Assembly: GCA_947466075.1 (NCBI GenBank)
Contig: CANIBP010000019.1
Coordinates: forward strand, 1 to 64,000
Source: Verrucomicrobiaceae bacterium
Lineage (GTDB): Bacteria > Verrucomicrobiota > Verrucomicrobiia > Verrucomicrobiales > Verrucomicrobiaceae
Direction: 5' to 3'
DNA: 64,000 bases
The notes under the pieces: generated by a model
Database searches by the model: none
What the model was told of the DNA's origin: nothing
Seen by the model: the letters and a program-made list of their open reading frames with translations, nothing else
Made by a program: the position numbers and the translations under genes
Shown here: positions 1 through 64,000 of the stretch, one piece after another
Position numbering within the stretch: position 1 is the first letter of the stretch
Layout: the number at the start of each line of letters is the position of its first letter

Positions 1-238
1 GTAGCTTCGATTGGCAATGGAGAAAGCCGTGTTCCGATTCTTGCGCTTTCTTGCTATTATTCAGGGAAGAAGTCATGTCTTTGCGGATTTGGATTTCATG
101 GGTTTGGCAGGCTTCTGCGTAATTTGGAAGTTCTGCTGTCATAATCCGTCATGTCATAATGCCGTGCTTCTGCAAGCAACTGCGAGGGTGTGAAAGGGTG
201 CGGGCGGTTGTCATATTTGAAAACGCCTGGCTTTGTCC
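1..238. other. Left edge, no supported gene
   Basis: I see no convincing gene here. A 60-codon ORF from 11 to 193 has no recognisable family and ordinary-looking but uninformative sequence. The end of a gene lying to the left of the window is not visible either. A moderately AT-rich stretch precedes the palindrome at 239. Confidence 0.4.
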
Positions 239-264
239 TTCTGCTCGTTGCGCAACGAGCAGAA
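239..264. promoter_or_regulatory. 26-bp perfect palindrome upstream of HTH gene
   Basis: The arm TTCTGCTCGTTGC is followed immediately by its exact reverse complement, giving a gapless 26-bp palindrome. It ends about 20 bases before the first start of the HTH gene at 285. A gapless palindrome suits a dimeric DNA-binding protein, so an autoregulatory operator is one reading. A cruciform or the terminator of an upstream gene is the alternative, although no T-run follows. Confidence 0.55.
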
Positions 265-284
265 TTCATAAGCGCTGAAATGCA

Positions 285-518
285 TTGAAGCGTTTTGACA
301 TGTCTCCCCGATCAATGAACAAACCTCAAAATTCTCTTGATGCTCTCGCACAAACTTCCAACGAAACCACTCTCTGGACGATCGACGATGTGGCCCTTTA
401 CGCCCGTTGCAGCGTTCGCCACATCACTGAACTCCGCCGCCATGGCCTGCCCTACCGCAAGCTCGGCCACTTGGTCCGGTTCAGCCCGGAGGCGGTGAAG
501 CGGTGGTTTGAGAATTAG
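285..518 (+). CDS. AlpA/excisionase-like helix-turn-helix protein
   Basis: A 77-residue protein. Its last 50 residues ('TIDDVALYARCSVRHITEL' then 'GLPYRKLGHLVRFSPEAV') match the small MerR-like HTH_17 fold used by excisionases and AlpA regulators: a helix that opens the domain, a recognition helix, and the RF-sP-eAV wing. The family controls excision or transcription of integrated elements. Starts at 300 or 315 are also possible, since residues before 'TLWTIDD' look like an unstructured leader. It lies just after a perfect palindrome and before decayed repeats, consistent with a surviving control gene of a degraded integrated element. No integrase is visible in the window. Confidence 0.7.
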   Translation: MKRFDMSPRSMNKPQNSLDALAQTSNETTLWTIDDVALYARCSVRHITELRRHGLPYRKLGHLVRFSPEAVKRWFEN

Positions 519-629
519 AATTCTGGCTCGCTGTTTGGAGCGAACATCTCCTGTCAGTTTTGCGCTTCTATTTCGCTTTAAAAGTGTCGTGGCCTGCCAC
601 CGAAAATGGTTCGGTTCGGTCGATAAAGG

Positions 630-1066
630 CGTGCCAAGACCCGCGTCGGCAAAGAGTTGCGCCAGTTCAAGTGGCGTGAACTGGATGGGATTTTACCGTT
701 AATTGATGACCACTTCTACCAAAGCGAACCGCACTATTTCCGGCCAACCAAACCAAGCAGCATGGTGAGAACTCTCCCAGGAGACTTTTTGGCCGATTGG
801 GAGCGCCTCATACAACCCAAACCGACGATTCGAATGGGCACGTTGGGCACGTTGGGCACGTTGGGCACGTTGGGCACGTTGGGCACGTTGGGCACGTTGG
901 GCACGTTGGGCACGTTGGGCACGTTGGGCACGTTGGGCACTTCGTAGCTCTGCCAAACACGGGAGAAATTAAATACAGTGATATAGAGAAGAATAGAGAT
1001 AATAAAAAAGACGTACGTACAGACGTTAGGGAGAAAGTGCCCAACGTGCCTAATGTGCCCAATCGC
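630..1066. repeat. Module 1a: non-coding repeat module with 9-bp array
   Basis: By eye this stretch is a diverged direct duplicate of 1222-1575. Shared landmarks in order are a 'GTGTCGGCAA'-like start, 'GAACTGGATG', 'GGAGACTTTTT', a GGGCA word, 'CGTAGCTCTGCCAAACACGG', an AT-rich tract ending 'AGAGATAATAAAAAAGA', and inverted GCCCA words. Module 1a alone carries the expanded array at 836-940. Inverted forms of the array word (AACGTGCC) appear at 1043-1050, past the AT-rich tract. Direct words, AT-rich DNA and inverted words resemble a replication origin, but no replication protein is intact. Confidence 0.6.
836..940. repeat. Tandem 9-bp repeat GGGCACGTT, 11.7 copies
   Basis: Eleven full copies of GGGCACGTT plus six bases run without a mismatch from 836 to 940. 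Because nine is a multiple of three, all six frames stay open through it, which explains the overlapping GTL, VGH, ARW-type and PNV repeat ORFs in the track. These are not taken as genes. Lack of divergence between units suggests recent expansion and probable length polymorphism. The sister module at 1222-1575 has a single unit at the same place. Confidence 0.95.
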
Positions 1067-1210
1067 ATGTTGATCACGTATCCGACTGATCTGCCCGCCT
1101 TTGCGGCAACCATACGCGCTTGCGCATCAGTGGCACTCGATCTGGAAACCCACGGCCCGCGCAAGGGCGGTGGTCTTGCTTGGGTTTCTGATTGGCTTGC
1201 CCCCCCCTAA
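1067..1210 (+). pseudogene. Fragment of a family A DNA polymerase 3'-5' exonuclease domain
   Basis: From the ATG at 1067 the frame reads 'MLITYPTDLPAFAATIRA', then 'SVALDLETHGPRKGGGL'. The D-x-E within 'ALDLETHGP' is the exonuclease I motif of DnaQ/RNase D-type domains at the N-terminus of phage- and plasmid-like DNA polymerase I proteins, where it is normally followed by several hundred residues. Here the frame ends after 47 codons at a poly-C run (CCCCCCCC), and what follows is the second repeat module. I read it as a truncated replication gene left from a mobile element. The family assignment rests on one motif. Confidence 0.5.
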
Positions 1211-1221
1211 GATGCTGCAGG

Positions 1222-1575
1222 TCAGCCGAGAAAGGTGTCGAGATCCGTGTCGGCAAGGACTTGCACCAGTTCAAGGGCCGAGAACTGGATGAGATCGTGC
1301 TCACGATGGGCGACCATGCCAATATAAGCGAGCATCATCGTTTCCAGTTCACGAAGCGATGCGGCATGGCGAGAAATGTTCTGGGAGACTTTTTCGAATC
1401 CGTTGGAACAGCCAATCTGAGGCTCAACCACCTTCCAGCGATGGGCATTTCGTAGCTCTGCCAAACACGGGAGAAAATAATTACCCATATAAAAAGGAAA
1501 ATAGAGATAATAAAAAAGAGTACAGTACAGCCGGAGAGGAGGGAATGCCCAGAATGGCCGATATGCCCAACGGCC
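1222..1575. repeat. Module 1b: second copy of the repeat module, array not expanded
   Basis: Diverged direct copy of 630-1066. The backbone, the 'CGTAGCTCTGCCAAACACGG' block and the 'AGAGATAATAAAAAAGA' AT-rich tract are kept, but only one GGGCA word precedes the block. Two inverted ATGCCCA words follow at about 1543-1570. An open frame on the minus strand (1222-1488, 88 codons) covers the module. It resembles no family I can name with confidence and is not called as a gene. Confidence 0.6.
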
Positions 1576-1754
1576 GGGTCATCACCCGATCAGATCACCC
1601 TTGAAAATGTGGCGCGTTTGGCTGAGCTATTTCAGCGTGGTTTTTAAAGGCTATCTGCGTGACGCTGGATGCTGCTGTGCCGGCCCCGCCCTATATCCAC
1701 CTTCGCGCCAGCCACAGACGCGCCAGAGGGCTGTTTGCGGCACAAAGCGGACCA

Positions 1755-2075
1755 TCTCACTCTCCCCGGTGCAGCTCGGCCAGCGCCACATCAATCGCCC
1801 GCTGGTTCACCGCTTCACGCTGGTTCACCGCTTGAATGTTGGCTGCCCCCATGGAGCAGGTGCCTTTCAAAGTTTGTGCCAAGCGCCGCAAGCCCCCAAA
1901 ACGGCGCTGAAATGCGAGCTCGGGAAACTCGGGAAACTCGGGCGCGGGACGAGAAAGATAAGCGCCGCGCGCGAACTCGGGAAACTCGTCCCACCCCCTT
2001 TAGGGGGAGACGAGTTCCAGGACGAGTTCGCGCATGTGAAAAAAACAAACAACGTCAGGACGAGTTCGGCGAGAC
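1755..2075. repeat. Module 2a: repeat module with CTCGGGAAA-type words
   Basis: First of two direct copies spaced 354 bp apart. Both share the start 'TCTCACTCTCCCCGGTGCAG', 'ATCAATCGCCCGCTGGTTCA', 'GGTTTGTGCCAAGCGCCGC'-type sequence and 'CCCCCAAAACGGCGCTGAAA'. Here the words that follow are GGGAAACTC repeats. A central CCCCCT-TT-AGGGGG hairpin comes next, then inverted GGACGAGTT words at 2020 and 2058. Overlapping plus-strand ORFs of 220 and 225 codons cross both modules in two frames and look spurious. Confidence 0.65.
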
Positions 2076-2108
2076 CGTCGGGCCTCAACCGCCGACCAGC
2101 CTCACGCG

Positions 2109-2427
2109 TCTCACTCTCCCCGGTGCAGCATGGTCAGCGCCTCATCAATCGCCCGCTGGTTCACCGCTTGAATGTTGGCTGCTCCCATGGAGCAGGTGCC
2201 TCTCAAGGTTTGTGCCAAGCGCCGCTAGCCCCCAAAACGGCGCTGAAACGCGAACTCGTATAACTCGTATAACTCGTATCAACTCGTCCCGTTACGAGAA
2301 AGAGCGCTGCGGCCGCGAACTCGTATATCTCGTATCCACCCTTTAGGGTGGGACGAGTTACGATACGAGTTCGCGCAGGTGAAAAATAAAGAAAGGTGCG
2401 ATACGAGTTCTGATACGAGTTCGGCAC
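2109..2427. repeat. Module 2b: repeat module with AACTCGTAT words in both orientations
   Basis: Second copy of module 2a. Three perfect tandem AACTCGTAT words lie at 2253-2279. A central ACCCT-TT-AGGGT hairpin follows, then three exact inverted words (ATACGAGTT) at 2363, 2401 and 2413. The backbone is shared with 2a but the word differs, and the change is seen on both sides of the hairpin. This coordinated divergence is the notable property. Confidence 0.7.
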
Positions 2428-2537
2428 ATGCCACCACCGCAGCCGACATAATGCGCCATCAGCAAGAAAGGGGACTGAGACCTAGAAGCCCGCCGGAGTG
2501 GTGAACGCGTTGACACGAACGCTGTTGTTAATCGCTC

Positions 2538-2759
2538 ATGAGCACCCTTGCCACCACACGCTGCTACATCTCGCTGAACCGCCTCGCGCAACTCACCGGC
2601 CACAGCCGCGTGACACTCCTGCTGCGCCTCAAGGATGGCAAGCTCCTGGCCGATGCCGCCATGGACATCGGTGGTGGCAAACTGCTGCCCCTGTTCTTCG
2701 CCGATAAAGCCGCTCCTTCCCAAACTGCCGCAACCACGACTGAGCACCCATTGCTGTGA
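2538..2759 (+). CDS. Small HTH-like protein of unknown function
   Basis: A 73-residue ORF. Residues 10-35 ('YISLNRLAQLTGHSRVTLLL') have the pattern of a short helix-turn-helix, with 'RLAQLTGHSRVTL' as turn and recognition helix, followed by a 'RLKDGKLLADAAMDIGGGKL' segment. That arrangement is seen in small DNA-binding proteins carried by integrated elements. The following unknown gene overlaps or closely follows it, and the coding phase fits cleanly, so I favour it over the longer minus-strand ORF in the same place. Function unknown; it may help control the neighbouring accessory DNA. Confidence 0.45.
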   Translation: MSTLATTRCYISLNRLAQLTGHSRVTLLLRLKDGKLLADAAMDIGGGKLLPLFFADKAAPSQTAATTTEHPLL

Positions 2760-2821
2760 TCCATCTTTGCGCCACAACGGCAGCACTCATCACTTCACAC
2801 CATCGACAAGTCACACACACC

Positions 2822-3427
2822 ATGCCGCCCTCGCTCAACCTCCTGATCCAATCTCTGAAGCTGCCTACCCTCAGCAAGACCCAGGTCCTCGCCCTCAAAT
2901 CCTTGCAAGACAACTGGGAGCGGCACTCGGAACGGATGGAGCAGTTGCGCCCGGAGTGTGCCATGCTCGATCAAAAGGCCGCATACGGGGCCTTCACGGC
3001 TGATCCCACAGCGGAAAACGAGCAACAACTGGCTGTGCTCGCTGATGAACGCCTCACCACCAAACGCTACGCGCTGCTGCGCCAAGCCCACGCGGAGGTC
3101 AGGCACCAGAACATGGCGAAGGCGACCTCGCTGCTTCGATCTCACCTTGAATCCATCCAGCAGAGCTTGAGGACGGAGTTGCAGTCGTGGGAGGCTGCCG
3201 CTGAAGCCGAAGCACGCAGCAAGCGCACCGACGAAGGTTGCCTCCAACTGCGTATGGCGGCTGAGGAACTGGCTCAATGGATCAAGCTGTTTGATCACGG
3301 GCTGGAGGGTGACAAAGACTGCTGGCTGGAGATGTTCTCGGATGCGCTGCAGTGCCTCGGCGGCGAGGCAGCCTCGGCAAAGAAATCACCCGCATCGCGC
3401 CCTTCCAACCTTGTTGCGCAACAATGA
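2822..3427 (+). CDS. Alpha-helical protein of unknown function
   Basis: About 201 residues from the ATG at 2822 ('MPPSLNLLIQSLKLPTLSK'). The track starts at 2756, but the extra 22 residues look non-coding. The body is strongly helical and charged ('DNWERHSERMEQLRPECAML', 'ERLTTKRYALLRQAHAEVRH'), rich in Glu, Ala, Gln and Arg, with heptad-like leucines suggesting a coiled coil over residues 20-160. No signal peptide or catalytic motif is seen. It follows the small HTH-like gene and ends at a 14-bp palindrome (TTGTTGCGCAACAA) spanning its last codons. I do not recognise the family. It may belong to the same degraded element. Confidence 0.5.
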   Translation: MPPSLNLLIQSLKLPTLSKTQVLALKSLQDNWERHSERMEQLRPECAMLDQKAAYGAFTADPTAENEQQLAVLADERLTTKRYALLRQAHAEVRHQNMAKATSLLRSHLESIQQSLRTELQSWEAAAEAEARSKRTDEGCLQLRMAAEELAQWIKLFDHGLEGDKDCWLEMFSDALQCLGGEAASAKKSPASRPSNLVAQQ

Positions 3428-4035
3428 TGCACAACCATGACACTTGGGAAGCTTCCTCTGCCGTTTCAGCACACCTGCACCGTCGCTTATCACGGCTGAT
3501 CATCATGCGTGCGAACCAGACTTGCTAATCAGGGTTTAGCAGGCCTCATGGCTGTCTGCAGCGGCCTGCAACCTGACGGTGAGAGGAAGTGAGAAGGAGC
3601 CGGAAAATCAGAGGCAATGTCCCACATCAAGCCAGCGCGGGATGCTCATTTGGTAAGCATTTACGTGCTGGTGCAAGCAGCTGGAGGGGCAAATGTGCGC
3701 CTACCTGCTTGAACGTGGGGAGGCTTCATGACGGCCTGGAACACGAAAAAAAGTGGAAAGCACAAATTCGCGTTTGCATGGAATTTGCTTGGTGGGGCGC
3801 CTACCCAAGGTCACAGACGCGCACGGAAAGAGATTCCCTTGCACAGAGCGGCACACATCGGCACGCGGCAGCCTGCCAAGGCAATTCTCTAGCAGACGCA
3901 TGAATAAAAGCATCATCCCCATCATCACCGCCCTGTTACGCCGCTGGCTCCACTGCCATCAGCAGGTGCAACGAAAGAATTAGCCCGTCCCTTCGCAAAA
4001 CTGCGCCCTGAGCATCACCATGCGCATGAGCCACC
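3428..4035. other. Gene-poor stretch
   Basis: No gene I can support. ORFs of 60-104 codons occur in several frames with no recognisable motif and none dominates. The DNA is lower in GC than the operons to the right and looks like decayed sequence between the accessory genes and the dead Xre regulator. Confidence 0.4.
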
Positions 4036-4220
4036 ATGACCATCGCGGCGGACAGCCACGACGTTCACGACTAGGCCGAGCGCATTCGCGATAGGTTACC
4101 ACGTCGATTGCCGGAACTCTGGGAAGCGATGGGTCTGAGCAACGTCCACCCTGATTTGTGAGGGTGGCATCAGCCGGGAATCAATCGGCATGATCAAAGG
4201 CTGCTTCATCTGTCCGACCA
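4036..4220 (+). pseudogene. Decayed copy of the Xre-family regulator at 14368
   Basis: The reading 'MTIAADSHDVHD-stop-AERIRDRLPRR' parallels the start of the intact gene at 14368 ('MPTAPDNHDAHNYAERIRER'). A TAG at 4072 replaces the codon for Tyr. Further on the frame shifts: 'CEGGISRESIGMIKGC' matches the intact 'KCGVSRDTISRVEGGE' recognition-helix region. At least one stop and one frameshift separate it from a working HTH protein, so it is a pseudogene. The two copies lie about 10 kb apart in the same orientation. Confidence 0.65.
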
Positions 4221-4443
4221 TGGTGAACCACCGGACTACCAACCCAACACGTGTATGTGTCGCGCCGTTCGTTACCGTTGTTCGGCAACTCGATACTCGA
4301 CTGGAGTTGCCTCAAACGTGCGTTGAAAGTGCTGACCGAAGCGGGAGATGTCGTGGAATCAGCTTGCTGCGTTGATAGGGGCCGCTGCTGTGACAAGAGG
4401 GACGTGGGCAGAAAACTGATAGAAATCTGGTTGTGGCCAAGTA

Positions 4444-4465
4444 ACTGGTATGACCTCCTACCACA
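4444..4465. promoter_or_regulatory. FCD/GntR-type operator, copy 1
   Basis: ACTGGTATGACCTCCTACCA followed by CA is repeated exactly (22 of 22 bases) at 61086-61107. Its core GGT-ATG-ACC is a dyad of the GT-N-AC kind bound by FadR-like GntR regulators, and an outer TGGTA/TACCA pair brackets it. It lies 26 bases before the ATG of the FAH stub and about 200 bases before glcD, so glcDEF may be under the same regulator. The operator role is inferred. Confidence 0.6.
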
Positions 4466-4491
4466 GGTCTATTCCGATTCTTTCTCCACGC

Positions 4492-4562
4492 ATGAAACTC
4501 ATCCGCTTTGGCACCCACGATCACGAGAAACCTGGTGTCATCCTTGACGATGGACGCCGAAT
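4492..4562 (+). pseudogene. 5' stub of a fumarylacetoacetate hydrolase family gene
   Basis: The frame reads 'MKLIRFGTHDHEKPGVILDD' then 'GRRIG', the characteristic N-terminus of FAH-family hydrolases such as 2,4-diketo-3-deoxy-L-fuconate hydrolase, which normally continue to about 270-290 residues. After 23 codons it runs into an 8-bp tandem repeat and loses all similarity. The complete gene has therefore been lost, leaving its operator and first codons attached upstream of glcD. Another intact FAH gene is present at 54780 but is a different subfamily at its N-terminus. Confidence 0.65.
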
Positions 4563-4609
4563 CGGCGTGTCGGCGTGTCGGCGTGTCGGCGTGTCGGCGT
4601 GTCGGCGTT
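4563..4609. repeat. Tandem 8-bp repeat CGGCGTGT, 5.9 copies
   Basis: Five perfect copies of CGGCGTGT plus seven bases run from 4563 to 4609, exactly at the break point of the FAH stub. The 8-bp unit is not a multiple of three, so each gain or loss shifts frame. Since the gene behind it is already gone, it probably marks the deletion scar and is unlikely to be a working switch. Confidence 0.9.
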
Positions 4610-4661
4610 TGGGGCTGATTATAACGAGTTCTTTTTTTGGTGGCGGCGGCATGATGATTCA

Positions 4662-6071
4662 ATGACCTCACCTGTGACTTCATCTCTCGAACAACAACTC
4701 AAAGCGTTGCTGCCTCGCGGGCGTGTGCTGACTTCGGCAGCTCAGCTGGCGGGCTATGGCGCGGATGGCCTGGGTTATAAGAACCACCTTCCTGACGCCG
4801 TGGTGATTCCGGCGGATGCGGAGGAACTCGCGGGCTTCATGCACGGGGCGAAGTCGCTGGGGGTGCCGGTGGTGATGCGTGGAGCGGGCACTTCGCTTTC
4901 GGGTGGACCGGTGGCGGCGCAGGGTGGTGTGATCGTTCACACATCGGCGTTGAAGAAGATTCGGGAGATCAATACCGAGGGCTTCTGGTGTGAAGTCGAA
5001 TGCGGTGTGGGACTCAATGATCTTGATGCTGCGCTGAAGCCGCATGGCGTGTTCTATCCGCCTGATCCATCGAGTGGTCCGGTCTGCACGCTCGGTGGCA
5101 ATGTGGCGTCGAACGCGGGTGGCGCGCATTGTTTTCGCTACGGTGTGACGAGCAATTATGTGCTCGGAGTCGAGGCCGTGATGCTGGATGGCAGCGTGCA
5201 TCGCTTTGGCGGTCCTGCGGGTGGTCGCGGGCCTTGGCGTGAGGATTGGAAACGCTTCATGATCGGCTCCGAAGGCACTCTGGCGGCCTTCACGCGTTTT
5301 TGGCTAAGACTGCTGCCGCTGCCGGAGAAAGTGTGGACCTTCCGTGCGACCTATCCCGACATGAAAACCACCGAGGCGGCGATTCATGCGTTGGTGGCGC
5401 ACTCGTCGTATCCAGCGGCGATCGAGATGCTTGACCCGCGTGGCGTGGCGATGGTGGAGAGCAGTCAGATGGCTTGCGGATTGCCCGAGGGCTCGTTCAT
5501 GCTGCTGGTTGAGATTGATGGTCCTGAGGCGCTGGTGAATGCTCGCGTGCAGTCAGTCGCCGAGCTTTTGCGTCAGGCAGGCTCGAATGATGTGATGTTC
5601 AGCGATGAGGATGCACTTCGCCAAAAGCTCTGGAAGGCACGCAAAGCTGCGGGCGGACTGCTGGGGCAACTCAGCCCCGCATACGTGGTGCAGGACGCCG
5701 TGATACCGAAGCGGGCCTTGGCCGAGGTCCTGCAACTTGTCTATGATGAGGCCGATGCCGCGAATATTCGCGCGGTGAATGTCTTCCACGCAGGCGACGG
5801 CAATCTGCATCCGAACTTCCTCTTCGACTCGCGTGTTCCGGGGGAACTGGAGAAGGTGGAACTCATCAGCAAGCGTCTCATGCAGCGCGTCATCGACGTC
5901 GGCGGCACGCTCAGCGGTGAGCACGGCATCGGCAATGACAAGTCCGCTTACATGCCGCTGGTCTTCGGGCCGGACTCAATGCGTCTCCAACTCTCCGTGC
6001 CAGCCGCATTCAATCCCGCGCATCAAATGAATCCGCTCAAGGTTTTCGACAGTCGCCACTTCATCGCATGA
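4662..6071 (+). CDS. glcD: FAD-linked oxidase, glycolate/D-lactate oxidase subunit GlcD
   Basis: 469 residues from the ATG at 4662; the longer track ORF begins inside the 8-bp repeat and is rejected. The FAD-binding PP-loop 'RGAGTSLSGG' is at about 73-82, followed by 'ASNAGGAHCFRYGVTSNYVL'-type sequence. The C-terminal oxidase domain ends in the family signature 'GTLSGEHGIG' at about 414-423. GlcD oxidises glycolate or D-lactate to the 2-oxoacid with FAD, working with GlcE and GlcF at the membrane. Its stop overlaps the next ATG (ATGA), showing tight coupling. Glycolate versus D-lactate cannot be separated from the sequence alone. Confidence 0.88.
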   Translation: MTSPVTSSLEQQLKALLPRGRVLTSAAQLAGYGADGLGYKNHLPDAVVIPADAEELAGFMHGAKSLGVPVVMRGAGTSLSGGPVAAQGGVIVHTSALKKIREINTEGFWCEVECGVGLNDLDAALKPHGVFYPPDPSSGPVCTLGGNVASNAGGAHCFRYGVTSNYVLGVEAVMLDGSVHRFGGPAGGRGPWREDWKRFMIGSEGTLAAFTRFWLRLLPLPEKVWTFRATYPDMKTTEAAIHALVAHSSYPAAIEMLDPRGVAMVESSQMACGLPEGSFMLLVEIDGPEALVNARVQSVAELLRQAGSNDVMFSDEDALRQKLWKARKAAGGLLGQLSPAYVVQDAVIPKRALAEVLQLVYDEADAANIRAVNVFHAGDGNLHPNFLFDSRVPGELEKVELISKRLMQRVIDVGGTLSGEHGIGNDKSAYMPLVFGPDSMRLQLSVPAAFNPAHQMNPLKVFDSRHFIA

Positions 6072-7012
6072 ACGTCTTTCCTCCCATGCAGCACGAACGG
6101 CTCTTTGCACCCTTCCTGGATGAAGTGGATGGCACGCTGTGCCTTCCCGCGAATGCGACAGCGTCTGACATTCGATCTCAAGCTCGGACGCATCGCCTGC
6201 GCTTTCCGCTTCTTTTGGATGAGGCAAAAACTTTGCGCGATCAAATTGCCGCTACCACTCATGCGCCAGCGTCGTGCCGATTCGGACCCTATTGCGATAA
6301 CATCCTCGGCATGAACTGGCGGCTGCCGAGTGGACGGATTGCGCGCATCGGAGAGCGTGTGGTTAAAACCACGACCGGTTATGACTGGCTCCGCTTCCTG
6401 CTGCACAGCGGCTCGCGCTACGGCGAGCCTGTGGACTACGTTTTGCGGTTGCGGCCTGATTGTGGATGCACAGCCATCGCCCGCTTCGACGGAGACACCA
6501 AGGCTTTGCGCTCCTGTGTATCCAAACTACTTCACGGCGGCTGGATGCACTGGTGGGATGCGGTGGATTTCATCACGGAAAGTGGGGCATCGTTCGTCCG
6601 TGTGATGATCCATTGCGTGCCAGAGGAAGCGTCCATCTTTGCTCAGCAACTCGAACGCATCGCCGCATCGACGAGCACTCAGCTTACGCTGCAAAGCAAC
6701 GTGCCTCCGCCCTTTGATGGTCTTCCCGATCTCGTGATCAAGACGACGCCTGATCGTGTCATCGGTCTCGCTGCGGAACTCGCGCACGCTGCGCGGCGTA
6801 GTGTGGCGCTGTGCTACAGCGGTGTCGTCCACGTTTACATGAACGAGAGCGAAGACCTCACCGAGCGCACTCAAGCTCTCGTGCAGCCTTACACCGCAGA
6901 ACTCCACAGCCTCGGCGGCGACTGGCACTCGCGCTGGTTGCCTGCCACGCCGCCAACCATCACCGAGTCTGCCTGGCTCAACACGCTGGAGGAAGCCATT
7001 CATGAGCACTGA
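6068..7012 (+). CDS. GlcE-like FAD-binding subunit
   Basis: 314 residues overlapping glcD by four bases and glcF by eleven. 'NWRLPSGRIARIGERVVKTT' followed by 'TGYDWLRFLLHSGSRYG' corresponds to the GlcE/GlcD segment 'G-xx-VKNVAGYDL-x-KL-x-GS-x-GTLG', although the GTLG part is altered. The N-terminus is short and divergent and I do not see a full FAD PP-loop. GlcE normally binds FAD and links GlcD to the iron-sulfur subunit; here the assignment depends mostly on position between glcD and glcF. A structural, possibly FAD-less role is possible. Confidence 0.65.
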   Translation: MNVFPPMQHERLFAPFLDEVDGTLCLPANATASDIRSQARTHRLRFPLLLDEAKTLRDQIAATTHAPASCRFGPYCDNILGMNWRLPSGRIARIGERVVKTTTGYDWLRFLLHSGSRYGEPVDYVLRLRPDCGCTAIARFDGDTKALRSCVSKLLHGGWMHWWDAVDFITESGASFVRVMIHCVPEEASIFAQQLERIAASTSTQLTLQSNVPPPFDGLPDLVIKTTPDRVIGLAAELAHAARRSVALCYSGVVHVYMNESEDLTERTQALVQPYTAELHSLGGDWHSRWLPATPPTITESAWLNTLEEAIHEH

Positions 7013-8219
7013 AGCAATGCCTCCAGACTACTTCTCCAACTGCACCCACTGCGGTTTCTGCCTCGCCGTGTGCCCGACTTACAAACTCACTGGCGATGAG
7101 AACAACTCACCGCGCGGACGATTGCGCTTGTGGAGTGAAGAAGCGGCGGGACGGCTGCCGCAAGACGAGTGGACGGACTTTTACACCGCCGAGTGTGTCG
7201 GTTGTCTCGCCTGCGAGACGGCCTGTCCAGCGACGGTGCCGTATGGTGAAATCTTCGAGCATGTTCGTCATGAACACGTCGCCTCGCATCGCTTCAAACC
7301 AAAGCTCGCGCTCCGATTGGCAGCCGCAGCGGTCACGCGTCCGATGTTGTTCAATCTCGCCCTGCTGCCCGCACGGCTCCTGCGAAGCGCGGGCCTCAGC
7401 GTGCATCGCTTTCTTTTCCCTGGCAGTCCCTCGGTTCTGAAAAGCACCGCTGCGTATGCAGACGAACTCATGCAGCGCCATCGCCCCACCGGTCCGCGTG
7501 TGGCCCTGCTCACCGGTTGCTTGATGGAGGCCATGTTCCGCGAGATCAACTTCGCCACCGTGCGTGTGCTCATCGAGAACAACGTCCAAGTCATCATCCC
7601 TGATGGCCAGGGCTGCTGCGGTGCGTTCCAGGAGCACACCGGACTTGATGGCGTGGAAACCCTGCGCGATCAGAACCGGCGAGCGTTTGGCGCGCTCGAT
7701 GTCGATGCCATCGTCAGCAACTCATCGGGCTGCGGTTACGCTTTGGGCAAGACATTGGAGCCCGGCAAGCAAGTGCGCGATGTGCTCGGCTTCCTCGGTG
7801 AACTCGGCCCTCTGCGTCGCCAACGTGCCCGCTGTGATGGCACGCGAGTCTATGTCGATCTGCCCTGCCATCTGGTGCATGGACAGAAGGCCTCAGGCAT
7901 TCCCGCGAATGTGCTCGATGCCACTGGCTACCGTTGGGAACTCGCTCCCAAGGCCAAGGACTGCTGCGGCTCCGGTGGTGTTTACAACATCCAGAAGCCC
8001 GCGAACGCGAGTGCGATCCTCGCCGACAAATCCGCCTTCCTCAACGAAGCCGAAGGCGCGCCCGTCATCCTCAGCACCTCCAACCACGTCTGCATGATGC
8101 AATGGCACAGCGCCGGAGCCACCGGACTCGTCTCCCGCCCTTACGAGGTCAGGCACATCATCCAGCTCCTCGATCCCGGAGAGAAGTTCAGCATCCCTTC
8201 CAACTCACCACAGCCATGA
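7002..8219 (+). CDS. glcF: Iron-sulfur subunit of glycolate/lactate oxidase (GlcF-like)
   Basis: 405 residues. Two 4Fe-4S ferredoxin motifs sit near the N-terminus: 'CTHCGFCLAVCP' (about 14-25) and 'CVGCLACETACP' (about 65-76). Two CCG domains follow, with 'GCCGAFQEH' near 201 and 'DCCGSGGVYN' near 320; these hold further iron-sulfur or haem-associated cysteines in the GlcF/HdrB family. It passes electrons from GlcD flavin to the quinone pool. It overlaps glcE by 11 bases and its TGA overlaps the next ATG, so the three subunits and the following secreted dehydrogenase form one transcript. Confidence 0.85.
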   Translation: MSTEAMPPDYFSNCTHCGFCLAVCPTYKLTGDENNSPRGRLRLWSEEAAGRLPQDEWTDFYTAECVGCLACETACPATVPYGEIFEHVRHEHVASHRFKPKLALRLAAAAVTRPMLFNLALLPARLLRSAGLSVHRFLFPGSPSVLKSTAAYADELMQRHRPTGPRVALLTGCLMEAMFREINFATVRVLIENNVQVIIPDGQGCCGAFQEHTGLDGVETLRDQNRRAFGALDVDAIVSNSSGCGYALGKTLEPGKQVRDVLGFLGELGPLRRQRARCDGTRVYVDLPCHLVHGQKASGIPANVLDATGYRWELAPKAKDCCGSGGVYNIQKPANASAILADKSAFLNEAEGAPVILSTSNHVCMMQWHSAGATGLVSRPYEVRHIIQLLDPGEKFSIPSNSPQP

Positions 8220-10831
8220 AAATCAACACCATGATCGCCTTCGCAGCGTTGCTCACGCTGTCCGCATTGAATGCCGCCGAGCCGGTTGATCCGAACCGCT
8301 TTGAAAAGGAAATCCTCGTGCCGGCGGCGCGTGATGCGATCCAGATGGAAGTGCTACCCGGTGGCGATGTCATCTTTGCTGAGTTCTGGGGCACGATCAA
8401 ACGTTGGGATGCGAAGTCAGGCGGCGTGAGCATTCTCGGCTCGGTGCCGACTTATGCGAAGGGCGAGATCGGACTGCTCGGCATGGCGGTGGCGCGGGAT
8501 TTTGAGCAAAGCGGGCATCTCTATGCATTGTATGCGCCGACGGCAAAGTTGGGCACCGTGCGGGTGAGCCGCTTCACGGTGAAGGAAGGCAGGATGGCGG
8601 TGGAATCGGAGGTGGAACTGCTTTCATGGCCTTACGATACCGAGCATGTCTTCCACATGGGCGGCGCGATGTGGATGGATGGAAAAGGCGATCTTTACAT
8701 CGGCAATGGCGACAACTGTCACTATGATCCGGGCTTGCCCCAGGACACGCGGCCGGATCGCAAAAACTGGGACGCCTTCCGCTCCGCCGCCAACTCGCGC
8801 GACCTGCGCGGCAAGGTGCTGCGCATTCATCCGAAGCCGGAGGGCGGCTACTCCATCCCCGAGGGCAATCTCTTTGCCGATGGTAAGGACGGCAGGCCGG
8901 AGGTCTTCGCCATGGGCGTGCGCAATCCCTTCCGTCTCTCCGTGGATGACAAAACGAGCACGCTCTACTTCGCTGACGTCGGCCCGAACGTCATGCCGGT
9001 GCTCGGCGTGAAGCCAGATGGCTACGAGGAACTCAATGCCACGCAGACCGCAGGGAACTTCGGCTGGCCGCTCTTTGTCGGGCCAAATGAAGCGCTGCCG
9101 CTCTATGACTTCGCCGCGAACAAGGAAGGTAAACGTTACGACCCGCAGTCGCCGGAGAATCTATCGCCGCGCAACACGGGCATTCAAAAACTGCCACCCG
9201 CGAAGCCCGCGGTCATCTGGTATTCGAGCCTGCCTTCGAAAGAGTTTCCCACCGTCGGCAGCGGTGGTCGCTCCATCATGGCCGGACCGGTGTATCGCTA
9301 CGACGCGGCGAATCCTTCACCCATCAAGCTTCCCGAAGCGCTCGATGGCCGCCTCTTCATCTACGAGTGGATGCGCAACTGGATTCAGACCGTGAAGCTC
9401 GGCACTCCAGGGCCAGAGATCGAGCCCTTCGTGCCATCCTGGAATCTGCGCCGCCCCATCGACATGAAGATCGGCTCCGATGGTGCGCTTTACATGATCG
9501 AGTATGGCGACCAGTGGTGGGAGAACAACGACAGCCGCATCGTGCGCGTCGTTTACCGCCGCGGTAATCGTGCGCCTGTGGCACGCCTCAGCGCGAGTGA
9601 AACAGCGGGCAAACAACCGCTCGCGCTCACCTTTGATGCGGCTGCATCGAGCGATCCCGACGGCGATGCGCTGAAGTTTGTCTGGAGCATCGCGGGCAAG
9701 GAACAGACCGGCAACGGAGCGAAGTTTGCGCACACCTTTGATCAACCCGGCAGCTATGAAGTCAGCGTGACCGCGCTCGACAGCGGCGGCGCAAAGAGCT
9801 CGGCGAAGGAGATGATTCACGTTGGCAATGGTCGGCCCATCGTGCGCTTCGAGTCGCCAGCGCATGGTTCGTTCTTTGATTGGGATTCCAAGATTCCTTA
9901 CAAGGTAGCTGTCACCGAAACCGATGGCGACAGCGTGCAGACCAATCTCGCCACCGTGCAGGGCGAGTTCCGCGGACGCCGTTTTGCCAGCGAGGGTGAC
10001 AAGGATGTGCTCGATCCCGGACTCGCCATGATGCGCGCCAGCACCTGCTTCGCCTGCCACATGGCCGACACGCCTTCCGCCGGTCCGCCTTACAAAACCG
10101 TCGCCTTGAAATACAAGGACGACCCCGCTGCTGCCGAGCGTCTCGCACAGAAAGTCCTCAGCGGTGGCACTGGCGTTTGGGGGCAGCTTCCCATGCCGCC
10201 GCATCCGCAGCACAGCATCGAGCAACTCCGCCGAATGGTCGCCTGGGTGCTCTCGCTCAAGGACGATCCCGCCAGCCCGCCGCAATCCGGAGCCAGCGGC
10301 ACCTTCACCGCGCCGAAGAAGCCCGAGAAAGGCACACGCGTGGACGAGGGCGTGCTCATCCTCACTGCCGCTTATACCGATGATGGCAAGCAAGCCACCC
10401 TGCCGCGCCTGCGTGGTGAAGGCACCGTGGTGCTGCATTCCCGCCGCAAAAAAGCCGCGCTCTATGATGAGAACCACGGCATGGCCTACGTCGAGCATGC
10501 CTACGGGGAAAAGGCCATCGTCGGCCACTTCAAAGACGGCACCTACATCCTCTGGCGCGATCTGAACCTCACCGGCATCTCGCGCATCACCGTCCGCGCC
10601 GGTTGCTTCGACACCAAAGGCGGCACCCTCGAACTCCGCAGCGGCTCACCCACCGGCCCCGTGCTGGCCAGCGTCGAAGTGAAGCCCTCCGGCCAGGCCG
10701 ACTCCGGCGAGTTCCTCTCCAACCCCGCCACGCTCACGAACGCCAACGGCCTCACCGACGTCTGCGTCGTCGCCCGCTGCGCCGACAAAAACACCGAACT
10801 CGGCCTGAACTGGATCGAGTTCCAACCGTGA
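8216..10831 (+). CDS. Secreted glucose/sorbosone dehydrogenase-PKD-cytochrome c fusion
   Basis: 871 residues from the ATG at 8216, which overlaps the glcF stop; the longer ORF is a shadow. Order: signal peptide ('IAFAALLTLSALNAAEP'), a six-bladed glucose/sorbosone dehydrogenase domain (about 25-450, with 'DLRGKVLRIHPK' and 'GVRNPFRLSVD'), a PKD domain (about 451-540, 'FDAAASSDPDGDALKFVW'), a cytochrome c with 'CFACH' near 612 and a distal Met in 'LPMPPHPQ', and a C-terminal jelly-roll carbohydrate-binding-like domain from about 770. The family oxidises aldoses with PQQ; the built-in haem would take the electrons in the periplasm. Co-transcription with glcDEF is unusual. Confidence 0.8.
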   Translation: MKINTMIAFAALLTLSALNAAEPVDPNRFEKEILVPAARDAIQMEVLPGGDVIFAEFWGTIKRWDAKSGGVSILGSVPTYAKGEIGLLGMAVARDFEQSGHLYALYAPTAKLGTVRVSRFTVKEGRMAVESEVELLSWPYDTEHVFHMGGAMWMDGKGDLYIGNGDNCHYDPGLPQDTRPDRKNWDAFRSAANSRDLRGKVLRIHPKPEGGYSIPEGNLFADGKDGRPEVFAMGVRNPFRLSVDDKTSTLYFADVGPNVMPVLGVKPDGYEELNATQTAGNFGWPLFVGPNEALPLYDFAANKEGKRYDPQSPENLSPRNTGIQKLPPAKPAVIWYSSLPSKEFPTVGSGGRSIMAGPVYRYDAANPSPIKLPEALDGRLFIYEWMRNWIQTVKLGTPGPEIEPFVPSWNLRRPIDMKIGSDGALYMIEYGDQWWENNDSRIVRVVYRRGNRAPVARLSASETAGKQPLALTFDAAASSDPDGDALKFVWSIAGKEQTGNGAKFAHTFDQPGSYEVSVTALDSGGAKSSAKEMIHVGNGRPIVRFESPAHGSFFDWDSKIPYKVAVTETDGDSVQTNLATVQGEFRGRRFASEGDKDVLDPGLAMMRASTCFACHMADTPSAGPPYKTVALKYKDDPAAAERLAQKVLSGGTGVWGQLPMPPHPQHSIEQLRRMVAWVLSLKDDPASPPQSGASGTFTAPKKPEKGTRVDEGVLILTAAYTDDGKQATLPRLRGEGTVVLHSRRKKAALYDENHGMAYVEHAYGEKAIVGHFKDGTYILWRDLNLTGISRITVRAGCFDTKGGTLELRSGSPTGPVLASVEVKPSGQADSGEFLSNPATLTNANGLTDVCVVARCADKNTELGLNWIEFQP

Positions 10832-13044
10832 TGCGATCTTCCATGAAACACGCCCTCACCCATCGAGACGACAAAAAGATTTGGGACAAAAACCGGAAGG
10901 CCCGAATCCTATTTTTCTGTCTCCAATCTTTTTGTCTTTCCGTCACCGCACTCCACGCCGCCGAGCCGGTCACCAACTCCATCGGCATGAAGCTCATGCG
11001 CATCGAGCCGGGCACGTTCACCATGGGCCAGGACGGGCCGCCGATGGAGGATTACCTGCGGCAAAAGCGGTTCGGCGAGATGCACAAGGATTTCGACCGG
11101 ATCGATTTTGATGAGAAGCCCGCGCACAAGGTCACCATCACGCAGCCATTTCAAATCGGAGTCACCGAGGTCACAGTGGCGCAGTATCGGCAGTTTGATC
11201 CCGAGTTTAAAAAGAACGACCCGAAGTCGAAGCCTGCGGATGACGATGCGGCGAGCGGTGTGACGTGGGAGCGGGCGGTGGCGTTCTGCGAATGGCTCTC
11301 GAAGAAGGAGGGCAAGACCTATCGCCTGCCAACCGAAGCGGAGTGGGAGTTTGCGTGCCGTGCGGGCACGACGACGCTTTTTCACACCGGCGGCACGTTG
11401 CCGGATGGGCATCAAAAGTGGTTCGGCGAGGACAACTTTCGCGGTGTGTATTTCCCAGCAGGACCAATGCCTCGCGAGTATGATTGGAGGAATGCCGGGA
11501 AGCCTGCGGCGAGCTTGAAGCAGGGGCAAATCATCGGCCTCACTCATCCGGTGGAGGAATCGAAGGCGGGTGGCTCGGGTGCATTGCGTGTGGCGCAGAA
11601 GACGCCGAATGCCTGGGGCCTGCACGACATGCATGGCAATGTGGCCGAGTGGTGCAGCGATTGGTATGGGCCGTATGAGAGCGGTGCGCAGACTGATCCG
11701 CTGGGGCGCGTGGATGGCGACTGTCGCGTGTTTCGCGGCGGGTTTCATTCGTCGATGATTCGCTTCCTGCGTTCGGCGAATCGCGGCTCGTGGGTGACGA
11801 ACTCCGCGAGCCCGCGTATTGGCTTCCGCGTCGTGCAGGGTGAGTTGCCGAAGGGAAAACCGCTGCCGCTGGCGGCGCCGCCGCTGAATGCGCAGAACGT
11901 GAGTCATCGTGATGCGGACACTCCTGTCCGCAGCGACTTCACGGACAAGAGTGTCCGTGTCACGGCAGATGCGCCGTTCTACGAAGGCCCGAAGCCTTAT
12001 GTGCGCATCCCGGATGGCGCTTTCGGCCCGGTATTCATCAGTCAGAATCACAGCCCGGCCATCACCGAGTGCCCGAATGGCGATCTGCTCGCCGTGTGGT
12101 TCTCCACCATGGGCGAAACCGATCTCACCACCGCAAACGCCGCCTCGCGGCTGCGTTATGGCGCAAAGGAATGGGAGCCGGCTTCATCGTTCTGGGACGC
12201 GCAGGATGTGAATGATCACGCACCGAAAATCTGGTGGGATGGCGACAAAACGCTCTACCACATCGTCGAAGGCCGACAGCATGGCGACATCCTGATCCGC
12301 CGCTCCACCGACAACGGCGTCACATGGTCCAAGGCCGAAGTGATGCGTGCGCACGGCGAGTCGGCGAGCCATCCCATCCGCACCAAGGAAGGCGTCATCG
12401 CGATCCCGTTCGACTTTTCCGGGCTCTCGATCAGCCGCGACAACGGCAAGAGCTGGAGCGAGACCGGGCGGGATCGTCGCGGTTCGGATGACATTCAACC
12501 CGGAGGCAAAGGCCCTTTCATCGCGGGCATTCATTCACCCATCGTCGAACTCGCCGACGGACGCCTCATGGCCTTCGGTCGTCTCTCAGCCGAGGAGCCC
12601 GCGCAAAAGCGTTTCGACCTCAAGATGCCCGTGAGCTACTCCAGCGACCTCGGCGAGACCTGGCAGTGGGAGGTCAGCGAGTTCCCCATCGTCAGCAACA
12701 CGCAGCGCCCCGCCATGCTGCGGCTCAAAGAAGGCCCCATCGTCCTGTGTTCCTTCACCGACCAGGCCCGCACGCCTTTCAAAGAACGCAAAGGCCTCAC
12801 CTTCAAATCCACCAGCGGCAACTACACCGGCATCGGCCTCTACGCCGCCGTGAGCTACGACGAAGGCAAAACCTGGCCCGACCGCCGCCTCATCGCCCCC
12901 GAAGGCAAAACCACCGCCGACATCAACGGCTACCTCGCCATCACCCAAACCCGCGACGGACGCATCCAACTCATCACCAGCAAGGACCACTACGCCTTCA
13001 ACCTCGCTTGGATCAAAGCGCTGGCGAATGGGCCGAAAAGGTGA
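10831..13044 (+). CDS. Secreted FGE-like (SUMF1) domain fused to a sialidase-like propeller
   Basis: 737 residues. The ATG at 10831 overlaps the previous stop; 10843 is an alternative. The leader is odd: a basic stretch then 'ILFFCLQSFCLSVTALHA', encoded by a palindromic element. Residues about 50-365 are a formylglycine-generating-enzyme-type domain ('SIGMKLMRIEPGTFTMG', 'YRLPTEAEWEFACRAGT', 'FRGGFH', 'RSANRG', 'GFRVV'). Residues about 390-735 are a BNR sialidase-like propeller ('SADGRLMAFGR'-type blades, 'SRDNGKSW'). The linker contains a second palindromic element. Such FGE-like domains often lack true FGE activity, so sulfatase activation should not be assumed. Likely an outer-surface or periplasmic carbohydrate protein. 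Confidence 0.75.
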   Translation: MRSSMKHALTHRDDKKIWDKNRKARILFFCLQSFCLSVTALHAAEPVTNSIGMKLMRIEPGTFTMGQDGPPMEDYLRQKRFGEMHKDFDRIDFDEKPAHKVTITQPFQIGVTEVTVAQYRQFDPEFKKNDPKSKPADDDAASGVTWERAVAFCEWLSKKEGKTYRLPTEAEWEFACRAGTTTLFHTGGTLPDGHQKWFGEDNFRGVYFPAGPMPREYDWRNAGKPAASLKQGQIIGLTHPVEESKAGGSGALRVAQKTPNAWGLHDMHGNVAEWCSDWYGPYESGAQTDPLGRVDGDCRVFRGGFHSSMIRFLRSANRGSWVTNSASPRIGFRVVQGELPKGKPLPLAAPPLNAQNVSHRDADTPVRSDFTDKSVRVTADAPFYEGPKPYVRIPDGAFGPVFISQNHSPAITECPNGDLLAVWFSTMGETDLTTANAASRLRYGAKEWEPASSFWDAQDVNDHAPKIWWDGDKTLYHIVEGRQHGDILIRRSTDNGVTWSKAEVMRAHGESASHPIRTKEGVIAIPFDFSGLSISRDNGKSWSETGRDRRGSDDIQPGGKGPFIAGIHSPIVELADGRLMAFGRLSAEEPAQKRFDLKMPVSYSSDLGETWQWEVSEFPIVSNTQRPAMLRLKEGPIVLCSFTDQARTPFKERKGLTFKSTSGNYTGIGLYAAVSYDEGKTWPDRRLIAPEGKTTADINGYLAITQTRDGRIQLITSKDHYAFNLAWIKALANGPKR
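10870..10936. repeat. Palindromic element A, copy 1, inside a signal-peptide coding region
   Basis: Left arm GACAAAAAGATTTGGGACA (10870-10888) and right arm TGTCTCCAATCTTTTTGTC (10918-10936) pair at 17 of 19 positions. The element lies wholly inside the coding sequence and supplies the charged leader and part of the hydrophobic core of the signal peptide. A second, perfect copy is at 40184-40250 and a lone right arm at 62620-62639. Confidence 0.85.
11914..11959. repeat. Palindromic element E at a domain linker
   Basis: Two adjacent hairpins, GCGGACA-ctcc-TGTCCGC (11914-11931) and CACGGACA-agag-TGTCCGTG (11940-11959), which are also roughly inverted copies of one another. They are translated in frame as part of the linker between the FGE-like and sialidase-like domains. 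This suggests an inserted element tolerated in a flexible segment. Confidence 0.75.
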
Positions 13045-13058
13045 ATCACCACACAGCT

Positions 13059-14345
13059 ATGAAATCCACCCACAACCTCCTCACCGCCCTGCTGCTTGCG
13101 CCGCTGGCCGCATTCGCCCAAGCCAAACCCGAAGTTGCCAACGCCACCAAGGCCGCGAAACGCGCCTGGGAATACGCGCCCGCTGAAAAGAAAGCGCTTT
13201 GGCAGCAACACCGCAATGCATTGATCAACATCGACCTCTCCGACGACACGAAGCGGCAGATCGTCATTGCGCGCGGCACACCTCAGCCCGGCGAGTATCA
13301 CGCGCATCCGACCACCGCGATGCTCGCGGACAACAAGACGATGTTCTGCGTCTGGAACCTCGGCCACGGCGGACACGCGGGGCCGATGGCTCGCAGCGAG
13401 GACGCGGGGCTGACGTGGAAGCGAATCGACGACTCGCTGCCGCCGAACTACGTCAACTTCAAGAACTGCCCCAGCCTCTATCGAATCACCGATCCGCAGG
13501 GCATAGAGCGCTTGTGGGTCTTTGCCGCACGCACCTTGACCAACAAGGAGAACCCCAAGCTCATCGAAGGCCGTCACGAAGGTTTCATGCCGCGCATCGT
13601 CAGCGAGGACGATGGCAAGACCTGGCGCGAGCTAGCGCCCATCGGCGGACGCATTGCCAAGGACGATTCCTTTCGCAACATCATGACTTTCTCCAGCATC
13701 GTGCGGCTGAAGGATGGCTCGCATCTGGGCATGTTCCATCGCGGTGGCGGCATCGGCGAAGGCGGCACGTTGCAAGTGCTGCAATCCATCACACGCGATG
13801 GTGGCTTCACCTGGTCGGAGCCCATGATGGCCAGCGATGGAACGCAGCTCGACGGCAAGCACCCTTGCGAGCCGTATGTCTTCCGCTCTCCTCACGGCGA
13901 TGAACTCTGCTGCCTCATGCGCGAGAATCGCCGCAGCGGCACCAGCCTCGTGATGTTCAGCAGCGATGAAGGCAAAACATGGTCGCAAGCGGTGGACGCA
14001 CCGTGGGGCCTCACGGGAGATCGTCACCACGGCATCTCTTTGCCCGATGGCCGCATGGTCATCGTCTTCCGTAACGCCTCGCCGCAGTCGAAAGACAAAG
14101 CCGGCTTCATCGCCTGGGTCGGCACCTACGACGACATCAAGCAAGGTAAGCCAGGTCAGTATCGTGTGAGCCTGCTGAAGACTTTCAAAGACGGCTTTTA
14201 CCCCGGCCTTCACTTGCTCCTCGACGGCACCATCGTCGCCACGACGTATGCGAACTATCGGAAGGAAGACGTCGGCTGCTCCATCGTCAGCGTTCGCTTT
14301 AAAATGAGCGAGGTGGATGCGATGGCGGCGAAGGCATCACCCTAG
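13059..14345 (+). CDS. Secreted sialidase-like (BNR) protein
   Basis: 428 residues from the ATG at 13059, where the standard leader begins ('MKSTHNLLTALLLAPLAAFA'); the longer track ORF reads into the previous gene. The mature protein is a six-bladed sialidase-type propeller with Asp-box-like elements: 'SEDAGLTWKRID', 'SEDDGKTWRELAP', 'TRDGGFTWSEP', 'SSDEGKTWSQAV'. Exo-alpha-sialidases release terminal sialic acid, but many PVC members act on other glycans or are uncharacterised, so the substrate is open. It follows the FGE-sialidase fusion by 14 bases and is probably the last gene of the operon starting at glcD. Confidence 0.8.
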   Translation: MKSTHNLLTALLLAPLAAFAQAKPEVANATKAAKRAWEYAPAEKKALWQQHRNALINIDLSDDTKRQIVIARGTPQPGEYHAHPTTAMLADNKTMFCVWNLGHGGHAGPMARSEDAGLTWKRIDDSLPPNYVNFKNCPSLYRITDPQGIERLWVFAARTLTNKENPKLIEGRHEGFMPRIVSEDDGKTWRELAPIGGRIAKDDSFRNIMTFSSIVRLKDGSHLGMFHRGGGIGEGGTLQVLQSITRDGGFTWSEPMMASDGTQLDGKHPCEPYVFRSPHGDELCCLMRENRRSGTSLVMFSSDEGKTWSQAVDAPWGLTGDRHHGISLPDGRMVIVFRNASPQSKDKAGFIAWVGTYDDIKQGKPGQYRVSLLKTFKDGFYPGLHLLLDGTIVATTYANYRKEDVGCSIVSVRFKMSEVDAMAAKASP

Positions 14346-14367
14346 CCAAGTAGCCGTATGACCCACC

Positions 14368-14628
14368 ATGCCCACCGCGCCGGACAACCACGACGCCCAC
14401 AACTACGCCGAGCGCATCCGCGAGCGGCTGCCGCGTCGGCATCAGGAGCTTCGGGAGCGCTGCGGGTTGAGCATGTATGCGCTGTGGCTGAAGTGCGGCG
14501 TCTCGCGTGATACGATCAGCCGAGTGGAAGGCGGTGAAACCATACCCGGTGTGCATGTGCTAGCGCGGCTGGCCTGGGGCTTGGGAGTAACGCTGGAGAA
14601 GTTCTTCGGTGGGATTGAGGACGGTTGA
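14368..14628 (+). CDS. Xre-family transcriptional regulator
   Basis: 86 residues. 'ERLPRRHQELRERCGLSMYA' leads into 'LWLKCGVSRDTISRVEGGE' and 'PGVHVLARLAWGLGVTLEKF', the classic Xre/Cro HTH_3 pattern: helix 1, a turn with Gly, recognition helix 'SRDTISRVE', then 'P-xx-L-xx-LA-xx-L-x-V-xx-EKFF'. It is single-domain with no sensor or peptidase part. It follows the sialidase gene by 22 bases. A decayed copy lies at 4036-4220, so this regulator family has been duplicated or mobile in this chromosome. Its target is unknown. Confidence 0.8.
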   Translation: MPTAPDNHDAHNYAERIRERLPRRHQELRERCGLSMYALWLKCGVSRDTISRVEGGETIPGVHVLARLAWGLGVTLEKFFGGIEDG

Positions 14629-15130
14629 AGCAAGACTTGGAGAAGAGGAGACTCTGAAGCCATTCTCCCCAGTCGCCCGGCGAAGCCGTTCTCCACGTCT
14701 TCCGGTCTTCAGGTCTCGCAGTCTGGAATGGCCGTCCTGAATATCGGACTAACGCCCCTCGCGGGGGCTGTGCTCCAATCTGCGCCATCACACCTGATGC
14801 CCGCGATGAACCCGTTCACCCGCCCAACTCGATTGATTTTGCCTCCGAGGGCCGCTTTTTGGCCTGAAACGGGGCTGTTCCCCCGGCAAACGCCGCCCCC
14901 ATTTCGCGCGGGGGCCGCACTGGACGCTGCGGGGGCGGAGTTCCGGCTGCCGGGGCCATCGCTGGCCGTCGCGGGGGCTTCCCTCCGCCAAATGGTAGCG
15001 CCCCCATTTCATGCGCCGGGGCCCCCGCCGCGTGCAGCGATGCCACCTTTTTCTGCAGCGGACACCCCGCATCTCGCGGGGTAGGCCCTCAACCAAGCAC
15101 CAGGAACAAGGAACCAAGAACCTCACCCGC
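14629..15130. other. GC-rich intergenic region with hairpin elements
   Basis: Two kinds of structure are visible. At about 14636-14727 lies a decayed copy of element C, with 'AGACTTGGAGAAGAGGAGAC' on the left and partly complementary sequence on the right. From 14755 to 15060 there are repeated GCCCCC...GGGGGC units: GCCCCCATTTCGCGCGGGGGC at 14895-14915 and a relative starting near 14998. ORFs on both strands (14728-15084 plus, 14816-15046 minus) follow the repeats and look spurious. I see no RNA gene. Confidence 0.5.
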
Positions 15131-15922
15131 ATGAACTGGGACCAATCCAACTGGGACAGCGGCCTTTGGGACCAGCCGTCCGACTATTTTTCTCCTCAAC
15201 CCAAACCTAAATCCAAAATGAAACGACAAGACTACTACCCCAGCCGCATCGGTGACCAGGTGAATTGGCTCGCCAACTACGCCGCCAAACTGCCCATCTA
15301 CGGCCCCACGCTCGGCGTGGTGGCGGGCGATGTAACCGCTAGCGTGAACGACGCGAAGTATGCCAACTACGTCCTCGGCGTATGGCTCACCGCCGTGCGC
15401 AATTTCTCACCATCGACCACCGACGCCGTGGACGACGTGCTCACCGGCAGCGGCACCACGCCCTTTGTGCTGCCCACCTTCACCGCACCAGCCTTGCCCG
15501 CTGGCGTCAGCGCCGCACTGCCCGGTGCGCTGAACCGCATCTTCGCCCTCATCGCCAAGATGAAGCTCGCCTCCGCCATGACCGACGCCATTGGCACCGA
15601 CCTCGGCATCGTCGGTTCCGAAGACGATCCCTCCACGCATCCCGTGCCCAAGTTCAGCGCCGAAGCGGAGCAAGGCGCGACATGCCAATGCGTGCGCCTG
15701 AAGTTCTTCAAATACGGTCACATGGGCGTCTATATCGAAAGCCGTCGCGGCACTGGAGCCTGGGAGTTCCTCGCCATCGACACCGAGAGTCCCTATGAAG
15801 ACGAGCGCCCGCTGCTGCAAGCCGGCACCCCCGAAGTCCGCGAATACCGCATGCGCTTCTGGGACAAAGGCACCCCCAACGGCGACAGGACCCGTGTGGT
15901 GAAGGTCACGGTGTCGCCATAG
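15131..15922 (+). CDS. Conserved protein of unknown function with Trp-rich N-terminus
   Basis: 263 residues from the ATG at 15131. The N-terminus is a Trp-Asp repeat ('MNWDQSNWDSGLWDQPS'), then 'KMKRQDYYPSRIGDQVNWLA' and 'NYAAKLPIYGPTLGVVAGDV'. That start resembles a group of uncharacterised proteins I associate with Verrucomicrobiota and Bacteroidota genomes. A second in-frame start at 15218 (MKRQDYYP) would drop the Trp repeat. The C-terminal half ('FFKYGHMGVYIESRRG' through 'YRMRFWDKGTPNGDRT') looks like a beta-sandwich. No signal peptide. It is followed by a small partner gene at 16044. The function is not known to me. Confidence 0.7.
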   Translation: MNWDQSNWDSGLWDQPSDYFSPQPKPKSKMKRQDYYPSRIGDQVNWLANYAAKLPIYGPTLGVVAGDVTASVNDAKYANYVLGVWLTAVRNFSPSTTDAVDDVLTGSGTTPFVLPTFTAPALPAGVSAALPGALNRIFALIAKMKLASAMTDAIGTDLGIVGSEDDPSTHPVPKFSAEAEQGATCQCVRLKFFKYGHMGVYIESRRGTGAWEFLAIDTESPYEDERPLLQAGTPEVREYRMRFWDKGTPNGDRTRVVKVTVSP

Positions 15923-15931
15923 GCGACCAAG

Positions 15932-16033
15932 ACAAGGAGATGGGGAGACGATGAGACAAGGAGACCGGCTCATCGCTCCCGCATCGCCCTCTGGAAATCT
16001 CCTCTTCTCCCAGTCTCCGAGTCTCATTGTCTT
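15932..16033. repeat. Palindromic element C, copy 1
   Basis: The arms AGACAAGGAGATGGGGAGAC... and the reverse complement of ...CTCCGAGTCTCATTGTCT match at about 27 of 35 positions, with a GC-rich loop. It fills nearly all the space between the genes ending at 15922 and starting at 16044. A more decayed relative is at about 14636-14727. Confidence 0.7.
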
Positions 16034-16043
16034 CTGAAACGCC

Positions 16044-16313
16044 ATGCCCTTCGATCCATCCAAACCCGCGAACAACTCACCTGCCTCCAGCGCGGAAATG
16101 CGCAGCCAACTCACTTCGCTCAATGCCGACATCCAGCAGCGAGCGATGATCAACGACCTCAACAGCGCCATTGCCAACGCTTTGGCTCAAACCAGCAACA
16201 ACAGCAACGGCGTTGGCACGCTCGGCATTGGCGCGGATGGCGGCTACAACCAGCAGCAGATGCAGGACCTCATCAACAAGGTGGACGAGCTGATCAATGC
16301 ACTGCGACGGTAA
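16044..16313 (+). CDS. Small conserved protein of unknown function
   Basis: 89 residues: 'MPFDPSKPANNSPASSAEMR' then 'SQLTSLNADIQQRAMINDLN', a low-complexity Asn/Ser/Gly centre ('QTSNNSNGVGTLGIGADGGY') and a helical end ('MQDLINKVDELINALRR'). The start 'MPF-P-xP-x-N-x-S-x-AE-R' with two helices resembles short proteins I have seen beside relatives of the preceding gene, so the two probably form a pair. No transmembrane segment or catalytic motif. The N- and C-terminal helices could form a coiled coil. The function is unknown. Confidence 0.6.
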   Translation: MPFDPSKPANNSPASSAEMRSQLTSLNADIQQRAMINDLNSAIANALAQTSNNSNGVGTLGIGADGGYNQQQMQDLINKVDELINALRR

Positions 16314-16410
16314 GAGGCGCACTCGATCACGGAGGTGGCGCTTGGATTGATGAAGGCGTGGGTTCACTCATGCCCGCAGGGCTGGTGATGCAAAGATGTG
16401 ACCGGCGGGG

Positions 16411-16440
16411 CCGTTCGTGGAATGACACACACACGAACGG
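16411..16440. promoter_or_regulatory. Dyad upstream of the glycosidase gene
   Basis: CCGTTCGTG (16411-16419) and CACGAACGG (16432-16440) are perfect 9-bp inverted arms with a 12-base spacer, ending 29 bases before the ATG at 16470. This may be an operator or a leader hairpin; there is no T-run, so it is not a standard terminator. Confidence 0.45.
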
Positions 16441-16469
16441 GGTGAAGCGCCTTCGTTGCTGCATTCCCC

Positions 16470-19253
16470 ATGAAACCAATCTTCTCCCTCCTCACCGCAT
16501 TGCTGCTCGCGCCGCTGGCCGCGCTGCACGCAGAGTCATCGCGCAATCTTTTGTGGGATGGTCAGTTCAACACTGGTCTTGGCAACGGTTTCTGGACGGT
16601 GTGCACGGGCAATCACGGGCCCAATCTCCGGCGTCTTTGGCGTGATGGTGTGGTGTTGCTGGAGCAGGACATTGGCTCGCGCGCTTACAGCTTGGATGAT
16701 GGTGCCTACACGCTGACGGCATGGGTGCGGCAGCGAGATGGTGAGGAGGCCAAGGCGAACGCGGCGCTCAGCATCACGAACTTGAACTACTATGGCGACA
16801 AGGAACACAACGAGTGGGTCGCGCGCTCGAAGGTGGTGTCGGGCGAGTGGCAACGGGTGGAGTTAAAGTTTGACGTGCGTCAGCCAGTGCGGCGCTTGTT
16901 TCATGTGGAGCTGCATGGCGAAGGCGCGGTCGAGGTGGATGCGGTGATGCTGGTGCCGGGCAGTGAACCGGCTACAGCGTATCGCGCAGCAGCGACGGTG
17001 GAATGCGGGTTCCAGATGGCGGAGGAGACGAATACTTTCGTCGATGGCGAGCCGCGCAGAGTGGATCTCGTGATCTCGAATGAGGGCGAACCCACCAAGG
17101 CCGAAGTGACTTGGCAGGTGTTCGATCATCGTGAGGAGAAGGTGCGCCGCGCCGCGCTGAAGGTCGATGCCTCGCATGGAGTGACTCGCGTGCCGCTGGT
17201 GCTCGATGATCTGCCGTGGGGTGGTTACCGGATGGCTTGTCGTGCGGAGGGATCGCCGGTCATCGGCGATGCCTTGTGCGCGATGCTGCCGCGCATCGAT
17301 CACACGCAGCGACCTTTCTGGGGCGCGGATGCGAACATCCAGCCTGCGACCTTTGGCTTCACGTATCGGCTGATGCAGCGGCTGGGCATGAACACGGTCA
17401 ACACACTGAGCTGCTCTGGCGATCAAGGGCGCTGGGGCTTGTGTAATCCGGCTCCGGGCGAGTATGTCTTCACCGATGAGGCGGTCGATGCGGCAGCGAA
17501 GGCGGGCATCGAGGTTGTTGGGTTCCTCGGTCTGAAACATCCGCCACAGTGGGTGGAAGACCGCGCCTTCAAGGCCGATGGCAAACGGCGCGTGCTCGTG
17601 GATGAGACGTTCTTTATTGCAGCATTCGACGATTACGTTGAGGCGTATGTGAAGCGGTTCGCGGGCCGTGTGCGCACTGTTTTGATCGAGGATGAGATCC
17701 ACAACTGGGAGTTCGACAGCGCTGACCACACAGCCCTCGCTCGCGTTTATCGCGCCGCCTTTCAGCGCGCGAAGGCCGTGGCGAAACAGCGCGGCGTGGA
17801 ATTGCGTGTGAGCTTGAACGCGACCGATCTCGCGTTTTGGGAGCAGTGGCTGAAGATCGTGCCAGCGGACGAGATCGATTTCCTCAGCGGCAACTACAAC
17901 CTGCGCCCGCAAGCCACCGCAGATCTGCTCAATCGCGTGCGCGAGCGCGGACTGAGCGTCCCAGAGTTTCGCACCATCGGCGTGGGCCAGCCAGGCACCA
18001 TGCGCGGAACCTCGCTGCCGCTGGATCGGCCCGATGGCGTGTCGAATCCGCCGGGATGGTTCGCGTGGATGGCGTTGCAACAATGGTGGATGGATCGCGC
18101 GTGGGATGCGCCGTCGCGCCAGCCGGAAGTGCACATGGGCTACTACGACTTCCGCACACTCGGGCAATCGGCCTACATACCCGTTGCTGGCAAATCAGGC
18201 ATCGAGTATGATAACAGCCCGACGCTCGGCATGTCTGCCATCGCGATGCTCAAGCATCGACTGCTCGGCATGAGTCCCCTGCGCGATACACAGGCTGCAT
18301 ATTCGTGCAACGGCAGCAGCACGGCGAGCAAGCGCGTCTTCGCCTATCCCTTCCGTTCGGCGAACGCTGCGACCATCGTGCTCGCCACAGCCGATGGCCA
18401 GGATCTCGGCAACACGTGGACACTCTCCGGCGTCGATCTCTCGGCGATGCAACCGAGCGACCTCTTCGCTCAGCCATTGAAACGCAAAGACGGCACCTTC
18501 ATCGCGCGCGAACTTCCGGTGTGCCTCAGCACCACACCCGACAAACTCAGCGCTGCACTCGAACAGCTTCGCCAACTCAAAGCCGAGCCCACCGCAGCCT
18601 CGCAACACTTCACACTCAATGTCGCGCCATGGACGCTGGAACTCGATGCCGACCGCGATGGCATCCTGCGGCTCTCACGCGAGACGAACGGCAAAAAGCA
18701 AATCATCCTCGAAGGCATCGCCTCACAACCCGCGCTGCCGAAGCCCAAGATCACCGTCAATCAGCGCACTGGGGCAGCCGAGGCTACCATCGAGTTTCTG
18801 CGCTATACTTTGCTCGTCATCAGCATGAGCCCCGACGGCTGCTCGCTCGATTGGCGCGAGCGCAACAATCTGCCGAAGCCCCTGACACGCACCATCCGCT
18901 TCCGCATCGCGCAAGACGGAGCAGGACGCGACATCTTCATCCAGGAAGGCAAAACAGTCCGTGCCGGTAAACTGCGCGAGGACTACGGCGCTTTGTTCCC
19001 CGCCGCCATGACACCCGAGCGCTCCCCCTTGCCCGAGGATGCGAGCGTCGTCAGCCTGCAAGACTTCGCCACCTTCGAACTCTCCGCCGCCACCGGCAAC
19101 GCAGACTTCAAACCGAAACAAAGCCTGCGCTGGACCACCCAAGACGGCCAAGCCTGGCTCCAACAACGCTACGATCTCGCTCCCTTCAATGGCGGCGGAT
19201 CGAAGAACGTGTCCGGCATTCATCTCGGCGTGACGGTGCGGTGCTGCCAATGA
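16470..19253 (+). CDS. Secreted TIM-barrel glycoside hydrolase-like protein
   Basis: 927 residues with the standard leader ('MKPIFSLLTALLLAPLAALH'). An N-terminal carbohydrate-binding-like beta-sandwich (about 25-180, 'NLLWDGQFNTGLGNGFW') is followed by an Ig-like segment. A (beta/alpha)8 barrel covers roughly 280-580: 'LMQRLGMNTVNTLSC', 'GIEVVGFLGLKHPPQWVED', and 'VLIEDEIHNWEF', whose Glu is the likely acid/base at the end of strand 4. C-terminal beta-domains complete it. It resembles clan GH-A enzymes of the GH42/GH39 kind, but the exact family and substrate cannot be set by eye. It heads the operon with the esterase fusion, MFS carrier and mutarotase. Confidence 0.65.
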   Translation: MKPIFSLLTALLLAPLAALHAESSRNLLWDGQFNTGLGNGFWTVCTGNHGPNLRRLWRDGVVLLEQDIGSRAYSLDDGAYTLTAWVRQRDGEEAKANAALSITNLNYYGDKEHNEWVARSKVVSGEWQRVELKFDVRQPVRRLFHVELHGEGAVEVDAVMLVPGSEPATAYRAAATVECGFQMAEETNTFVDGEPRRVDLVISNEGEPTKAEVTWQVFDHREEKVRRAALKVDASHGVTRVPLVLDDLPWGGYRMACRAEGSPVIGDALCAMLPRIDHTQRPFWGADANIQPATFGFTYRLMQRLGMNTVNTLSCSGDQGRWGLCNPAPGEYVFTDEAVDAAAKAGIEVVGFLGLKHPPQWVEDRAFKADGKRRVLVDETFFIAAFDDYVEAYVKRFAGRVRTVLIEDEIHNWEFDSADHTALARVYRAAFQRAKAVAKQRGVELRVSLNATDLAFWEQWLKIVPADEIDFLSGNYNLRPQATADLLNRVRERGLSVPEFRTIGVGQPGTMRGTSLPLDRPDGVSNPPGWFAWMALQQWWMDRAWDAPSRQPEVHMGYYDFRTLGQSAYIPVAGKSGIEYDNSPTLGMSAIAMLKHRLLGMSPLRDTQAAYSCNGSSTASKRVFAYPFRSANAATIVLATADGQDLGNTWTLSGVDLSAMQPSDLFAQPLKRKDGTFIARELPVCLSTTPDKLSAALEQLRQLKAEPTAASQHFTLNVAPWTLELDADRDGILRLSRETNGKKQIILEGIASQPALPKPKITVNQRTGAAEATIEFLRYTLLVISMSPDGCSLDWRERNNLPKPLTRTIRFRIAQDGAGRDIFIQEGKTVRAGKLREDYGALFPAAMTPERSPLPEDASVVSLQDFATFELSAATGNADFKPKQSLRWTTQDGQAWLQQRYDLAPFNGGGSKNVSGIHLGVTVRCCQ

Positions 19254-19292
19254 CTGGAACTGGCGAATCAAATAAAGAAGAAACGAATAACC

Positions 19293-21572
19293 ATGAAACA
19301 CATCCTCGCTACCCTCCTGCTCGCGCCTTTGGTCGCGCTGCACGCTGCAGATGACCTTCCTGAGCCGCCGGTGAGTTGGAAATACCCGCCGGAGATGCCG
19401 GGGGCGAGCGTGGAGGTTTATCGGGAGGTGAACGGTGTGAAGCTCAATGCCTACATCTTCACGCCGCCGGGTCATCGGTCCTCGGATCATCGTCCCGCAG
19501 TGTTGTTTTTCTTTGGCGGCGGATGGAAAGGCGGATCGCCGGGGCAATTCCTGCCGCAGTCGCTTTACCTCGCGCAGCGCGGCATGGTCGCCATCCCGTG
19601 CGACTACCGGGTGCTGAGCCGCCACGGGGTCATCCCGCAGGATTGTCTGCGCGATGCGAAGGCGGCAATTCGTTGGGCTCGTGCCAATGCCGCGCGTCTC
19701 GGCATCGACCCCGACCGCATCGTGGCCGGAGGTGAATCCGCTGGCGGTCATCTCGCTGCGGCGGTGGCGATGGTGCCGGGTTTCGAGGACGGAGATCACA
19801 CGGAGGTCAGCTCCATGCCGAACGCTCTCGCGTTGTTTAATCCAGCCGTTGTGCTATCTCCGGTGGAAGGTCATCCCGGGCTGCTTTCAGATGAAAAAAT
19901 CGCCGACATCAGTGCCCGCACCGATGGCCGTCCGCAGGAGATATCTCCCTATCATTTCGTCCGTGCTGGATTGCCTCCGAGCATTCTCTTCCACGGCACG
20001 AAAGATGAGGCAGTGCCATTCCCCACGGTGGAACTCTTTGCCAAAGCCATGACTGCCGCAGGCAATCGCTGCGAACTGAAAGCCTACGAAGGCCAGCCGC
20101 ATGGCTTCTTCAATCCTGGGCGCGGCAAAGGCGAGCCGCGCGAGGAAGCCACTCGATGCTTCCACCGCACCATTCGCGAGTTGGACACCTTCTTCGGGTC
20201 GCTGGGCTATCTCAATCCATCGGACCAGCCGCCAACACTGGTCGCCAAAAAGCTGTCCGATTTCCAGCCACTCGTCCGCACCGAGACCTGGACCGAGAAA
20301 TGGCCGGATGCTTCCGGCAAATCTGAAACGCGTAATGTTACCGCAGAAGTGTGGACACAGGCCATGCAAGCGACGCTCGACGCCCAAGGAACGCTGCACA
20401 TTCCCGCGCGAGCGCAGCCTTATTACTTGGATGGCCCGCTCGTCTTGAAATCCGGTCAAAAACTCAGTGCCGATCCGACTACCGAGATTCGCCTCAAGCC
20501 TGACAGCAACACCTGCATGGTGCGCAACGAGCATGTCGTCACCTTGAACACCAAGCCCGTGCCCGCCGATCTGCCGCTCGATACGGACATCACCGTCGAA
20601 GGCGGAATCTGGACCACGCTCGCCACCGCTGTAGCCAATCACGGCAACGAGCGCGGACAATCCTCGAAGGAGAATCCTGCTTTCGGCACGCACGGCGTCA
20701 TCCTGCTGCAAAACGTCCGCCGCGTCTCGGTGAAGAACCTCACCGTGCGGCAGAGCAGGCCCTTCGGCGTGCATTTGGTGAACGCCCATGAGTTCACAGT
20801 CGAGAACATCACCCTCCAGGAGCACCGTCGCGACGGCGTGCATGTGAACGGACCCGCCAGTGACGGCGTGATTCGCGGCGTGCGTGGCGATTCCCACGAT
20901 GACTATGTAGCGCTGAATGCCTGGGATTGGAAAAACTACGCGCCCAGCTACGGCCCCATCGAGCGCATCACGGTCGAGGATGTGACCGGTTGGCCCGAGG
21001 ACTATCACGAAGGGAACATCGCCATCCGCATCCTGCCGGGCGTGAAACGTTTTGATGATGGCAGCACGCTCGATTGCCCCATCCGCGACATCACCCTGCG
21101 GCGCATCACCGATATCCGGCATTTCAAAATCTACGACCAGCCGAACTTCGAACTCGGCCGCGACAACGACTTCAGCATCGGAGTGGGGACAGTGAAAAGC
21201 CTCCGCCTCGAAGACCTCACCTTCAATCGCCCCGGTCAGATCGAACTCCACGCGAACACCGACGGACTTTCGATTCACAACGTCCGCGTGAATCATCCCA
21301 TCACTCCCGATTGGCATCTCCTCGCCATCGGCCCGCTGTCGCAGACCTACAAGCGCGGTAAGTCCGAAGACTCCACGAAATGGTTCGAGATCTTCTCACC
21401 TGACCTCGACTGCACCGTGCGCAACGTCAGCATCTCCGGCGTCCGCATCCGTGACTCGCACGCCGATTTACCCATCGAGAAAGTCGTCAAAGTCATCGAG
21501 CAAAAGCCCAACCCCGACTACCCGAAGACCACACCGAAAGGCGGCACCGGCAAGGGCATCTGGATTCGGTGA
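19293..21572 (+). CDS. Secreted carbohydrate esterase fused to a right-handed beta-helix domain
   Basis: 759 residues. Leader ('LATLLLAPLVALHAAD'), then an alpha/beta-hydrolase of the BD-FAE/ExsA-like esterase type (about 30-300): oxyanion 'FFGGGWKGGSP', nucleophile Ser in 'GGESAGGH' near 149, and a likely His in 'GQPHGFFNPG'. Residues about 310-759 form a right-handed parallel beta-helix of the pectate lyase/GH28 kind, with successive 'I/V-x-N-V/I' rungs ('VSVKNLTVRQSRPFGVHLVN', 'FTVENITLQEHRRDGVHVNG'). An esterase coupled to a polygalacturonase-like fold suggests attack on acetylated or methylated pectin-like glycan. I cannot confirm GH28 catalytic Asp residues. Confidence 0.75.
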   Translation: MKHILATLLLAPLVALHAADDLPEPPVSWKYPPEMPGASVEVYREVNGVKLNAYIFTPPGHRSSDHRPAVLFFFGGGWKGGSPGQFLPQSLYLAQRGMVAIPCDYRVLSRHGVIPQDCLRDAKAAIRWARANAARLGIDPDRIVAGGESAGGHLAAAVAMVPGFEDGDHTEVSSMPNALALFNPAVVLSPVEGHPGLLSDEKIADISARTDGRPQEISPYHFVRAGLPPSILFHGTKDEAVPFPTVELFAKAMTAAGNRCELKAYEGQPHGFFNPGRGKGEPREEATRCFHRTIRELDTFFGSLGYLNPSDQPPTLVAKKLSDFQPLVRTETWTEKWPDASGKSETRNVTAEVWTQAMQATLDAQGTLHIPARAQPYYLDGPLVLKSGQKLSADPTTEIRLKPDSNTCMVRNEHVVTLNTKPVPADLPLDTDITVEGGIWTTLATAVANHGNERGQSSKENPAFGTHGVILLQNVRRVSVKNLTVRQSRPFGVHLVNAHEFTVENITLQEHRRDGVHVNGPASDGVIRGVRGDSHDDYVALNAWDWKNYAPSYGPIERITVEDVTGWPEDYHEGNIAIRILPGVKRFDDGSTLDCPIRDITLRRITDIRHFKIYDQPNFELGRDNDFSIGVGTVKSLRLEDLTFNRPGQIELHANTDGLSIHNVRVNHPITPDWHLLAIGPLSQTYKRGKSEDSTKWFEIFSPDLDCTVRNVSISGVRIRDSHADLPIEKVVKVIEQKPNPDYPKTTPKGGTGKGIWIR

Positions 21573-21608
21573 TGAATCTCCTTCACCGCACGACCGTAGT
21601 CCATTTCC

Positions 21609-22895
21609 ATGACTAATCCTCCTCCAACCCAAGCACGCCGCGCCGTGCTCTTCTTCGCCGTCACTTTGGCGATCATCACTTATGTGGATCGCGTCTGCAT
21701 TTCACAGGCGGATCCGACGATGCAGGAGGAGCTGGGATTGACGAAAATCCAGATGGGCTATGCGTTCACCGCGTTTGGTTGGGCTTATGCGTTGTTTGAA
21801 ATCCCTGGTGGCTGGCTCGGGGACCGCATCGGGCCGCGTAAGGTGCTGATGCGGGTGGTGGGCATGTGGTCCATCTTCACAGTGGCGACGGGTTGGGCGT
21901 GGAATCTCTGGTCGCTGGTGGTTAGCCGGTTTTTCTTTGGCATGGGCGAGGCGGGTTGTTTTCCGAATATCACGAAGGCTTTTACCAATTGGTTTCCGGC
22001 TGCCGAGCGTGTCAAAGCACAGGGCATCTTGTGGCTGAGCGCTCGTTGGGGTGGTGCCTTCACGCCGCTCATTGTCGGCTGGATGCTGGCGAGCGGTGGT
22101 GAGGGCAAGTTCGGGCTCGGCCTGCATTACCGGTGGGTGTTTCTGATCTTCGGTCTGCTGGGCGTGGTGTGGGCGCTGATGTTCTACCGCTGGTTCCGCG
22201 ATTATCCGAAGGATCATCCCAGCGTCAGTGCCGCCGAGCTGGCTGTCATCGGGGAAACGCAGCACGGCGGTGACCATTCCATGCCGTGGGGCAAGCTGCT
22301 GGCCTCCCGCACGGTCTGGATGCTGTGGGCGCAGTATTTCTTCATGTCCTACGCCTGGTATTTTTACATCACCTGGTTCCCCACTTACCTGAAGGAGCAG
22401 TTCACCGGCATGGGCGACATGCAGCGAGCCTTGCTGGCCTGTGTGCCGCTGTTTTTCGGCGGCATCGGCTCCATCCTCGCGGGTCTGCTTTCGGCGAGAT
22501 TGGATGTGTGGCTCGGCAGCATCGCCCGCACGCGCCGGTGGCTGGGAGTGCTCGGCATGGGTGCTGCGGGTCTCATGCTGCTCATCTCGATGCAACTCCA
22601 CACACCGGTGGCCTCCGTGCTCGCCATTGGTCTCGCGGCTTTGTGCAGCGATCTCGCCATGCCCGGTGCCTGGGGCGCGTGCATGGACGTCGGAGGACGC
22701 CACACTGGCGCTCTCTCCGGCAGCATGAACATGATGGGCCAAGTCGGCGGAGCCATCGCACCGATGGCCGTGCCCCTCGTGCTCGCCGCCACAAACAACA
22801 ACTGGACCATCAACATGGGCCTCTTCGCCGTCAGCTATTTCCTCGGAGCGATCTGCTGGGCCTTCATCAACTCCGACGAACGTCTGCACGAATAA
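21609..22895 (+). CDS. MFS transporter, anion:cation symporter (hexuronate) family
   Basis: 428 residues with about 12 hydrophobic segments. The N-terminal half has the ACS-family pattern: 'ITYVDRVCISQADPTMQEEL', 'FEIPGGWLGDRIGPRKVLMR' (the MFS motif A loop D-R-x-G-x-R-K) and 'FGMGEAGCFPNITKAFTNWF'. ACS members bring in hexuronates, glucarate, sialic acid or related sugar acids by proton symport. Located between the esterase/beta-helix gene and a mutarotase, it is likely the inner-membrane uptake step for their product. Mutarotase follows by 35 bases. Confidence 0.82.
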   Translation: MTNPPPTQARRAVLFFAVTLAIITYVDRVCISQADPTMQEELGLTKIQMGYAFTAFGWAYALFEIPGGWLGDRIGPRKVLMRVVGMWSIFTVATGWAWNLWSLVVSRFFFGMGEAGCFPNITKAFTNWFPAAERVKAQGILWLSARWGGAFTPLIVGWMLASGGEGKFGLGLHYRWVFLIFGLLGVVWALMFYRWFRDYPKDHPSVSAAELAVIGETQHGGDHSMPWGKLLASRTVWMLWAQYFFMSYAWYFYITWFPTYLKEQFTGMGDMQRALLACVPLFFGGIGSILAGLLSARLDVWLGSIARTRRWLGVLGMGAAGLMLLISMQLHTPVASVLAIGLAALCSDLAMPGAWGACMDVGGRHTGALSGSMNMMGQVGGAIAPMAVPLVLAATNNNWTINMGLFAVSYFLGAICWAFINSDERLHE

Positions 22896-22930
22896 CCCAA
22901 CACTTCATCATTCCAGCACTCCACCAATCC

Positions 22931-24034
22931 ATGAAGAACCTCATCCTCACCCTATTATCCGTCGGCCTTATCTCCGCTCATGCTGATGTCACCAAAGACA
23001 ACTTTGGCACCACGCGCGATGGCGAATCCGTCGAGCGTTACACCTTGAAGAACAAGCATGGCCTTGTCGCGAAGGTCATCACCCTGGGCGGCATCATCAA
23101 CGAACTGCATGTGCCGGACCGCGCGGGAAAGCTCGCCGACATCGCGCTCGGATTCGATACGGTGGCCGAATACGAGGAGCACAACGGCGGCGTGTATTTC
23201 GGCTGCATCACCGGGCGCGTGGCCAATCGTATCGCTGGCGGTAAGTTCGACCTCGACGGCAAGTCCTACACGCTGGACCTGCATCCGAAGACCACCTTTC
23301 ACCTGCATGGTGGCTTGAAGGGTTTCAGCAAGGTCATTTGGAAAGCAGAAATCGTCACCGACCCACGCGGACCCGCTTTGCGCCTGACTTACCTCAGCAA
23401 GAACGGCGACCAGGGATTCCCCGGCAATCTCAACACCAGCGTGACCTATGTGCTCACCGAGGAGGATGCGCTTGTCATCGAGTATGAGGCCACGACTGAC
23501 AAAGCCACGCCTATCAACCTCACCAATCACACTTACTTCAATCTCGCCGGTGCTGGCAGCGGCACCGTGCTCAACCATCGGCTCACTTTGCAGTCGCAGC
23601 GCTATCTCGAAACCGATGCCGACCTCTTGCCCACGGGGAAGCTGCTGCCCGTCGCGGGCACGGCGTTTGATTTCACCAAGAGCGAAGTCATTGGCAGCCG
23701 TCTCGCTGAAATCTCCATCGGCGGCTACGACCATGCCTTCGTTCTCGCCGACAAGCCGCAAACCAAGCCCGCCCTCGCCGCCGAAGTGTATGAGCCCAAG
23801 AGCGGCCGCATGATGCGAATCCTCACCGACCAACCCGGCATCCAACTCTACACCGCCACCTACACCGCGCCGCTCAAGGGCAAAAACGGCATGGGCTATG
23901 ACCGCTTCCACGGCCTCTGTCTGGAGACGCAGCATCATCCCGATTCCGTTCATCACGCCGAGTTCCCCACGACCATCCTCCGCCCCGGAGAGGCTTATCG
24001 CACCACGACCATTCACCAGTTCACCACGCGGTGA
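22931..24034 (+). CDS. galM: Secreted galactose mutarotase (aldose 1-epimerase)
   Basis: 367 residues from the ATG at 22931; the track ORF begins earlier in the MFS gene. A short signal peptide ('LILTLLSVGLISAHAD') predicts export, unlike cytosolic GalM. Family motifs are present: 'GGIINELHVPDRAGK', 'GCITGRVANRIAGGKF', the catalytic His region 'INLTNHTYFNLAG', and the catalytic Glu in 'GLCLETQHHPDSVHH' near the C-terminus. It interconverts alpha and beta anomers of aldoses. In the periplasm it would feed the anomer preferred by the adjacent transporter or dehydrogenase. Confidence 0.9.
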   Translation: MKNLILTLLSVGLISAHADVTKDNFGTTRDGESVERYTLKNKHGLVAKVITLGGIINELHVPDRAGKLADIALGFDTVAEYEEHNGGVYFGCITGRVANRIAGGKFDLDGKSYTLDLHPKTTFHLHGGLKGFSKVIWKAEIVTDPRGPALRLTYLSKNGDQGFPGNLNTSVTYVLTEEDALVIEYEATTDKATPINLTNHTYFNLAGAGSGTVLNHRLTLQSQRYLETDADLLPTGKLLPVAGTAFDFTKSEVIGSRLAEISIGGYDHAFVLADKPQTKPALAAEVYEPKSGRMMRILTDQPGIQLYTATYTAPLKGKNGMGYDRFHGLCLETQHHPDSVHHAEFPTTILRPGEAYRTTTIHQFTTR

Positions 24035-24158
24035 TCATTGCGGTTTGTGAAACGGCATTGGCGTCAATGAGTCGGAACATCCGTGGCCCAGCACAGCGTC
24101 CCTATCATTCTCGAGATCGACCGATGATTTTACGTTCTGGATTGAAAGAGCTCTGACA

Positions 24159-24182
24159 GTATACCGTATTGAAACGGTATAC
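24159..24182. promoter_or_regulatory. Inverted-repeat operator just before the GntR gene
   Basis: GTATACCGT (24159-24167) and ACGGTATAC (24174-24182) are perfect 9-bp inverted arms with a 6-base spacer, ending three bases before the ATG at 24186. Each arm also contains a GGTATAC half like FCD/GntR sites. This suits negative autoregulation of the regulator. Confidence 0.65.
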
Positions 24183-24185
24183 CGC

Positions 24186-24845
24186 ATGAGCTTAACACCA
24201 CCTACAACCACCCGATCCGACATCACTGTCTCTCGCCTCAGGCAGGAAATCCTCGATGGTGAAATACATCCAGGTCATCTCCTTGCTGAGTCTGCTGTTG
24301 CGCAACGGCTTGGCGTCAGTCGCGTGCCGGTGCGGGAGGCATTGTTCACGCTGGAGCGGGAGGGGTTGGTGGAGTTCAGCGACACGGGTCGGGCTTATGT
24401 CAAAGACCTGACGCCGCATGATTTTGAAGAGCTGTATGTGCTGCGTCTCGCGCTGGAACCCGTGGCGGCGCGATTGGCTGCGTCAGCCTTGCGCGGAGAC
24501 TGCTCGCGTCTCGAGAAGAATATCAAGGCTACCAGCAAAGCCACCACGTTGCTTCAAGTCACGCATTTGGATCTCGATTTCCACGAGATCATTCTGGAGG
24601 TATCGGGGAATGCACGACTGCTCAAGCTCTGGCATTCGCTGCGCAGTGAGTTGGAGCTTTGGCTGGGGCGGCTGCATCGCTCAAAGCAACTTCAGACGCG
24701 CGGCACGCGTGCAGAGACGGTGAGCAGTCACCAAGGTGTCGTGGAGGCTTTCAAAACCAAGTCCCCCACCGAGTGCGAACGGCTCATGCGCCAACACATC
24801 CTGAGCTGGCGCGAGTGGCTCCCGGTGCTGCCGGAGAACGAATGA
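24186..24845 (+). CDS. GntR/FCD-family transcriptional regulator
   Basis: 219 residues. N-terminal winged helix (about 10-75): 'VSRLRQEILDGEIHPGHLLA', 'ESAVAQRLGVSRVPVREALF', 'TLEREGLVEF'. C-terminal FCD ligand-binding domain (about 85-210) with the metal-binding pattern Asp/His: 'LDLDFHEIILEVSGNARLL' and later 'SSHQGVVEAF'. FCD regulators of the FadR/UxuR type respond to carboxylic or sugar acids. It sits behind a perfect inverted repeat abutting its start and precedes the DUF1592 gene by 39 bases. A second FCD regulator is at 61891. Confidence 0.88.
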   Translation: MSLTPPTTTRSDITVSRLRQEILDGEIHPGHLLAESAVAQRLGVSRVPVREALFTLEREGLVEFSDTGRAYVKDLTPHDFEELYVLRLALEPVAARLAASALRGDCSRLEKNIKATSKATTLLQVTHLDLDFHEIILEVSGNARLLKLWHSLRSELELWLGRLHRSKQLQTRGTRAETVSSHQGVVEAFKTKSPTECERLMRQHILSWREWLPVLPENE

Positions 24846-24884
24846 TTTTGCCTGCGCCACCAACGTCCACTCACCGCTCCAACC

Positions 24885-27800
24885 ATGAGTCCGCTGATCC
24901 GATTCCTCATCCCCTCTTCAGTCGTGTGCCTCGCGCTCACGGCTGCTGCTGCCGATGATGCGGCTGACCGGGCGAAGGCTTATGCGGAGCGGATACACCC
25001 GTTGCTGGTGAAGACCTGCGGGAAATGCCACGGCAAGGAGCCCAAGGACAATGATCTCGACCTCACGAGCCTTGTCATCGCTGAGGCGCTTCTCGCGCAG
25101 CCGAAGGTGCTGGAGGACATTGCTGAGCGGTTGAATGAGGGTGACATGCCGCCAAAGAAGGCTGCGCAGCCGAGTTTGGCTGAACGAGATCAGTTGCTTG
25201 GCTGGATCGGAGCAGCGGTGGATAAGGTGGCGGCAGCACACGCGGGTGACCCTGGGCCGGTGACGCTGCGCCGGCTGACCAATGCGGAGTATGACCATGC
25301 GGTGCGTGATCTCACGGGCGTGGACATGCAGCCGACGCGGGCTGGTGAGTTTGCGCCCGATAGTGTGGGCGGCGAAGGGTTCGCGAACGTGGGTGAGGCC
25401 ATGCCGATGACTCCAGGTTTGGTGGAGCGCTATCATCAGGCCGCGCGCTATGTCGCGGCGCGGGCGGTGTTGTTGCCCACGGGCTTTCGATTTTCGTCTT
25501 CTCCAGATGGTCCTGATTGGACGACAGAGGCTGAGAAGGCACTGCGCAGTTTTCACTCGCGCTACGCCGGGGCCAATGGGGAGCCGCCGCTCGCTGCGCA
25601 TCTCGCGGCGACGTTGAAACATCGCGACCGGCTCACTCGCGGCGGTGCCTCCGCCATCGCGGAAGTCGCGGCGGAGGAGAAACTCAACGCGACTTACCTA
25701 GCCGCGCTCTGGGCCGGACTCAGCGGCAAGCGAGACGCATCTTTGCCAGTAGCGGAACTCGATGCGCAAACGAAGCAATGGGAGAAGAAGGCAGCCCAAG
25801 TGGAAGCCGAGAGGAAACAGCGCCAGTCGGCTCTCGACTCGGCGCGTCAGAAAATCGAGTCGCGCTGGGCTGCGTCGAAACGAGTGCTCGTGGAGTCGAA
25901 GGTTGCGGAAGGGGGCTCGGTCCCCTTCGAGCACAAGGTGTCGGTTCGGCGCGGCGAGCTGCTGCTCCTGACCGTGCTGCCCAACCAAAGCCACGGAGCC
26001 GACAGCACGCTCATCGAATGGACGATCCGCGAAACGACCGGCGATCAGCGAAGCTGGAGCGTCGCCGATGTGATTCCCGATCTGTTGAAGGGCAACCCCA
26101 GGCTGGACAAGCACGGGGCCAGTTGGAGCTTCCTGGAGACGACATCCTCCCCGGTGTTCCTCGCCGAACCGCGCGACAGCAACGGAGGGCGGTCCGAGGT
26201 GAAATCGTGGAGCCTCGGCTCCGAGCCCTCGATCTTCGTGAACACCGCCGCCGAGCCCTTGCAGGTCTGGACGAAGTTGCCCGCACGATCGGTCTTCGTG
26301 CATCCGGGGCCCAAGCGCCCCGTGGCGGTCGCCTGGACAAGCCCGATCGATGCCGAACTTGTGGTCTCAGGCCGTGTCGCCGATGCCCATCCCTCCGGAG
26401 GCGACGGCGTTTCATTCGAACTCTCGCACGTCGCGGCATCGGAGCTGGGCCAAGCGCTGGGTGTGAAGCCTGCCCCCCTGCCAGCTGTCGGCCTCCCGCC
26501 GGACATCATGGGCTTGGTCCGGGAAAAATGGCGCGCGGCCACGACCGATCCCGCACCCGTGCTCGCCGCGATCAAGGCCATGCGGGACAAGTTGTTCTGG
26601 AGCAACTACCGCCGGCATAATGTGCTGGCGGTCGGCAACGGCGTCCCTGCCTGGGTGGACATGCTCCGCGTGGTCGCCCGTGAGCAGGTCCAGGGTGCGG
26701 CCCGCGAACCGATCTTCCGGCTGGTCGCGCGGCAGGTGGCCCCTGCGATGCCGGGCACCTTCGTGGTTTGGGACCGTCTACGGTTGGAGAGCGGCGACGG
26801 GCCCACACTGGTGTTGGCGGAACACGCGGAACTGCGGGAAGCCGTCGAGGCGGCGTGCGGACTCCGGTTTGGCCTTCATCCGCAAGGCCGGCCCGTGCCA
26901 CCGGCCGCCCTGGTCACGGAGGCAGGTTCAGAGGTCCGCATCGACCTGCGGAAGCTGCCAGCGCCGCTCTTGAAGTCGCTCACGCTGCCGCGGTTTATCC
27001 GCGCCGATGTGAGCCTCGATGCCGGCAGCCCGGAGACGGCCACGGTCCAGGCTTTACTGCTCGCTGAGCCGGACCTCATGGACGCCAAGCAGACACGAGA
27101 AGGGCGGATCAACCCCACTTCATGGCGGTCCGGAGACCCACTCATCGCGGACGAGCCCGAGCCGCGGGTCGCGCAGATTGTGCATCCGCGCGTCGCCGCC
27201 GAGCGGGCCCAGCCGGCGGCGGAGTTTCGCGCCCTGTTTCCACCGGCGGTGCTCTTTGAGCCGATCATCCCGCGGGACGCCCAAGGAAGCCTTTTCATGT
27301 TCCACCGCGAGGACGAGCCGCTGCGCCGACTCCTGCTCGATGAGACAGGCCGGGCGGAGCTGGAACGTCTCTGGAGCGAACTGCATTTCCTGCGCGAGGA
27401 TGCGCCCGCCAACACGCTCATGTATGCGGAACTACTGAAGTTGTATTCCCAGAAAGGCCAGGCCCAGATGCACTTCTTCATCCAAACTTTTGAAGAACGC
27501 TTGAAACGGGATGATGCGGCACTCCTCGCCGATCAGGCCGCCGCCGAACCGAAGCACCTCGATGCGCTGCTCACTTTCGCCGCCCGGGCCTGGCGTCGGT
27601 CCCTCGGTGCCGATGAACGCGAAAACATTCTCGCTTCCTACCGCAGTGATCGTGCCGAGGGCATCAAGCACGATCCGGCCCTTCGCGCCGCTCTCGCCCG
27701 CGTGCTGTCATCGCCGTGGTTCCTTTACCGCGTGGAGCAGCCAGCGGACGGACCGCGCTGGCAGCCGGTGACAGGTGATGAGTTGGCCACGCGGCTGAGC

Positions 27801-28808
27801 TTCCTGCTTTGGGACTCGATTCCTGATGACGAACTGCGTGCGGCGGCCCCGCGTCTGCACGAGCCCGCCGTGATGGAGGCGCAGTTGCGTCGGATGATCA
27901 AAGACAGCCGGACGCGCGGCATGGCCGAGGAGTTCGGCGCTCGCTGGCTCGGCGTGCGGGACTTCGTCGCCAACCATGGCCGCAGCTTGAAGGACTTCCC
28001 CGAGTTCACCGACGCCGTGCGTGACGCGCTGGCCGAGGAACCGGTGCGTTTTTTTGAGGACCTGCTCATCAACGACCGCGCGGTGAGCGACGTGATCGCC
28101 ACCGATGCCGTCATCGTCAACGACGTGCTCGCCAAGCACTACGGCATCCCCGGTGTGACGGGGCCGGAGTGGCGTCGTGTGGAAAAAGTCGCCGCCTACG
28201 GTCGCGGCGGTCTGCTGGGACTCGGCGCCGTGCTCGCCAAGCAATCCGCCGCCGCCCGCACCAGCCCCATCAAGCGCGGGGCCTGGGTGGCCCGCATGCT
28301 CGGTGACCGGCTCCCGAATCCCCCGCCGAATGTGCCGCCGCTGCCCGATGTCGTGCCCGCCGGGCTGAGCGTCCGCGAACTGACCGAGCGTCACCGCAAG
28401 GACGCCAACTGCGCCGCCTGCCACGTGCGCATCGATCCGTATGGCATGACGCTGGAGCAGTTCGACGCCATCGGCCGCCTGCGGCCCGCCAGCGCGCTGA
28501 AGCCCGGCGAGAGCCGTGCGACATTGCGCGACGGCACCGATGTCCATGACTTCACCGGCCTACGAAACTACATCGCCGGCCCACGGCGCGAGGACTTGCT
28601 GCGCACACTCGCCCGCAAGCTGACCGGCTACGCCCTGAGCCGCGCCGTGCTGCCCTCAGACCGCGCGCTGGTTGATGAAGTCACCAAGACCATGATTGCC
28701 GGCGGACGCTGGTCGGACGCCCTGCTCGTCATCGTCCGCAGCGAGCCCTTCCGCTGCATCCGGCCCGCTGACGGGGCGATGAAGTCGGCAGACAACCGCA
28801 CGAAATGA
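24885..28808 (+). CDS. Secreted DUF1592-family haem protein (DUF1587/1592/1588/1585)
   Basis: 1307 residues. Signal peptide ('IPSSVVCLALTAAAADD'); N-terminal cytochrome c-like motif 'CGKCH' near 45; DUF1587 with 'LRRLTNAEYDHAVRDLTGVD' (about 128-147); a long middle region (about 200-840) with an Ala/Glu/Lys/Arg coiled stretch and beta-rich inserts; DUF1595/DUF1592 with 'LSFLLWDSIPDDELRAAAP'; DUF1588 with a second haem-type motif 'NCAACHVRIDPYGM' near 1174; DUF1585 at the C-terminus. These are abundant planctomycetal/verrucomicrobial surface or periplasmic proteins of unknown activity, usually paired with DUF1552 genes. A paralogue is at 33134. Here the nearest DUF1552 gene is three genes away. 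Confidence 0.85.
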   Translation: MSPLIRFLIPSSVVCLALTAAAADDAADRAKAYAERIHPLLVKTCGKCHGKEPKDNDLDLTSLVIAEALLAQPKVLEDIAERLNEGDMPPKKAAQPSLAERDQLLGWIGAAVDKVAAAHAGDPGPVTLRRLTNAEYDHAVRDLTGVDMQPTRAGEFAPDSVGGEGFANVGEAMPMTPGLVERYHQAARYVAARAVLLPTGFRFSSSPDGPDWTTEAEKALRSFHSRYAGANGEPPLAAHLAATLKHRDRLTRGGASAIAEVAAEEKLNATYLAALWAGLSGKRDASLPVAELDAQTKQWEKKAAQVEAERKQRQSALDSARQKIESRWAASKRVLVESKVAEGGSVPFEHKVSVRRGELLLLTVLPNQSHGADSTLIEWTIRETTGDQRSWSVADVIPDLLKGNPRLDKHGASWSFLETTSSPVFLAEPRDSNGGRSEVKSWSLGSEPSIFVNTAAEPLQVWTKLPARSVFVHPGPKRPVAVAWTSPIDAELVVSGRVADAHPSGGDGVSFELSHVAASELGQALGVKPAPLPAVGLPPDIMGLVREKWRAATTDPAPVLAAIKAMRDKLFWSNYRRHNVLAVGNGVPAWVDMLRVVAREQVQGAAREPIFRLVARQVAPAMPGTFVVWDRLRLESGDGPTLVLAEHAELREAVEAACGLRFGLHPQGRPVPPAALVTEAGSEVRIDLRKLPAPLLKSLTLPRFIRADVSLDAGSPETATVQALLLAEPDLMDAKQTREGRINPTSWRSGDPLIADEPEPRVAQIVHPRVAAERAQPAAEFRALFPPAVLFEPIIPRDAQGSLFMFHREDEPLRRLLLDETGRAELERLWSELHFLREDAPANTLMYAELLKLYSQKGQAQMHFFIQTFEERLKRDDAALLADQAAAEPKHLDALLTFAARAWRRSLGADERENILASYRSDRAEGIKHDPALRAALARVLSSPWFLYRVEQPADGPRWQPVTGDELATRLSFLLWDSIPDDELRAAAPRLHEPAVMEAQLRRMIKDSRTRGMAEEFGARWLGVRDFVANHGRSLKDFPEFTDAVRDALAEEPVRFFEDLLINDRAVSDVIATDAVIVNDVLAKHYGIPGVTGPEWRRVEKVAAYGRGGLLGLGAVLAKQSAAARTSPIKRGAWVARMLGDRLPNPPPNVPPLPDVVPAGLSVRELTERHRKDANCAACHVRIDPYGMTLEQFDAIGRLRPASALKPGESRATLRDGTDVHDFTGLRNYIAGPRREDLLRTLARKLTGYALSRAVLPSDRALVDEVTKTMIAGGRWSDALLVIVRSEPFRCIRPADGAMKSADNRTK

Positions 28809-28815
28809 AGGACGC

Positions 28816-30723
28816 ATGAGAACCACCGTCACACTCCTCACCGCCCGGCTGCTTGCGCCGTTGGCCGCATTGCACGCTTCTGACACCCTGCCAAGTCAGG
28901 GAACAAGCCACGTCATCGTGCCCCACTCGAAGGAGGCCGCCCGCAATGGCGAGGCGTCGTTGATCGATCTGCGGGATGGCTCGCTGCTGCTGATGTATGG
29001 AGCCCATCAGAAAAGCGGAGACTGGGATCGCGGGGAGATCCGCCAGATGCGATCCCGCGACGAGGGCAAGACCTGGTCCACGCCCGAGACCGTCTTCAGC
29101 GATGCGAAGCGTTCGTTGTTTCAAGTCGCCTTCGCGCGACTGGCCAACGGCGATCTCGGCCTGACCCACACCTCGCTCGCCAATGGCCGCGATGCCTTCA
29201 AGGTCTTCCGCCGCTCGACGGACGAGGGCCAGACTTGGTCGGAGCCGCTGAAGATCAGCGATGCTTCACACGAATACACCACCGGCCCCTGGGACAAGCT
29301 CTACGTGCTGGCGAGCGGGCGGGTCATTGCGCTGTTGCACTGCAACATGAAACCGGATGCGAAGAAGCAGGGCGGCCCGCTGGGCGTTTACACCGTTTAC
29401 TCCGACGACCACGGGCAGACGTGGACTCGCTCGCCACTCAATGAAGTGCTGCATGTGTCTGACAATCCGCTCAAGAAGCACGAATGGGGTTTCTGGGAAC
29501 CGGCGCTGGTCGAGCACGCTTCGGCGAAGCTGCTCATGCTGGGCCGCACCACGACGGGTTGGCTATGGGAGAGTCGTTCGGATGACAACGGCACGACGTG
29601 GAGCGCGCCCGTGCAGTCCACCGTGCCCAATCCCGTCGCACCACCTGTGCTAACGCGTGTCCCTGGCACGGACACGCTCGCGCTCATCCACAATCCCGAC
29701 GTGAAACTAAGCGACAGTTGGCACGGCGGCGAACGCGTCGCCCTCGCCTTCCGCACCAGCCAGGACAGTGGTCGCACCTGGTCCGCGCCCACGGACATCT
29801 ATCGCGCACCGAACAACCAACTGTGGGTGGACTATCCCGCCGTGCGATGGGTCAAAGGCCAGTTGCACCTCGTCTGGCGGCACATCGTCAAAGCAAACCC
29901 AGCCAGCGGACCGGGTGGCACGAGCCTCTACCACCACGTCCTGCCGCGCGAGACTTTCGAAGCACGGACCGCGCTGAAGAAGTCCGCTGAATCCAACGCC
30001 AAGCCCCTGCTCATCCTGCCGCTCGGCGACAGCATCACGCGCGGCTCCTACCTCGCGAAGATTGATGGTAAATCCACCGGCCTTCCGCATCCTGATGCCG
30101 GCGGTTGGCGCAAGCCGCTCCAAGACAAGCTGCGTGTTGTCGGCATCGCGTATGATTTTGTCGGCGAACTCAACTACGCCGCCTTCGGTCGCGATGGTGT
30201 GGTCGATCCGCAGTTTGATCCCGATCATCACGGCCTCGCTGGCTTCAGCAACGCGGGCATTCTCAAAGGCGGCGTGGTGCCGACATTGCCGGATGCACTG
30301 GCACAGTTGGGCGTGAAGCAAGTCACCGTCCCCGGCATCGTGGACGTGCTCAAGAAGCATCAGCCCGACATCATCTTGCTCATGTCCGGCGCGAACGGTT
30401 TCGATGCGCCCGCGCGCGACCGGCTCATCCACACCATCGGCGATACGAGCGCTGCGCATCTATTCGTCGCCACCATCCTCCTGCAGAAAGCCCCGCGCGC
30501 CGGCTGGGAGAAAGTGGATGCCTACAACGCCTCGCTGCCCGCCATCGTCGCCGCGCAGAAGGCCGCTGGCAAACGCATCACGCTCGTGGACATGCACGCC
30601 GCCATCACGGCGGATGATTTGTTGCCGGACGGTGTCCATCCCAACCAGAGGGGCATGGACAAGATGGCCGTGACTTGGTTCGCGGCTTTCCGCGCCTCGT
30701 TGAAGCAAACAAATCGGCCATGA
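28816..30723 (+). CDS. Secreted sialidase-like propeller fused to an SGNH hydrolase
   Basis: 635 residues. Leader 'LLTARLLAPLAALHA', then a BNR propeller (about 25-385) with Asp-box-like elements 'SRDEGKTWSTPE', 'STDEGQTWSEPL', 'SDDHGQTWTRSP', 'SQDSGRTWSAPT'. An SGNH/GDSL esterase domain (about 395-630) follows: block I 'LPLGDSITRG' near 400, an Asn block 'SGANGFD', and block V 'DGVHPNQRG' near 605 with the Asp-x-x-His pair. The combination suggests removal of an O-acyl group and a terminal sugar from the same glycan, such as O-acetylated sialic-acid-like residues. Stop overlaps the next ATG. Confidence 0.8.
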   Translation: MRTTVTLLTARLLAPLAALHASDTLPSQGTSHVIVPHSKEAARNGEASLIDLRDGSLLLMYGAHQKSGDWDRGEIRQMRSRDEGKTWSTPETVFSDAKRSLFQVAFARLANGDLGLTHTSLANGRDAFKVFRRSTDEGQTWSEPLKISDASHEYTTGPWDKLYVLASGRVIALLHCNMKPDAKKQGGPLGVYTVYSDDHGQTWTRSPLNEVLHVSDNPLKKHEWGFWEPALVEHASAKLLMLGRTTTGWLWESRSDDNGTTWSAPVQSTVPNPVAPPVLTRVPGTDTLALIHNPDVKLSDSWHGGERVALAFRTSQDSGRTWSAPTDIYRAPNNQLWVDYPAVRWVKGQLHLVWRHIVKANPASGPGGTSLYHHVLPRETFEARTALKKSAESNAKPLLILPLGDSITRGSYLAKIDGKSTGLPHPDAGGWRKPLQDKLRVVGIAYDFVGELNYAAFGRDGVVDPQFDPDHHGLAGFSNAGILKGGVVPTLPDALAQLGVKQVTVPGIVDVLKKHQPDIILLMSGANGFDAPARDRLIHTIGDTSAAHLFVATILLQKAPRAGWEKVDAYNASLPAIVAAQKAAGKRITLVDMHAAITADDLLPDGVHPNQRGMDKMAVTWFAAFRASLKQTNRP

Positions 30724-31562
30724 AACCCACCCTCACCCTCCTCACCGCCCTGCTGCTGGTTCCGCTGGCTGCGCTCCACGCCGCTGATGTGCCCGCGCCT
30801 GCATCTGATCTGAAGCCTGGCACCAGGATGATTCTGAAGTTCCCGGAACTGCCGCAGACAATCTATGCGATGCAGTCGGGACAGGAGGCCGTGACGCAGG
30901 CGTATCTCGCGCTGCCGGAAAACTACTCGCCAGAGCGGAAGTTCCCGCTGTTTGTCTTCCTCTACGGCGGACACGGAGGGCCAGGCGCGGGTCCGGGACG
31001 CGGACAGCAGATCATGGTGAACAAGGATTGCATCTTCGTGAACCTGCCGCTCTTCAAAGCCAAGTTCGATCCCACCGGCCCCTTCAAAGGACTGCTCATC
31101 ACCACCGAGCAAGACGGCGAGACGATTTGCCGGGCTTACAACGCGATGCTGAAGAAAGTCTATGCCACCGTCCCGAACATCGACACCGCGCACAACATCA
31201 TCGGCGGCATGTCGAACGGCGGGCACTCCATTGTCGCGATGTTTGAGCAAGGTGACGCCTATCTCATGAGCACTTTCCAGAACCTCGTGCTCATCGAGGG
31301 CGGCTGGTATTCGATCAAAACCTTCGACCGCTACAAAGGCAAAGCCATCCTCTATTTGCACGGCGACTACGCCGGGCAAAACGACTGGCTGGGAAAGAAG
31401 ATGCGCGAGGATCTGCCGAAGGCCGTCAAAAAGCTCGAAGACGCCATCGCCGCCAACCAACTCAACGCCACCGGCCTCGTGATGAAGGACACCGGCCACG
31501 ACATGCCGACGAAGTTTGATGCCGATGTCAAAGCGTGGGTGCTGAAACAACTCGCTCACTAG
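30720..31562 (+). CDS. Secreted alpha/beta-hydrolase (esterase-like)
   Basis: 280 residues from the ATG at 30720, which overlaps the stop of the preceding fusion gene. It carries the most typical form of the local leader ('TLTLLTALLLVPLAALHAAD'). The mature part has an oxyanion-type 'VFLYGGHGGPGAGPG' and a nucleophile elbow 'GGMSNGGHS' (Ser), with His in 'DTGHDMPTKF' close to the C-terminus. This pattern is that of PHB-depolymerase/feruloyl-esterase-like hydrolases. Likely a periplasmic deacylase working with the SGNH domain encoded just upstream. Confidence 0.7.
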   Translation: MKPTLTLLTALLLVPLAALHAADVPAPASDLKPGTRMILKFPELPQTIYAMQSGQEAVTQAYLALPENYSPERKFPLFVFLYGGHGGPGAGPGRGQQIMVNKDCIFVNLPLFKAKFDPTGPFKGLLITTEQDGETICRAYNAMLKKVYATVPNIDTAHNIIGGMSNGGHSIVAMFEQGDAYLMSTFQNLVLIEGGWYSIKTFDRYKGKAILYLHGDYAGQNDWLGKKMREDLPKAVKKLEDAIAANQLNATGLVMKDTGHDMPTKFDADVKAWVLKQLAH

Positions 31563-31594
31563 CTCACGATGCCGAACAGACACAATCTCAAACC

Positions 31595-31705
31595 ATGAAA
31601 CACACCCTCACAGTTGCCTGCTTCTTTTTGAAATCAGCTTGGCAGGCTGTCTCCCTTCGGTCGGCTCTCACCGCCCTGCTGCTCGCGCCGCTGGCCGAGT
31701 TGTAG
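31595..31705 (+). pseudogene. Orphan signal-peptide cassette with an in-frame insertion
   Basis: A 36-codon reading frame starts as the common leader ('MKHTLT'), is interrupted by about 18 foreign codons ('VACFFLKSAWQAVSLRSA'), resumes the leader ('LTALLLAPLAEL') and stops at TAG with no mature protein. The insertion contains a GCCTGC/GCAGGC inverted pair. The next gene, DUF1552, has its own Tat signal starting 78 bases further on. So this is a leader without a gene, either a relic of a deleted gene or a mobile leader copy. Confidence 0.7.
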
Positions 31706-31782
31706 GCTTCGCACGTCAAAACTCCGCGCTTCGTCATCGCAACCTTTTCCACATCCGCTCAATCCCAACCCCAACACCACCC

Positions 31783-33087
31783 ATGAACATCCAACGCAAC
31801 CACTGGCTCATCAGCCGCCGCCACGCGCTTCGCGGCATCGGGGCGACACTCGCATTGCCTTTGCTCGATTGCATGAAACCGGCTCGGGCCGCCGCCGCGA
31901 GCGCCGCCAGCCTGCCGCCGACGCGCACGCTCGTCACCTTCACCGGCATGGGTTTCCACTCGAAGCATTGGTGGGCCAAGGGCGACGGTGCGGCGATGGA
32001 AATCGGACCCTGCCTGAAGCCGCTGGAGTCTTGGAAGGAGCGCATGGTCTTCCTACGCGGCCTGTGGAACGAGCAGGCGAATAACGGGATCATCCACTGC
32101 ATGCAAACAGGCAACATGCTCAGCGGCGCGGCCATGGCGAAGAACGAAGTCCACACGGGGGTCAGCTTTGACCAAGTGATGGCGCGGCAGATCGGCGACC
32201 GCACCCGGCTGCCTTCGCTGGTGCTCGGTTGCGAGGAAGCGATGCCCGGCCTCCAGGACGGGCATCCGCTGCTCTACGGCTCGCACATTTCGTGGAGTTC
32301 ACCGGTGTCGCCAACCTGGACCGAAACGCGGCCCGCGCTCGCCTTTGACCAGCTCTTTCGCACCGAGCGCAACCGCGATGACCGCCGCGTCGTCGATGCC
32401 GTGCTCGATGACGCGAAGTCCCTGCAACGCAAGCTCTCCAGCGCGGACCGCCAGCGCTTTGAGGAGTATATCGGCTCCGTCCACGAGATCGAGGGCCGCA
32501 TCAAACGGGCCGGCAAGGAACGCGCGGCCGGTGAATGGAAACCGACCCTCACCAGCCCCGATCGCCCGCGCCCTGCCGACGGGATCCCGGCGGATCTTCC
32601 GGAGTATTGGAAGCTCATGAATGACATCCTCATTCTTGCCTTCCGCACGGACTCCACGCGCATCGCCACCATGAAATACTGCAACGACGCCTCCAACATC
32701 GTGCACGCGCACCTCGGCATCCGCGATCACCATCACTACATCGCCCACTCGCAGCCGGACGATCTCATCACGCTCAACCAGTTCTTCATGTCGCAGCTCG
32801 CCTACCTCTGCCAGCGCATGTCCGAGATCAAGGAAGGCGACAGCACATTGCTCGACAACACCGCCATCATGCACTGCTCCAGCATGCTGCACGGCAACCA
32901 TGAGTCCAAGCAGTTGCCAGTGATCCTGCTAGGCGGTGCGAGTGGGAATCTTCGCGGCGGTCGCGTGCTCGATTACCTCGACAAACCCAACCGCCGCATG
33001 TGCAGCCTCTTCCTCAACCTCATGGACTGGGGCGGCTTGAAGCTCGATCGCTTCAACGATTCAACCGAACGGCTAGCGGGTATCTGA
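31783..33087 (+). CDS. DUF1552-family protein, Tat-exported
   Basis: 434 residues from the ATG at 31783; upstream extension in the track is the orphan leader region. Twin-arginine-type signal ('ISRRHALRGIGATLALPLLD'), then the family body: 'TFTGMGFHSKHWWAKGDG', 'FLRGLWNEQANNGIIHCMQT', 'SFDQVMARQIGDRTRLPSLV', and near the end 'LLDNTAIMHCSSMLHGNHES' and 'ILLGGASGNLRGGRVLDYLD'. DUF1552 proteins are related in fold to the alkaline-phosphatase/DUF1501 group and occur beside DUF1592 genes in PVC bacteria. The enzymatic role is unknown. The DUF1592 gene follows after 46 bases. Confidence 0.85.
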   Translation: MNIQRNHWLISRRHALRGIGATLALPLLDCMKPARAAAASAASLPPTRTLVTFTGMGFHSKHWWAKGDGAAMEIGPCLKPLESWKERMVFLRGLWNEQANNGIIHCMQTGNMLSGAAMAKNEVHTGVSFDQVMARQIGDRTRLPSLVLGCEEAMPGLQDGHPLLYGSHISWSSPVSPTWTETRPALAFDQLFRTERNRDDRRVVDAVLDDAKSLQRKLSSADRQRFEEYIGSVHEIEGRIKRAGKERAAGEWKPTLTSPDRPRPADGIPADLPEYWKLMNDILILAFRTDSTRIATMKYCNDASNIVHAHLGIRDHHHYIAHSQPDDLITLNQFFMSQLAYLCQRMSEIKEGDSTLLDNTAIMHCSSMLHGNHESKQLPVILLGGASGNLRGGRVLDYLDKPNRRMCSLFLNLMDWGGLKLDRFNDSTERLAGI

Positions 33088-33133
33088 ACCGCACCATCAC
33101 CACCACTTTCCATCCAATACTGGGGCTCCAACC

Positions 33134-36100
33134 ATGAAACCAGCCTTCAAAAAACCTGCTGAGCACACGATGACACGTAAAACAATGCGCGTTGAAAAAT
33201 GGCTGGCACTCATCGCCATCGCATCGTCTTCCATCCAAGCCTTTGCCGATCAAAAGCAGGTCTTCGAGCAAACCATTCAGCCTGTGCTGAAACAGTATTG
33301 CCTGGACTGTCACTCGACGAAGAAGCAGAAGGGCGATCTCGATTTGGAGCGCTTTACCTCACTCGATCTCGTGAAGCGTGATCCCGTCGTGTGGGAGCAT
33401 TCGCTGGATCAGATCCGCGACAAGGAGATGCCGCCGAAGGACAAGCCCCGGCCTTCGCCCAAACAGATGAAGCTTCTCTCGGACTGGATGCAGGGCACGC
33501 TGGATGACATCGCGCTCGCCAGCGCTGGTGATCCGGGGCCGGTGGTGCTGCGGCGTCTGTCGAACATGGAATACACTTACTCGATCCGTGATCTCACCGG
33601 CGTCCCGTCGCTCGATCCGGCGAAGGAGTTCCCCGTTGATGGTGCGGCTGGGGAAGGCTTCACCAACGCGGGTGCAGCTCTGGTGATGTCGCCTGCGTTG
33701 CTCACGAAATATCTCGATGCCGCGAAGGACGTGGCGAGCCACGCGGTGCTCACGCCGACAGGCATTCAGTTTTCCGCAGGCTCGTCATCGCGTGACTGGA
33801 CCGATGAGACACTGGCGAGGATTCGCGAGTTCTATGCTGAGTTCAGTGATACGACCGAGCAATCCGTCGCGGTCAATGGTGCTGAAAAAGTCAGTAACAA
33901 GGGAGGTCGGCTGCCGATCGACAAGTATCTGGCGGCCACTTTGCAGGAGCGTGCAGCCCTCGCCAGTGGCTCGAAGAAGATCGCTGATGTCGCGCGCGAA
34001 CGTCGCTTGAGCGCGAAGTATCTCGGGCTGCTATGGGCCATGTTGCAGGACAACAAACCCTCTGCGCTGCTCGATCCGCTGCGCGCGAAATGGCGCGAAG
34101 GCAGTCTGGCAGTGGCTGACATCGAAGCTTGGCAGCAGGCGCTTTGGCGCTTCACCAATATTGGACATCTGGGTAAAGTCGGCGGCCCGAAGTCCTGGCT
34201 GGAACCGGTGACACCGCTCGCGGCGCAGCATGAGTTGCGGATGAAGTTGCAGCCTCCGTCGGACGGCGGCGATCTCACGCTGTATCTCACCACCAGCGAT
34301 GCGGGGGATGGAAACGCGAACGATTTTGCCCTCTGGGAAAAAGCGCGACTCATCACGCCAGGTCATGGCGAGCTGCTCCTGCGCGATGTGCGCTCGGTCG
34401 TGCAACAGATGATGCGACATCGCGATACAGTGACAGAAAGCGTGGTGAGATGTCTCGCGGCAGCGAACGAGGCGACGAGTGCAGATGGCCGTCCTGACCT
34501 CCTCGCGCTTGCGAAGAAGCACAATGTCGATGGCAAAGTGCTCGCGGGTTGGCTGAATTACCTCGGCATTGGCACTGCGGGCGAAGTGAAACTGGAACCG
34601 CTGCTCGTGAAGAAATCGGAGCGCTCTCCGGCCTATGAGTTCATCAAAGGTTGGACCGGTGACAATGCTCTCAGCGTGCTGGCGAACTCCTCCGATGCCA
34701 CGGTGAAAATTCCTGGCACGATGCCGCCGCACAGCGTTGCCACACATCCCTCGCCGAAGCTTGCATCGGTCATCGCGTGGCGCAGTCCGGTCACCGGCAC
34801 GCTGCGAGTGAGCGGCAAACTTCAGGACGGGCACACGGTGTGCGGCAACGGCATCACCTATGCGCTGGAACTGCGGCGCGGCCAGACGCGCGAGGTGCTC
34901 GCCGCTGGCGAAAGCAAGGGCTCGACAGTGATCCCGATGGGACCGTTTCAAAACGTGCGCGTGATGACTGGCGATGTCATTGCGCTGGTCATCGATCCGC
35001 GCGATGGCGACCACACCTGCGATCACACGATGGTGAATCTGACCCTGAACGATGGTAAAACCGAGTGGGATCTCGCCAAGGATGTTTCGCCGAACATCCT
35101 GGCTGGCAATCCGCACGCTGACCGTCACGGCAACAAAGCGGTGTGGCATTTCCTGAGTCAACAAGCGGCGGGAGCGGCATCGTCTGTCATCCCCAGTGAT
35201 TCGCTGTTGTCAAAATGGCAGAAAGCGAAGGACGTCGACGAGTTTGCACGAATCGCTGCACAAGTGCAGCAGTTGCTCCAGCAAGACGCTGCAGCCTTGA
35301 AGGCGAGCCCGACCGATCGCGAACTGCGCAACCAGCTTCTCTCGTTCAACGGTCCGCTGCTCGCCGACGCATGGCGCTCGGTGAAAGCGCAGGCCGGAGA
35401 TGGCCCGGCGTCGCCTTACGGACTCGATCCTGCGATGTTCGGCAAGCATCCCAAAGGCGGCGAGGTTGCCGCGACGAGCCTCTGCGTGCAGGCACCGTCA
35501 GTCATTGAATTGAGACTCCCCGCATCGCTGCTGGCGGGCGCTGAACTGGTGACCACTGGCCGCTTGCATCCCGCCAGTGGCGGGGAAGGCAGCGTGCAAA
35601 TGCGGGCGCTCACCACGAAGCCAGCCGCGTTATCAGGATTGCAAGCCACGGCGGCAAGTTCGGCCAAGGAAGGCGGCGCATGGAACTCCAGCAAGCCCCC
35701 GGTGATTTTCGATTCGCCGATCCTGGTGCAAGATGGAAGCGCCGCACGTCAGCGTTTCGAAAGGGCCTTCGATGACTTCCGCGGCCTATTCCCTGCCGCG
35801 CTGTGCTACACCAAGATCGTGCCTGCCGATGAGGTGGTGACGCTGACCTTGTTCCATCGCGAGGACGAGCAACTCAGGCGATTGATCCTCGACGATGCGC
35901 AAAGTGCTGCGCTCGACCGCCTTTGGGATGAATTGCATTTCGTCAGTCAGGATGCCCTCACGCTGGTGGATGCCTTTGAGCAGATCTGGCAGTTCTCCTC
36001 ACAAGACGGCCCCGACGCGCCCAATGGCGACAAACGACTGGAGCCGCTGCGGGAGCCGATCATGCGCGGAGCCGAGGCCTTCAAGAAACTGCAAATCGAA

Positions 36101-37393
36101 GTGGAGCCCAAACAGGTGCAAGCAGTGCTCGACTTCGCCACGCAGGCATGGCGTCGCCCGCTCAGAGACACAGAGCAGAAAGAACTGCGCACCCTTTATC
36201 AAAAGCTGCGCACGCAGGAGATGCCGCACGCCAAAGCTGTGCGCATGATGCTTGCGCGAGTGCTCGTGGCACCGGCATTTCTCTATCGCGGCGAAAAAGC
36301 CGCGCCAGGACCAAAAGCCACGCCAGTGAACGATTGGGAGATGGCCACGCGCCTCAGTTACTTCCTCTGGTCCTCCGCGCCCGATGCCGAACTCACGCAG
36401 CTCGCTACCACAGGCAAACTCCAAGAGCCCGATGTGCTCGTCGCGCAAGTGAAGCGCATGATGAAGGACGAGCGCATCCGCCGCCTCGCCACCGAGTTTG
36501 GCTGCCAATACCTGCACGTCCGCGAAGTCGCCACACTCGATGAAAAGAGCGAGCGCCACTTCCCCACCTTCGTGAATGTGCGTGAGTCCATGCAGGAAGA
36601 AGTCACCCGCTTCTTCATCGACCTGTTTCAGAATGATCGCAGCGTGCTCTCGCTGCTCGATGCGGATTACACCTTCGTGAATGCGGAGTTGGCAGCACAT
36701 TACGGAATGAAGGCAGAAGAATGGGGGCAGAAAAATACTTCTGTTCCTCATTCTCCTGCCCCCATTCTTCTGCCTACTTCAGATTGGCACCGAGTGGATC
36801 ACATCCGTTCTCAAGGTCGCGGCGGCATCCTGGGCTTCGCTGCCACACTCGCGAAGCAAGCCGGTGCCTCGCGCACCAGCGGCATCTTGCGCGGGGCTTG
36901 GCTCTGCGAAGTGGTGCTCGGCGAGAAGCTTCCGGTTCCACCCAAAGGCGTGCCCATTCTCCCCGAGCAACCGCCCGAAGGTCTCACCGAACGCCAACTC
37001 GTCGAGAAGCACAGCTCGGATGCGAACTGTGCTGCCTGCCACCGCCGCATTGATCCCTTCGGCTTTGCCCTTGAAGGCTTCGACGCCATCGGACGCTCTC
37101 GCAAAGCCGACACGAAGGTCTTATTGCCAGATGGCTCTCGCGTCGATGGTCTTGACGGCTTGCGCAGTTACCTGCTGGACAACCGCAGCGATGATTTCTT
37201 GCGTCAGTTCTGCCGCAAGTTGGTCGGCTATGCCTTGGGCCGCAGCGTGCAACTCTCGGACAAGCCGTTGATCGCTTCCATGCTCACCCAACTCAAATCC
37301 GGCGACCACAACGTCGGTGCCGCCATCGAGTTGATCGTTCGCAGTCCGCAGTTTCGCGAAGTGCGCGGTAAAGATTTCGTCGTCCATAACTAA
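33134..37393 (+). CDS. Secreted DUF1592-family haem protein with an in-frame palindromic insert
   Basis: 1419 residues. Starts at 33134, 33170 or 33185 are possible; the signal peptide 'KWLALIAIASSSIQAFA' follows the last. Order as in the paralogue at 24885: haem motif 'CLDCH' near 56, DUF1587 ('LRRLSNMEYTYSIRDLTGVP'), long variable middle, DUF1595/DUF1592 ('ATRLSYFLWSSAPDAELTQL'), DUF1588 with 'NCAACHRRIDPFGFALEG' near 1298, and DUF1585. Relative to the paralogue an extra segment of about 20 residues ('WGQKNTSVPHSPAPILLP') lies between 'HYGM' and 'DWHRVDHIRSQGRGG'; it is encoded by a perfect palindrome. Likely partner of one of the flanking DUF1552 proteins. Confidence 0.85.
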   Translation: MKPAFKKPAEHTMTRKTMRVEKWLALIAIASSSIQAFADQKQVFEQTIQPVLKQYCLDCHSTKKQKGDLDLERFTSLDLVKRDPVVWEHSLDQIRDKEMPPKDKPRPSPKQMKLLSDWMQGTLDDIALASAGDPGPVVLRRLSNMEYTYSIRDLTGVPSLDPAKEFPVDGAAGEGFTNAGAALVMSPALLTKYLDAAKDVASHAVLTPTGIQFSAGSSSRDWTDETLARIREFYAEFSDTTEQSVAVNGAEKVSNKGGRLPIDKYLAATLQERAALASGSKKIADVARERRLSAKYLGLLWAMLQDNKPSALLDPLRAKWREGSLAVADIEAWQQALWRFTNIGHLGKVGGPKSWLEPVTPLAAQHELRMKLQPPSDGGDLTLYLTTSDAGDGNANDFALWEKARLITPGHGELLLRDVRSVVQQMMRHRDTVTESVVRCLAAANEATSADGRPDLLALAKKHNVDGKVLAGWLNYLGIGTAGEVKLEPLLVKKSERSPAYEFIKGWTGDNALSVLANSSDATVKIPGTMPPHSVATHPSPKLASVIAWRSPVTGTLRVSGKLQDGHTVCGNGITYALELRRGQTREVLAAGESKGSTVIPMGPFQNVRVMTGDVIALVIDPRDGDHTCDHTMVNLTLNDGKTEWDLAKDVSPNILAGNPHADRHGNKAVWHFLSQQAAGAASSVIPSDSLLSKWQKAKDVDEFARIAAQVQQLLQQDAAALKASPTDRELRNQLLSFNGPLLADAWRSVKAQAGDGPASPYGLDPAMFGKHPKGGEVAATSLCVQAPSVIELRLPASLLAGAELVTTGRLHPASGGEGSVQMRALTTKPAALSGLQATAASSAKEGGAWNSSKPPVIFDSPILVQDGSAARQRFERAFDDFRGLFPAALCYTKIVPADEVVTLTLFHREDEQLRRLILDDAQSAALDRLWDELHFVSQDALTLVDAFEQIWQFSSQDGPDAPNGDKRLEPLREPIMRGAEAFKKLQIEVEPKQVQAVLDFATQAWRRPLRDTEQKELRTLYQKLRTQEMPHAKAVRMMLARVLVAPAFLYRGEKAAPGPKATPVNDWEMATRLSYFLWSSAPDAELTQLATTGKLQEPDVLVAQVKRMMKDERIRRLATEFGCQYLHVREVATLDEKSERHFPTFVNVRESMQEEVTRFFIDLFQNDRSVLSLLDADYTFVNAELAAHYGMKAEEWGQKNTSVPHSPAPILLPTSDWHRVDHIRSQGRGGILGFAATLAKQAGASRTSGILRGAWLCEVVLGEKLPVPPKGVPILPEQPPEGLTERQLVEKHSSDANCAACHRRIDPFGFALEGFDAIGRSRKADTKVLLPDGSRVDGLDGLRSYLLDNRSDDFLRQFCRKLVGYALGRSVQLSDKPLIASMLTQLKSGDHNVGAAIELIVRSPQFREVRGKDFVVHN
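36711..36775. repeat. Palindromic element B, copy 1, in frame within DUF1592 gene
   Basis: Left arm GGCAGAAGAATGGGGGCAG (36712-36730) and right arm CTGCCCCCATTCTTCTGCC (36756-36774) are perfect inverted copies, one more base pair extending each end. The loop is 25 bases. The whole element is translated. The paralogous protein at 24885 lacks it at the aligned position, which supports insertion. A partly eroded copy is at 59288-59335. Confidence 0.92.
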
Positions 37394-37407
37394 CCAACCT
37401 CAGACTC

Positions 37408-38739
37408 ATGAAAACCCATCAATTCAACCGTCGAGCCTTCCTGCGTGGAGCAGGTGTCACCATGGCACTGCCGTGGATGGAATCCGTCAATGTCTGGGGC
37501 GATGAGCCCAAGAAGAACAAACCCGCTAGCGATGCACCCGTGCGCTTGTGCGTGACCTTCTCCGGCAACGGCTTCCAGTCGAAAGAATGGTGGGCCAAGG
37601 GCGAAGGCAAGGCGATGGAGCTTGGCCGTGTGCTTGCGCCTTTGAACGAGTTCAAGGAGAAGCTGCTCTTCGTGCGCGGCTTGTATCATGAGGAGGCGCG
37701 CAAAGGAAACATCCACTCGTCGCAGACGGGCAATATGCTCTCCGGTGCTCCTATCGCCAGCGGTGGGGAGATTCGTTCGGGCACGAGCTTCGATCAAATG
37801 CTCGCGCAAACCTATGGGCGCAGCACGAAGGTGCCGAGCCTTGTGCTGGCCTGCGAGAAGTCGAACCCTTCGGTGCACAAGAACTACTCGATGCTCTACA
37901 GCTCGCACATCTCGTGGAGTTCACCGACGACACCCACGCCACTCGAGTTGTATCCCGCACTCGCATTTGATCGTCTCTTCAAAGACGAAGCTTCGCCAGC
38001 CGACAAGAGCGTGCTCGACGCCGTTTTGGCCGATGCTCAGGACTTGCGCCGCGACATCAGCACCAGCGATCAACGAAAGCTCGACGAGTATCTCGACAGC
38101 GTGCGCGACGTGGAGAAGCGCATCGAGAACGCCGGTAAACGCGGCGAACTGCAGGGCTGGCGGCCCACGCTCGACAAGCCGAATATCAAACGCCCGGACG
38201 ACGGCATCCCGCAGGACATCGGCGAACACATGCGCATCATGTGTGACCTGCTCGTGCTCGGCTTCCAGACCGACACCACGCGCATCACTACACTGAAGCT
38301 CAACAACGACCACAGCGCCCTGCGTTTCCCAAATCTGCCCAGCATCCAGCAGCCAGGCCACGGCATTGATTACATGATCCATCACCTCCTTAGCCACAGC
38401 GATGGCGAGGACTTCCTCAAGGTGAACCAGCTCTTCATGGAGCAACTCGCCTACCTCGCACGAAAGCTCGACGCCATCCAGGAAGGCCCGCGGACGCTGC
38501 TCGACAACACCATGCTCATGCATTGCTCCAGCATGATGGCCGGAGCCAAGCACGACAACGATCAGCTCCCCATCATCGTCCTCGGCGGCGCAGGCGGCCG
38601 GCTCAAAGGCGGACGTGCGCTCGACTACAAAGACAAGCCCGACCGCCAACTCTGCCGCCTCTTTATGTCGATGATGGACAAGATGGAAGTGCGCCCGAAG
38701 ACCTTCGGCGATGCGAAACTCATGCTGGAGGAAGTGTGA
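37408..38739 (+). CDS. DUF1552-family protein, Tat-exported, second copy
   Basis: 443 residues. Tat-type signal ('NRRAFLRGAGVTMALPWMES'), family landmarks 'TFSGNGFQSKEWWAKGEG', 'FVRGLYHEEARKGNIHSSQT', 'GTSFDQMLAQTYGRSTKVPS', and close to the end 'LLDNTMLMHCSSMMAGAKHD' with 'IVLGGAGGRLKGGRALDYKD'. It follows the DUF1592 gene by 14 bases, the standard DUF1592-DUF1552 order, and is clearly paralogous to 31783. Its activity is unknown; export by Tat suggests it binds a cofactor or metal before secretion. The sulfatase gene starts two bases after its stop. Confidence 0.86.
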   Translation: MKTHQFNRRAFLRGAGVTMALPWMESVNVWGDEPKKNKPASDAPVRLCVTFSGNGFQSKEWWAKGEGKAMELGRVLAPLNEFKEKLLFVRGLYHEEARKGNIHSSQTGNMLSGAPIASGGEIRSGTSFDQMLAQTYGRSTKVPSLVLACEKSNPSVHKNYSMLYSSHISWSSPTTPTPLELYPALAFDRLFKDEASPADKSVLDAVLADAQDLRRDISTSDQRKLDEYLDSVRDVEKRIENAGKRGELQGWRPTLDKPNIKRPDDGIPQDIGEHMRIMCDLLVLGFQTDTTRITTLKLNNDHSALRFPNLPSIQQPGHGIDYMIHHLLSHSDGEDFLKVNQLFMEQLAYLARKLDAIQEGPRTLLDNTMLMHCSSMMAGAKHDNDQLPIIVLGGAGGRLKGGRALDYKDKPDRQLCRLFMSMMDKMEVRPKTFGDAKLMLEEV

Positions 38740-38741
38740 TC

Positions 38742-40211
38742 ATGCCGACCGTCATGCGGGCTCTTTTTCTTCTCGCGCTGGCGTGCCAAGCCGCGCCAGC
38801 CGCCGATGCTGCTTTATCGAAAAAGCCCAACGTTCTCTTTGTCGTCTTCGACGACTTGAACAACCGCCTTGGCTGTTACGGCGATCCGGTGGCGAAGTCG
38901 CCGAACCTTGATCGGCTTGCGGCTCGCGGCACGGTGTTCACGCGGAACTTCTGCCAGCAGCCGATTTGCGGTCCATCGCGCGCCTCGTTCATGAGCGGGC
39001 GCAGGCCTGACTCGCTGGGCATCTGGAGCATGACGAAGTATCTCTACGATCTGCATCCAGATGCGGTGACGATGCCGCAGTGGTTCATGCAGCACGGCTA
39101 CACGTCCATGAGTATTGGCAAAGTGCTTGGCGGCTATGGCAAGGAAGCGGACTTCAAGACACTGAGCGTGCCGGATCGTCGCACGGGCGGCAAAACGAAG
39201 GATGAGTTTGCCTTGCCAAATGGAGCTGCTTTGCCGCCAAACCTCGCGAAGGATCTGCTCTGTGAGAGTCGCGATGTGCCGGACGAAGCGTGCTTTGACA
39301 ACGTGTCGGCCAGTCTCGCGATTACCGAGTTGCGGGCGCTTGCGAAGAAGCCAGAGCCGTTCTTTCTCGCGCTGGGCATCTTCAAGCCGCACACGCCTTA
39401 CAAGGTGCCGAAGCGCTACTGGGACATGTATCGTCGAGAGGACATCCCGGCCATCGAGACGCCCGCACGGCCTCGCAACGCGCCCGAGATCGCCTTTCAC
39501 GCGAACCACGAAATCCTTGGCGAGCCGACTGTCCGCCGCACACTCGATGAGGATGCCAAGCGCGAGATCCGTCACGGTTACTATGCCGCGATGAGTTTCG
39601 CCGACGCGCAGTTTGGCCGCGTGCTGGATGCGCTCGATGAACTGAAGCTCCGCGACAACACCATCGTCGTCATCATTGGCGACAACGGCTTTCATCTTGG
39701 CGAGCACGATGTCTGGGGCAAGATGACCTTGTTCGGCTGGGACGCCCGCGTGCCGCTCATCATCAGCGCTCCAGGCATCGGAAAGGGCGGCGCGAAGACC
39801 AGCGCCATCAGCGAGTTGATCGACGTCTTTCCCACGCTCACGGACCTCAGCGGTCTTCCATCTCCTCCTCAGTTCGACGGCACTAGCCTCGTGCCGGTCC
39901 TCAAGGACTCCTCAGCCACCGTGAAAGCCGCCGCGCTCACGCAGCATCCACGCCCTGCTCTTTACTGGGGCGGCGGACCGCAGGCCTTGCCGCAAGTGAT
40001 GGGCTACGCGCTCAAAACCGACCGCTGGAGCTACCATGAGTGGCGCGACTTCAACACCGGCCATGTGGTCGGCCAGGAACTCTATGACGAGCAAACCGAT
40101 CCGCTCGAAACGGTGAACCTCGCAGGCACCGTTGAAGCTGCGGCACAGATCCCCGCGCTTGCTAAGCAACTCCGATCAATAACGACAAAAAGATTGGAGA
40201 CAAAAAGATGA
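38742..40211 (+). CDS. Secreted sulfatase, iduronate-2-sulfatase-like
   Basis: 489 residues from 38742 (an in-frame ATG at 38754 would give a cleaner signal, 'MRALFLLALACQAAPAADA'). Sulfatase hallmarks: metal-binding 'LFVVFDDLNNRLGCYG', the formylglycine motif C-x-P-S-R in 'QPICGPSRASFMSGRRP', 'FLALGIFKPHTPYKVP', 'VVIIGDNGFHLGEHDVWGKM' carrying the second metal Asp-Asn. Cys-type, so it needs an FGE. The last dozen residues ('RSITTKRLETKR') and the stop codon come from palindromic element A. The substrate would be a sulfated glycan; desulfation position unknown. Translation is coupled to the next sulfatase by ATGA. Confidence 0.88.
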   Translation: MPTVMRALFLLALACQAAPAADAALSKKPNVLFVVFDDLNNRLGCYGDPVAKSPNLDRLAARGTVFTRNFCQQPICGPSRASFMSGRRPDSLGIWSMTKYLYDLHPDAVTMPQWFMQHGYTSMSIGKVLGGYGKEADFKTLSVPDRRTGGKTKDEFALPNGAALPPNLAKDLLCESRDVPDEACFDNVSASLAITELRALAKKPEPFFLALGIFKPHTPYKVPKRYWDMYRREDIPAIETPARPRNAPEIAFHANHEILGEPTVRRTLDEDAKREIRHGYYAAMSFADAQFGRVLDALDELKLRDNTIVVIIGDNGFHLGEHDVWGKMTLFGWDARVPLIISAPGIGKGGAKTSAISELIDVFPTLTDLSGLPSPPQFDGTSLVPVLKDSSATVKAAALTQHPRPALYWGGGPQALPQVMGYALKTDRWSYHEWRDFNTGHVVGQELYDEQTDPLETVNLAGTVEAAAQIPALAKQLRSITTKRLETKR

Positions 40212-40250
40212 GGAATAGAAATCCATTTTTCTGTCTCCAATCTTTTTGTC
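40184..40250. repeat. Palindromic element A, copy 2, at a sulfatase-sulfatase junction
   Basis: Left arm GACAAAAAGATTGGAGACA (40184-40202) and right arm TGTCTCCAATCTTTTTGTC (40232-40250) are perfect over 19 bases. The left arm encodes the C-terminal tail of the upstream sulfatase. The loop holds the overlapping stop and start (ATGA at 40208). The right arm encodes the first hydrophobic residues of the next signal peptide. Confidence 0.92.
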
Positions 40251-41761
40251 GCGCTGTTTTCATCGCGCTGCTGCTGCTTGCTCCGACAGCTGGAGTGCAT
40301 GCTGAGGCATTACTGAAGAAGCCCAACGTCCTGTTCATCGCCATCGATGATCTGAAGCCTCTGCTCGGCTGTTATGGCGCATCGTGGATCAAGTCGCCAA
40401 ACATCGATCGCCTCGCATCGCGCGGCACGCGGTTTACGGCGAACTACTGCCAGGTCTCCTTCTGCGCGCCTTCGCGCTTCAGTCTGCTCACAGGTTTGCG
40501 GCCGGATACGACGCGCGTCGTAGTCAATCCCGCGAAGCAGGACGACCTTCTGCGCAAGCGCTTCCCGGACATCGTCACGCTGCCGCAGCACTTCAAAAAC
40601 AACGGCTTCCTTACCTGCGCCATGGGCAAGGTCTTCGATGGTCGGACCGTGGACGACGGCCATGACACCGCTTCGTGGTCGGTGCCGTATGTGCGTCGAT
40701 TTGATGAAGCGCCCGGCGGTCTTGGCAAGCCGCCAGGTTATCAAAACAAAAGCACGCAACAACAACTCGCCGCTGCCGCATCCGGCATACAAGGGCCGCC
40801 GGTGGAGTGCGAGGACGTTCCCGACAACGCCTACTACGACGGTGCGATGGCGCGCACTGGAGCGGCGAAGATCCGGGAGTTTGCGAAGGCAAAGCAACCG
40901 TTCTTTCTCGCGGTTGGATTCTTGCGACCGCATCTGCCATTCATAGCGCCGAAGAAATATTGGGACCTCTACGACCGGGCAAAGCTGCCGCTCGCTCCCT
41001 TTCAAACGATGCCTGCCAGCAGCCCGCACGACCTCGCCTTTTACAGCAACTCCGGCGAGCTGCGAGCCTGGTCGGATGTGCCAAAGACCGGCCTGATCCC
41101 CGAGACGCTTCAGCGCGAACTCATCCATGGATACGCAGCCTCGGTTTCTTACAGCGATGCCAATGTCGGCCTGTTGATGGCCGCGTTGGAAGAAGCTGGC
41201 GCGCTTGAGAACACCATCGTCTGCGTGTGGGGCGACCACGGCTGGCATCTCGGTGAGCACGGACATTGGGGCAAGGTCACCAACTACGAGGATGCGACCC
41301 GCGCGCCACTCTTCATTGCCGCGCCCGGCCATAGACAGGGCGCAGAGGTGAAAGCCATCACGGAGTTCATCGATGTCTATCCCACACTCTGCGATCTCGC
41401 CGGCCTGTCGAAGCCAGCGCATTTGCAAGGCACCAGCCTCACGCCTTTGCTTGGCGAGTTGCGGACCACGCTGCACGAAGCTGCGATCAGCCAGATGACT
41501 CCCAACGCCAGCAAGGATGGCGTGATGGGTTGGACACTGCGCACGCCACGCTACCGCTATATCGAATGGCGTCGCGCCGACCTTAGCACCGAAACACCTC
41601 ACATCACCGATCAAGTCGAGTCCGTCGAACTATACGACTACCAGACTGATCCGCTCGAACGCGAGAACCTCGCAGGCAAGCCGGATCACCTCGCCGCACT
41701 CAAAGAGCAACAAGCCCTCTTCGACAAACTGCTGCCGCATCTGCCGAAGCGCTTGGAATAA
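40208..41761 (+). CDS. Secreted sulfatase, iduronate-2-sulfatase-like, second copy
   Basis: 517 residues. The leader 'FFCLQSFCRAVFIALLLLAP' begins within palindromic element A and continues into normal signal sequence. Hallmarks: 'LFIAIDDLKPLLGCYG', formylglycine site 'VSFCAPSRFSLLTGLRPDT', 'FLAVGFLRPHLPFIAPKKYW', 'VCVWGDHGWHLGEHGHWGKV' and a C-terminal 'YRYIEWRR' segment. The IDS-like arrangement is shared with the upstream sulfatase but identity is moderate, so they probably hit different sulfate positions. Together with the preceding gene it forms a coupled pair; the ABM gene follows after 17 A-rich bases. Confidence 0.88.
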   Translation: MRNRNPFFCLQSFCRAVFIALLLLAPTAGVHAEALLKKPNVLFIAIDDLKPLLGCYGASWIKSPNIDRLASRGTRFTANYCQVSFCAPSRFSLLTGLRPDTTRVVVNPAKQDDLLRKRFPDIVTLPQHFKNNGFLTCAMGKVFDGRTVDDGHDTASWSVPYVRRFDEAPGGLGKPPGYQNKSTQQQLAAAASGIQGPPVECEDVPDNAYYDGAMARTGAAKIREFAKAKQPFFLAVGFLRPHLPFIAPKKYWDLYDRAKLPLAPFQTMPASSPHDLAFYSNSGELRAWSDVPKTGLIPETLQRELIHGYAASVSYSDANVGLLMAALEEAGALENTIVCVWGDHGWHLGEHGHWGKVTNYEDATRAPLFIAAPGHRQGAEVKAITEFIDVYPTLCDLAGLSKPAHLQGTSLTPLLGELRTTLHEAAISQMTPNASKDGVMGWTLRTPRYRYIEWRRADLSTETPHITDQVESVELYDYQTDPLERENLAGKPDHLAALKEQQALFDKLLPHLPKRLE

Positions 41762-41778
41762 GAAACAAAAGAAAAAAT

Positions 41779-42090
41779 ATGATCCACGTCATCGCCACCA
41801 TTGAACTCGCGACAGGCACGCGCGAAACATTCCTGACCGAGTTCCGCAAAATCATTTCCGACGTTCGCGCAGAAAAGGGCTGCATCGAATACGGCCCTGC
41901 GGTGGACGCACTAACCGATCTCTCCAATCAAGCCAAGGTCGGTCCCGACAAGGTCGTCGTCGTGGAGAAGTGGGAAGACCTTGATGCGCTCAAGGCACAC
42001 TCGGTGGCGCCGCACATGCAAGCGTATCGCGTGAATGTAAAAGACTACGTGCTCGGCGTGCATTTGCTGGTTCTCGACCCGGCCGATTAA
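41779..42090 (+). CDS. Antibiotic biosynthesis monooxygenase (ABM) domain protein
   Basis: 103 residues, a single ABM/YgiN-like ferredoxin-fold domain: 'IHVIATIELATGTRETFLTE', 'IISDVRAEKGCIEYGP', 'VVVVEKWEDLDALKAHSVAP', 'HMQAYRVNVKDYV'. Such dimeric alpha/beta-barrel proteins include quinol monooxygenases and many of unknown role; no cofactor motif is expected. There is no signal peptide although both neighbours are exported. It starts after a very A-rich leader (AAGAAACAAAAGAAAAAAT), unlike the other starts here. Function within the cluster is unknown. Confidence 0.75.
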   Translation: MIHVIATIELATGTRETFLTEFRKIISDVRAEKGCIEYGPAVDALTDLSNQAKVGPDKVVVVEKWEDLDALKAHSVAPHMQAYRVNVKDYVLGVHLLVLDPAD

Positions 42091-42173
42091 GTCATTCACG
42101 ACAGATTGATGAAGCAAAAATACACCGCGCGCTCAGCGAGACGTTTCACACAAATACGGAACACAACGCAACG

Positions 42174-43178
42174 ATGAAAACCACTCCCACCCACTTCACA
42201 GCCCTGCTGCTCGTCCCCATCATGCAGACCTTCGTGCGTAGTTGCCTAAGCTTATTCTTTCTATGCTCCATCGCATCTGGACAGGAAACATGGACCAAGA
42301 CCGATGTGGATCGATTGATGACCGAGCTGTCCAACTGGGGCAAGTGGGGAACCGATGACCAGATGGGGACGCTGAATTACATCACACCCGAGGTCCGGCA
42401 GGCAGCTGCAAAGCTGGTCAAGGAGGGGATAACGGTGTCCCTCTCCCGCGATGCCGCCAAGACAAAAGCCCCGGACAACGGCAGTCCTTATGAGCACAAC
42501 ATCGCCGCTGCCAGTGAGAATCAGGGCTGGAACGGAGGCAGCATCAAGGTTGCCTATCATGGCCTGGCCCACACGCATCTCGATGCGCTCTGCCACAAGC
42601 TTTACGACGGCAAAATGTATAATGGCTATTCATACAAGACCGTCACCGCCAATGGGGCTGAAAAGAACTCCATCATCAACCTCAAGGCGGGTGTATTCAG
42701 CCGCGCCATCCTGATCGACATCCCGCTGCTGAAAGGCGTGGATTATCTCGAACCGGGAACGGCTATTTTCGCCAAGGATCTCGACGCCTGGGAAAAACAC
42801 AGCGGGGTAACAGTCGGGGCGGGCGACATCGTCCTGGTGCGCACCGGCCATTGGAATCGACGGGACAAACTCGGCGTCGCCGCCCAGCGTCCGGGTCTGC
42901 ATGTTTCCTGCGTGCCATGGTTGCATGGTCGCAAGGCAGCGATGATCGGCACCGACCTTGCCTTGGATGTATCTCCCTCCCAAGTCCGGTTTTCCGACCA
43001 ACCGGTGCACCAGCTATGTCTGGTCGCCCTGGGTATGCCTGTGCTGGACTGCGCCGACCTCGAACAACTGTCCATCGAAGCCGCCAAACGGAAGCGATGG
43101 GATTTTCTCATCAGCATGGCCCCGCTCGCCGTCGATGGAGCCACCGGTAGTCCGATCAATCCGATCGTGACGTTCTGA
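42174..43178 (+). CDS. Secreted cyclase-family protein (kynurenine formamidase-like)
   Basis: 334 residues. It opens with a form of the local leader that diverges halfway ('MKTTPTHFTALLLVPIMQTF') and then has a second hydrophobic run ('SCLSLFFLCSIASGQE'), so the exported start could be either. The cyclase signature is 'GLAHTHLDALCHKLYDGKMY' near 130, matching H-x-x-T-H-x-D-x-P-x-H with Ala-Leu-Cys instead of Pro; the His/Asp set should bind Zn or Mn. 'GAGDIVLVRTGHW' is also typical. The family hydrolyses or cyclises small amides and lactones. The substrate here is unknown. Confidence 0.72.
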   Translation: MKTTPTHFTALLLVPIMQTFVRSCLSLFFLCSIASGQETWTKTDVDRLMTELSNWGKWGTDDQMGTLNYITPEVRQAAAKLVKEGITVSLSRDAAKTKAPDNGSPYEHNIAAASENQGWNGGSIKVAYHGLAHTHLDALCHKLYDGKMYNGYSYKTVTANGAEKNSIINLKAGVFSRAILIDIPLLKGVDYLEPGTAIFAKDLDAWEKHSGVTVGAGDIVLVRTGHWNRRDKLGVAAQRPGLHVSCVPWLHGRKAAMIGTDLALDVSPSQVRFSDQPVHQLCLVALGMPVLDCADLEQLSIEAAKRKRWDFLISMAPLAVDGATGSPINPIVTF

Positions 43179-43224
43179 GCGCCCACGTCGCATCTGCCGA
43201 AACGCTAGGAATAACAAACCGACC

Positions 43225-45051
43225 ATGAAACCCACCCTCACTCTCCTCACCGCCCTGCTGCTGGCACCGCTGGCCGCGCTCCAAGCCGCCGAATCACTTA
43301 CCCCTTACACGGCTGACAACGTGCCACAGAACGTCGTGGATCTATGGAAGGACGTTGATGCTCGCAAAGACGCACTCGAAACGAAGATCGTGAAGGAGTG
43401 GAGGGAAGATGGCGTGGTCTGCCGCTACGTCATCTTCAAGGTCGGCACGTTCAAAGGCGCGGACTCGCGGATTGCGGCTTTCTATTCCTTTCCCGAGGGC
43501 GCGAAGAAGTCGCCTGCATTTGTATGGGCGCATGGTGGTGGACAACGCGCGGATCGGGAGCGCGGCCTCTATTTTGCCAAACAGGGTTATGCCACGGTGG
43601 ACATCAACTGGGGCGGCCGCGAGATGGTCGAGGGGATCAAGGAGAACACGGACTGGGGGAATGTCGATCCCAGCCAAGGACCGCAGTTCTATCCGAAGGC
43701 GTTTCGTCGTGGGAAAAGTAATCTCCTGCCGGACGAACACACGATTGATTCGGTGGTTAGTCCGCGGAATGGAAACTGGTTCTTGCTGACCTATGCCGCC
43801 CGCCGGGCGATCACCTTTCTTGAACAACAACCGGAGGTAGATCCCGAGAAGATCGGATTTACTGGTTTCTCGATGGGTGGCAACATTACCTCGTATGTTG
43901 CCATCGATTCGAGGCTGAAAGCGGTGGTGCCCATGGTCGGTGGCACGGGATTCATCTCCAGCGAGTTCCCCGGAATAGCCCACAACCGGCCCAGCGCTGC
44001 CCCCTATAGCGGTCACGTCGAGTTGTTCGCCAACACCATGGAATCGCAGTCCTACTATCCGCATGTCAAAGTCCCCGTGCTTGTGCTGACGGCATCGGAC
44101 GACTTTCACGGGATTGTTGACCGCGCTTACACGTGTATGGATTTACTGCCACATAAAGACTGGCGGGTCAGCTTGAAGATGCATTACAGCCACAACCTCG
44201 GGGCGGAGCAGTGGATCATGATCAATCAATGGTTCGACAAATACCTCAAAGGCGAGCCCATCAACATCCCGAAGACCGCCGAGTCGAGCCTCGCGCTGAA
44301 GCCGGAGACCCACGCCGCTGTGTTCACCGTGAAGCCTGATCAGCCCGGTCAACTCAAGGCACTCGACATCTACTACAGCTATGACCCGAATCCGCAGTCA
44401 CGCTTCTGGAAGCTCGCTTCCAGCGTGCAACACGAGGGCGACACCTGGTCCGCGAACCTGCCGTTGCATAGCGGTCTGCCTTTGTTTGTATTTGCCAACT
44501 GCACCTATCCGCTCGGCACTGAACGCGAATCCTTCGATGGCAGAACTTCCACCTATACCATCACCTCCAGGGAGCAGGTGCATCTGCCCACCGAGTGGAA
44601 ACTGGAAAACTTGAAGACCTTGGCTGCCAGTGATGAATTACTGCCATCCTTTGAGCGTGGCTGGGGCGATTCTCCTATTGGCGGAGTCATCACCTACAAG
44701 TTCCGCGACCCCGAGATGAGGCTGCCCGGCAAAGATCGCGCACTGCGGCTGACTCTGACCAGCGTTACCGAGAGCTATGGCGTGCGATTCCGTATAACGA
44801 AGAACCACTACCTCACAGACGTCAAAGCACCGCCGCAGGATTACGTGGCAAACGTCCTCATCAAGCCTGGTGACACCAAGGTCGTCGTTGGCCTCGCTGA
44901 TTTCCTTGATTCCAAGAAGCAAACCATGCCGGACTGGAGCAACGTCTCCACCCTCAGGCTGGATTTCATCCAAAAAAGACAGTCGATACCCCTGAAGGGT
45001 AATCCCATGCTCCAGTCACTTGAGTGGACGGCTGCGAAGGCAGAGAAATAA
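43225..45051 (+). CDS. Secreted acetyl esterase-like alpha/beta-hydrolase
   Basis: 608 residues with the typical leader ('TLTLLTALLLAPLAALQAAE'). The catalytic domain (about 40-360) has 'WAHGGGQRADRERGLYFAKQ', a nucleophile elbow 'GFSMGGNITS' near 213-222, acid 'VLTASDDFHGI' and His in 'HYSHNLGAEQW', as in acetyl-xylan esterase/dienelactone-hydrolase relatives. The C-terminal third (about 365-600) is beta-rich and may be a carbohydrate-binding accessory part. Its leader DNA differs from that of the gene at 30720 at only 5 of 63 positions. It is followed by the alpha-galactosidase gene after seven bases. Confidence 0.75.
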   Translation: MKPTLTLLTALLLAPLAALQAAESLTPYTADNVPQNVVDLWKDVDARKDALETKIVKEWREDGVVCRYVIFKVGTFKGADSRIAAFYSFPEGAKKSPAFVWAHGGGQRADRERGLYFAKQGYATVDINWGGREMVEGIKENTDWGNVDPSQGPQFYPKAFRRGKSNLLPDEHTIDSVVSPRNGNWFLLTYAARRAITFLEQQPEVDPEKIGFTGFSMGGNITSYVAIDSRLKAVVPMVGGTGFISSEFPGIAHNRPSAAPYSGHVELFANTMESQSYYPHVKVPVLVLTASDDFHGIVDRAYTCMDLLPHKDWRVSLKMHYSHNLGAEQWIMINQWFDKYLKGEPINIPKTAESSLALKPETHAAVFTVKPDQPGQLKALDIYYSYDPNPQSRFWKLASSVQHEGDTWSANLPLHSGLPLFVFANCTYPLGTERESFDGRTSTYTITSREQVHLPTEWKLENLKTLAASDELLPSFERGWGDSPIGGVITYKFRDPEMRLPGKDRALRLTLTSVTESYGVRFRITKNHYLTDVKAPPQDYVANVLIKPGDTKVVVGLADFLDSKKQTMPDWSNVSTLRLDFIQKRQSIPLKGNPMLQSLEWTAAKAEK

Positions 45052-45058
45052 CATGATC

Positions 45059-47116
45059 ATGAAACACACCCTCACGCTCCTCGCCGTCCTGCTGTTCGCA
45101 TCGCTCAGCGCGGTAACGTTGGATGCGGCGGCGCCGACATCGGAAGAGAACGCTGCCGCTGCGCAATGGGCGAAGCGCCATATCTTCGCGGAGCATGCGA
45201 AGTTGCCGTTCAGCTTTGTGTTCGGTGGAAAATCATCGGATGAGTTGCTGCGTGATTGGAAGCGAACCGATGCAGTGCGTGAACTTGATGCCCAGCGCCG
45301 AGAGCGCACGCTCACGTGGATGGATGCGACTACGGGACTGCAAGTGCGGCTTGTTTCGACCGAGTATGTCAGCTTCCCCGTCGTCGAGTGGACAGTTTGG
45401 ATCAAGAACACCGGAAAGACCGACACGCCGCTCATCGAGAACATCCAAGGTCTCAACAGCACCTTCACCGCAAATCCGAAAGACGCACTTTCACTGCATG
45501 GCATTCGCGGTGACACCTGCGTGGCTGAGAGTTTTCAGCCTTGGACACGCGAACTAACAACCGGAGCGCGTCACGTTTTCTCTCCGCCAGTGAAAGGCGG
45601 CTACGCCTCCGGCAAATCCAGCGACGGCCCGGATGGCTGGCCTTACTGGAATCTTCAAACACCCAATGGCGGCATGATTCTCGCCGTCGGCTGGCCTGGG
45701 CAGTGGGAGGCGAAGTTTGAGCGCAGTGAAGATGGTTCGTTGCACCTGAGGGCTGGGCAGCAACTCACGCATCTCGTGTTGAAGCCGGGCGAAGAGATTC
45801 GCACGCCGTCCACCACACTTTTATTCTGGCAAGGTGACGATCTCGTGCGTGCGCAGAACCTCTGGCGCTCCTGGTATCTGGCCCATGTGCTGCCACGCAT
45901 CGGCGGCGTGCCGCAGCCGCCCACCACTCAGATACAAGTGGGCGGTTCGCTCGCCACATGGCCCGGCGTGCAGGCCTATCTCAATGCGGGCATCAAGCCG
46001 GACATCCTCTGGCGCGATGCAGGTTCGGATTCGAAAAGCACTTGGTATCCCAGCGCCGGACCACGCAAGACTGAGTGGCTGAACACCGGCACCTGGGAGC
46101 CCGATCCCGCCAGGTATCCGCAGGGTTTCCGACCCTTCAGTGACAAGGCGCGCGAGAACGGCATGCAGTTTCTGCTGTGGTTCGAGCCTGAGCGCGTCGG
46201 TGATCCTGGCTCATGGATTGGCAAGAACCATCCCGATTGGCTTCTGCCCGGCAACAGCGCTGGTGACGTGCTCAATCTCGGCAACCCCGATGCCTTGAAA
46301 TGGCTTATTGATCACATCGACGGCATGGTGAAATCTCAGGGCCTCGACTGGTATCGCGAAGACCTCAACGGCGACGGTTACGGCACCGCTTGGCGAAAAG
46401 CCGACGCGCCTGACCGGCAGGGCATCACCGAGAATCTCCATGTGCAGGGGCATCTCGCCTTTTGGGATGAACTGCGTCGCCGCAACCCGAAACTGCGCAT
46501 CGACTCATGCGCCTCAGGTGGACGTCGCAACGATTTGGAAACCATGCGCCGTTCCGTGCCGCTGCTGCGCAGCGACTGGTCATGCATGCCATTCAAAGAC
46601 GCAGCGCTGCAGCGCGAAGGCAATCAATCGCAAACCTATGGCCTCTCGTCGTGGTTGCCTTGGCAGGGCGCGGGTGTCCATTTCACTGACAACTATTCCG
46701 TGCGCAGTTATTTCCTGAGCGGTTTCGGCATGATCATCCCCGGCTGGACCAAGACGCCGGAGTCCATCGCCGCAGTGCAGAAAGGCTACGCCGAGTGCCG
46801 CCGCATCGCTCCGCTCATGCTCGGCGACTACTACCCGCTCACGCCCTACAGTCTCGACACGACCTCATGGATCGCATGGCAGTTCCATCGCACCGACTTG
46901 AACGAAGGCGTCGTGCAAGCCTTCCGCCGCCCCGAAGCCGCGACCGAAACGCTCACCGTCAAACTTTACGGCCTCGACCCGCAGCAACGCTACGAGATCG
47001 AAAATCTCGATGGCGGCAAAGAAGTCCGCACCGGCGCTGAACTCATGCGTGGCCATGCCATCACGTTTCGCGAGAAACCCGCCGCCGCCGTGCTCGTGCT
47101 AAAAGCCATCCAATGA
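45059..47116 (+). CDS. Secreted alpha-galactosidase, GH36-like
   Basis: 685 residues from the ATG at 45059 (45053 is also in frame). Leader 'MKHTLTLLAVLLFASLSAVT'. An N-terminal beta-supersandwich leads to a TIM barrel with the GH36/melibiase blocks: 'WRDAGSDSKSTWYPSAGPRK', 'FLLWFEPERVGDPGSW', 'LNLGNPDALKWLIDHID', the nucleophile Asp in 'DWYREDLNGDG', and the acid/base region 'IDSCASGGRRNDLETMRRS' ending in R-x-D. It releases alpha-linked galactose from oligo- or polysaccharides. Export places it in the periplasm or outside the cell. With the mutarotase at 22931 it points to galactose-containing substrates. Confidence 0.85.
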   Translation: MKHTLTLLAVLLFASLSAVTLDAAAPTSEENAAAAQWAKRHIFAEHAKLPFSFVFGGKSSDELLRDWKRTDAVRELDAQRRERTLTWMDATTGLQVRLVSTEYVSFPVVEWTVWIKNTGKTDTPLIENIQGLNSTFTANPKDALSLHGIRGDTCVAESFQPWTRELTTGARHVFSPPVKGGYASGKSSDGPDGWPYWNLQTPNGGMILAVGWPGQWEAKFERSEDGSLHLRAGQQLTHLVLKPGEEIRTPSTTLLFWQGDDLVRAQNLWRSWYLAHVLPRIGGVPQPPTTQIQVGGSLATWPGVQAYLNAGIKPDILWRDAGSDSKSTWYPSAGPRKTEWLNTGTWEPDPARYPQGFRPFSDKARENGMQFLLWFEPERVGDPGSWIGKNHPDWLLPGNSAGDVLNLGNPDALKWLIDHIDGMVKSQGLDWYREDLNGDGYGTAWRKADAPDRQGITENLHVQGHLAFWDELRRRNPKLRIDSCASGGRRNDLETMRRSVPLLRSDWSCMPFKDAALQREGNQSQTYGLSSWLPWQGAGVHFTDNYSVRSYFLSGFGMIIPGWTKTPESIAAVQKGYAECRRIAPLMLGDYYPLTPYSLDTTSWIAWQFHRTDLNEGVVQAFRRPEAATETLTVKLYGLDPQQRYEIENLDGGKEVRTGAELMRGHAITFREKPAAAVLVLKAIQ

Positions 47117-48024
47117 ATCCAACCATGAACACCACCACCCGCCTCTTCATTACCCTCCTCGCCTTCGCTTTGCCTTTCGGCACGCGAAGCTCTGCCGCTG
47201 ACGCGCCTATTAAACATCGCCTTCTCTTCACCGAGTATGGCAAAGGACCAAATCGTTTCATCGAACTCGATGCCGATGGAAAATTGGTGTGGGAGTTCAA
47301 GCCGCCGAGCACCACGGTGATCTTCCATGTGCTGCCGAATGGGAACATCCTTTTTGGCTACGGTGGCCAGCCCACGGGCGTGCGCGAGATCACTTCGCGT
47401 GGTGAGACAGTGTTCGATTACGTCAGCAAGTCGCATCAGGTCTTCGGCAGCGAGCGACTCGCGAACGGCAACACGCTCGTGGCCGAGCAGGAGCCGTGTC
47501 AGGCCGTGGAGGTGAATCCGAAAGGTGAGATCGTGCATGTCACGCCGCTGACGACGAGCGCGAAGGGCTTTCACCTTCAGGTGCGCAACGTCCATAAACT
47601 GGCGAACGGCAACATCCTCGCCGCGCATGAAGGCGAGGGCGCGGTGCGCGAGGTGGACCCGAGCGGCAAGGTCGTGTGGGAATACACTGGCGTGACGAAC
47701 ACAGGCGAGGCGCAACGGCTCGCCAATGGAAACACGCTCATCTGCTGCGGCACGCAGAAGCGCTTGATCGAGGTCACACCGGACAAGCAGATCGTGTGGG
47801 AGTTCAGCGACAAGGATGCACCGGATTTGAACATCACCTGGGTCTCCAGCCTTCAGCAGCTCAAGAACGGAAACCTGCTCATTGGCAACTTCATGCGCGG
47901 CAAGGAAGGCCACGGCGCGCACGCCATCGAAGTCACGCACGACAAGGAGAAGCGCGTCGTCTGGAAATGGGACGACCACAGCCTCATCAAGTCACTCACC
48001 ACCGTCCGCGTCATCGGTGAATAA
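47113..48024 (+). CDS. Secreted PQQ-like beta-propeller protein
   Basis: 303 residues; the start at 47113 overlaps the galactosidase stop, and 47125 is an alternative. Signal 'FITLLAFALPFGTRSSAAD'. The rest is a series of propeller blades: 'ELDADGKLVWEFKPPS', 'HVLPNGNILFGYGG', 'RLANGNTLVAEQE', 'KLANGNILAAHEGEG', 'RLANGNTLICCG', each with the 'L-x-NGN-x-L' turn and 'G-x-VWEY/F' strand. This type is found in PQQ-like repeat and arylsulfotransferase-like proteins. No catalytic residues can be assigned. It probably binds a sugar or assists neighbouring enzymes. Confidence 0.7.
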   Translation: MNPTMNTTTRLFITLLAFALPFGTRSSAADAPIKHRLLFTEYGKGPNRFIELDADGKLVWEFKPPSTTVIFHVLPNGNILFGYGGQPTGVREITSRGETVFDYVSKSHQVFGSERLANGNTLVAEQEPCQAVEVNPKGEIVHVTPLTTSAKGFHLQVRNVHKLANGNILAAHEGEGAVREVDPSGKVVWEYTGVTNTGEAQRLANGNTLICCGTQKRLIEVTPDKQIVWEFSDKDAPDLNITWVSSLQQLKNGNLLIGNFMRGKEGHGAHAIEVTHDKEKRVVWKWDDHSLIKSLTTVRVIGE

Positions 48025-48040
48025 CCTCACACACACGACC

Positions 48041-49018
48041 ATGCCCAAAATAGCTATCACCGACTACACCTTTCCTGACCTCAGCCTGGAAGAAGCTGTG
48101 CTTCGACCTGCGGGTGTCGAGATCGTCTCCTTCAAAGAAAAGCGTTCACCCGCGGAACTTGCCGACCTCGTGCGCAATGCCGATGCCGTGATCGCGCAGT
48201 TTGCTCCCGTGAACGCCGAAGTCGTCGCTGCGATGACCAAGGCGAAGGCCATCGTGCGCTATGGCATCGGCTACGACAATGTGGACACCACTGCCGCACG
48301 CGAGCGTGGCATCCCGGTGTGCAACATCCCGGACTACTGCGTTGATGAAGTCGCAGATCACACGCTGGCCTTCATCCTCGCCATCACGCGGCAGGTGGTT
48401 CCAAACGCGCTCGACATCCGCGCTGGCAAGTGGGGCCTCGCCACGCCGTTGACCGCGATGTCATCGCTGAAGCACCTCACGATTGGCATTGTCGGCTTTG
48501 GACGTATCGGTCGTGAGGTCGTGCAGCGTCTGCTCGCGTTCAAAGCTCGTGTGTTGGTGTTTGATCCCGTCGTGGCGGCGGATGAGATCGCCAAAGCTGG
48601 AGCGGTGGCCGCAGCGTCTTTCGATGAGTTGCTCGCGCAGAGTGACATTGTCTCGCCGCACTGCCCATCCACACCGAAGACAAAACAACTCTTCAACGCC
48701 GCCGTGTTCGCGAAGATGAAAGCGGGCTCCATCTTCATCAACGTAGGCCGTGGCGATCTCGCCGACAGCGCCGCCATCACGGACGCTCTGCAATCCGGTC
48801 ATCTCGCCGGTGCCGCGCTCGACGTCTTCGATCCCGAGCCGATTCCGGCAGATCATCCGATCCGCACGATGCCGAACGTCATCCTCGCCGCGCACATCGC
48901 CTCCGCGAGTCCGCCTGCGGTGAAGACGCTGCGTGAGACCGCCGCACGCATCGCGCTCATGGCCGTGCGCGGCGAGCCGCTGCCGAATGTCGTCAACGGC
49001 GTGACCACCGCGAAGTGA
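48041..49018 (+). CDS. D-isomer-specific 2-hydroxyacid dehydrogenase
   Basis: 325 residues from the ATG at 48041, cytosolic. Catalytic domain start 'KIAITDYTFPDLSLEEAVLR'; NAD-binding Rossmann motif 'GIVGFGRIGREVV' near 149-161 with 'VFDPVVAADE' ending strand 2; 'PHCPSTPKTKQLFNAAVF'; catalytic Arg in 'INVGRGDLADSAA'; Glu in 'DPEPIPADHPI'; His in 'LAAHIASAS'. It looks like the CtBP/phosphoglycerate-dehydrogenase-like branch. It reduces a 2-oxoacid or oxidises a 2-hydroxyacid with NAD(H). In this cluster it may act on a sugar-acid intermediate. It is the first cytosolic catabolic gene before the lactonase. Confidence 0.85.
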   Translation: MPKIAITDYTFPDLSLEEAVLRPAGVEIVSFKEKRSPAELADLVRNADAVIAQFAPVNAEVVAAMTKAKAIVRYGIGYDNVDTTAARERGIPVCNIPDYCVDEVADHTLAFILAITRQVVPNALDIRAGKWGLATPLTAMSSLKHLTIGIVGFGRIGREVVQRLLAFKARVLVFDPVVAADEIAKAGAVAAASFDELLAQSDIVSPHCPSTPKTKQLFNAAVFAKMKAGSIFINVGRGDLADSAAITDALQSGHLAGAALDVFDPEPIPADHPIRTMPNVILAAHIASASPPAVKTLRETAARIALMAVRGEPLPNVVNGVTTAK

Positions 49019-49054
49019 TTCCATCTTTCCAACACTCCAATCATCCACAACACC

Positions 49055-50098
49055 ATGACCACACGACGTTCCTTCCTTACTTCCATCAGTTCACTCGCGG
49101 CCACACCGTTGCTGGCGCGTGATTTCGGCCCCGGCGCCGCACCCGTGCGTTATCCCGAGCCGGATGTCATCGCGCTCGATAAGGCATTCGAGAAATACAA
49201 GATCGGCTCCGCGCCCATTGAGCGACTGCACACCGGCATGTATTGGGCTGAAGGGCCTGCGTGGAGCGGTTGGGGGCAGTATCTCGTGTGGAGCGACATC
49301 CCGAACAACGTGCAGCATCGTTGGCTCCAGGATGACGGCGAAGTCACAACGATTCACAAGCCCGCCGGTCACAGCAATGGCAACACCTTTGACCGCGAGG
49401 GTCGGCAGATTTCCTTCGAGCACGGCAACCGCCACGTGGTGCGCTACGAGGCCGACAACAGCCTCACCGTCCTCGCCGACAAGTTTGACGGCAAGCCCTT
49501 CAACGCACCCAACGACGGTGCCGTGCATCCCGATGGCAGCGTGTGGTTCACCGATCCGGGCTACGGCAGTCTGGGCAACTATGAGGGAAACAAAGGCGAT
49601 CTATTGCTCAAAGAAGCGGTCTATCGCATCGATCCGAGCGGCAAAGTGGAGAAGGTCACCGATGAAATCTTCAAGCCCAACGGCCTTTGTTTCTCGCCTG
49701 ACTACAAGAAGGTCTATGTGGCCGACACCGGTGCCACGCATTACCCCGAGGCACCGAAGAACATCAAAGTCTGGGACATCGACGGCGCGAAGCTGAAGAA
49801 CGGCCGAGAGTTCGCCTCCATGAAAATGGACCTCAATGGCAAAGAGGTCGCCGGACTCGCAGACGGCATTCGTTGCGACAAAGACGGCAACATCTGGGCC
49901 GGATCTGGTTGGGTGGGCGATGGCTACGACGGCGTGCAAATCTTTTCACCTGAGGGCAAACGCATCGGTCAGATCGTGCTGCCGGAAGTGTGTAGCAATG
50001 TGTGCTTCGGCGGTCCACGCCGCAATCGCCTGTTCATGACCGCCAGCCGCAGTCTGTATGCCGTGCATGTCGAGGCCATCGGCGCTCATTGGTGCTGA
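49055..50098 (+). CDS. Exported SMP-30/gluconolactonase-family protein
   Basis: 347 residues. Tat-like signal 'TTRRSFLTSISSLAATPLLA'. SMP-30 landmarks: 'YWAEGPAWSGWGQYLVWSDI' (metal Glu of the first blade), 'HSNGNTFDREGRQISFEHGN', 'NAPNDGAVHPDGSVWFTDPG' (metal Asn), 'PNGLCFSPDYKKVYVADTG' (metal Asn/Asp) and 'ADGIRCDKDGNIWAGSG'. The enzyme opens aldono-lactones to aldonic acids using a divalent metal. In the periplasm it would hydrolyse lactones formed by a dehydrogenase such as that at 8216. It precedes mqo by 18 bases. Confidence 0.86.
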   Translation: MTTRRSFLTSISSLAATPLLARDFGPGAAPVRYPEPDVIALDKAFEKYKIGSAPIERLHTGMYWAEGPAWSGWGQYLVWSDIPNNVQHRWLQDDGEVTTIHKPAGHSNGNTFDREGRQISFEHGNRHVVRYEADNSLTVLADKFDGKPFNAPNDGAVHPDGSVWFTDPGYGSLGNYEGNKGDLLLKEAVYRIDPSGKVEKVTDEIFKPNGLCFSPDYKKVYVADTGATHYPEAPKNIKVWDIDGAKLKNGREFASMKMDLNGKEVAGLADGIRCDKDGNIWAGSGWVGDGYDGVQIFSPEGKRIGQIVLPEVCSNVCFGGPRRNRLFMTASRSLYAVHVEAIGAHWC

Positions 50099-50116
50099 TA
50101 ACCGCCGCCTGAACTG

Positions 50117-51628
50117 ATGCCAACACCACCGGACATGAATGCCCGCATCCTCGAAGCCCCCGACATCGTGCTTGTCGGCAGCGGCATCATGTCCGCGACG
50201 CTGGCGGTGATGCTCAAGCGGCTCAATCCGCGGCTCCGCATCCAGATGTTCGAGGTCACGAATGAACTCGCACAGGAAGCCTCGAATGGCTGGAACAACG
50301 CGGGCACAGGCCACGCCGGCATTTGCGAACTCAGCTACACTCCGGCACGCGATCAAAGCGGTGGCGTGCCCATCAGCCTGGCCTTGCATATCTTTGAGCA
50401 GTTCGAGCACTCGAAGCAGTTCTGGGGCTCCGCGACTGCTGAAGGCATGGTGGGAGCTGCTGCGGATTTCATCCATGCGGTGCCGCATGTCTGCTTCGTG
50501 AAGGGACGGGAAGACGTGGACTTCTTGCGCGCACGCCACACCGCGATGGCTGATCATCATTTCTTCCGAAGCATGACGTTCACGAACGATCCATCGATTA
50601 TCCAACAGTGGGCTCCGCTGGTGATGGAAGGACGCGATGCTTGTCCAGTCGCGGCCACCTCCGGCGCTGGCACCGAGGTGGACTACGGCCTGCTGGCCCG
50701 CCGTCTTTGCAGCTGGCTGGCGGAGCAGGAGTATTGTGGCATCGCCGCCGGATGGAAGGTCACAAAACTCCAGCGCGGTGTGGGTGAATGGCATCTTGAT
50801 CTGCGATGCATGGCTTCCGGTGAAGAGCGCAAGCAACGTGCGAAGTTCGTCTTCGTCGGCGCGGGCGGCGGCAGCCTGCCTTTGCTGCAATCCACCGGTC
50901 TCGCCGAAGTCGCTGGTCTTGGCGGATTTCCCATCGGCGGCCAGTGGCTTGTGTGCGATGAGCCTTCGATCTGCGCCCGGCACGAAGCGAAGGTTTATGG
51001 TGCCACGCCTCCCTCTTCACCCAGCCTCGGTGCGGGACACCTCGATGTGCGGCGACTCAATGGCCAGCGCCAGCTTCTCTTCGGCCCGTTTGCTTCATGG
51101 ACGACGCGTTTCCTCAAACACGGACACTGGAGCGATCTGCCGCTTTCGATTCGCGCGAACAATCTCGGTGCTCTGCTGCAGACCGCCGTGCGCAACCGCT
51201 CGCTGGTGAAGTATCTCGTCACCCAGGGTCTGCAGAGCATGGAGAGCCGCATGGATGCCGTGCGCGAGTATTACCCCAATGCCCGCTCGGAACACTGGAG
51301 GCTCGTGCAGGCAGGAATCCGTGTGCAGGCCATCAAGAAAGCGGACCGTGGCGCGGTGTATTTCGGCACCGAAGTATTTTCCTCCGCAGACCGTTCGATC
51401 GCTGCGCTGCTGGGCGCTTCGCCGGGCGCATCGGTCTCGGTGAACATTGCGCTCGAGGTCGTTCAGACCTGCCTGCCGCATCTGCTCACCAGCGCTGAAG
51501 GCCAGGAACGCATGAGGCGGATGATCCCCACCTTTGACCAAGACCTGAAGCAGTCCGGTCATGCTGCCCTGTTCGAGAAAACCAGTCGTGAAGCCACAGA
51601 ACGGCTGCAACTCAATTCCAAAAACTAA
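50117..51628 (+). CDS. mqo: Malate:quinone oxidoreductase
   Basis: 503 residues; the start at 50135 (MNARILEAPDIVLV) is equally good. FAD-binding Rossmann start 'DIVLVGSGIMSATLAVMLKR', followed by the Mqo signature 'SNGWNNAGTGHAGICELSYT'. Later motifs 'VFVGAGGGSLPLLQSTGL' and 'PIGGQWLVCDEP' match the family, whose usual length is about 490-550. Mqo oxidises (S)-malate to oxaloacetate and reduces quinone, acting at the inner membrane without a transmembrane segment. Its place between a gluconolactonase and a sugar kinase is unusual for a TCA-cycle enzyme; action on another 2-hydroxyacid such as a sugar acid is possible. Confidence 0.88.
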   Translation: MPTPPDMNARILEAPDIVLVGSGIMSATLAVMLKRLNPRLRIQMFEVTNELAQEASNGWNNAGTGHAGICELSYTPARDQSGGVPISLALHIFEQFEHSKQFWGSATAEGMVGAAADFIHAVPHVCFVKGREDVDFLRARHTAMADHHFFRSMTFTNDPSIIQQWAPLVMEGRDACPVAATSGAGTEVDYGLLARRLCSWLAEQEYCGIAAGWKVTKLQRGVGEWHLDLRCMASGEERKQRAKFVFVGAGGGSLPLLQSTGLAEVAGLGGFPIGGQWLVCDEPSICARHEAKVYGATPPSSPSLGAGHLDVRRLNGQRQLLFGPFASWTTRFLKHGHWSDLPLSIRANNLGALLQTAVRNRSLVKYLVTQGLQSMESRMDAVREYYPNARSEHWRLVQAGIRVQAIKKADRGAVYFGTEVFSSADRSIAALLGASPGASVSVNIALEVVQTCLPHLLTSAEGQERMRRMIPTFDQDLKQSGHAALFEKTSREATERLQLNSKN

Positions 51629-51629
51629 C

Positions 51630-53012
51630 ATGCGCTACTTAGGCATCGACATTGGCTCCAGTTTCATCAAAGGTGCGGTCCTTGATGCCGGTGGATTGTG
51701 TCTCTCGCACATTGAGCGGATGGACGCGCCGCCGCTCGTGACCGGGCTCGATCCCATGTTTCGCGAGGTCGATCCGGAGGCCATTGCTCAATGCGTGCGC
51801 CAAGTGCTAGAGCGCCTGCATGATCAGGCCCCGGATGCCGCTGGTGTGCTCATGTGCAGCCAGCTTCACGGCATGGTGCTGTGCGATGAAAAGGGCAATG
51901 CTCAGTCGCGCTACATCACTTGGCAGGATCAACGAGCGCTCATGCCGCTGCCGGGCGCGGACGCTAGCAGCTTTGACGAGATCGAGTGTATCATCAGCCG
52001 CGAGGAGCGACAGCAACTCGGCAACGAACGCGTGCCCGGCCTGCCGCTGAACTATGTCTTTTGGTTCGCGCGAAACCACGCTTTGCCGGACATGCGGGTG
52101 ATACCCACAGCGCTGCCCTATTTTGTTGCCGCACAGCTCTGTGGCACCACACCTGTCTCGGACATCACTCAAGCTTATGGCCATGGTGCGCTGAGCATTC
52201 ACACACGCGACTGGCATCACGCGGTGATTGAGAAACTGGGTCTCGGTGATGTGCAATGGCCGCGCATTGTGCCGCAGGGCACGGTCATCGGCGAGTGGTG
52301 TCATGCTGGCCGTTCTCTACCGGTCTTCGCGCCGGTGGGTGATTATCATTGCTCGCAAGTCGGCGCGTTGCTGGAGCCAGACGAGTTGTCTGTTAACATC
52401 TCCACCGGCTCCGCCGTGATTCAGATCGCCGAGGGAGCCGAGACTGGCGAGTTCCAGACTCGGCCCTGGTTTGACGGATGCTATCTCAAAACCATCACGC
52501 ACATCCCTGCCGGGCGCGCGCTCAATGCCCTCGTGCGTCTGCTCAGTGAACTCAACACGGCGCAGGGCGTGGCATTGCGTGATCCATGGGACTACATCCA
52601 CGCTGAGGCCGCTCGTGCCGATGGTGGCGGTCTGCAAGTCGATCCGGCGTTCTACACGAGCAACATGGGCAATCGCGGTGCCGTGCTGAACCTACGCGAG
52701 GAGAACATGACCATCGGCCATCTCTTCCACGCGATGTTCAGTGGCATGGCCGACAACTACGCAACCTGCGCTGACCGCATCGCTCCCCAGCGCGATTGGA
52801 GTAGGCTGGTCTTCTCTGGTGGAGTGGCCTTGAAGAACCAAGTGCTCCGGCAGCTCGTTTGCGAGCGCCTTGGTCAGGATCACCGGCTTGCGCCTTCAGA
52901 CGAGGACACGCTCTTCGGCCTGCTCGTGCTTTCACTCGCTTTCACCGGACGCACCGCATCGGTGCGCGAGGCCATCGCATTTGTGCGCGACAACCATCAA
53001 CCCCCGAACTGA
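51630..53012 (+). CDS. FGGY-family carbohydrate kinase
   Basis: 460 residues from the ATG at 51630, one base after the mqo stop. N-terminal phosphate-1 motif 'YLGIDIGSSFIKGAVLDAGG'; substrate region 'SQLHGMVLCDEKGN' and 'YITWQDQRALMPLPG' (Trp-Gln-Asp as in xylulokinase-type enzymes); C-terminal ATPase elements 'NISTGSAVIQIAEGAETGEF' and adenosine motif 'RLVFSGGVALKNQVLRQLVC'. It phosphorylates a sugar or sugar-acid at the expense of ATP. The subfamily is not the standard xylulo-, glycero- or gluconokinase. With the aldolase two bases after it, a 2-keto-3-deoxy-sugar-acid kinase role is an attractive inference. Confidence 0.83.
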   Translation: MRYLGIDIGSSFIKGAVLDAGGLCLSHIERMDAPPLVTGLDPMFREVDPEAIAQCVRQVLERLHDQAPDAAGVLMCSQLHGMVLCDEKGNAQSRYITWQDQRALMPLPGADASSFDEIECIISREERQQLGNERVPGLPLNYVFWFARNHALPDMRVIPTALPYFVAAQLCGTTPVSDITQAYGHGALSIHTRDWHHAVIEKLGLGDVQWPRIVPQGTVIGEWCHAGRSLPVFAPVGDYHCSQVGALLEPDELSVNISTGSAVIQIAEGAETGEFQTRPWFDGCYLKTITHIPAGRALNALVRLLSELNTAQGVALRDPWDYIHAEAARADGGGLQVDPAFYTSNMGNRGAVLNLREENMTIGHLFHAMFSGMADNYATCADRIAPQRDWSRLVFSGGVALKNQVLRQLVCERLGQDHRLAPSDEDTLFGLLVLSLAFTGRTASVREAIAFVRDNHQPPN

Positions 53013-53013
53013 A

Positions 53014-53718
53014 ATGGCCCGATTCACTAGACTGGATGTTCTGAACAGGATTCTTGACGAGGCGCTCATGCCGATATTCTCCCATGGCGATGCAGAGACC
53101 GTATGCCGCGTTGCTGATGCCGTCGCTGCCGGTGGAGTGACGGTGTTCGAGTTCACCAATCGTGCTGACCATGCCATCGACGTGTTTAGAACATTGGCGC
53201 AGCACTGCCAGCGGGATCTGCCGAATGTTATCCTGGGTGCGGGATCGATCGCGGATGAGGCAACGGCCGCCTTATTCGCGGCACATGGTGCCAATTTCAT
53301 TGTCGGCCCATCCTTCGACGAGCGTGTGGCGCGGTTCTGCAACCGTCGCAAGGTCGCTTATCTGCCAGGATGCCAAACGGCAACCGAGATTGCCGCCGCT
53401 GAGGAAATGGGCGTCGAGATCGTGAAACTCTTCCCTTGCGATGCAGCGGGTGGCCCGGGGTTCGCCAGAGCAATCCTCGGACCGTCGCCTTGGACAAGAT
53501 TATTGCCCACGGGCCTGTCCGATGTGTCGCCGAAAGGTCTGGCCGCATGGTTTGAAGCCGGTGCCTGTGCCATCGGCCTCGGGCGCGAACTGATCCCCAA
53601 GAACCACGTCGAAGCCGGCGATTACGCCGCCATCACACGCCGGGTCCTGGAAGTCTGCGAATGGGTCAGGGACGCCCGTGCAAGTCTCGCGCTTCCGCGA
53701 AGTCAGCGCCAAGGCTGA
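53014..53718 (+). CDS. KDPG/KHG-type aldolase
   Basis: 234 residues from 53014, starting two bases after the kinase stop; the track ORF is longer. Class I (beta/alpha)8 aldolase of the Eda family: 'ALMPIFSHGDAETVCRVADA', 'GGVTVFEFTNRADHAIDVFR', 'ILGAGSIADEATAALFAAHG' (catalytic Glu replaced by the G-x-G-(S/T)-I pattern), 'FIVGPSFDERVARFCNRRKV', 'YLPGCQTATEIAAAEEMGVE' and the Schiff-base Lys in 'IVKLFPCDAAGG', ending 'PTGLSDV'. It cleaves 2-keto-3-deoxy-6-phospho-sugar acids to pyruvate plus a phospho-aldehyde. Coupling to an FGGY kinase suggests kinase-then-aldolase steps. Confidence 0.86.
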   Translation: MARFTRLDVLNRILDEALMPIFSHGDAETVCRVADAVAAGGVTVFEFTNRADHAIDVFRTLAQHCQRDLPNVILGAGSIADEATAALFAAHGANFIVGPSFDERVARFCNRRKVAYLPGCQTATEIAAAEEMGVEIVKLFPCDAAGGPGFARAILGPSPWTRLLPTGLSDVSPKGLAAWFEAGACAIGLGRELIPKNHVEAGDYAAITRRVLEVCEWVRDARASLALPRSQRQG

Positions 53719-53799
53719 AGCGATTATCCAACTCACTCCGCCACTTAAATCAGTGAAGCACTCACCCCAACAACCTAGCCAATCCAACAACACAATACC

Positions 53800-54759
53800 A
53801 TGAGCAACCCTGACACCGCCACTCCTGCCAAGCACAAGCCGCTCTTTCGCGGCGTCTGCGCTTCCTCCATCACACCCTTCAACGCGGACGGCACCTTCGC
53901 CCTTGCCCGGCTCAAGCCACACATCGACTGGTTGATTGCCGAGGGCGTGAGCGCCATTTCCCCGCTTGGCAGTTCGGGAGAGTTTGCCGGCATGGAATCA
54001 GACGACCGCAAGCGCGTGATGGAAGCATCCATTGAAGCCTGCGCAGGTAGGGTGCCGATCGTCGCGGGCACCCATCATGTCTCCACGCGTTTGACCATCG
54101 AACTCTCCAAGCACGCGGAGAGCGTGGGGGCGGATGCGTTGCTCATCGTGCCGCCTTATTACATGGCACCCACACCGGCCCAGACCATGGACCACTTCCG
54201 GCGAATCGCAGAGGCCGTTTCCATCCCGGTGGTCCTCTATCACAATATTCCGCTGACCGGGGTTAATCTTCGCACCTCGCACCTTGCACAACTTTTCCGC
54301 GAGGGTGCCATTAAAGGCGTCAAGATGTCCAATGCAGAGCCCGACCGCATTTGCTCGTTGCTACAAGAGACCGATGGGCAGCTCTCTGTCTATGCGGGCA
54401 TCGATTCGGTAGCTTTTGAGGGGCTCTGCCATGGAGCCCATGGATGGATTTCCGGTATCCCGAGTATGGTGCCAGCCGCAGCGGTGAAGCTTTATCAAGC
54501 GATCTCGGTGAAGGGGGATCTGCTCGCCGCTCGGCAGATATGGGCTAAGCTTGCGCCACTCATGCGCATGCAGTTTAGCGCCTACCACAACGGAGGCGAC
54601 GGAGCCCATTGGTTCAGCGTCATGAAGGCAGGACTCAACATGATAGGCCCCGAAGTTGGCGATCCATCGCCCCCGGTGCTTCCTTTGCCCGCAGAGTTCC
54701 ACGAGACCCTCGCCACACTGCTCCGCGACCTCGGCTACGACGTTCAAACCAAGCACTAA
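53800..54759 (+). CDS. Dihydrodipicolinate synthase/N-acetylneuraminate lyase family aldolase
   Basis: 319 residues. DapA-family barrel: 'GVCASSITPFNADGTFALAR', 'LGSSGEFAGMESDDRKRVME' (the G-S/T-T/S-GE motif), 'VPIVAGTHHVSTRLTIELSK', 'ADALLIVPPYYMAPT', the catalytic Tyr region 'IPVVLYHNIPLTG', Schiff-base Lys in 'GAIKGVKMSN' and 'SVYAGIDSVAFEGLCHGAHG'. The family makes or breaks pyruvate aldol bonds: 2-keto-3-deoxy-gluconate or -galactonate aldolases, NAL and DapA. In this cluster a non-phosphorylated 2-keto-3-deoxy-sugar-acid aldolase is likelier than lysine synthesis. NAL would fit the sialidase-like genes but those are unproven sialidases. Confidence 0.85.
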   Translation: MSNPDTATPAKHKPLFRGVCASSITPFNADGTFALARLKPHIDWLIAEGVSAISPLGSSGEFAGMESDDRKRVMEASIEACAGRVPIVAGTHHVSTRLTIELSKHAESVGADALLIVPPYYMAPTPAQTMDHFRRIAEAVSIPVVLYHNIPLTGVNLRTSHLAQLFREGAIKGVKMSNAEPDRICSLLQETDGQLSVYAGIDSVAFEGLCHGAHGWISGIPSMVPAAAVKLYQAISVKGDLLAARQIWAKLAPLMRMQFSAYHNGGDGAHWFSVMKAGLNMIGPEVGDPSPPVLPLPAEFHETLATLLRDLGYDVQTKH

Positions 54760-54779
54760 ACGAATCTCTTCATCCTTTC

Positions 54780-55589
54780 ATGAAACTCATCCGCCACCAA
54801 GCCAGCAACGGCACCATCCAGCACGCAGCCCTTCAACCCGACGGCACCGCCCGCCGCATCGAGGGCGATCTTTTCGGCGACTTCCACGTCACTGATGAAA
54901 TCATCACGCCGGGCAAACTCCTTGCGCCGCTGGCACCCACGGCCATCTTTTGCATCGGTCTGAACTACCGCAAACACGCGGAGGAGAGCAACGCTGCCAT
55001 CCCTCAGTATCCGGTGCTCTTCATGAAATCGCCAGGCGCGGTGCAGAATCCCGGCGATGACATTATCCTGCCACGCCATCTAGCTAGCGATGAAGTGGAC
55101 TACGAGTGCGAACTCGCCGTCGTCATCGGCAAGGCCTGCAAGAACGTCTCTAAGGCGAACGCGCTTGATTATGTGCTCGGCTACACCTGCGCCAACGACG
55201 TGAGCGCGCGCGACTGGCAGATCAAGCGCGGTGGCAGCCAGTGGTGCCGTGGCAAGACCTTCGACACCTTTGCGCCGCTTGGCCCATGTCTGGTGCTCAA
55301 GGACGAGATCGCTGATCCGAACGCGTTGCGCATCCAGACCATCCTCAATGGCAAAACGATGCAGGACTGGAACACGAACGACATGATCTTCGACGTGCCC
55401 ACGCTCATCGAGTTCCTCAGCGGCAGCACCACGCTGCTGCCAGGCACTGTCATCCTCACCGGCACGCCCCAAGGCGTCGGTGCTGCGATGAAGCCACCGG
55501 TTTTTCTCCAATCTGGAGACACCGTCACCATCGACATCGAGAAGATCGGAGCACTCACCAATCCCGTCGTGGCCGAGTCGAACGCATAG
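54780..55589 (+). CDS. Fumarylacetoacetate hydrolase family protein
   Basis: 269 residues from 54780. N-terminal cap 'MKLIRHQASNGTIQHAALQP' and an FAH core from about 60: 'IFCIGLNYRKHAEESNAAIP', 'PVLFMKSPGAVQNPGDDIIL', metal-binding 'VDYECELAVVIGKACKNVSK' (Glu-x-Glu), 'YTCANDVSARDWQ', 'KTFDTFAPLGPCLVLKDEI', 'TGTPQGVGAAMKPPVFLQ'. FAH enzymes use Mg to cleave C-C bonds of diketo acids, including 2,4-diketo-3-deoxy-sugar acids, or to decarboxylate them. It follows the DapA-family gene by 20 bases. An FAH stub with a different N-terminal variant remains at 4492. Confidence 0.86.
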   Translation: MKLIRHQASNGTIQHAALQPDGTARRIEGDLFGDFHVTDEIITPGKLLAPLAPTAIFCIGLNYRKHAEESNAAIPQYPVLFMKSPGAVQNPGDDIILPRHLASDEVDYECELAVVIGKACKNVSKANALDYVLGYTCANDVSARDWQIKRGGSQWCRGKTFDTFAPLGPCLVLKDEIADPNALRIQTILNGKTMQDWNTNDMIFDVPTLIEFLSGSTTLLPGTVILTGTPQGVGAAMKPPVFLQSGDTVTIDIEKIGALTNPVVAESNA

Positions 55590-55624
55590 TCCTGAGAGCC
55601 ATCACGCCAACCACCCACCTCTTT

Positions 55625-56914
55625 ATGACAGCCTCTTTCGCCATCGATCCCATCGCTCTTCGCCGCAAGGTCGCGTGGCGTGTGCTGCCTTTGGTCATCC
55701 TGCTCTACATCATCTCCTACCTCGACCGTGCGAACGTGGCCTTTGCCAAGCTGCGCATGGGCGAGGCGCTGGGGTTTTCGGAAGATGTGTTCGGCTTCGG
55801 CATTGGCGTGTTCTTCATCGGTTATCTGTTCCTGGAGATTCCTGGTGCGCTGCTGGTGGAGCGATGGAGTGCGCGGAAGTGGTTCGCGCGTATCCTGATC
55901 ACCTGGGGCTTCATCTCTGCGGCGATGGCCTTTGTGCACACGCCGTCGCAGTTCTACTGGGCGCGGTTCTTCCTCGGTGTGGCGGAGGCTGGATTCTTTC
56001 CCGGCATCATCGTGTATTTCACACACTGGTTTGCGCAGAATGATCGCTCGCGAGCGCTGTCAGGGCTGCTCGTGGCCGTGCCTTTCAGTCTTGCGCTCGG
56101 TGCGCCGGTGTCGTCGATGCTGCTGGATGTGAAATGGTTTGGACTCGATGGCTGGCAGTGGCTTTTCATCGTAGAGGGATTGCCTGCTGTGGTGATGGGG
56201 TTCATGGTTCTCACGTGCCTCACGGATCGACCTCGAAATGCAACATGGCTCACTCAAGCCGAGCGTGATCATCTGGAAGGTGTGCTCGCTGCCGAGGCGG
56301 CGGCAAAGGAAGCGACGGGCAAAATTTCCGTCTGGCAGGCGCTACGGTTGCCCGCTGTTTGGCTACTGGTAGTCGGCGTGCTGGTGGGCAACAGCGGCGG
56401 CTATGCGCTTAGCTTTTGGTTACCGACCACGGTGAAGAATCTTTCCGGCGGCTCTGATCAATTGACGCTGCTCTACAGTGGCCTCTTCTACAGTTGCGGC
56501 ATCCTCAGCGTGCTCATCTCCGGCCAGACCGCAGACAGAACGGGAGATCGCAAATGGCACGCGGTGTGCGGCATGATCGCCACGGGCATCTTCCTCCTGT
56601 GCAGCACGATTCCGGGACAAGGATTCGGCACGCAGATGATCTGGCTCTGCCTCACGGCGCTGGGCGCATTCTTCTGGATCGCACCGTTTTGGACACTGCC
56701 CTCGCTCACGCTCACCGCCTCCGCCGCCGCAGTGGCCACCGGTCTGATCAACATGGGAGCGAACCTCGCTGGCTACGCTGGCAACCACGTCACCGGCTGG
56801 CTGCGCACGCACGGCTATGGCGAAATGCAGTGCCTTCACTTCCTCGCTGCCTGCTTCATTTTCGGCGGCATCATCATCAGCTTTCTACGTCTCAAACCAC
56901 GCAGGTTGGAGTGA
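55625..56914 (+). CDS. MFS transporter, anion:cation symporter family, second copy
   Basis: 429 residues with about 12 hydrophobic segments. N-terminal ACS features: 'YIISYLDRANVAFAKLRMGE', 'FLEIPGALLVERWSARKWFA', 'FLGVAEAGFFPGIIVYFTHW'. The D-R-x-G motif A is replaced by 'ERWSARKW', which is common in the tartrate/phthalate permease branch. Probable import of a sugar acid or related carboxylate used by the surrounding enzymes. The stop codon lies inside the left arm of palindromic element D, so the last residues ('PRRLE') border that repeat. Confidence 0.82.
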   Translation: MTASFAIDPIALRRKVAWRVLPLVILLYIISYLDRANVAFAKLRMGEALGFSEDVFGFGIGVFFIGYLFLEIPGALLVERWSARKWFARILITWGFISAAMAFVHTPSQFYWARFFLGVAEAGFFPGIIVYFTHWFAQNDRSRALSGLLVAVPFSLALGAPVSSMLLDVKWFGLDGWQWLFIVEGLPAVVMGFMVLTCLTDRPRNATWLTQAERDHLEGVLAAEAAAKEATGKISVWQALRLPAVWLLVVGVLVGNSGGYALSFWLPTTVKNLSGGSDQLTLLYSGLFYSCGILSVLISGQTADRTGDRKWHAVCGMIATGIFLLCSTIPGQGFGTQMIWLCLTALGAFFWIAPFWTLPSLTLTASAAAVATGLINMGANLAGYAGNHVTGWLRTHGYGEMQCLHFLAACFIFGGIIISFLRLKPRRLE

Positions 56915-56985
56915 TGGAGCAATGGAGTGGTGCGCCACTTCAACTCCTCCATTTCTCCATCAATCCACTTCTCCATCAATCCACT
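56906..56985. repeat. Palindromic element D spanning the MFS stop and E1 leader
   Basis: Left arm TGGAGTGATGGAGCAATGGAG is nearly complementary to CTCCATTTCTCCATCAATCCA on the right, around an inner AGTGG/CCACT pair. The right-arm word TCTCCATCAATCCACT is then tandemly repeated (56954-56969 and 56970-56985), ending five bases before the E1 ATG. Partial relatives (CACTCCACCAATCC, CACTCCAATCATCCAC) precede the genes at 22931 and 49055. Confidence 0.75.
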
Positions 56986-56990
56986 CGTTC

Positions 56991-58967
56991 ATGACCTCAT
57001 CCCCCCTTCAACTCTACCGCACCATGCTCACGATCCGCATGGTGGAAGAACGCCTGGCAAAATCGCACCAGCGCGGACTCATTCCCGGAGCCTGCCACAC
57101 CTATGTCGGCGAAGAAGCCATCGCCACGGGTGTGTGCGCGCATTTGCATGAAGCGGACGCCGTCTTCAGCACGCATCGCGGTCATGGTCATGCCCTCGCC
57201 AAAGGCATGGAGCCGCGCCAACTCATGGCAGAACTCTATGGCCGAGAGACAGGATGCTCGCGGGGTCGCGGGGGTTCCATGCATCTGTTTGCACCTGAGG
57301 TTGGGATGATGGGCACTAGCGGCATCGTCGGTCCTTGCATCCTGCAAGCGACCGGTGCGGGCTATAGCTCTTTGATCATGAAGACGGGCAACGTCGGCGT
57401 CGCTTTCTTCGGCGATGGGGCGGCGAACAACGGCGCGTTTCATGAAGGCCTGAACATGGCGACCATCTGGAAGCTGCCGGTGCTGTTCGTGTGCGAGAAC
57501 AACCAGTTCGCCACGGAGGTTCCGTTTTCCAGTGTTGCGGGCAATCCTAGCGTGGCATCTCGCGGCGCGGCGTATGGCATCGCTAGCATCGAAGTGGATG
57601 GCAACGATGTGCTCGCTGTAGAAGCCGCTGCCGGTGAGGCCGTGAAGCGCGCTCGCAACGGCGATGGCCCGACTCTCATCGAGTGCAAAACCTACCGCAC
57701 CCGTGCGCACGCCGAAGGTATGGGCGACTTCACCTACCGCACGCGTGAAGAGGTGGAACAGTGGAAAACACAGTGTCCCATCGCTCGATTGAAGAAACAT
57801 TTGCTAGACCACAACCTAGCGACCGATACCGAACTCAACGCTATCGAGCAGGAGGTCGCCGCACTTACCGAAACGGCGCATGAGTTTGCCGAAAAGAGCG
57901 CCTATCCAACGGCTGAGAGCGCCACCACTCACATATACGCAGCCCCACGCAGCGGACCTCTGCGTGATGTGCCTGCATCAAACGCCAGCACTCGCGTGTT
58001 GACCTTCATGAAGGCGACGCTCGAAGCGCTGACCGAGGAGATGGCTCACAATCCGAAGATCTTCGTCATGGGCGAAGGCATTGGTGTGCGCGGCGGAAAC
58101 TTCGCCACCACGAGCGGCTTGTTTGAAGTGCACGGCCCCGAACGGCTGCGTGATACGCCCATTTGCGAGCGCGGCTTTGTCGGACTTGCAGGAGGCGCTG
58201 CGATGACTGGCACTCGCCCGGTGATTGACTTCATGTTCGCCGATTTTGTGCTCGATTCCGTGGGCGAGATCGTCAATCAGATCGCCAAGATGCAATACAT
58301 GAGCAGCGGACGACTGAAGATGCCCGTATTGATGCGCGGCTGCATCGGCATCGGTCACGCAGCGGCCACGCATCACAGCGGCAGCTACTACTCGATGTAT
58401 GCTCACTTCCCCGGTCTACGTGTCGTGGTGCCTTCGTCACCACGCGATGCGAAAGGCCTGCTCAAAACCGCGCTCACCTGCGACGACCCCGTGCTCTTCC
58501 TCGAACATCGCGAACTGATGACCGTGAAAGGCCCCGTGCCGGAGGAAGAATACTTCATCGACTTCGGCAAAGCCGCCATCGTGCGCGAAGGTAGCGATGT
58601 CACCGTTGTCGCCCTTGCTCTAATGGTGCATAAGACACTCGCCGCCTGTGAGACCCTCGCGAAGGAAGGCATCTCCGTTGAACTCATCGACCCACGCACC
58701 GTCGCGCCACTTGATGTGGAAACCATCATTCAGTCCGTCGCAAAAACTGGCCGCCTCATCATCGTGGATGAAGACTTCGCCCATTGCGGCATCGGAGCCG
58801 AGATCGCCGCGCAACTCGCCGACCGCGGTTTCGACGACCTCGACGCCCCCATCCGCCGTCTCAACGGCAAACCCTCACCCACGCCCTACAGTCCCACACT
58901 TGAGGCAGCGGTGGTGCCGAATGTCGAATCCATCGCCCAAGCCATCCGCGATCTTTGCGCTGAATAG
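56991..58967 (+). CDS. Fused alpha-beta E1 of a 2-oxoacid or acetoin dehydrogenase complex
   Basis: 658 residues from the ATG at 56991. E1-alpha half (1 to about 320): 'YRTMLTIRMVEERLAKSHQR', 'GHGHALAKGMEPRQLMAELY', and the ThDP motif 'GDGAANNGAFHEGLNMATIW' near 142 ending 'CENNQFATE'. A linker of about 30 residues follows. E1-beta half (about 340-658): 'MGEGIGVRGGNFATTSGLFE', 'RLRDTPICERGFVGLAGGAA', 'RLKMPVLMRGCIG', 'HSGSYYSMYAHFPGLRVVVP', 'LIDPRTVAPLD'. It decarboxylates a 2-oxoacid or cleaves acetoin with ThDP and passes the acyl group to E2. Most relatives have separate subunits. E2 begins nine bases later. Confidence 0.88.
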   Translation: MTSSPLQLYRTMLTIRMVEERLAKSHQRGLIPGACHTYVGEEAIATGVCAHLHEADAVFSTHRGHGHALAKGMEPRQLMAELYGRETGCSRGRGGSMHLFAPEVGMMGTSGIVGPCILQATGAGYSSLIMKTGNVGVAFFGDGAANNGAFHEGLNMATIWKLPVLFVCENNQFATEVPFSSVAGNPSVASRGAAYGIASIEVDGNDVLAVEAAAGEAVKRARNGDGPTLIECKTYRTRAHAEGMGDFTYRTREEVEQWKTQCPIARLKKHLLDHNLATDTELNAIEQEVAALTETAHEFAEKSAYPTAESATTHIYAAPRSGPLRDVPASNASTRVLTFMKATLEALTEEMAHNPKIFVMGEGIGVRGGNFATTSGLFEVHGPERLRDTPICERGFVGLAGGAAMTGTRPVIDFMFADFVLDSVGEIVNQIAKMQYMSSGRLKMPVLMRGCIGIGHAAATHHSGSYYSMYAHFPGLRVVVPSSPRDAKGLLKTALTCDDPVLFLEHRELMTVKGPVPEEEYFIDFGKAAIVREGSDVTVVALALMVHKTLAACETLAKEGISVELIDPRTVAPLDVETIIQSVAKTGRLIIVDEDFAHCGIGAEIAAQLADRGFDDLDAPIRRLNGKPSPTPYSPTLEAAVVPNVESIAQAIRDLCAE

Positions 58968-58976
58968 ATCTACATC

Positions 58977-60182
58977 ATGCCTAACAACATCACATTACCC
59001 CGTCTCGGCTGGTCCATGGAGGAAGGCAAGTTCCTCGCCTGGCTGAAGAAAGATGGTGACTTCATCAAAGAAGGCGATCCGCTCTTCACGCTTGAAAGCG
59101 ACAAAGCCGCGCAAGAAGTTGAAGCCATCGATAGTGGCCTCTTACACATCGCACCCAATGGTCCCAAGCCCGGCGACGTTATCAAAGTCGGGCACGTGCT
59201 CGGCTACTTGCTCGCCGAAGGAGAAAGCGCACCGGTTGCCAACCACTCTGCGACAAAGTCAAAAGAGCTGAGCGAAGCGCATCAATCGGCACAGAAGAAT
59301 CTGCTTCATTCTCCTGCCCCCATTCTCCTGCCTACAGAAGCCCGTACTGAGACACCCGCCAGCCCCCGCGCCCGTCGCGCCGCCAAACAGAAACAGGTAG
59401 ATATCTCCACGCTGTCCCCCACCGGCAAAGGCGGACGTATCCGCGAGCGCGATGTCCTTGCCGCGGCAACTGCCATCCCAACCGCCGGGATGAGGCAGGT
59501 TCCGCTCACGCAAATGCGGCGCATCATTGCCGCACGGCTCATGCACAGCCGGCAGACCACAGTCCCCGTCACCATCACCGGACGTTGCGATGCCACCGCG
59601 CTCCTCGCCCTCCGCAAGCAGCTCAAATCCATGGGCGAAAAAGCGGACCTCGCCGTCATTCCCACCATCAACGACATCCTCGTCAAACTCGCCGCCGCCG
59701 CCTTGCGACAGCATCCCATGCTCGCCGCCACTTGGGCAGAAGATCATCTCCTGCTCCCCGAAAGCATCCACCTCGGCATCGCTGTGGACACCGAAGCTGG
59801 CCTTCTCGTCCCGGTCATCCGCGACGTAGGCACCTCCACGCTCACCCAGATCGCCGCGCAATCACAGAAGCTCATCGCCGCCGCCCGCTCCGGTCAGCTC
59901 GCCGCAGCGGACATGCAGGGCGCTTGCTTCACGCTTAGCAATCTCGGCAGCTTCGGTGTCGAAGCCTTCACCCCAGTCATTAATCCCCCCGAGTCTGCCA
60001 TCCTCGGCATCGGTGCCATCGTGCGCGAGGCCGTGCCGCTCGACGACGGCACCTTCACCGCGCGTGACCGCCTCACGCTCAGCCTCACCTTTGATCATCG
60101 CGTGAACGACGGTGCCGCCGCCGCGCGCTTTCTGCAAACCCTCCGCCAACTCATCGAACACCCTCTCCTCGGGCTCGTATAA
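58977..60182 (+). CDS. Dihydrolipoamide acyltransferase (E2)
   Basis: 401 residues. One lipoyl domain (1-80) with 'LFTLESDKAAQEVEA', the Lys near 43 being lipoylated. A linker of about 35 residues contains 'NLLHSPAPILLPT' from palindromic element B. The peripheral subunit-binding domain is 'ASPRARRAAKQKQVDISTLS' with 'GTGKGGRIRERDV'-type sequence (about 125-160). The catalytic core (about 170-401) has 'FTLSNLGSFGVEAFTPVINP' and the active-site 'FDHRVNDGAAAARFL' near 372. Transfers the acyl group from E1 to CoA. No E3 gene is nearby, so a housekeeping dihydrolipoamide dehydrogenase must serve it. Confidence 0.88.
   Translation: MPNNITLPRLGWSMEEGKFLAWLKKDGDFIKEGDPLFTLESDKAAQEVEAIDSGLLHIAPNGPKPGDVIKVGHVLGYLLAEGESAPVANHSATKSKELSEAHQSAQKNLLHSPAPILLPTEARTETPASPRARRAAKQKQVDISTLSPTGKGGRIRERDVLAAATAIPTAGMRQVPLTQMRRIIAARLMHSRQTTVPVTITGRCDATALLALRKQLKSMGEKADLAVIPTINDILVKLAAAALRQHPMLAATWAEDHLLLPESIHLGIAVDTEAGLLVPVIRDVGTSTLTQIAAQSQKLIAAARSGQLAAADMQGACFTLSNLGSFGVEAFTPVINPPESAILGIGAIVREAVPLDDGTFTARDRLTLSLTFDHRVNDGAAAARFLQTLRQLIEHPLLGLV
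59288..59335. repeat. Palindromic element B, copy 2, eroded, in the E2 linker
   Basis: The right arm CTGCCCCCATTCTCCTGCC and preceding TTCATTCTCC match the copy at 36711-36775 closely. The left arm is shortened to GGCACAGAAGAAT. Both copies translate to '-HSPAPILLPT-', so the same frame is used in two unrelated proteins. The site is the flexible linker between lipoyl and subunit-binding domains. Confidence 0.82.
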
Positions 60183-60196
60183 ACCTATCCTCACTC

Positions 60197-60979
60197 ATGA
60201 AAGTTCAACTCAAAGACCAAGTCGCCCTCGTCACCGGAGCCGCCGGAGCCATCGGCCAAGCCATCTGCGCCTCGTTCGCCGCTAACGGAGCCAAAGTCGT
60301 CTATGCCGACATCAACCTCGAAGGTGCCCGCCAGCTCGCTGCTGCCACGCCCGGAGCCATGGCGCTCCGCATGGATGTCACCGATGAAAAACAGATCGAG
60401 TCCGCCATCAGCGAGATCATCGCCGCGCACGGTCGCCTCGACATCCTCGTCAACAACGCTGGCATCAACACCATGGCTCACCGTGTGAACATCGATTCCT
60501 TTCCCGCCGAGGAATGGGACCGCATCCTCCGCGTGGACCTCACCGGCCTCTTCCTCGTCAGCAAGGCCGCCTCGCGCCGCATGCTCCAGCGCAAATCCGG
60601 CCGCATCATCAACATCTCCTCCGTCATGGGACTCGTCCCCGCACGTCTCCAATGCGCCTACACCGCCGCCAAGGCCGGCGTCGTCAATCTCACGCGCACC
60701 ATGGCCATCGAACTCGGCTCGCAGGGCATCCTCACCAACTGCATCGCCCCGGGCTCCATCCTCAGTGAAGGCACGAAGCAGCTCTTCTACGGCGAGAACG
60801 GCCAGTTCAACGACCGCGTCCAGGCCATGCTCGCCCACGTCCCCCTCGGCCGCCCCGGCCAGCCCGAGGAAATCGCCCACGCCGTCCTCTTCCTCGCCGC
60901 CCCCGAAAGCTCCTACCTCAACGGCGCCATCATCCCCGTCGATGGCGGCTGGCTCGCGGGCTACAGCCGTGATTTTTGA
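60197..60979 (+). CDS. Short-chain dehydrogenase/reductase
   Basis: 260 residues, classical SDR. NAD(P) motif 'VTGAAGAIGQAICASFA' near 12-28, 'YADINLEGARQL' with an acidic residue after strand 2 favouring NAD, 'NNAGINTMAHRV', catalytic Ser in 'INISSVMGLVP', and Y-x-x-x-K in 'CAYTAAKAGVVNLTRT' near 155, with 'PGSILSEGTK' later. It oxidises or reduces a secondary alcohol. In this cluster a sugar-acid or 2-keto-3-deoxy-acid dehydrogenase, or a diol dehydrogenase feeding the E1/E2 pair, are reasonable. It starts 15 bases after E2 and is followed by a terminator. Confidence 0.83.
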   Translation: MKVQLKDQVALVTGAAGAIGQAICASFAANGAKVVYADINLEGARQLAAATPGAMALRMDVTDEKQIESAISEIIAAHGRLDILVNNAGINTMAHRVNIDSFPAEEWDRILRVDLTGLFLVSKAASRRMLQRKSGRIINISSVMGLVPARLQCAYTAAKAGVVNLTRTMAIELGSQGILTNCIAPGSILSEGTKQLFYGENGQFNDRVQAMLAHVPLGRPGQPEEIAHAVLFLAAPESSYLNGAIIPVDGGWLAGYSRDF

Positions 60980-60999
60980 TTCAGCTTTGGTGAGGACTG

Positions 61000-61027
61000 A
61001 AAAGGAGCGGCTCTGTCGCTCCTTTTT
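61000..61027 (+). terminator. Rho-independent terminator after the SDR gene
   Basis: AAAAGGAGCG (61000-61009), loop GCTCTGT, then CGCTCCTTTTT (61017-61027): a 10-bp perfect stem ending in a T-run, 20 bases after the stop at 60979. This closes the operon that includes E1, E2 and the SDR and separates it from the operator at 61086. Confidence 0.88.
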
Positions 61028-61085
61028 GAATTCGGTTGAAGAGGGAAACCTCACGAAAGAACTCAATATGCGTCCGCGTTTTGTT

Positions 61086-61107
61086 ACTGGTATGACCTCC
61101 TACCACA
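61086..61107. promoter_or_regulatory. FCD/GntR-type operator, copy 2
   Basis: Same 22 bases as 4444-4465 (ACTGGTATGACCTCCTACCA plus CA), ending 10 bases before the ATG of the SDR gene at 61118. The SDR gene is followed by an FCD regulator gene, so autoregulation of this two-gene unit is the simplest reading. It could overlap the promoter start region and block initiation when bound. Confidence 0.68.
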
Positions 61108-61117
61108 AACCTCTTCC

Positions 61118-61870
61118 ATGAATCAAATCGACCTCCAAAACCGCATCGCCATCGTCACGGGTGGTGCTCGTGGCATTGGCCGTGCCATTGCCGAACGTCT
61201 CCTCGCCTCGGGGGCACGCGTCTCGCTTTGGGATGTGGATGCTGCGGCGCTCGCGCAGACATCGTCCGAGATGGGCACGCCGGACACCGTTCATACCGCG
61301 ACCGTCGATCTCGCGGACCTCGCTTCCGTCCAGGCCGCTACAGCAGCCACTGTGGCCGCGTTTGGAAAGATCGACATCCTTGTGAACAATGCCGGCATCA
61401 CCGGTGGCAATGCGAAGACTTGGGAACTCGATCCAGCCGACTGGCGGCGCGTGATGGAGATCAATCTCAACGGACCCTTTTACTGCTGTCACAGCGTGGT
61501 CCCGCACCTCATCACCAACGGCTACGGACGCATCGTAAACATCGCCTCTATCGCAGGCAAGGAAGGCAATCCCAATGCAGCCCACTACAGCGCTTCCAAG
61601 GCTGCTGTCATCGCACTCACCAAATCACTCGGCAAGGAACTCGCCACGGCGAACATCACCGTCAATACCGTCACGCCTGCCGTCATCGCCACGGACATCC
61701 TCCAGCAGATGCAGCAATCGCACATCGACTACATGCTCTCGAAGATCCCGATGGGACGGTTTGGCAAGAAGGAAGAAGCCGCCGCGCTCGTGGCCTGGCT
61801 TTGCTCAGAAGACTGCTCCTTCACCACCGCCGCGGTCTTCGATCTCTCCGGCGGCCGCGCGACTTACTAA
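61118..61870 (+). CDS. Short-chain dehydrogenase/reductase
   Basis: 250 residues, classical SDR: 'IVTGGARGIGRAIAERLLAS', 'SLWDVDAAALAQT' with Asp after strand 2 favouring NAD, 'VNNAGITGGNAKTWELDP', 'IVNIASIAGKEGNPNAA', catalytic 'HYSASKAAVIALTKSLGKEL' near 157, 'TPAVIATDILQQM'. Relatives annotated FabG include 2-keto-3-deoxy-L-fuconate/rhamnonate dehydrogenases, whose products are substrates of FAH-type hydrolases. That pairing fits, because the same operator also stands before an FAH stub. Stands alone with the regulator between a terminator and the DUF1549 gene. Confidence 0.83.
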   Translation: MNQIDLQNRIAIVTGGARGIGRAIAERLLASGARVSLWDVDAAALAQTSSEMGTPDTVHTATVDLADLASVQAATAATVAAFGKIDILVNNAGITGGNAKTWELDPADWRRVMEINLNGPFYCCHSVVPHLITNGYGRIVNIASIAGKEGNPNAAHYSASKAAVIALTKSLGKELATANITVNTVTPAVIATDILQQMQQSHIDYMLSKIPMGRFGKKEEAAALVAWLCSEDCSFTTAAVFDLSGGRATY

Positions 61871-61890
61871 ACTCCATCACACACCTCTCC

Positions 61891-62601
61891 ATGAACATCA
61901 CCGCACTCGAACGTCCAGCATCCCTCGTCGAACGTGTCTGTCAGCAACTCGCCGAACTCATCCGAGGCGGCAGCGCTGAGGAAGAGCGCTGGCTGCCCGG
62001 CGAACGCTCCTTGGCAGAGAAGCTTGGCGTTAGCCGCACTGTCGTGCGTGAGGCAACGAAGCGACTGGAGCAGCAAGGCATGCTGGAAATCCAGCACGGC
62101 ACCGGCATCAAGATCGTGGACCGCCTGCACCGCCCGTTGAATGACTCCCTCTCGCTGCTCATTCCTGATATGGCAGATCGTCTTCAACAGCTTAATGAGA
62201 CACGGCTTTCCATCGAGCCCGATGCCGCTGCCTATGCCGCGCAGCGTGCCACCAAGGAGCAACTCAAAACAATGCGGCGAATCCAAAAGCAGCTGGAAAA
62301 CGCCACCGAAGGCCCCGCCGCTATTGAGGCCGATATCGCCATGCATCACGCCATCGCTGATGCCAGCGGCAACCTCATTTACCGTCTCATCCTCGATTCC
62401 CTCGCTGATCTCGGCGTCTCCAGCCGCCTGCGCACCATTGGCCGCATCGGCAAGCGAGCCGCCATCGAGCAACACGAAGCCATCCTCGTCGCCATCGAGA
62501 ACCGCGACCCCGAAGCCGCCCGCGCCACCATGCGCAGCCACATTCTTGCTGCTGGTGAGGATATGGATCTTCCCGCACTGAAAACCATAAAGGCAAAATG
62601 A
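61891..62601 (+). CDS. GntR/FCD-family transcriptional regulator
   Basis: 236 residues from 61891; the 457-codon track ORF is an artefact of frame overlap. Winged helix (about 10-78): 'LVERVCQQLAELIRGG', 'LPGERSLAEKLGVSRTVVRE', 'ATKRLEQQGMLEIQHGTG'. FCD domain (about 95-225) with metal-binding residues in 'EADIAMHHAIADASGNLIYR' and 'IEQHEAILVAIENRDPEAAR'. FadR/UxuR/LldR-type proteins answer to carboxylates or sugar acids. It follows its SDR partner by 20 bases behind the shared operator, so it is the best candidate for binding both operator copies. Confidence 0.87.
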   Translation: MNITALERPASLVERVCQQLAELIRGGSAEEERWLPGERSLAEKLGVSRTVVREATKRLEQQGMLEIQHGTGIKIVDRLHRPLNDSLSLLIPDMADRLQQLNETRLSIEPDAAAYAAQRATKEQLKTMRRIQKQLENATEGPAAIEADIAMHHAIADASGNLIYRLILDSLADLGVSSRLRTIGRIGKRAAIEQHEAILVAIENRDPEAARATMRSHILAAGEDMDLPALKTIKAK

Positions 62602-62604
62602 GAT

Positions 62605-64000
62605 ATGAAGCCCATCTATCTGTCATCCATCTTTTTGTCATTGCTCTGCGTCACCAACCACGCAGCCGACACCGCATTCTTCGACTCCAAAGTCCTGCCC
62701 ATCCTCCAGCAGCGTTGCTTTGAGTGCCACTCGCACGGAACGAAGATCAAAGGTGGCCTCGCTTTGGATTCACGCTCTGGCTGGGCGGAGGGCGGAGACA
62801 ATGGTCCCGCCATCAAGCCCGGCCAATTAGAGGAAAGTCTGGTCATCAAAGCGGTCCGCTATGTGGACTCGGAGTTCGAAATGCCTCCAAAGGCCAAGCT
62901 TCCTGCCAGCGAGATCGCCATTCTCGAAGAATGGGTGAAGCTCGGTGCGCATGACCCGCGAACCGCTGGGACCGGAAAGCAAAAGAAAGGCATCGACCTC
63001 GCCGAAGGCCGGAAGTTCTGGGCCTTCAAACCCGTGAGCAACCCCAAGCCTCCGCTCGTTAAGAATGGCGCATGGCCACTTGATCCGCTGGATCATTTCA
63101 TCCTCAAGCCGCTAGAAGCCATGGGCATCAAGCCCGTGGGTGATGCCGATCGCTACGCTTGGCTTCGTCGTGTAAGCCTTGATCTCACCGGCCTGCCGCC
63201 GACAGCGCAGGAGATTGAATCGTTTTCAAAAGACTCGTCATCCGATGCGTGTGCGAATGTTGTGGATCATTTGTTAAACTCCAAAGCCTACGGCGAGCGC
63301 TGGGCACGCCACTGGCTCGATCTCACCGGTTATGCCGACATGATCGGCACGTCGAACGGCGTGTTCGCAGAGCACGCGTGGCGCTATCGCGATTACCTCA
63401 TCAACGCCTTCAATGCCGACAAACCCTTTGATGAGTTCGTGCGCGAGCAGATCGCGGGTGACTTGATGCCATCGAAGTCCACCGAAGATCACGCCCAAAA
63501 AATCATCGCCACTGGCTTCCTCATGGTGGGCGACATCGAGATCGTGAACCCGGACAAGGCGAAGATGGAGACCGATCACATCGATTCCCAGATGATCAAA
63601 ATCGGCCAGACCTTCATGGGCATGACGCTTGGCTGTGTGCGCTGCCATGATCACAAGTTCGACCCCATCGGAGTCGATGATTACTATGGCATCGCCGGCA
63701 TGCTGCGCAGTTCACCCTCCTCGCACAAAATGCCCAATATGGGCGTGTGGAGCACCATCAACAGCACCGCATTGCCTGAGACTCCGGCTCAGCTTGTTGC
63801 GCGCAAAAAGCTCGAAGCCGAGAACGAACAACGCATCGCAAGTCTCAAGGTCGAGCAAAAGAAGCTCACCGACGAGAAAGCCACTGTCGCCAAACAACTC
63901 GCCGCTCTTGGCAAACCCACAGCGCCAGCATCAAAAGTCGTCGCCGCTACGGACAACGCACAACGCGACATTAAGACCAATGCTGACACCAAGCCAGCTA
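62605..64000 (+). CDS. PSCyt1/DUF1549-family protein, partial at the window edge
   Basis: Open from the ATG at 62605 to the end (465 codons, no stop), so missing from the ORF track. Leader 'MKPIYLSSIFLSLLCVTNHA', in which 'LSSIFLSL' comes from a lone arm of palindromic element A. Planctomycete-type cytochrome c domain with 'RCFECHSHGTKIKGGLALDS' (C-x-x-C-H near 39-43) and 'MPPKAKLPASEIAILEEWVK'. DUF1549 follows: 'YAWLRRVSLDLTGLPPTAQE', 'RWARHWLDLTGYADM', 'FDEFVREQIAGDLMP', 'GCVRCHDHKFDPIGVDDYYG'. A coiled-coil tail begins near the edge. DUF1553 would be expected next. Redox-type secreted protein of unknown activity. Confidence 0.87.
   Translation, partial: MKPIYLSSIFLSLLCVTNHAADTAFFDSKVLPILQQRCFECHSHGTKIKGGLALDSRSGWAEGGDNGPAIKPGQLEESLVIKAVRYVDSEFEMPPKAKLPASEIAILEEWVKLGAHDPRTAGTGKQKKGIDLAEGRKFWAFKPVSNPKPPLVKNGAWPLDPLDHFILKPLEAMGIKPVGDADRYAWLRRVSLDLTGLPPTAQEIESFSKDSSSDACANVVDHLLNSKAYGERWARHWLDLTGYADMIGTSNGVFAEHAWRYRDYLINAFNADKPFDEFVREQIAGDLMPSKSTEDHAQKIIATGFLMVGDIEIVNPDKAKMETDHIDSQMIKIGQTFMGMTLGCVRCHDHKFDPIGVDDYYGIAGMLRSSPSSHKMPNMGVWSTINSTALPETPAQLVARKKLEAENEQRIASLKVEQKKLTDEKATVAKQLAALGKPTAPASKVVAATDNAQRDIKTNADTKPA
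62620..62639. repeat. Lone right arm of palindromic element A
   Basis: CTGTCATCCATCTTTTTGTC matches the element A right arm CTGTCTCCAATCTTTTTGTC at 17 of 20 bases and lies at the same functional place, the hydrophobic core of a signal peptide. No left arm is visible, so it is a half element or a chance match. Confidence 0.5.

Follow-up and report, generated by a model that had tools for sequence, protein, structure and literature searches.

Palindromic repeats inserted in frame in Verrucomicrobiaceae genes flank a GxxExxY-type nuclease gene and may be mobilised by its product

A palindrome found in frame within a DUF1592 protein gene of a Verrucomicrobiaceae bacterium is probably the solo form, not autonomous by itself, of a palindromic mobile element that encodes a GxxExxY nuclease, and which works in the manner of a REP/RAYT system with a different enzyme. 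Related palindromes are dispersed through this genome and those of its relatives, where they are physically associated with the nuclease gene, and the distribution of occupied and empty sites demonstrates that they are mobile. The nuclease would then be the enzyme that drives this mobility.

Palindromic insertions in protein coding sequences

The window, by which is meant the whole stretch of 64,000 nucleotides that was analysed, contains the insert, the gene that hosts it and several related sequences (Table 1). The insert has the sequence AGGCAGAAGAATGGGGGCAG...CTGCCCCCATTCTTCTGCCT, and its arms match at 20/20 bp, or at 23/25 when extended to 25 bp. Folded as single-stranded DNA, the two strands reach -22.4 and -23.8 kcal/mol (z ~-8.2), a stability equalled by no shuffled sequence, and a pattern search for the palindrome within the window returned three matches where 0.01 were expected. 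The reading frame of the host gene continues through the element, such that the protein reads HYGM-KAEEWGQKNTSVPHSPAPILLPTS-DWHRV. An earlier note made from the sequence alone had described a palindrome with 20-bp arms, inserted in frame between HYGM and DWHRV in a DUF1592 protein and absent from a paralogue in the same window, and on all three points it was correct.

Table 1. Positions in the window of the palindromes and of the genes associated with them
Feature	Position	Strand	Details
Palindromic insert, solo, GGCAG subfamily	36711..36775	.	Arms 36712-36736 and 36750-36774, loop 13 nt
Host gene of insert, 1419-aa DUF1587/1592/1588/1585/1595 protein with cytochrome-c-like domain	33134..37393	+	Carries the insert in frame
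Empty-site paralogue of host gene	24885..28808	+	Site reads HYGIPGVTGPEWRRV, codon at 28137
Decayed relative	59288..59332	.	Right arm 59308-59332 intact, left arm internally shortened
Host of the 59288 copy, dihydrolipoamide acyltransferase (E2; domains: lipoyl, E3-binding, catalytic)	58977..60182	+	Copy in frame in the linker
Second intact palindrome, GACAAAAAGATTGGAGAC subfamily	40184..40250	.	Holds start codon 40208 of next gene
Sulfatase gene, N-terminus MRNRNPFFCLQSFCR encoded by palindrome	40208..41761	+	
Third palindrome, more diverged, GACAAAAAGATT subfamily	10870..10936	.	In frame near N-terminus of ORF 10843-13044

Alignment of DUF1592 homologues across the site did not reveal a diverged, non-palindromic loop common to all close relatives; instead most orthologues lack the segment, including that of G001, in which it is 51 bp shorter at 90% identity. 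The same element is present in G026 (96% identity), and a GACAG variant of it in G010. The suggestion that this is merely a variable loop of the protein, palindromic by chance, would suit a tolerant linker in which the lengths of orthologues vary. It can nevertheless be dismissed almost entirely, as it is ruled out by orthologues of as much as 90% identity whose site is empty and by the same DNA occurring at many unrelated places, and is at odds with perfect 20-bp arms that fold with a z score of about -8.

The same loop has been occupied independently more than once. Four genomes (G015, G029, G007 and G047) carry a different palindrome there, of the CCCGCAGATTCAG type, while in G011 (locus L202) the loop holds a REPIN-like double hairpin bearing a GTAG tag, so that one site serves both a repeat of the RAYT type and the palindrome associated with the nuclease. 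At the linker of the acyltransferase E2 in which the 59288 copy lies, a CCCACAGATTCAGGGAGG-type palindrome is found in G026 and G044, no palindrome is present in G014 or G043, and the G001 sequence looks like the decayed remnant of one. These repeated, independent hits at two loci imply that tolerant linkers are hit by several families of repeat, and that the in-frame insertions are the survivors. The empty orthologous sites in both genes are diverged too far to give exact insertion junctions at which a target-site duplication could be read. A second palindrome family, CCCGCAGATTCAGGGAGGCCCGCAGATT, was observed in frame at these two protein loops in relatives (L203, L206-L208, L230 and L231).

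With regard to the copy at 59288, the earlier note held that the same DNA recurs there, again translated as HSPAPILLPT. One whole arm is indeed common to this sequence and the 36711 insert (18/19 positions), as is the translation, and the copy is in frame; but its left arm lacks ~12 nt and the stable hairpin is gone (z -0.3), making it a truncated and decayed relative rather than a second perfect palindrome. Two further family members in the window, 40184-40250 and 10870-10936, were absent from that note. The former also contains the signal-peptide-like N-terminus of the sulfatase whose gene begins within it, and the ORF around the latter encodes FGE-sulfatase and BNR domains.

Five copies of the GACAAAAAGATT subfamily, consisting of these two and those at L273 (contig C60), L274 (C19:70692) and L275 (C41), lie at the 5' ends of genes with mostly exported-looking products, and in four of the five the right arm encodes (P)FFCLQSF within a signal-peptide-like N-terminal region. 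Judged by sequence, these palindromes look to have been co-opted as a start codon and putative signal peptide. The window also contains a weak inverted repeat at 56913-56961 (GATGGAGCAATGGAG...CTCCATTTCTCCATC), which scores barely above noise with the covariance model of the family, R1, and is probably unrelated to it.

Distribution and structure of the palindrome family

A degenerate pattern gave 30 arm matches in the 6.37-Mb source genome, compared with no matches to the reversed control, and R1 identified approximately 25-28 palindrome places, a count that rests on the candidate list of the search. It is probably low, because some of the copies sit at contig ends (C70, C62, C89, C20 and C1). 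The source genome is Prosthecobacter-like, and the family is present in low copy number there. Further in-frame copies in it were found in the genes for a DEAH helicase with a DUF3418 domain and for a second DUF1592 protein.

Each arm is internally a direct repeat, GGCARRRGAATGGGG-GCARRRGAAT. Between copies the arms covary, with two-sided changes in 10/25 pairs, and 93% of cells in the alignment pair, as opposed to ~50% once the register is slid. Subfamilies can be distinguished as GGCAG, GGCAA, GACAG, GACAAAAAGATT and others. Matches to R1 are present in 36 of 56 genomes (the source and its relatives), with a patchy distribution mostly confined to the same genus, and the named loci place the carriers in the Verrucomicrobiaceae, Prosthecobacter MAGs included. 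No Rfam family matched the palindrome at the gathering score, the only hits being miRNA-like hairpins below that threshold.

Association with a nuclease gene

Pairs of palindromes lying ~900 bp apart enclose one ORF, encoding a PD-(D/E)XK protein, and no other ORF is present in the inspected units. The enclosed protein scores 72-78 bits with Pfam PF13366 (cut-off 22) and 66-72 bits with NCBIfam TIGR04256 (cut-off 35). Seven PF13366 genes were found in the source genome, of which two, both encoding long forms of ~265 aa that start with MPI, adjoin R1 palindromes.

A profile search for the long-form nuclease that ignored the palindromes produced 41 matches in 24 of the 56 genomes, although seven of the founding sequences of the profile, having been found via palindromes, are not independent of them. 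When 53 distinct long-form genes (search matches together with named loci) were considered, a palindrome scoring at least 11 was present at 68 of 103 testable flanks, but in just 1 of 198 control windows taken from elsewhere in the same loci (Fisher's exact test, p = 6e-40). At a stricter threshold, 12 of the 53 genes are without a palindrome. The same palindrome-nuclease-palindrome architecture is seen at loci from the named genome collection, some of which are the same records as other genomes searched. A search of open-access full texts did not find this association described; GxxExxY proteins are widespread, yet almost absent from that literature, with two incidental mentions among 5.39 million papers.

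In most cases the end of the upstream hairpin is 3-20 nt 5' of the ATG, and the downstream hairpin adjoins the stop codon or overlaps with it. The loops of the two flanking palindromes agree in sequence and orientation at 26 of 29 genes (p = 1.1e-5), and hence the nuclease gene lies between direct repeats of the palindrome. The upstream position would suit translational control of the kind known for some IS200-type transposases. It is improbable, however, that the palindromes serve primarily to regulate the nuclease gene, as hairpin operators or similar structures (for instance a 5' hairpin hiding the ribosome site), with the remaining copies in the genome being chance or relic sequences: an operator has no need of a second, equally oriented copy downstream, and solo palindromes are found in unrelated genes, at a distance from every nuclease, and opposite empty sites in relatives. 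Regulation may be an additional role of these repeats.

Palindromes and nucleases diversify together. The median similarity of the upstream and downstream arms is 0.77 at one locus, against 0.26 across loci, and arm similarity tracks the identity of the nuclease proteins (Mantel rho = 0.43, p = 5e-4), as flank sequences would also do through linkage alone. With the flanking copies subtracted, the number of palindromes correlates with that of nucleases across the 56 genomes (rho = 0.51) and more modestly within the genus (rho = 0.40, p = 0.02). Six genomes (G005, G007, G010, G014, G017 and G025) have palindromes and no detected long-form nuclease, which is to be read as loss of the gene or incomplete assembly. 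One solo palindrome (L087 4497-4557; G000 C4:58496) is situated 2.4 kb downstream of a nuclease unit and has the loop start and orientation of the palindromes flanking it, which suggests that it is a local copy of them.

Features of the nuclease

The residues D79, E88 and K90, corresponding to the D..ExK catalytic residues, are invariant in 35/35 long forms. In the motif from which the family takes its name, E41 is invariant and Y44 nearly so, and the G position is L or F in most long forms. These proteins score above both curated cut-offs for the GxxExxY family (PF13366 and TIGR04256), but differ from it in mostly having L/F-x-x-E-x-x-Y for the motif and in an additional C-terminal PD-(D/E)XK-like domain. 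Close pairs of nucleases mostly have dN/dS values of 0.05-0.3, indicating that the gene is under purifying selection.

In an AlphaFold2 model (pLDDT 90.8), the best structural match to the N-terminal domain is the Cas4-like protein SSO0001 (4ic1; Z 8.7, rmsd 2.8, 97 residues), followed by restriction enzymes with Z of 6-8. The C-terminal domain, when predicted alone, again ranks PD-(D/E)XK folds highest, with weak Z of 5-6 (SSO0001, TT1808, CinB, SwaI and EcoRV), and in the model it repeats the helix and strand order of the N-terminal domain, without the catalytic residues. The predicted structure thus points to a pseudodimer of two fused PD-(D/E)XK folds, in which one site would be live and the other apparently dead. 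No convincing sequence relatives were found in the PDB, and Foldseek returned no match at E < 0.001 for either domain. An origin in phage was rejected, as no relative of the nuclease could be found among viral contigs, and so was membership of a defence system, for which PADLOC gave weak Cas4 matches only and PHROGs a single weak, unnamed match.

Cassette exchange and a model for mobility

Two genomes, G000 and G024, have a nuclease unit between the same two sulfatase genes, which share 91% and 90% DNA identity. The nucleases between them are only 66% identical, with the change located at the palindromes, and fall into separate supported clades of a maximum-likelihood tree. This implies that the cassette has been replaced, or has inserted twice at one place. 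Searching for an empty site of the whole unit by means of the sulfatase genes identified the replaced cassette only, and no close empty orthologue.

Homing, too, would be expected to replace a cassette at one site, the breakpoints falling at the palindromes. The main alternative is that the nuclease is a homing-type passenger, inserting into or between palindromes that are old, or are spread by something else, and that serve as its target and as the homology by which it is copied; the existence of genomes with palindromes and no nuclease would be in keeping with this. Such an explanation nonetheless appears unlikely, because each nuclease lineage has its own palindrome variant on both sides and no other gene was consistently found beside the palindromes.

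The preferred explanation remains that of a palindromic element moved by the nuclease it encodes. The full unit would comprise a palindrome, the gene for the ~265-aa GxxExxY-type PD-(D/E)XK nuclease and a second palindrome that repeats the first in the same orientation. The pseudodimeric nuclease would recognise the repeated module (GGCARRRGAATG and its lineage variants) when extruded as a hairpin or cruciform, and would nick or cut at the extruded palindrome, whereupon either the palindrome or the entire cassette would be copied elsewhere through repair or re-insertion. Solo copies could arise through recombination between the direct-repeat palindromes, or through the palindrome moving alone, and those that happened to be in frame in tolerant linkers would survive as protein decoration. 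Within this scheme we infer that the substrate is a hairpin and that it is nicked rather than cut, and likewise the route to the solos.

Comparison with other repeat families

In common with REP/RAYT systems, short palindromes are dispersed through the genome at ~25-28 places, flank a low-copy, single nuclease gene and occur in frame within genes. They differ in that the enzyme is a PD-(D/E)XK protein (PF13366) and not an HUH nuclease, that one long nested-repeat hairpin replaces the GTAG/CGTC-tagged pair, and that the flanking palindromes are direct repeats. The earlier note had suggested a REP-associated Y1_Tnp transposase as the partner to look for, and the insert could in principle be a REP or REPIN moved by such a RAYT: the genome contains three Y1_Tnp genes, three of the C19 copies of the palindrome terminate in CTAC, which is complementary to the GTAG tag, and the loop in question is filled in G011 by a genuine double hairpin with a GTAG tag. 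Against this, no match to R1 lies in the 9.7 kb around the three Y1_Tnp genes; a GTAG/CGTC tag is missing from most copies, whose hairpins have other neighbours in all but those three; the palindrome is one 25-bp hairpin containing nested direct repeats and not a tagged REP pair; and the family is strongly associated with another nuclease. Y1_Tnp was therefore rejected as the partner of these palindromes, a place taken instead by the GxxExxY nuclease, to which the note did not point, and movement by a RAYT seems very improbable.

A parallel with Rickettsia palindromic elements, which the earlier note drew with emphasis on its occurrence in a PVC chromosome, is upheld by the in-frame habit and by the empty sites in relatives. 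GTAG REPs in the genes of Opitutus terrae provide an in-frame precedent in a PVC bacterium (PMC3733652); since REPs in verrucomicrobial genes have already been reported, the in-frame habit alone is not new. As with the Rickettsia elements, the insertions are found in frame in unrelated protein genes (those for DUF1592 proteins, E2 and the DEAH helicase) and are tolerated in linkers, but they are shorter (51-88 bp), have a candidate mobilising enzyme and belong to a free-living verrucomicrobium; the likeness drawn here is one of habit. That the same protein loops are hit by unrelated palindrome families implies that the decoration of proteins by palindromes recurs outside Rickettsia.

There is also a resemblance to MITEs, in which solos made of inverted repeats lack autonomy and accompany a coding unit whose ends are related to them, although the inspected units hold only the PF13366 ORF and no DDE transposase, and each end is itself a complete palindrome. 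Homing endonucleases similarly consist of a single nuclease gene, and their cassettes are exchanged at one site whose flanks are conserved; here, by contrast, the gene lies outside any intron or intein and is accompanied by dispersed palindromes.

Generality and implications

Among short GxxExxY genes within the order, palindromes of other sequence occur at 22/66 flanks, compared with 2/148 random windows, and among the top-scoring short genes across the phylum, five of them from plasmids, at 11/70 flanks compared with 1/54 controls. A flanking palindrome was present in one of the five plasmid genes, all of which were inspected. As this association is far weaker for the short than for the long forms, it is not claimed for all GxxExxY proteins. 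Individual short genes (L106, L112, L114-L117, L120, L126, L128 and L129) have similar nested-repeat flanking palindromes of other sequence, the types observed being CACGGAGGCACGGAG, CGCAGAGGACGCAGAG, CTACGGAACACACGGAATACACGGAA and CACGAAGACACGAAG. On the borders of some GxxExxY genes from environmental bacteria there are palindromes of three types, CCACGGAG, CACGGAAT and CGCAGAG.

We give even chances to the proposal that these observations represent an undescribed class of prokaryotic mobile element, consisting of one gene, in which a pseudodimeric GxxExxY nuclease moves the nested-repeat palindromes flanking it, and that other GxxExxY proteins of environmental bacteria, including those whose genes have CCACGGAG, CACGGAAT and CGCAGAG palindromes beside them, belong to the same system. 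The joint diversification of nuclease and palindrome makes specificity directly testable in vitro. The proposal would, if true, provide a function for a large family of unknown role; as it stands it is a first functional hypothesis for GxxExxY proteins, and it points to a candidate engine, besides the Y1 transposases, for the dispersed palindromes of bacteria.

Follow-up and report, generated by a model that had tools for sequence, protein, structure and literature searches.

The described systems closest to the element reported here are the REP/REPIN sequences, the Rickettsia palindromic elements (RPE) and the MITEs. REPs are defined by a conserved GTAG-like tetranucleotide preceding a palindrome (PMC8266576), and a REPIN consists of two REPs in inverted orientation (PMC8049555). 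RPE are short palindromes lying in frame in unrelated protein genes, in which they form new peptide segments (PMC10969869). The window analysed here, a stretch of 64,000 nucleotides from a Verrucomicrobiales metagenome-assembled genome of 6.4 Mb (G000 below), holds a palindrome at the junction of two sulfatase genes. Its arms are also the ends of longer cassettes that carry a gene of the GxxExxY family (TIGR04256 / PF13366), a family that is common in environmental bacteria and to which, to our knowledge, no role has been assigned. Homologous sulfatase junctions occur without the element, copies are reused at the starts of unrelated exported genes, and the reading frame through the window copy is intact. 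We conclude that the palindrome is probably a gene-less, non-autonomous, MITE/REPIN-like derivative of a hairpin-ended GxxExxY cassette, co-opted as a translation start and as an extension of a signal peptide.

The palindrome at the sulfatase junction

The element is an imperfect palindrome of 67 nt (40184-40250) that is perfect in its outer 19 bp (GACAAAAAGATTGGAGACA / TGTCTCCAATCTTTTTGTC), with Watson-Crick pairs at 25 of 27 arm positions, or 26 if G-U is included. Scored as an inverted repeat, its arms are 28 nt long (40183-40210 and 40224-40251), 93% complementary and separated by a 13-nt loop. Each arm is made of two 15-bp units, GACAAAAAGATTGGA and GACAAAAAGATG, the second being truncated, and the 27-mer of the arm (at most three mismatches) is matched three times in the real window as against none in 100 window shuffles. 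Coordinates of the features are collected in the table.

Features of the window and the basis on which each was placed
Feature	Position	Strand	Basis
Left arm, units GACAAAAAGATTGGA GACAAAAAGATG; holds sulfatase 1 tail TTKRLETKR*, GGAG and ATG	40184..40210	+	sequence, repeat search
GGAG, Shine-Dalgarno-like, in left arm, 8 nt 5' of ATG	40196..40199	+	sequence; kept in six orthologs
Palindrome loop, 13 nt; n-region residues of sulfatase 2	40211..40223	+	sequence, repeat search, alignment of copies
Right arm, translated PFFCLQSFC; hydrophobic part of lengthened signal peptide (predicted)	40224..40250	+	sequence, arm translation
Sulfatase 1 (PF00884); final 9 residues element-derived	38742..40211	+	ORF, domain match
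Sulfatase 2 (PF00884); start codon within element, ATGA overlap	40208..41761	+	ORF, domain match, ortholog comparison
Second full copy, entirely within N-terminus of FGE-sulfatase/BNR protein (DDKKIWDKNRKARILFFCLQSFCLSVTALHAA)	10866..10940	+	pattern and covariance-model search, translation
Half copy consisting of the right arm; provides the start of a PSD1-type gene: MKPIYLSSIFLSLLC	62605..62643	+	copy search, translation
Related-class palindrome (unit GGCAGAAGAATGGGG), in frame within PSD1-type gene 33134-37393: KAEEWGQKNTSVPHSPAPILLPTSD	36708..36778	+	covariance model, reading frame

Sulfatase 1 ends in ...SITTKRLETKR* with its stop at 40211, and the last nine residues are encoded by the left arm. 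The ATG of sulfatase 2 (40208) overlaps this stop as ATGA inside the palindrome, which also encodes MRNRNPFFCLQSFC of sulfatase 2 and gives that gene its ribosome site, its start codon and its first 14 residues. The first-pass annotation had described an element with 19-bp arms encoding this tail, the ATGA and the beginning of the second signal peptide, a description that we confirm with the qualification that perfect pairing is confined to the outer 19 bp; the stop, overlap and start inside the palindrome likewise bear out its statement that a hairpin has become a gene junction. Automatic gene calling begins sulfatase 2 too far downstream, since the AT-rich element is scored as non-coding; for element-borne genes, starts were therefore determined manually and from orthologs. 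Two observations support a start at 40208: Shine-Dalgarno sequence, ATG and frame persist in six orthologs, and no start codon precedes the R-A-V/L residues of sulfatase 2, which align with the first residues of an element-free ortholog.

The purine arm translates in its three frames as DKKIGDKKM, TKRLETKR and QKDWRQKD, and the pyrimidine arm as HLFVSNLFV, IFLSPIFL and SFCLQSFC, so that the purine/pyrimidine make-up of the arms yields basic and then hydrophobic residues in any frame and in either orientation. Judged from the genetic code, a class A palindrome would fit the start of a signal peptide, and export of the protein is predicted. Signal peptides were assessed by eye and by a crude rule. 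The basic-then-hydrophobic reading is evident in class A but less pronounced in classes B-D, which are related to it.

Dispersed copies and element-free junctions

About nine full or half copies are found in G000 (contig C19 at 10868, 40184, 62613, 66613 and 70690; C41 at 27617; C60 at 11592 and 20266; and a diverged copy on C5 at 20526). A covariance model detects the element in 20 of 56 relatives, and the strict pattern in one other genome among 387 sampled across the phylum, which makes class A clade-limited. Read by hand in G000 and its relatives, 31 of 40 copies encode the first residues of a protein, five lie just 5' of a start and four are ambiguous; several of the 40 are orthologous sites and do not represent independent events, the initial search pattern ended in ATG and favoured copies at starts, and the same pattern supplied the copies from which the covariance model was made. 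Most of the start-encoding copies read M-K-N-R-N-P-FFCLQSFC or IFLSPIFLS, after which come a run of hydrophobic residues and an Ala-rich site resembling a cleavage site, and the genes downstream of copies belong to unrelated families (sulfatases, FGE-sulfatase/BNR, M20 peptidase, BD-FAE esterase, GSDH-PKD, PSCyt, GH43 and DPPIV_N). Of the seven copies on contig C19, six are no more than 100 nt away from where an exported gene starts; under random placement this has P about 5e-7. Such proximity is partly expected, as co-directional spacers always adjoin starts; a start codon and a hydrophobic segment inside the element are not. A bias of copies to gene starts, which the first-pass annotation had proposed to look for genome-wide, is thus present at the starts of exported proteins. 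A further four copies, the majority from a related class, are embedded in frame within genes; one of these, at 36708-36778, resembles the Rickettsia palindromic elements. A tandem array of the 15-bp unit GTCAAAAAGATTGGC stands ahead of a palindrome (G020:C511, 1441-1527), which suggests unit expansion at an end. Copies have also spread with duplicated or transferred operons, and the hairpin is dispersed and probably mobile.

Two relatives show the sulfatase junction without it. G014 has the same pair of genes (sulfatase 2 is 71% identical) joined as ...ATCACGAAGGGAGGACGTCCGTGAGAGCG..., and its sulfatase 2 starts MRALSWILSLAVLACSAVAA, already with a signal peptide and with a GTGA overlap with sulfatase 1. 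The junction of G043 is also element-free, with sulfatase 1 ending in ...KITKGGRP* and again a GTGA overlap. Sulfatase 2 of G000 retains its native signal peptide as RAVFIALLLLAP, after the 14 added residues. The earlier proposal that the insertion provided translational coupling and an export signal at once is therefore unsupported: both homologs already have the overlap and the signal peptide of G014 is complete, its counterpart in G000 being kept downstream of the added residues. The junction and the signal were there before the element, which occupied and extended them and created neither. G043 in turn has an element before sulfatase 1, where G000 lacks one, which gives two positions within one operon, and these two positions are independent. 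In G007 (G007:C3, about 67950) the order is DUF1501-element-sulfatase 2 and sulfatase 1 is absent, as if recombination between two copies had deleted it.

GxxExxY cassettes with the same ends

The arms of the palindrome, inverted, flank a gene of about 263 codons in G043, G022 and G024. The gene encodes a GxxExxY protein (TIGR04256, PF13366) of the PD-(D/E)XK nuclease superfamily, and the solitary palindrome has the same termini as the cassette, TGACAAAAAG...CTTTTTGTC. The nuclease gene lies between class A termini in G043, G022, G024, G056, G058 and G213, and between variants of them in G032, G210 and G015. That the arms are cassette termini had escaped the first-pass annotation, which called the element mobile; dispersal and probable mobility stand. 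The window copy has only its 13-nt loop between the arms, sharing the ends of the cassette and lacking the gene. G000 has no class A cassette, its two long GxxExxY genes having ends of classes C and D, so that a partner for the window element must reside in relatives or have been lost.

A profile of the long GxxExxY proteins, which start with MPI, has matches in 36 of 68 family genomes. The nuclease signature (E..Y, D, ExK) is invariant. Inverted ends scoring at least 30, mostly 15-bp units like GRCARRARRATGGGG, were found at 27 of 30 long loci, in a comparison in which 12% of mismatched pairs also reach that score. The short GxxExxY genes (about 140 codons) have the same layout with other units, for example ACGGAACACACGGAA, GACAGGATTAACAGGATT and CACAGAGGACACAGAGG. 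Over the GxxExxY loci of relatives, inverted ends occur at 34 of 40, against 0 of 222 pseudo-genes and 0 of 72 shuffled pairs from the same genomes, and across the Verrucomicrobiota at 24 of 30, against about 1% of 191 pseudo-genes. The ends match in direct orientation too at about half of the 40 loci, a pattern expected of ends that are themselves hairpins. In general, GxxExxY ends consist of short tandem units, and often each end is a hairpin. A comparison of the nuclease with solved structures and with PADLOC gave no match.

At the junction of the PSD1 and DUF1501 genes a cassette is present in G058, G213, G056, G022 and G043 and an 18-bp spacer stands in its place in G000, a substitution and not a simple addition, for which loss in G000 is indistinguishable from gain in the others. 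Comparison of filled with empty sites at the sulfatase and PSD1/DUF1501 junctions revealed no recognisable target-site duplication, and no very recent transposition was seen in the genomes compared. A likely decayed cassette lies at G020:C511 4365-5369, where a long GxxExxY gene, broken into two matches (4456-4959 and 4938-5222), stands between two palindromes. We found no description of the inverted ends of GxxExxY genes in the open-access literature, and a search there on palindromes at signal peptides, GxxExxY and PF13366 returned nothing relevant.

Origin of the element and relation to known systems

In the history that we propose, a short gene-less and probably non-autonomous element, with arms equal to the inverted ends of the long GxxExxY cassettes, would have been moved in trans by the nuclease, and a copy would have inserted at the translational junction of the two sulfatases, replacing both the final residues of sulfatase 1, with its stop, and the sulfatase 2 start. 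The copy may have been kept because its purine arm supplies GGAG, 8 nt and ATG together with Lys/Arg codons, and its pyrimidine arm Phe/Leu/Cys/Ser codons. It would now provide both the translation start and an additional n/h-region ahead of the native signal peptide, the longer signal peptide presumably being functional. The sulfatase 1 frame passes through the left arm, so that an arriving ribosome could open the hairpin, and sulfatase 2 may be translated by coupling in this way. More broadly, and tentatively, the GxxExxY nucleases may be the mobilising enzymes of a new class of bacterial mobile elements with ends formed by short-tandem-unit hairpins, whose gene-less hairpins would act as portable modules for translation start and signal peptide, a role that follows from a purine/pyrimidine palindrome reading basic then hydrophobic in every frame and either orientation. 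Hairpin-ended cassettes carrying the nuclease suggest a testable role for this family, and the gene-less form a route from mobile DNA to the starts of secreted proteins, which bears on how repertoires of exported enzymes such as the verrucomicrobial sulfatases are rewired.

A retained regulatory hairpin controlling the translation of sulfatase 2 could also explain why the palindrome persists, and the first-pass annotation had suggested such control by an mRNA hairpin over the start codon. The predicted fold of 40150-40290 is indeed highly stable (-50.4 kcal/mol, z -6.6), with the Shine-Dalgarno sequence and AUG inside the stem, and that part of the suggestion holds. Across the six orthologs, however, the coding signals are unchanged while stem energy varies between -18.2 and -45.5 kcal/mol and the number of paired positions between 19 and 27 of 27, and 20 copies show little covariation. 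A conserved regulatory hairpin is accordingly unsupported, we regard this explanation as improbable, and the data favour retention of the element for its coding rather than for its hairpin. Maintenance of the hairpin by compensatory change finds no support in the weak covariation and the variable stem.

The copies might instead be the product of 5'-end shuffling, in which recombination and gene duplication spread a signal-peptide segment and the palindrome is incidental. Some copies do occupy orthologous or paralogous sites (sulfatase 2 in several genomes, the FGE paralogs in G001), and the missing sulfatase 1 of G007 is what recombination between two copies would leave; but copies precede unrelated families, occur in frame inside genes and untranslated in spacers, have arms that are cassette ends, and are missing from sulfatase junctions with otherwise conserved flanks, and we consider this account unlikely, though less so than the regulatory hairpin. 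Slightly less probable than the regulatory hairpin is a REP/REPIN moved by RAYT (TnpA_REP, a Y1 HUH transposase). The element is an inverted doublet with a short variable loop, scattered in spacers, and G000 has three Y1_Tnp genes, but these three loci contain no sequence resembling class A-D arms (scores 12-20, at background), an alignment of 20 copies shows no GTAG tetranucleotide before the arms, and the arms adjoin GxxExxY genes instead. RAYT was rejected as mover of these arms on the ground that the three Y1_Tnp loci are not flanked by them. Two of the Y1_Tnp (RAYT-like) genes, on G000:C16 and C33, are bordered by their own strong inverted flanks, which bear no relation to the palindrome arms.

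The derivation from a GxxExxY cassette that we prefer places the element between several known systems. With REPIN/RAYT systems (REPtrons) it shares the inverted doublet hairpin, the scattered copies and a single nuclease gene with these repeats on both sides (PMC8049555, PMC8266576), and it differs in that the nuclease is of the PD-(D/E)XK type (GxxExxY) and not a Y1 HUH enzyme, in the missing GTAG motif, and in having arms of 15-bp direct units, about nine copies, and translation. In layout it is like the RPE, being also a palindrome in frame in unrelated protein-coding genes; unlike them it measures 67 nt as against about 150, sits mainly at the starts of exported proteins and is tied to a nuclease cassette with the same ends. 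As in a MITE, the element carries no gene and has terminal inverted repeats in common with a longer, gene-carrying element, here that of GxxExxY, although there is no classical transposase and no target-site duplication was recognised. The gene of the cassette is a member of the GxxExxY family (TIGR04256 / PF13366), and the window element is the form without it.
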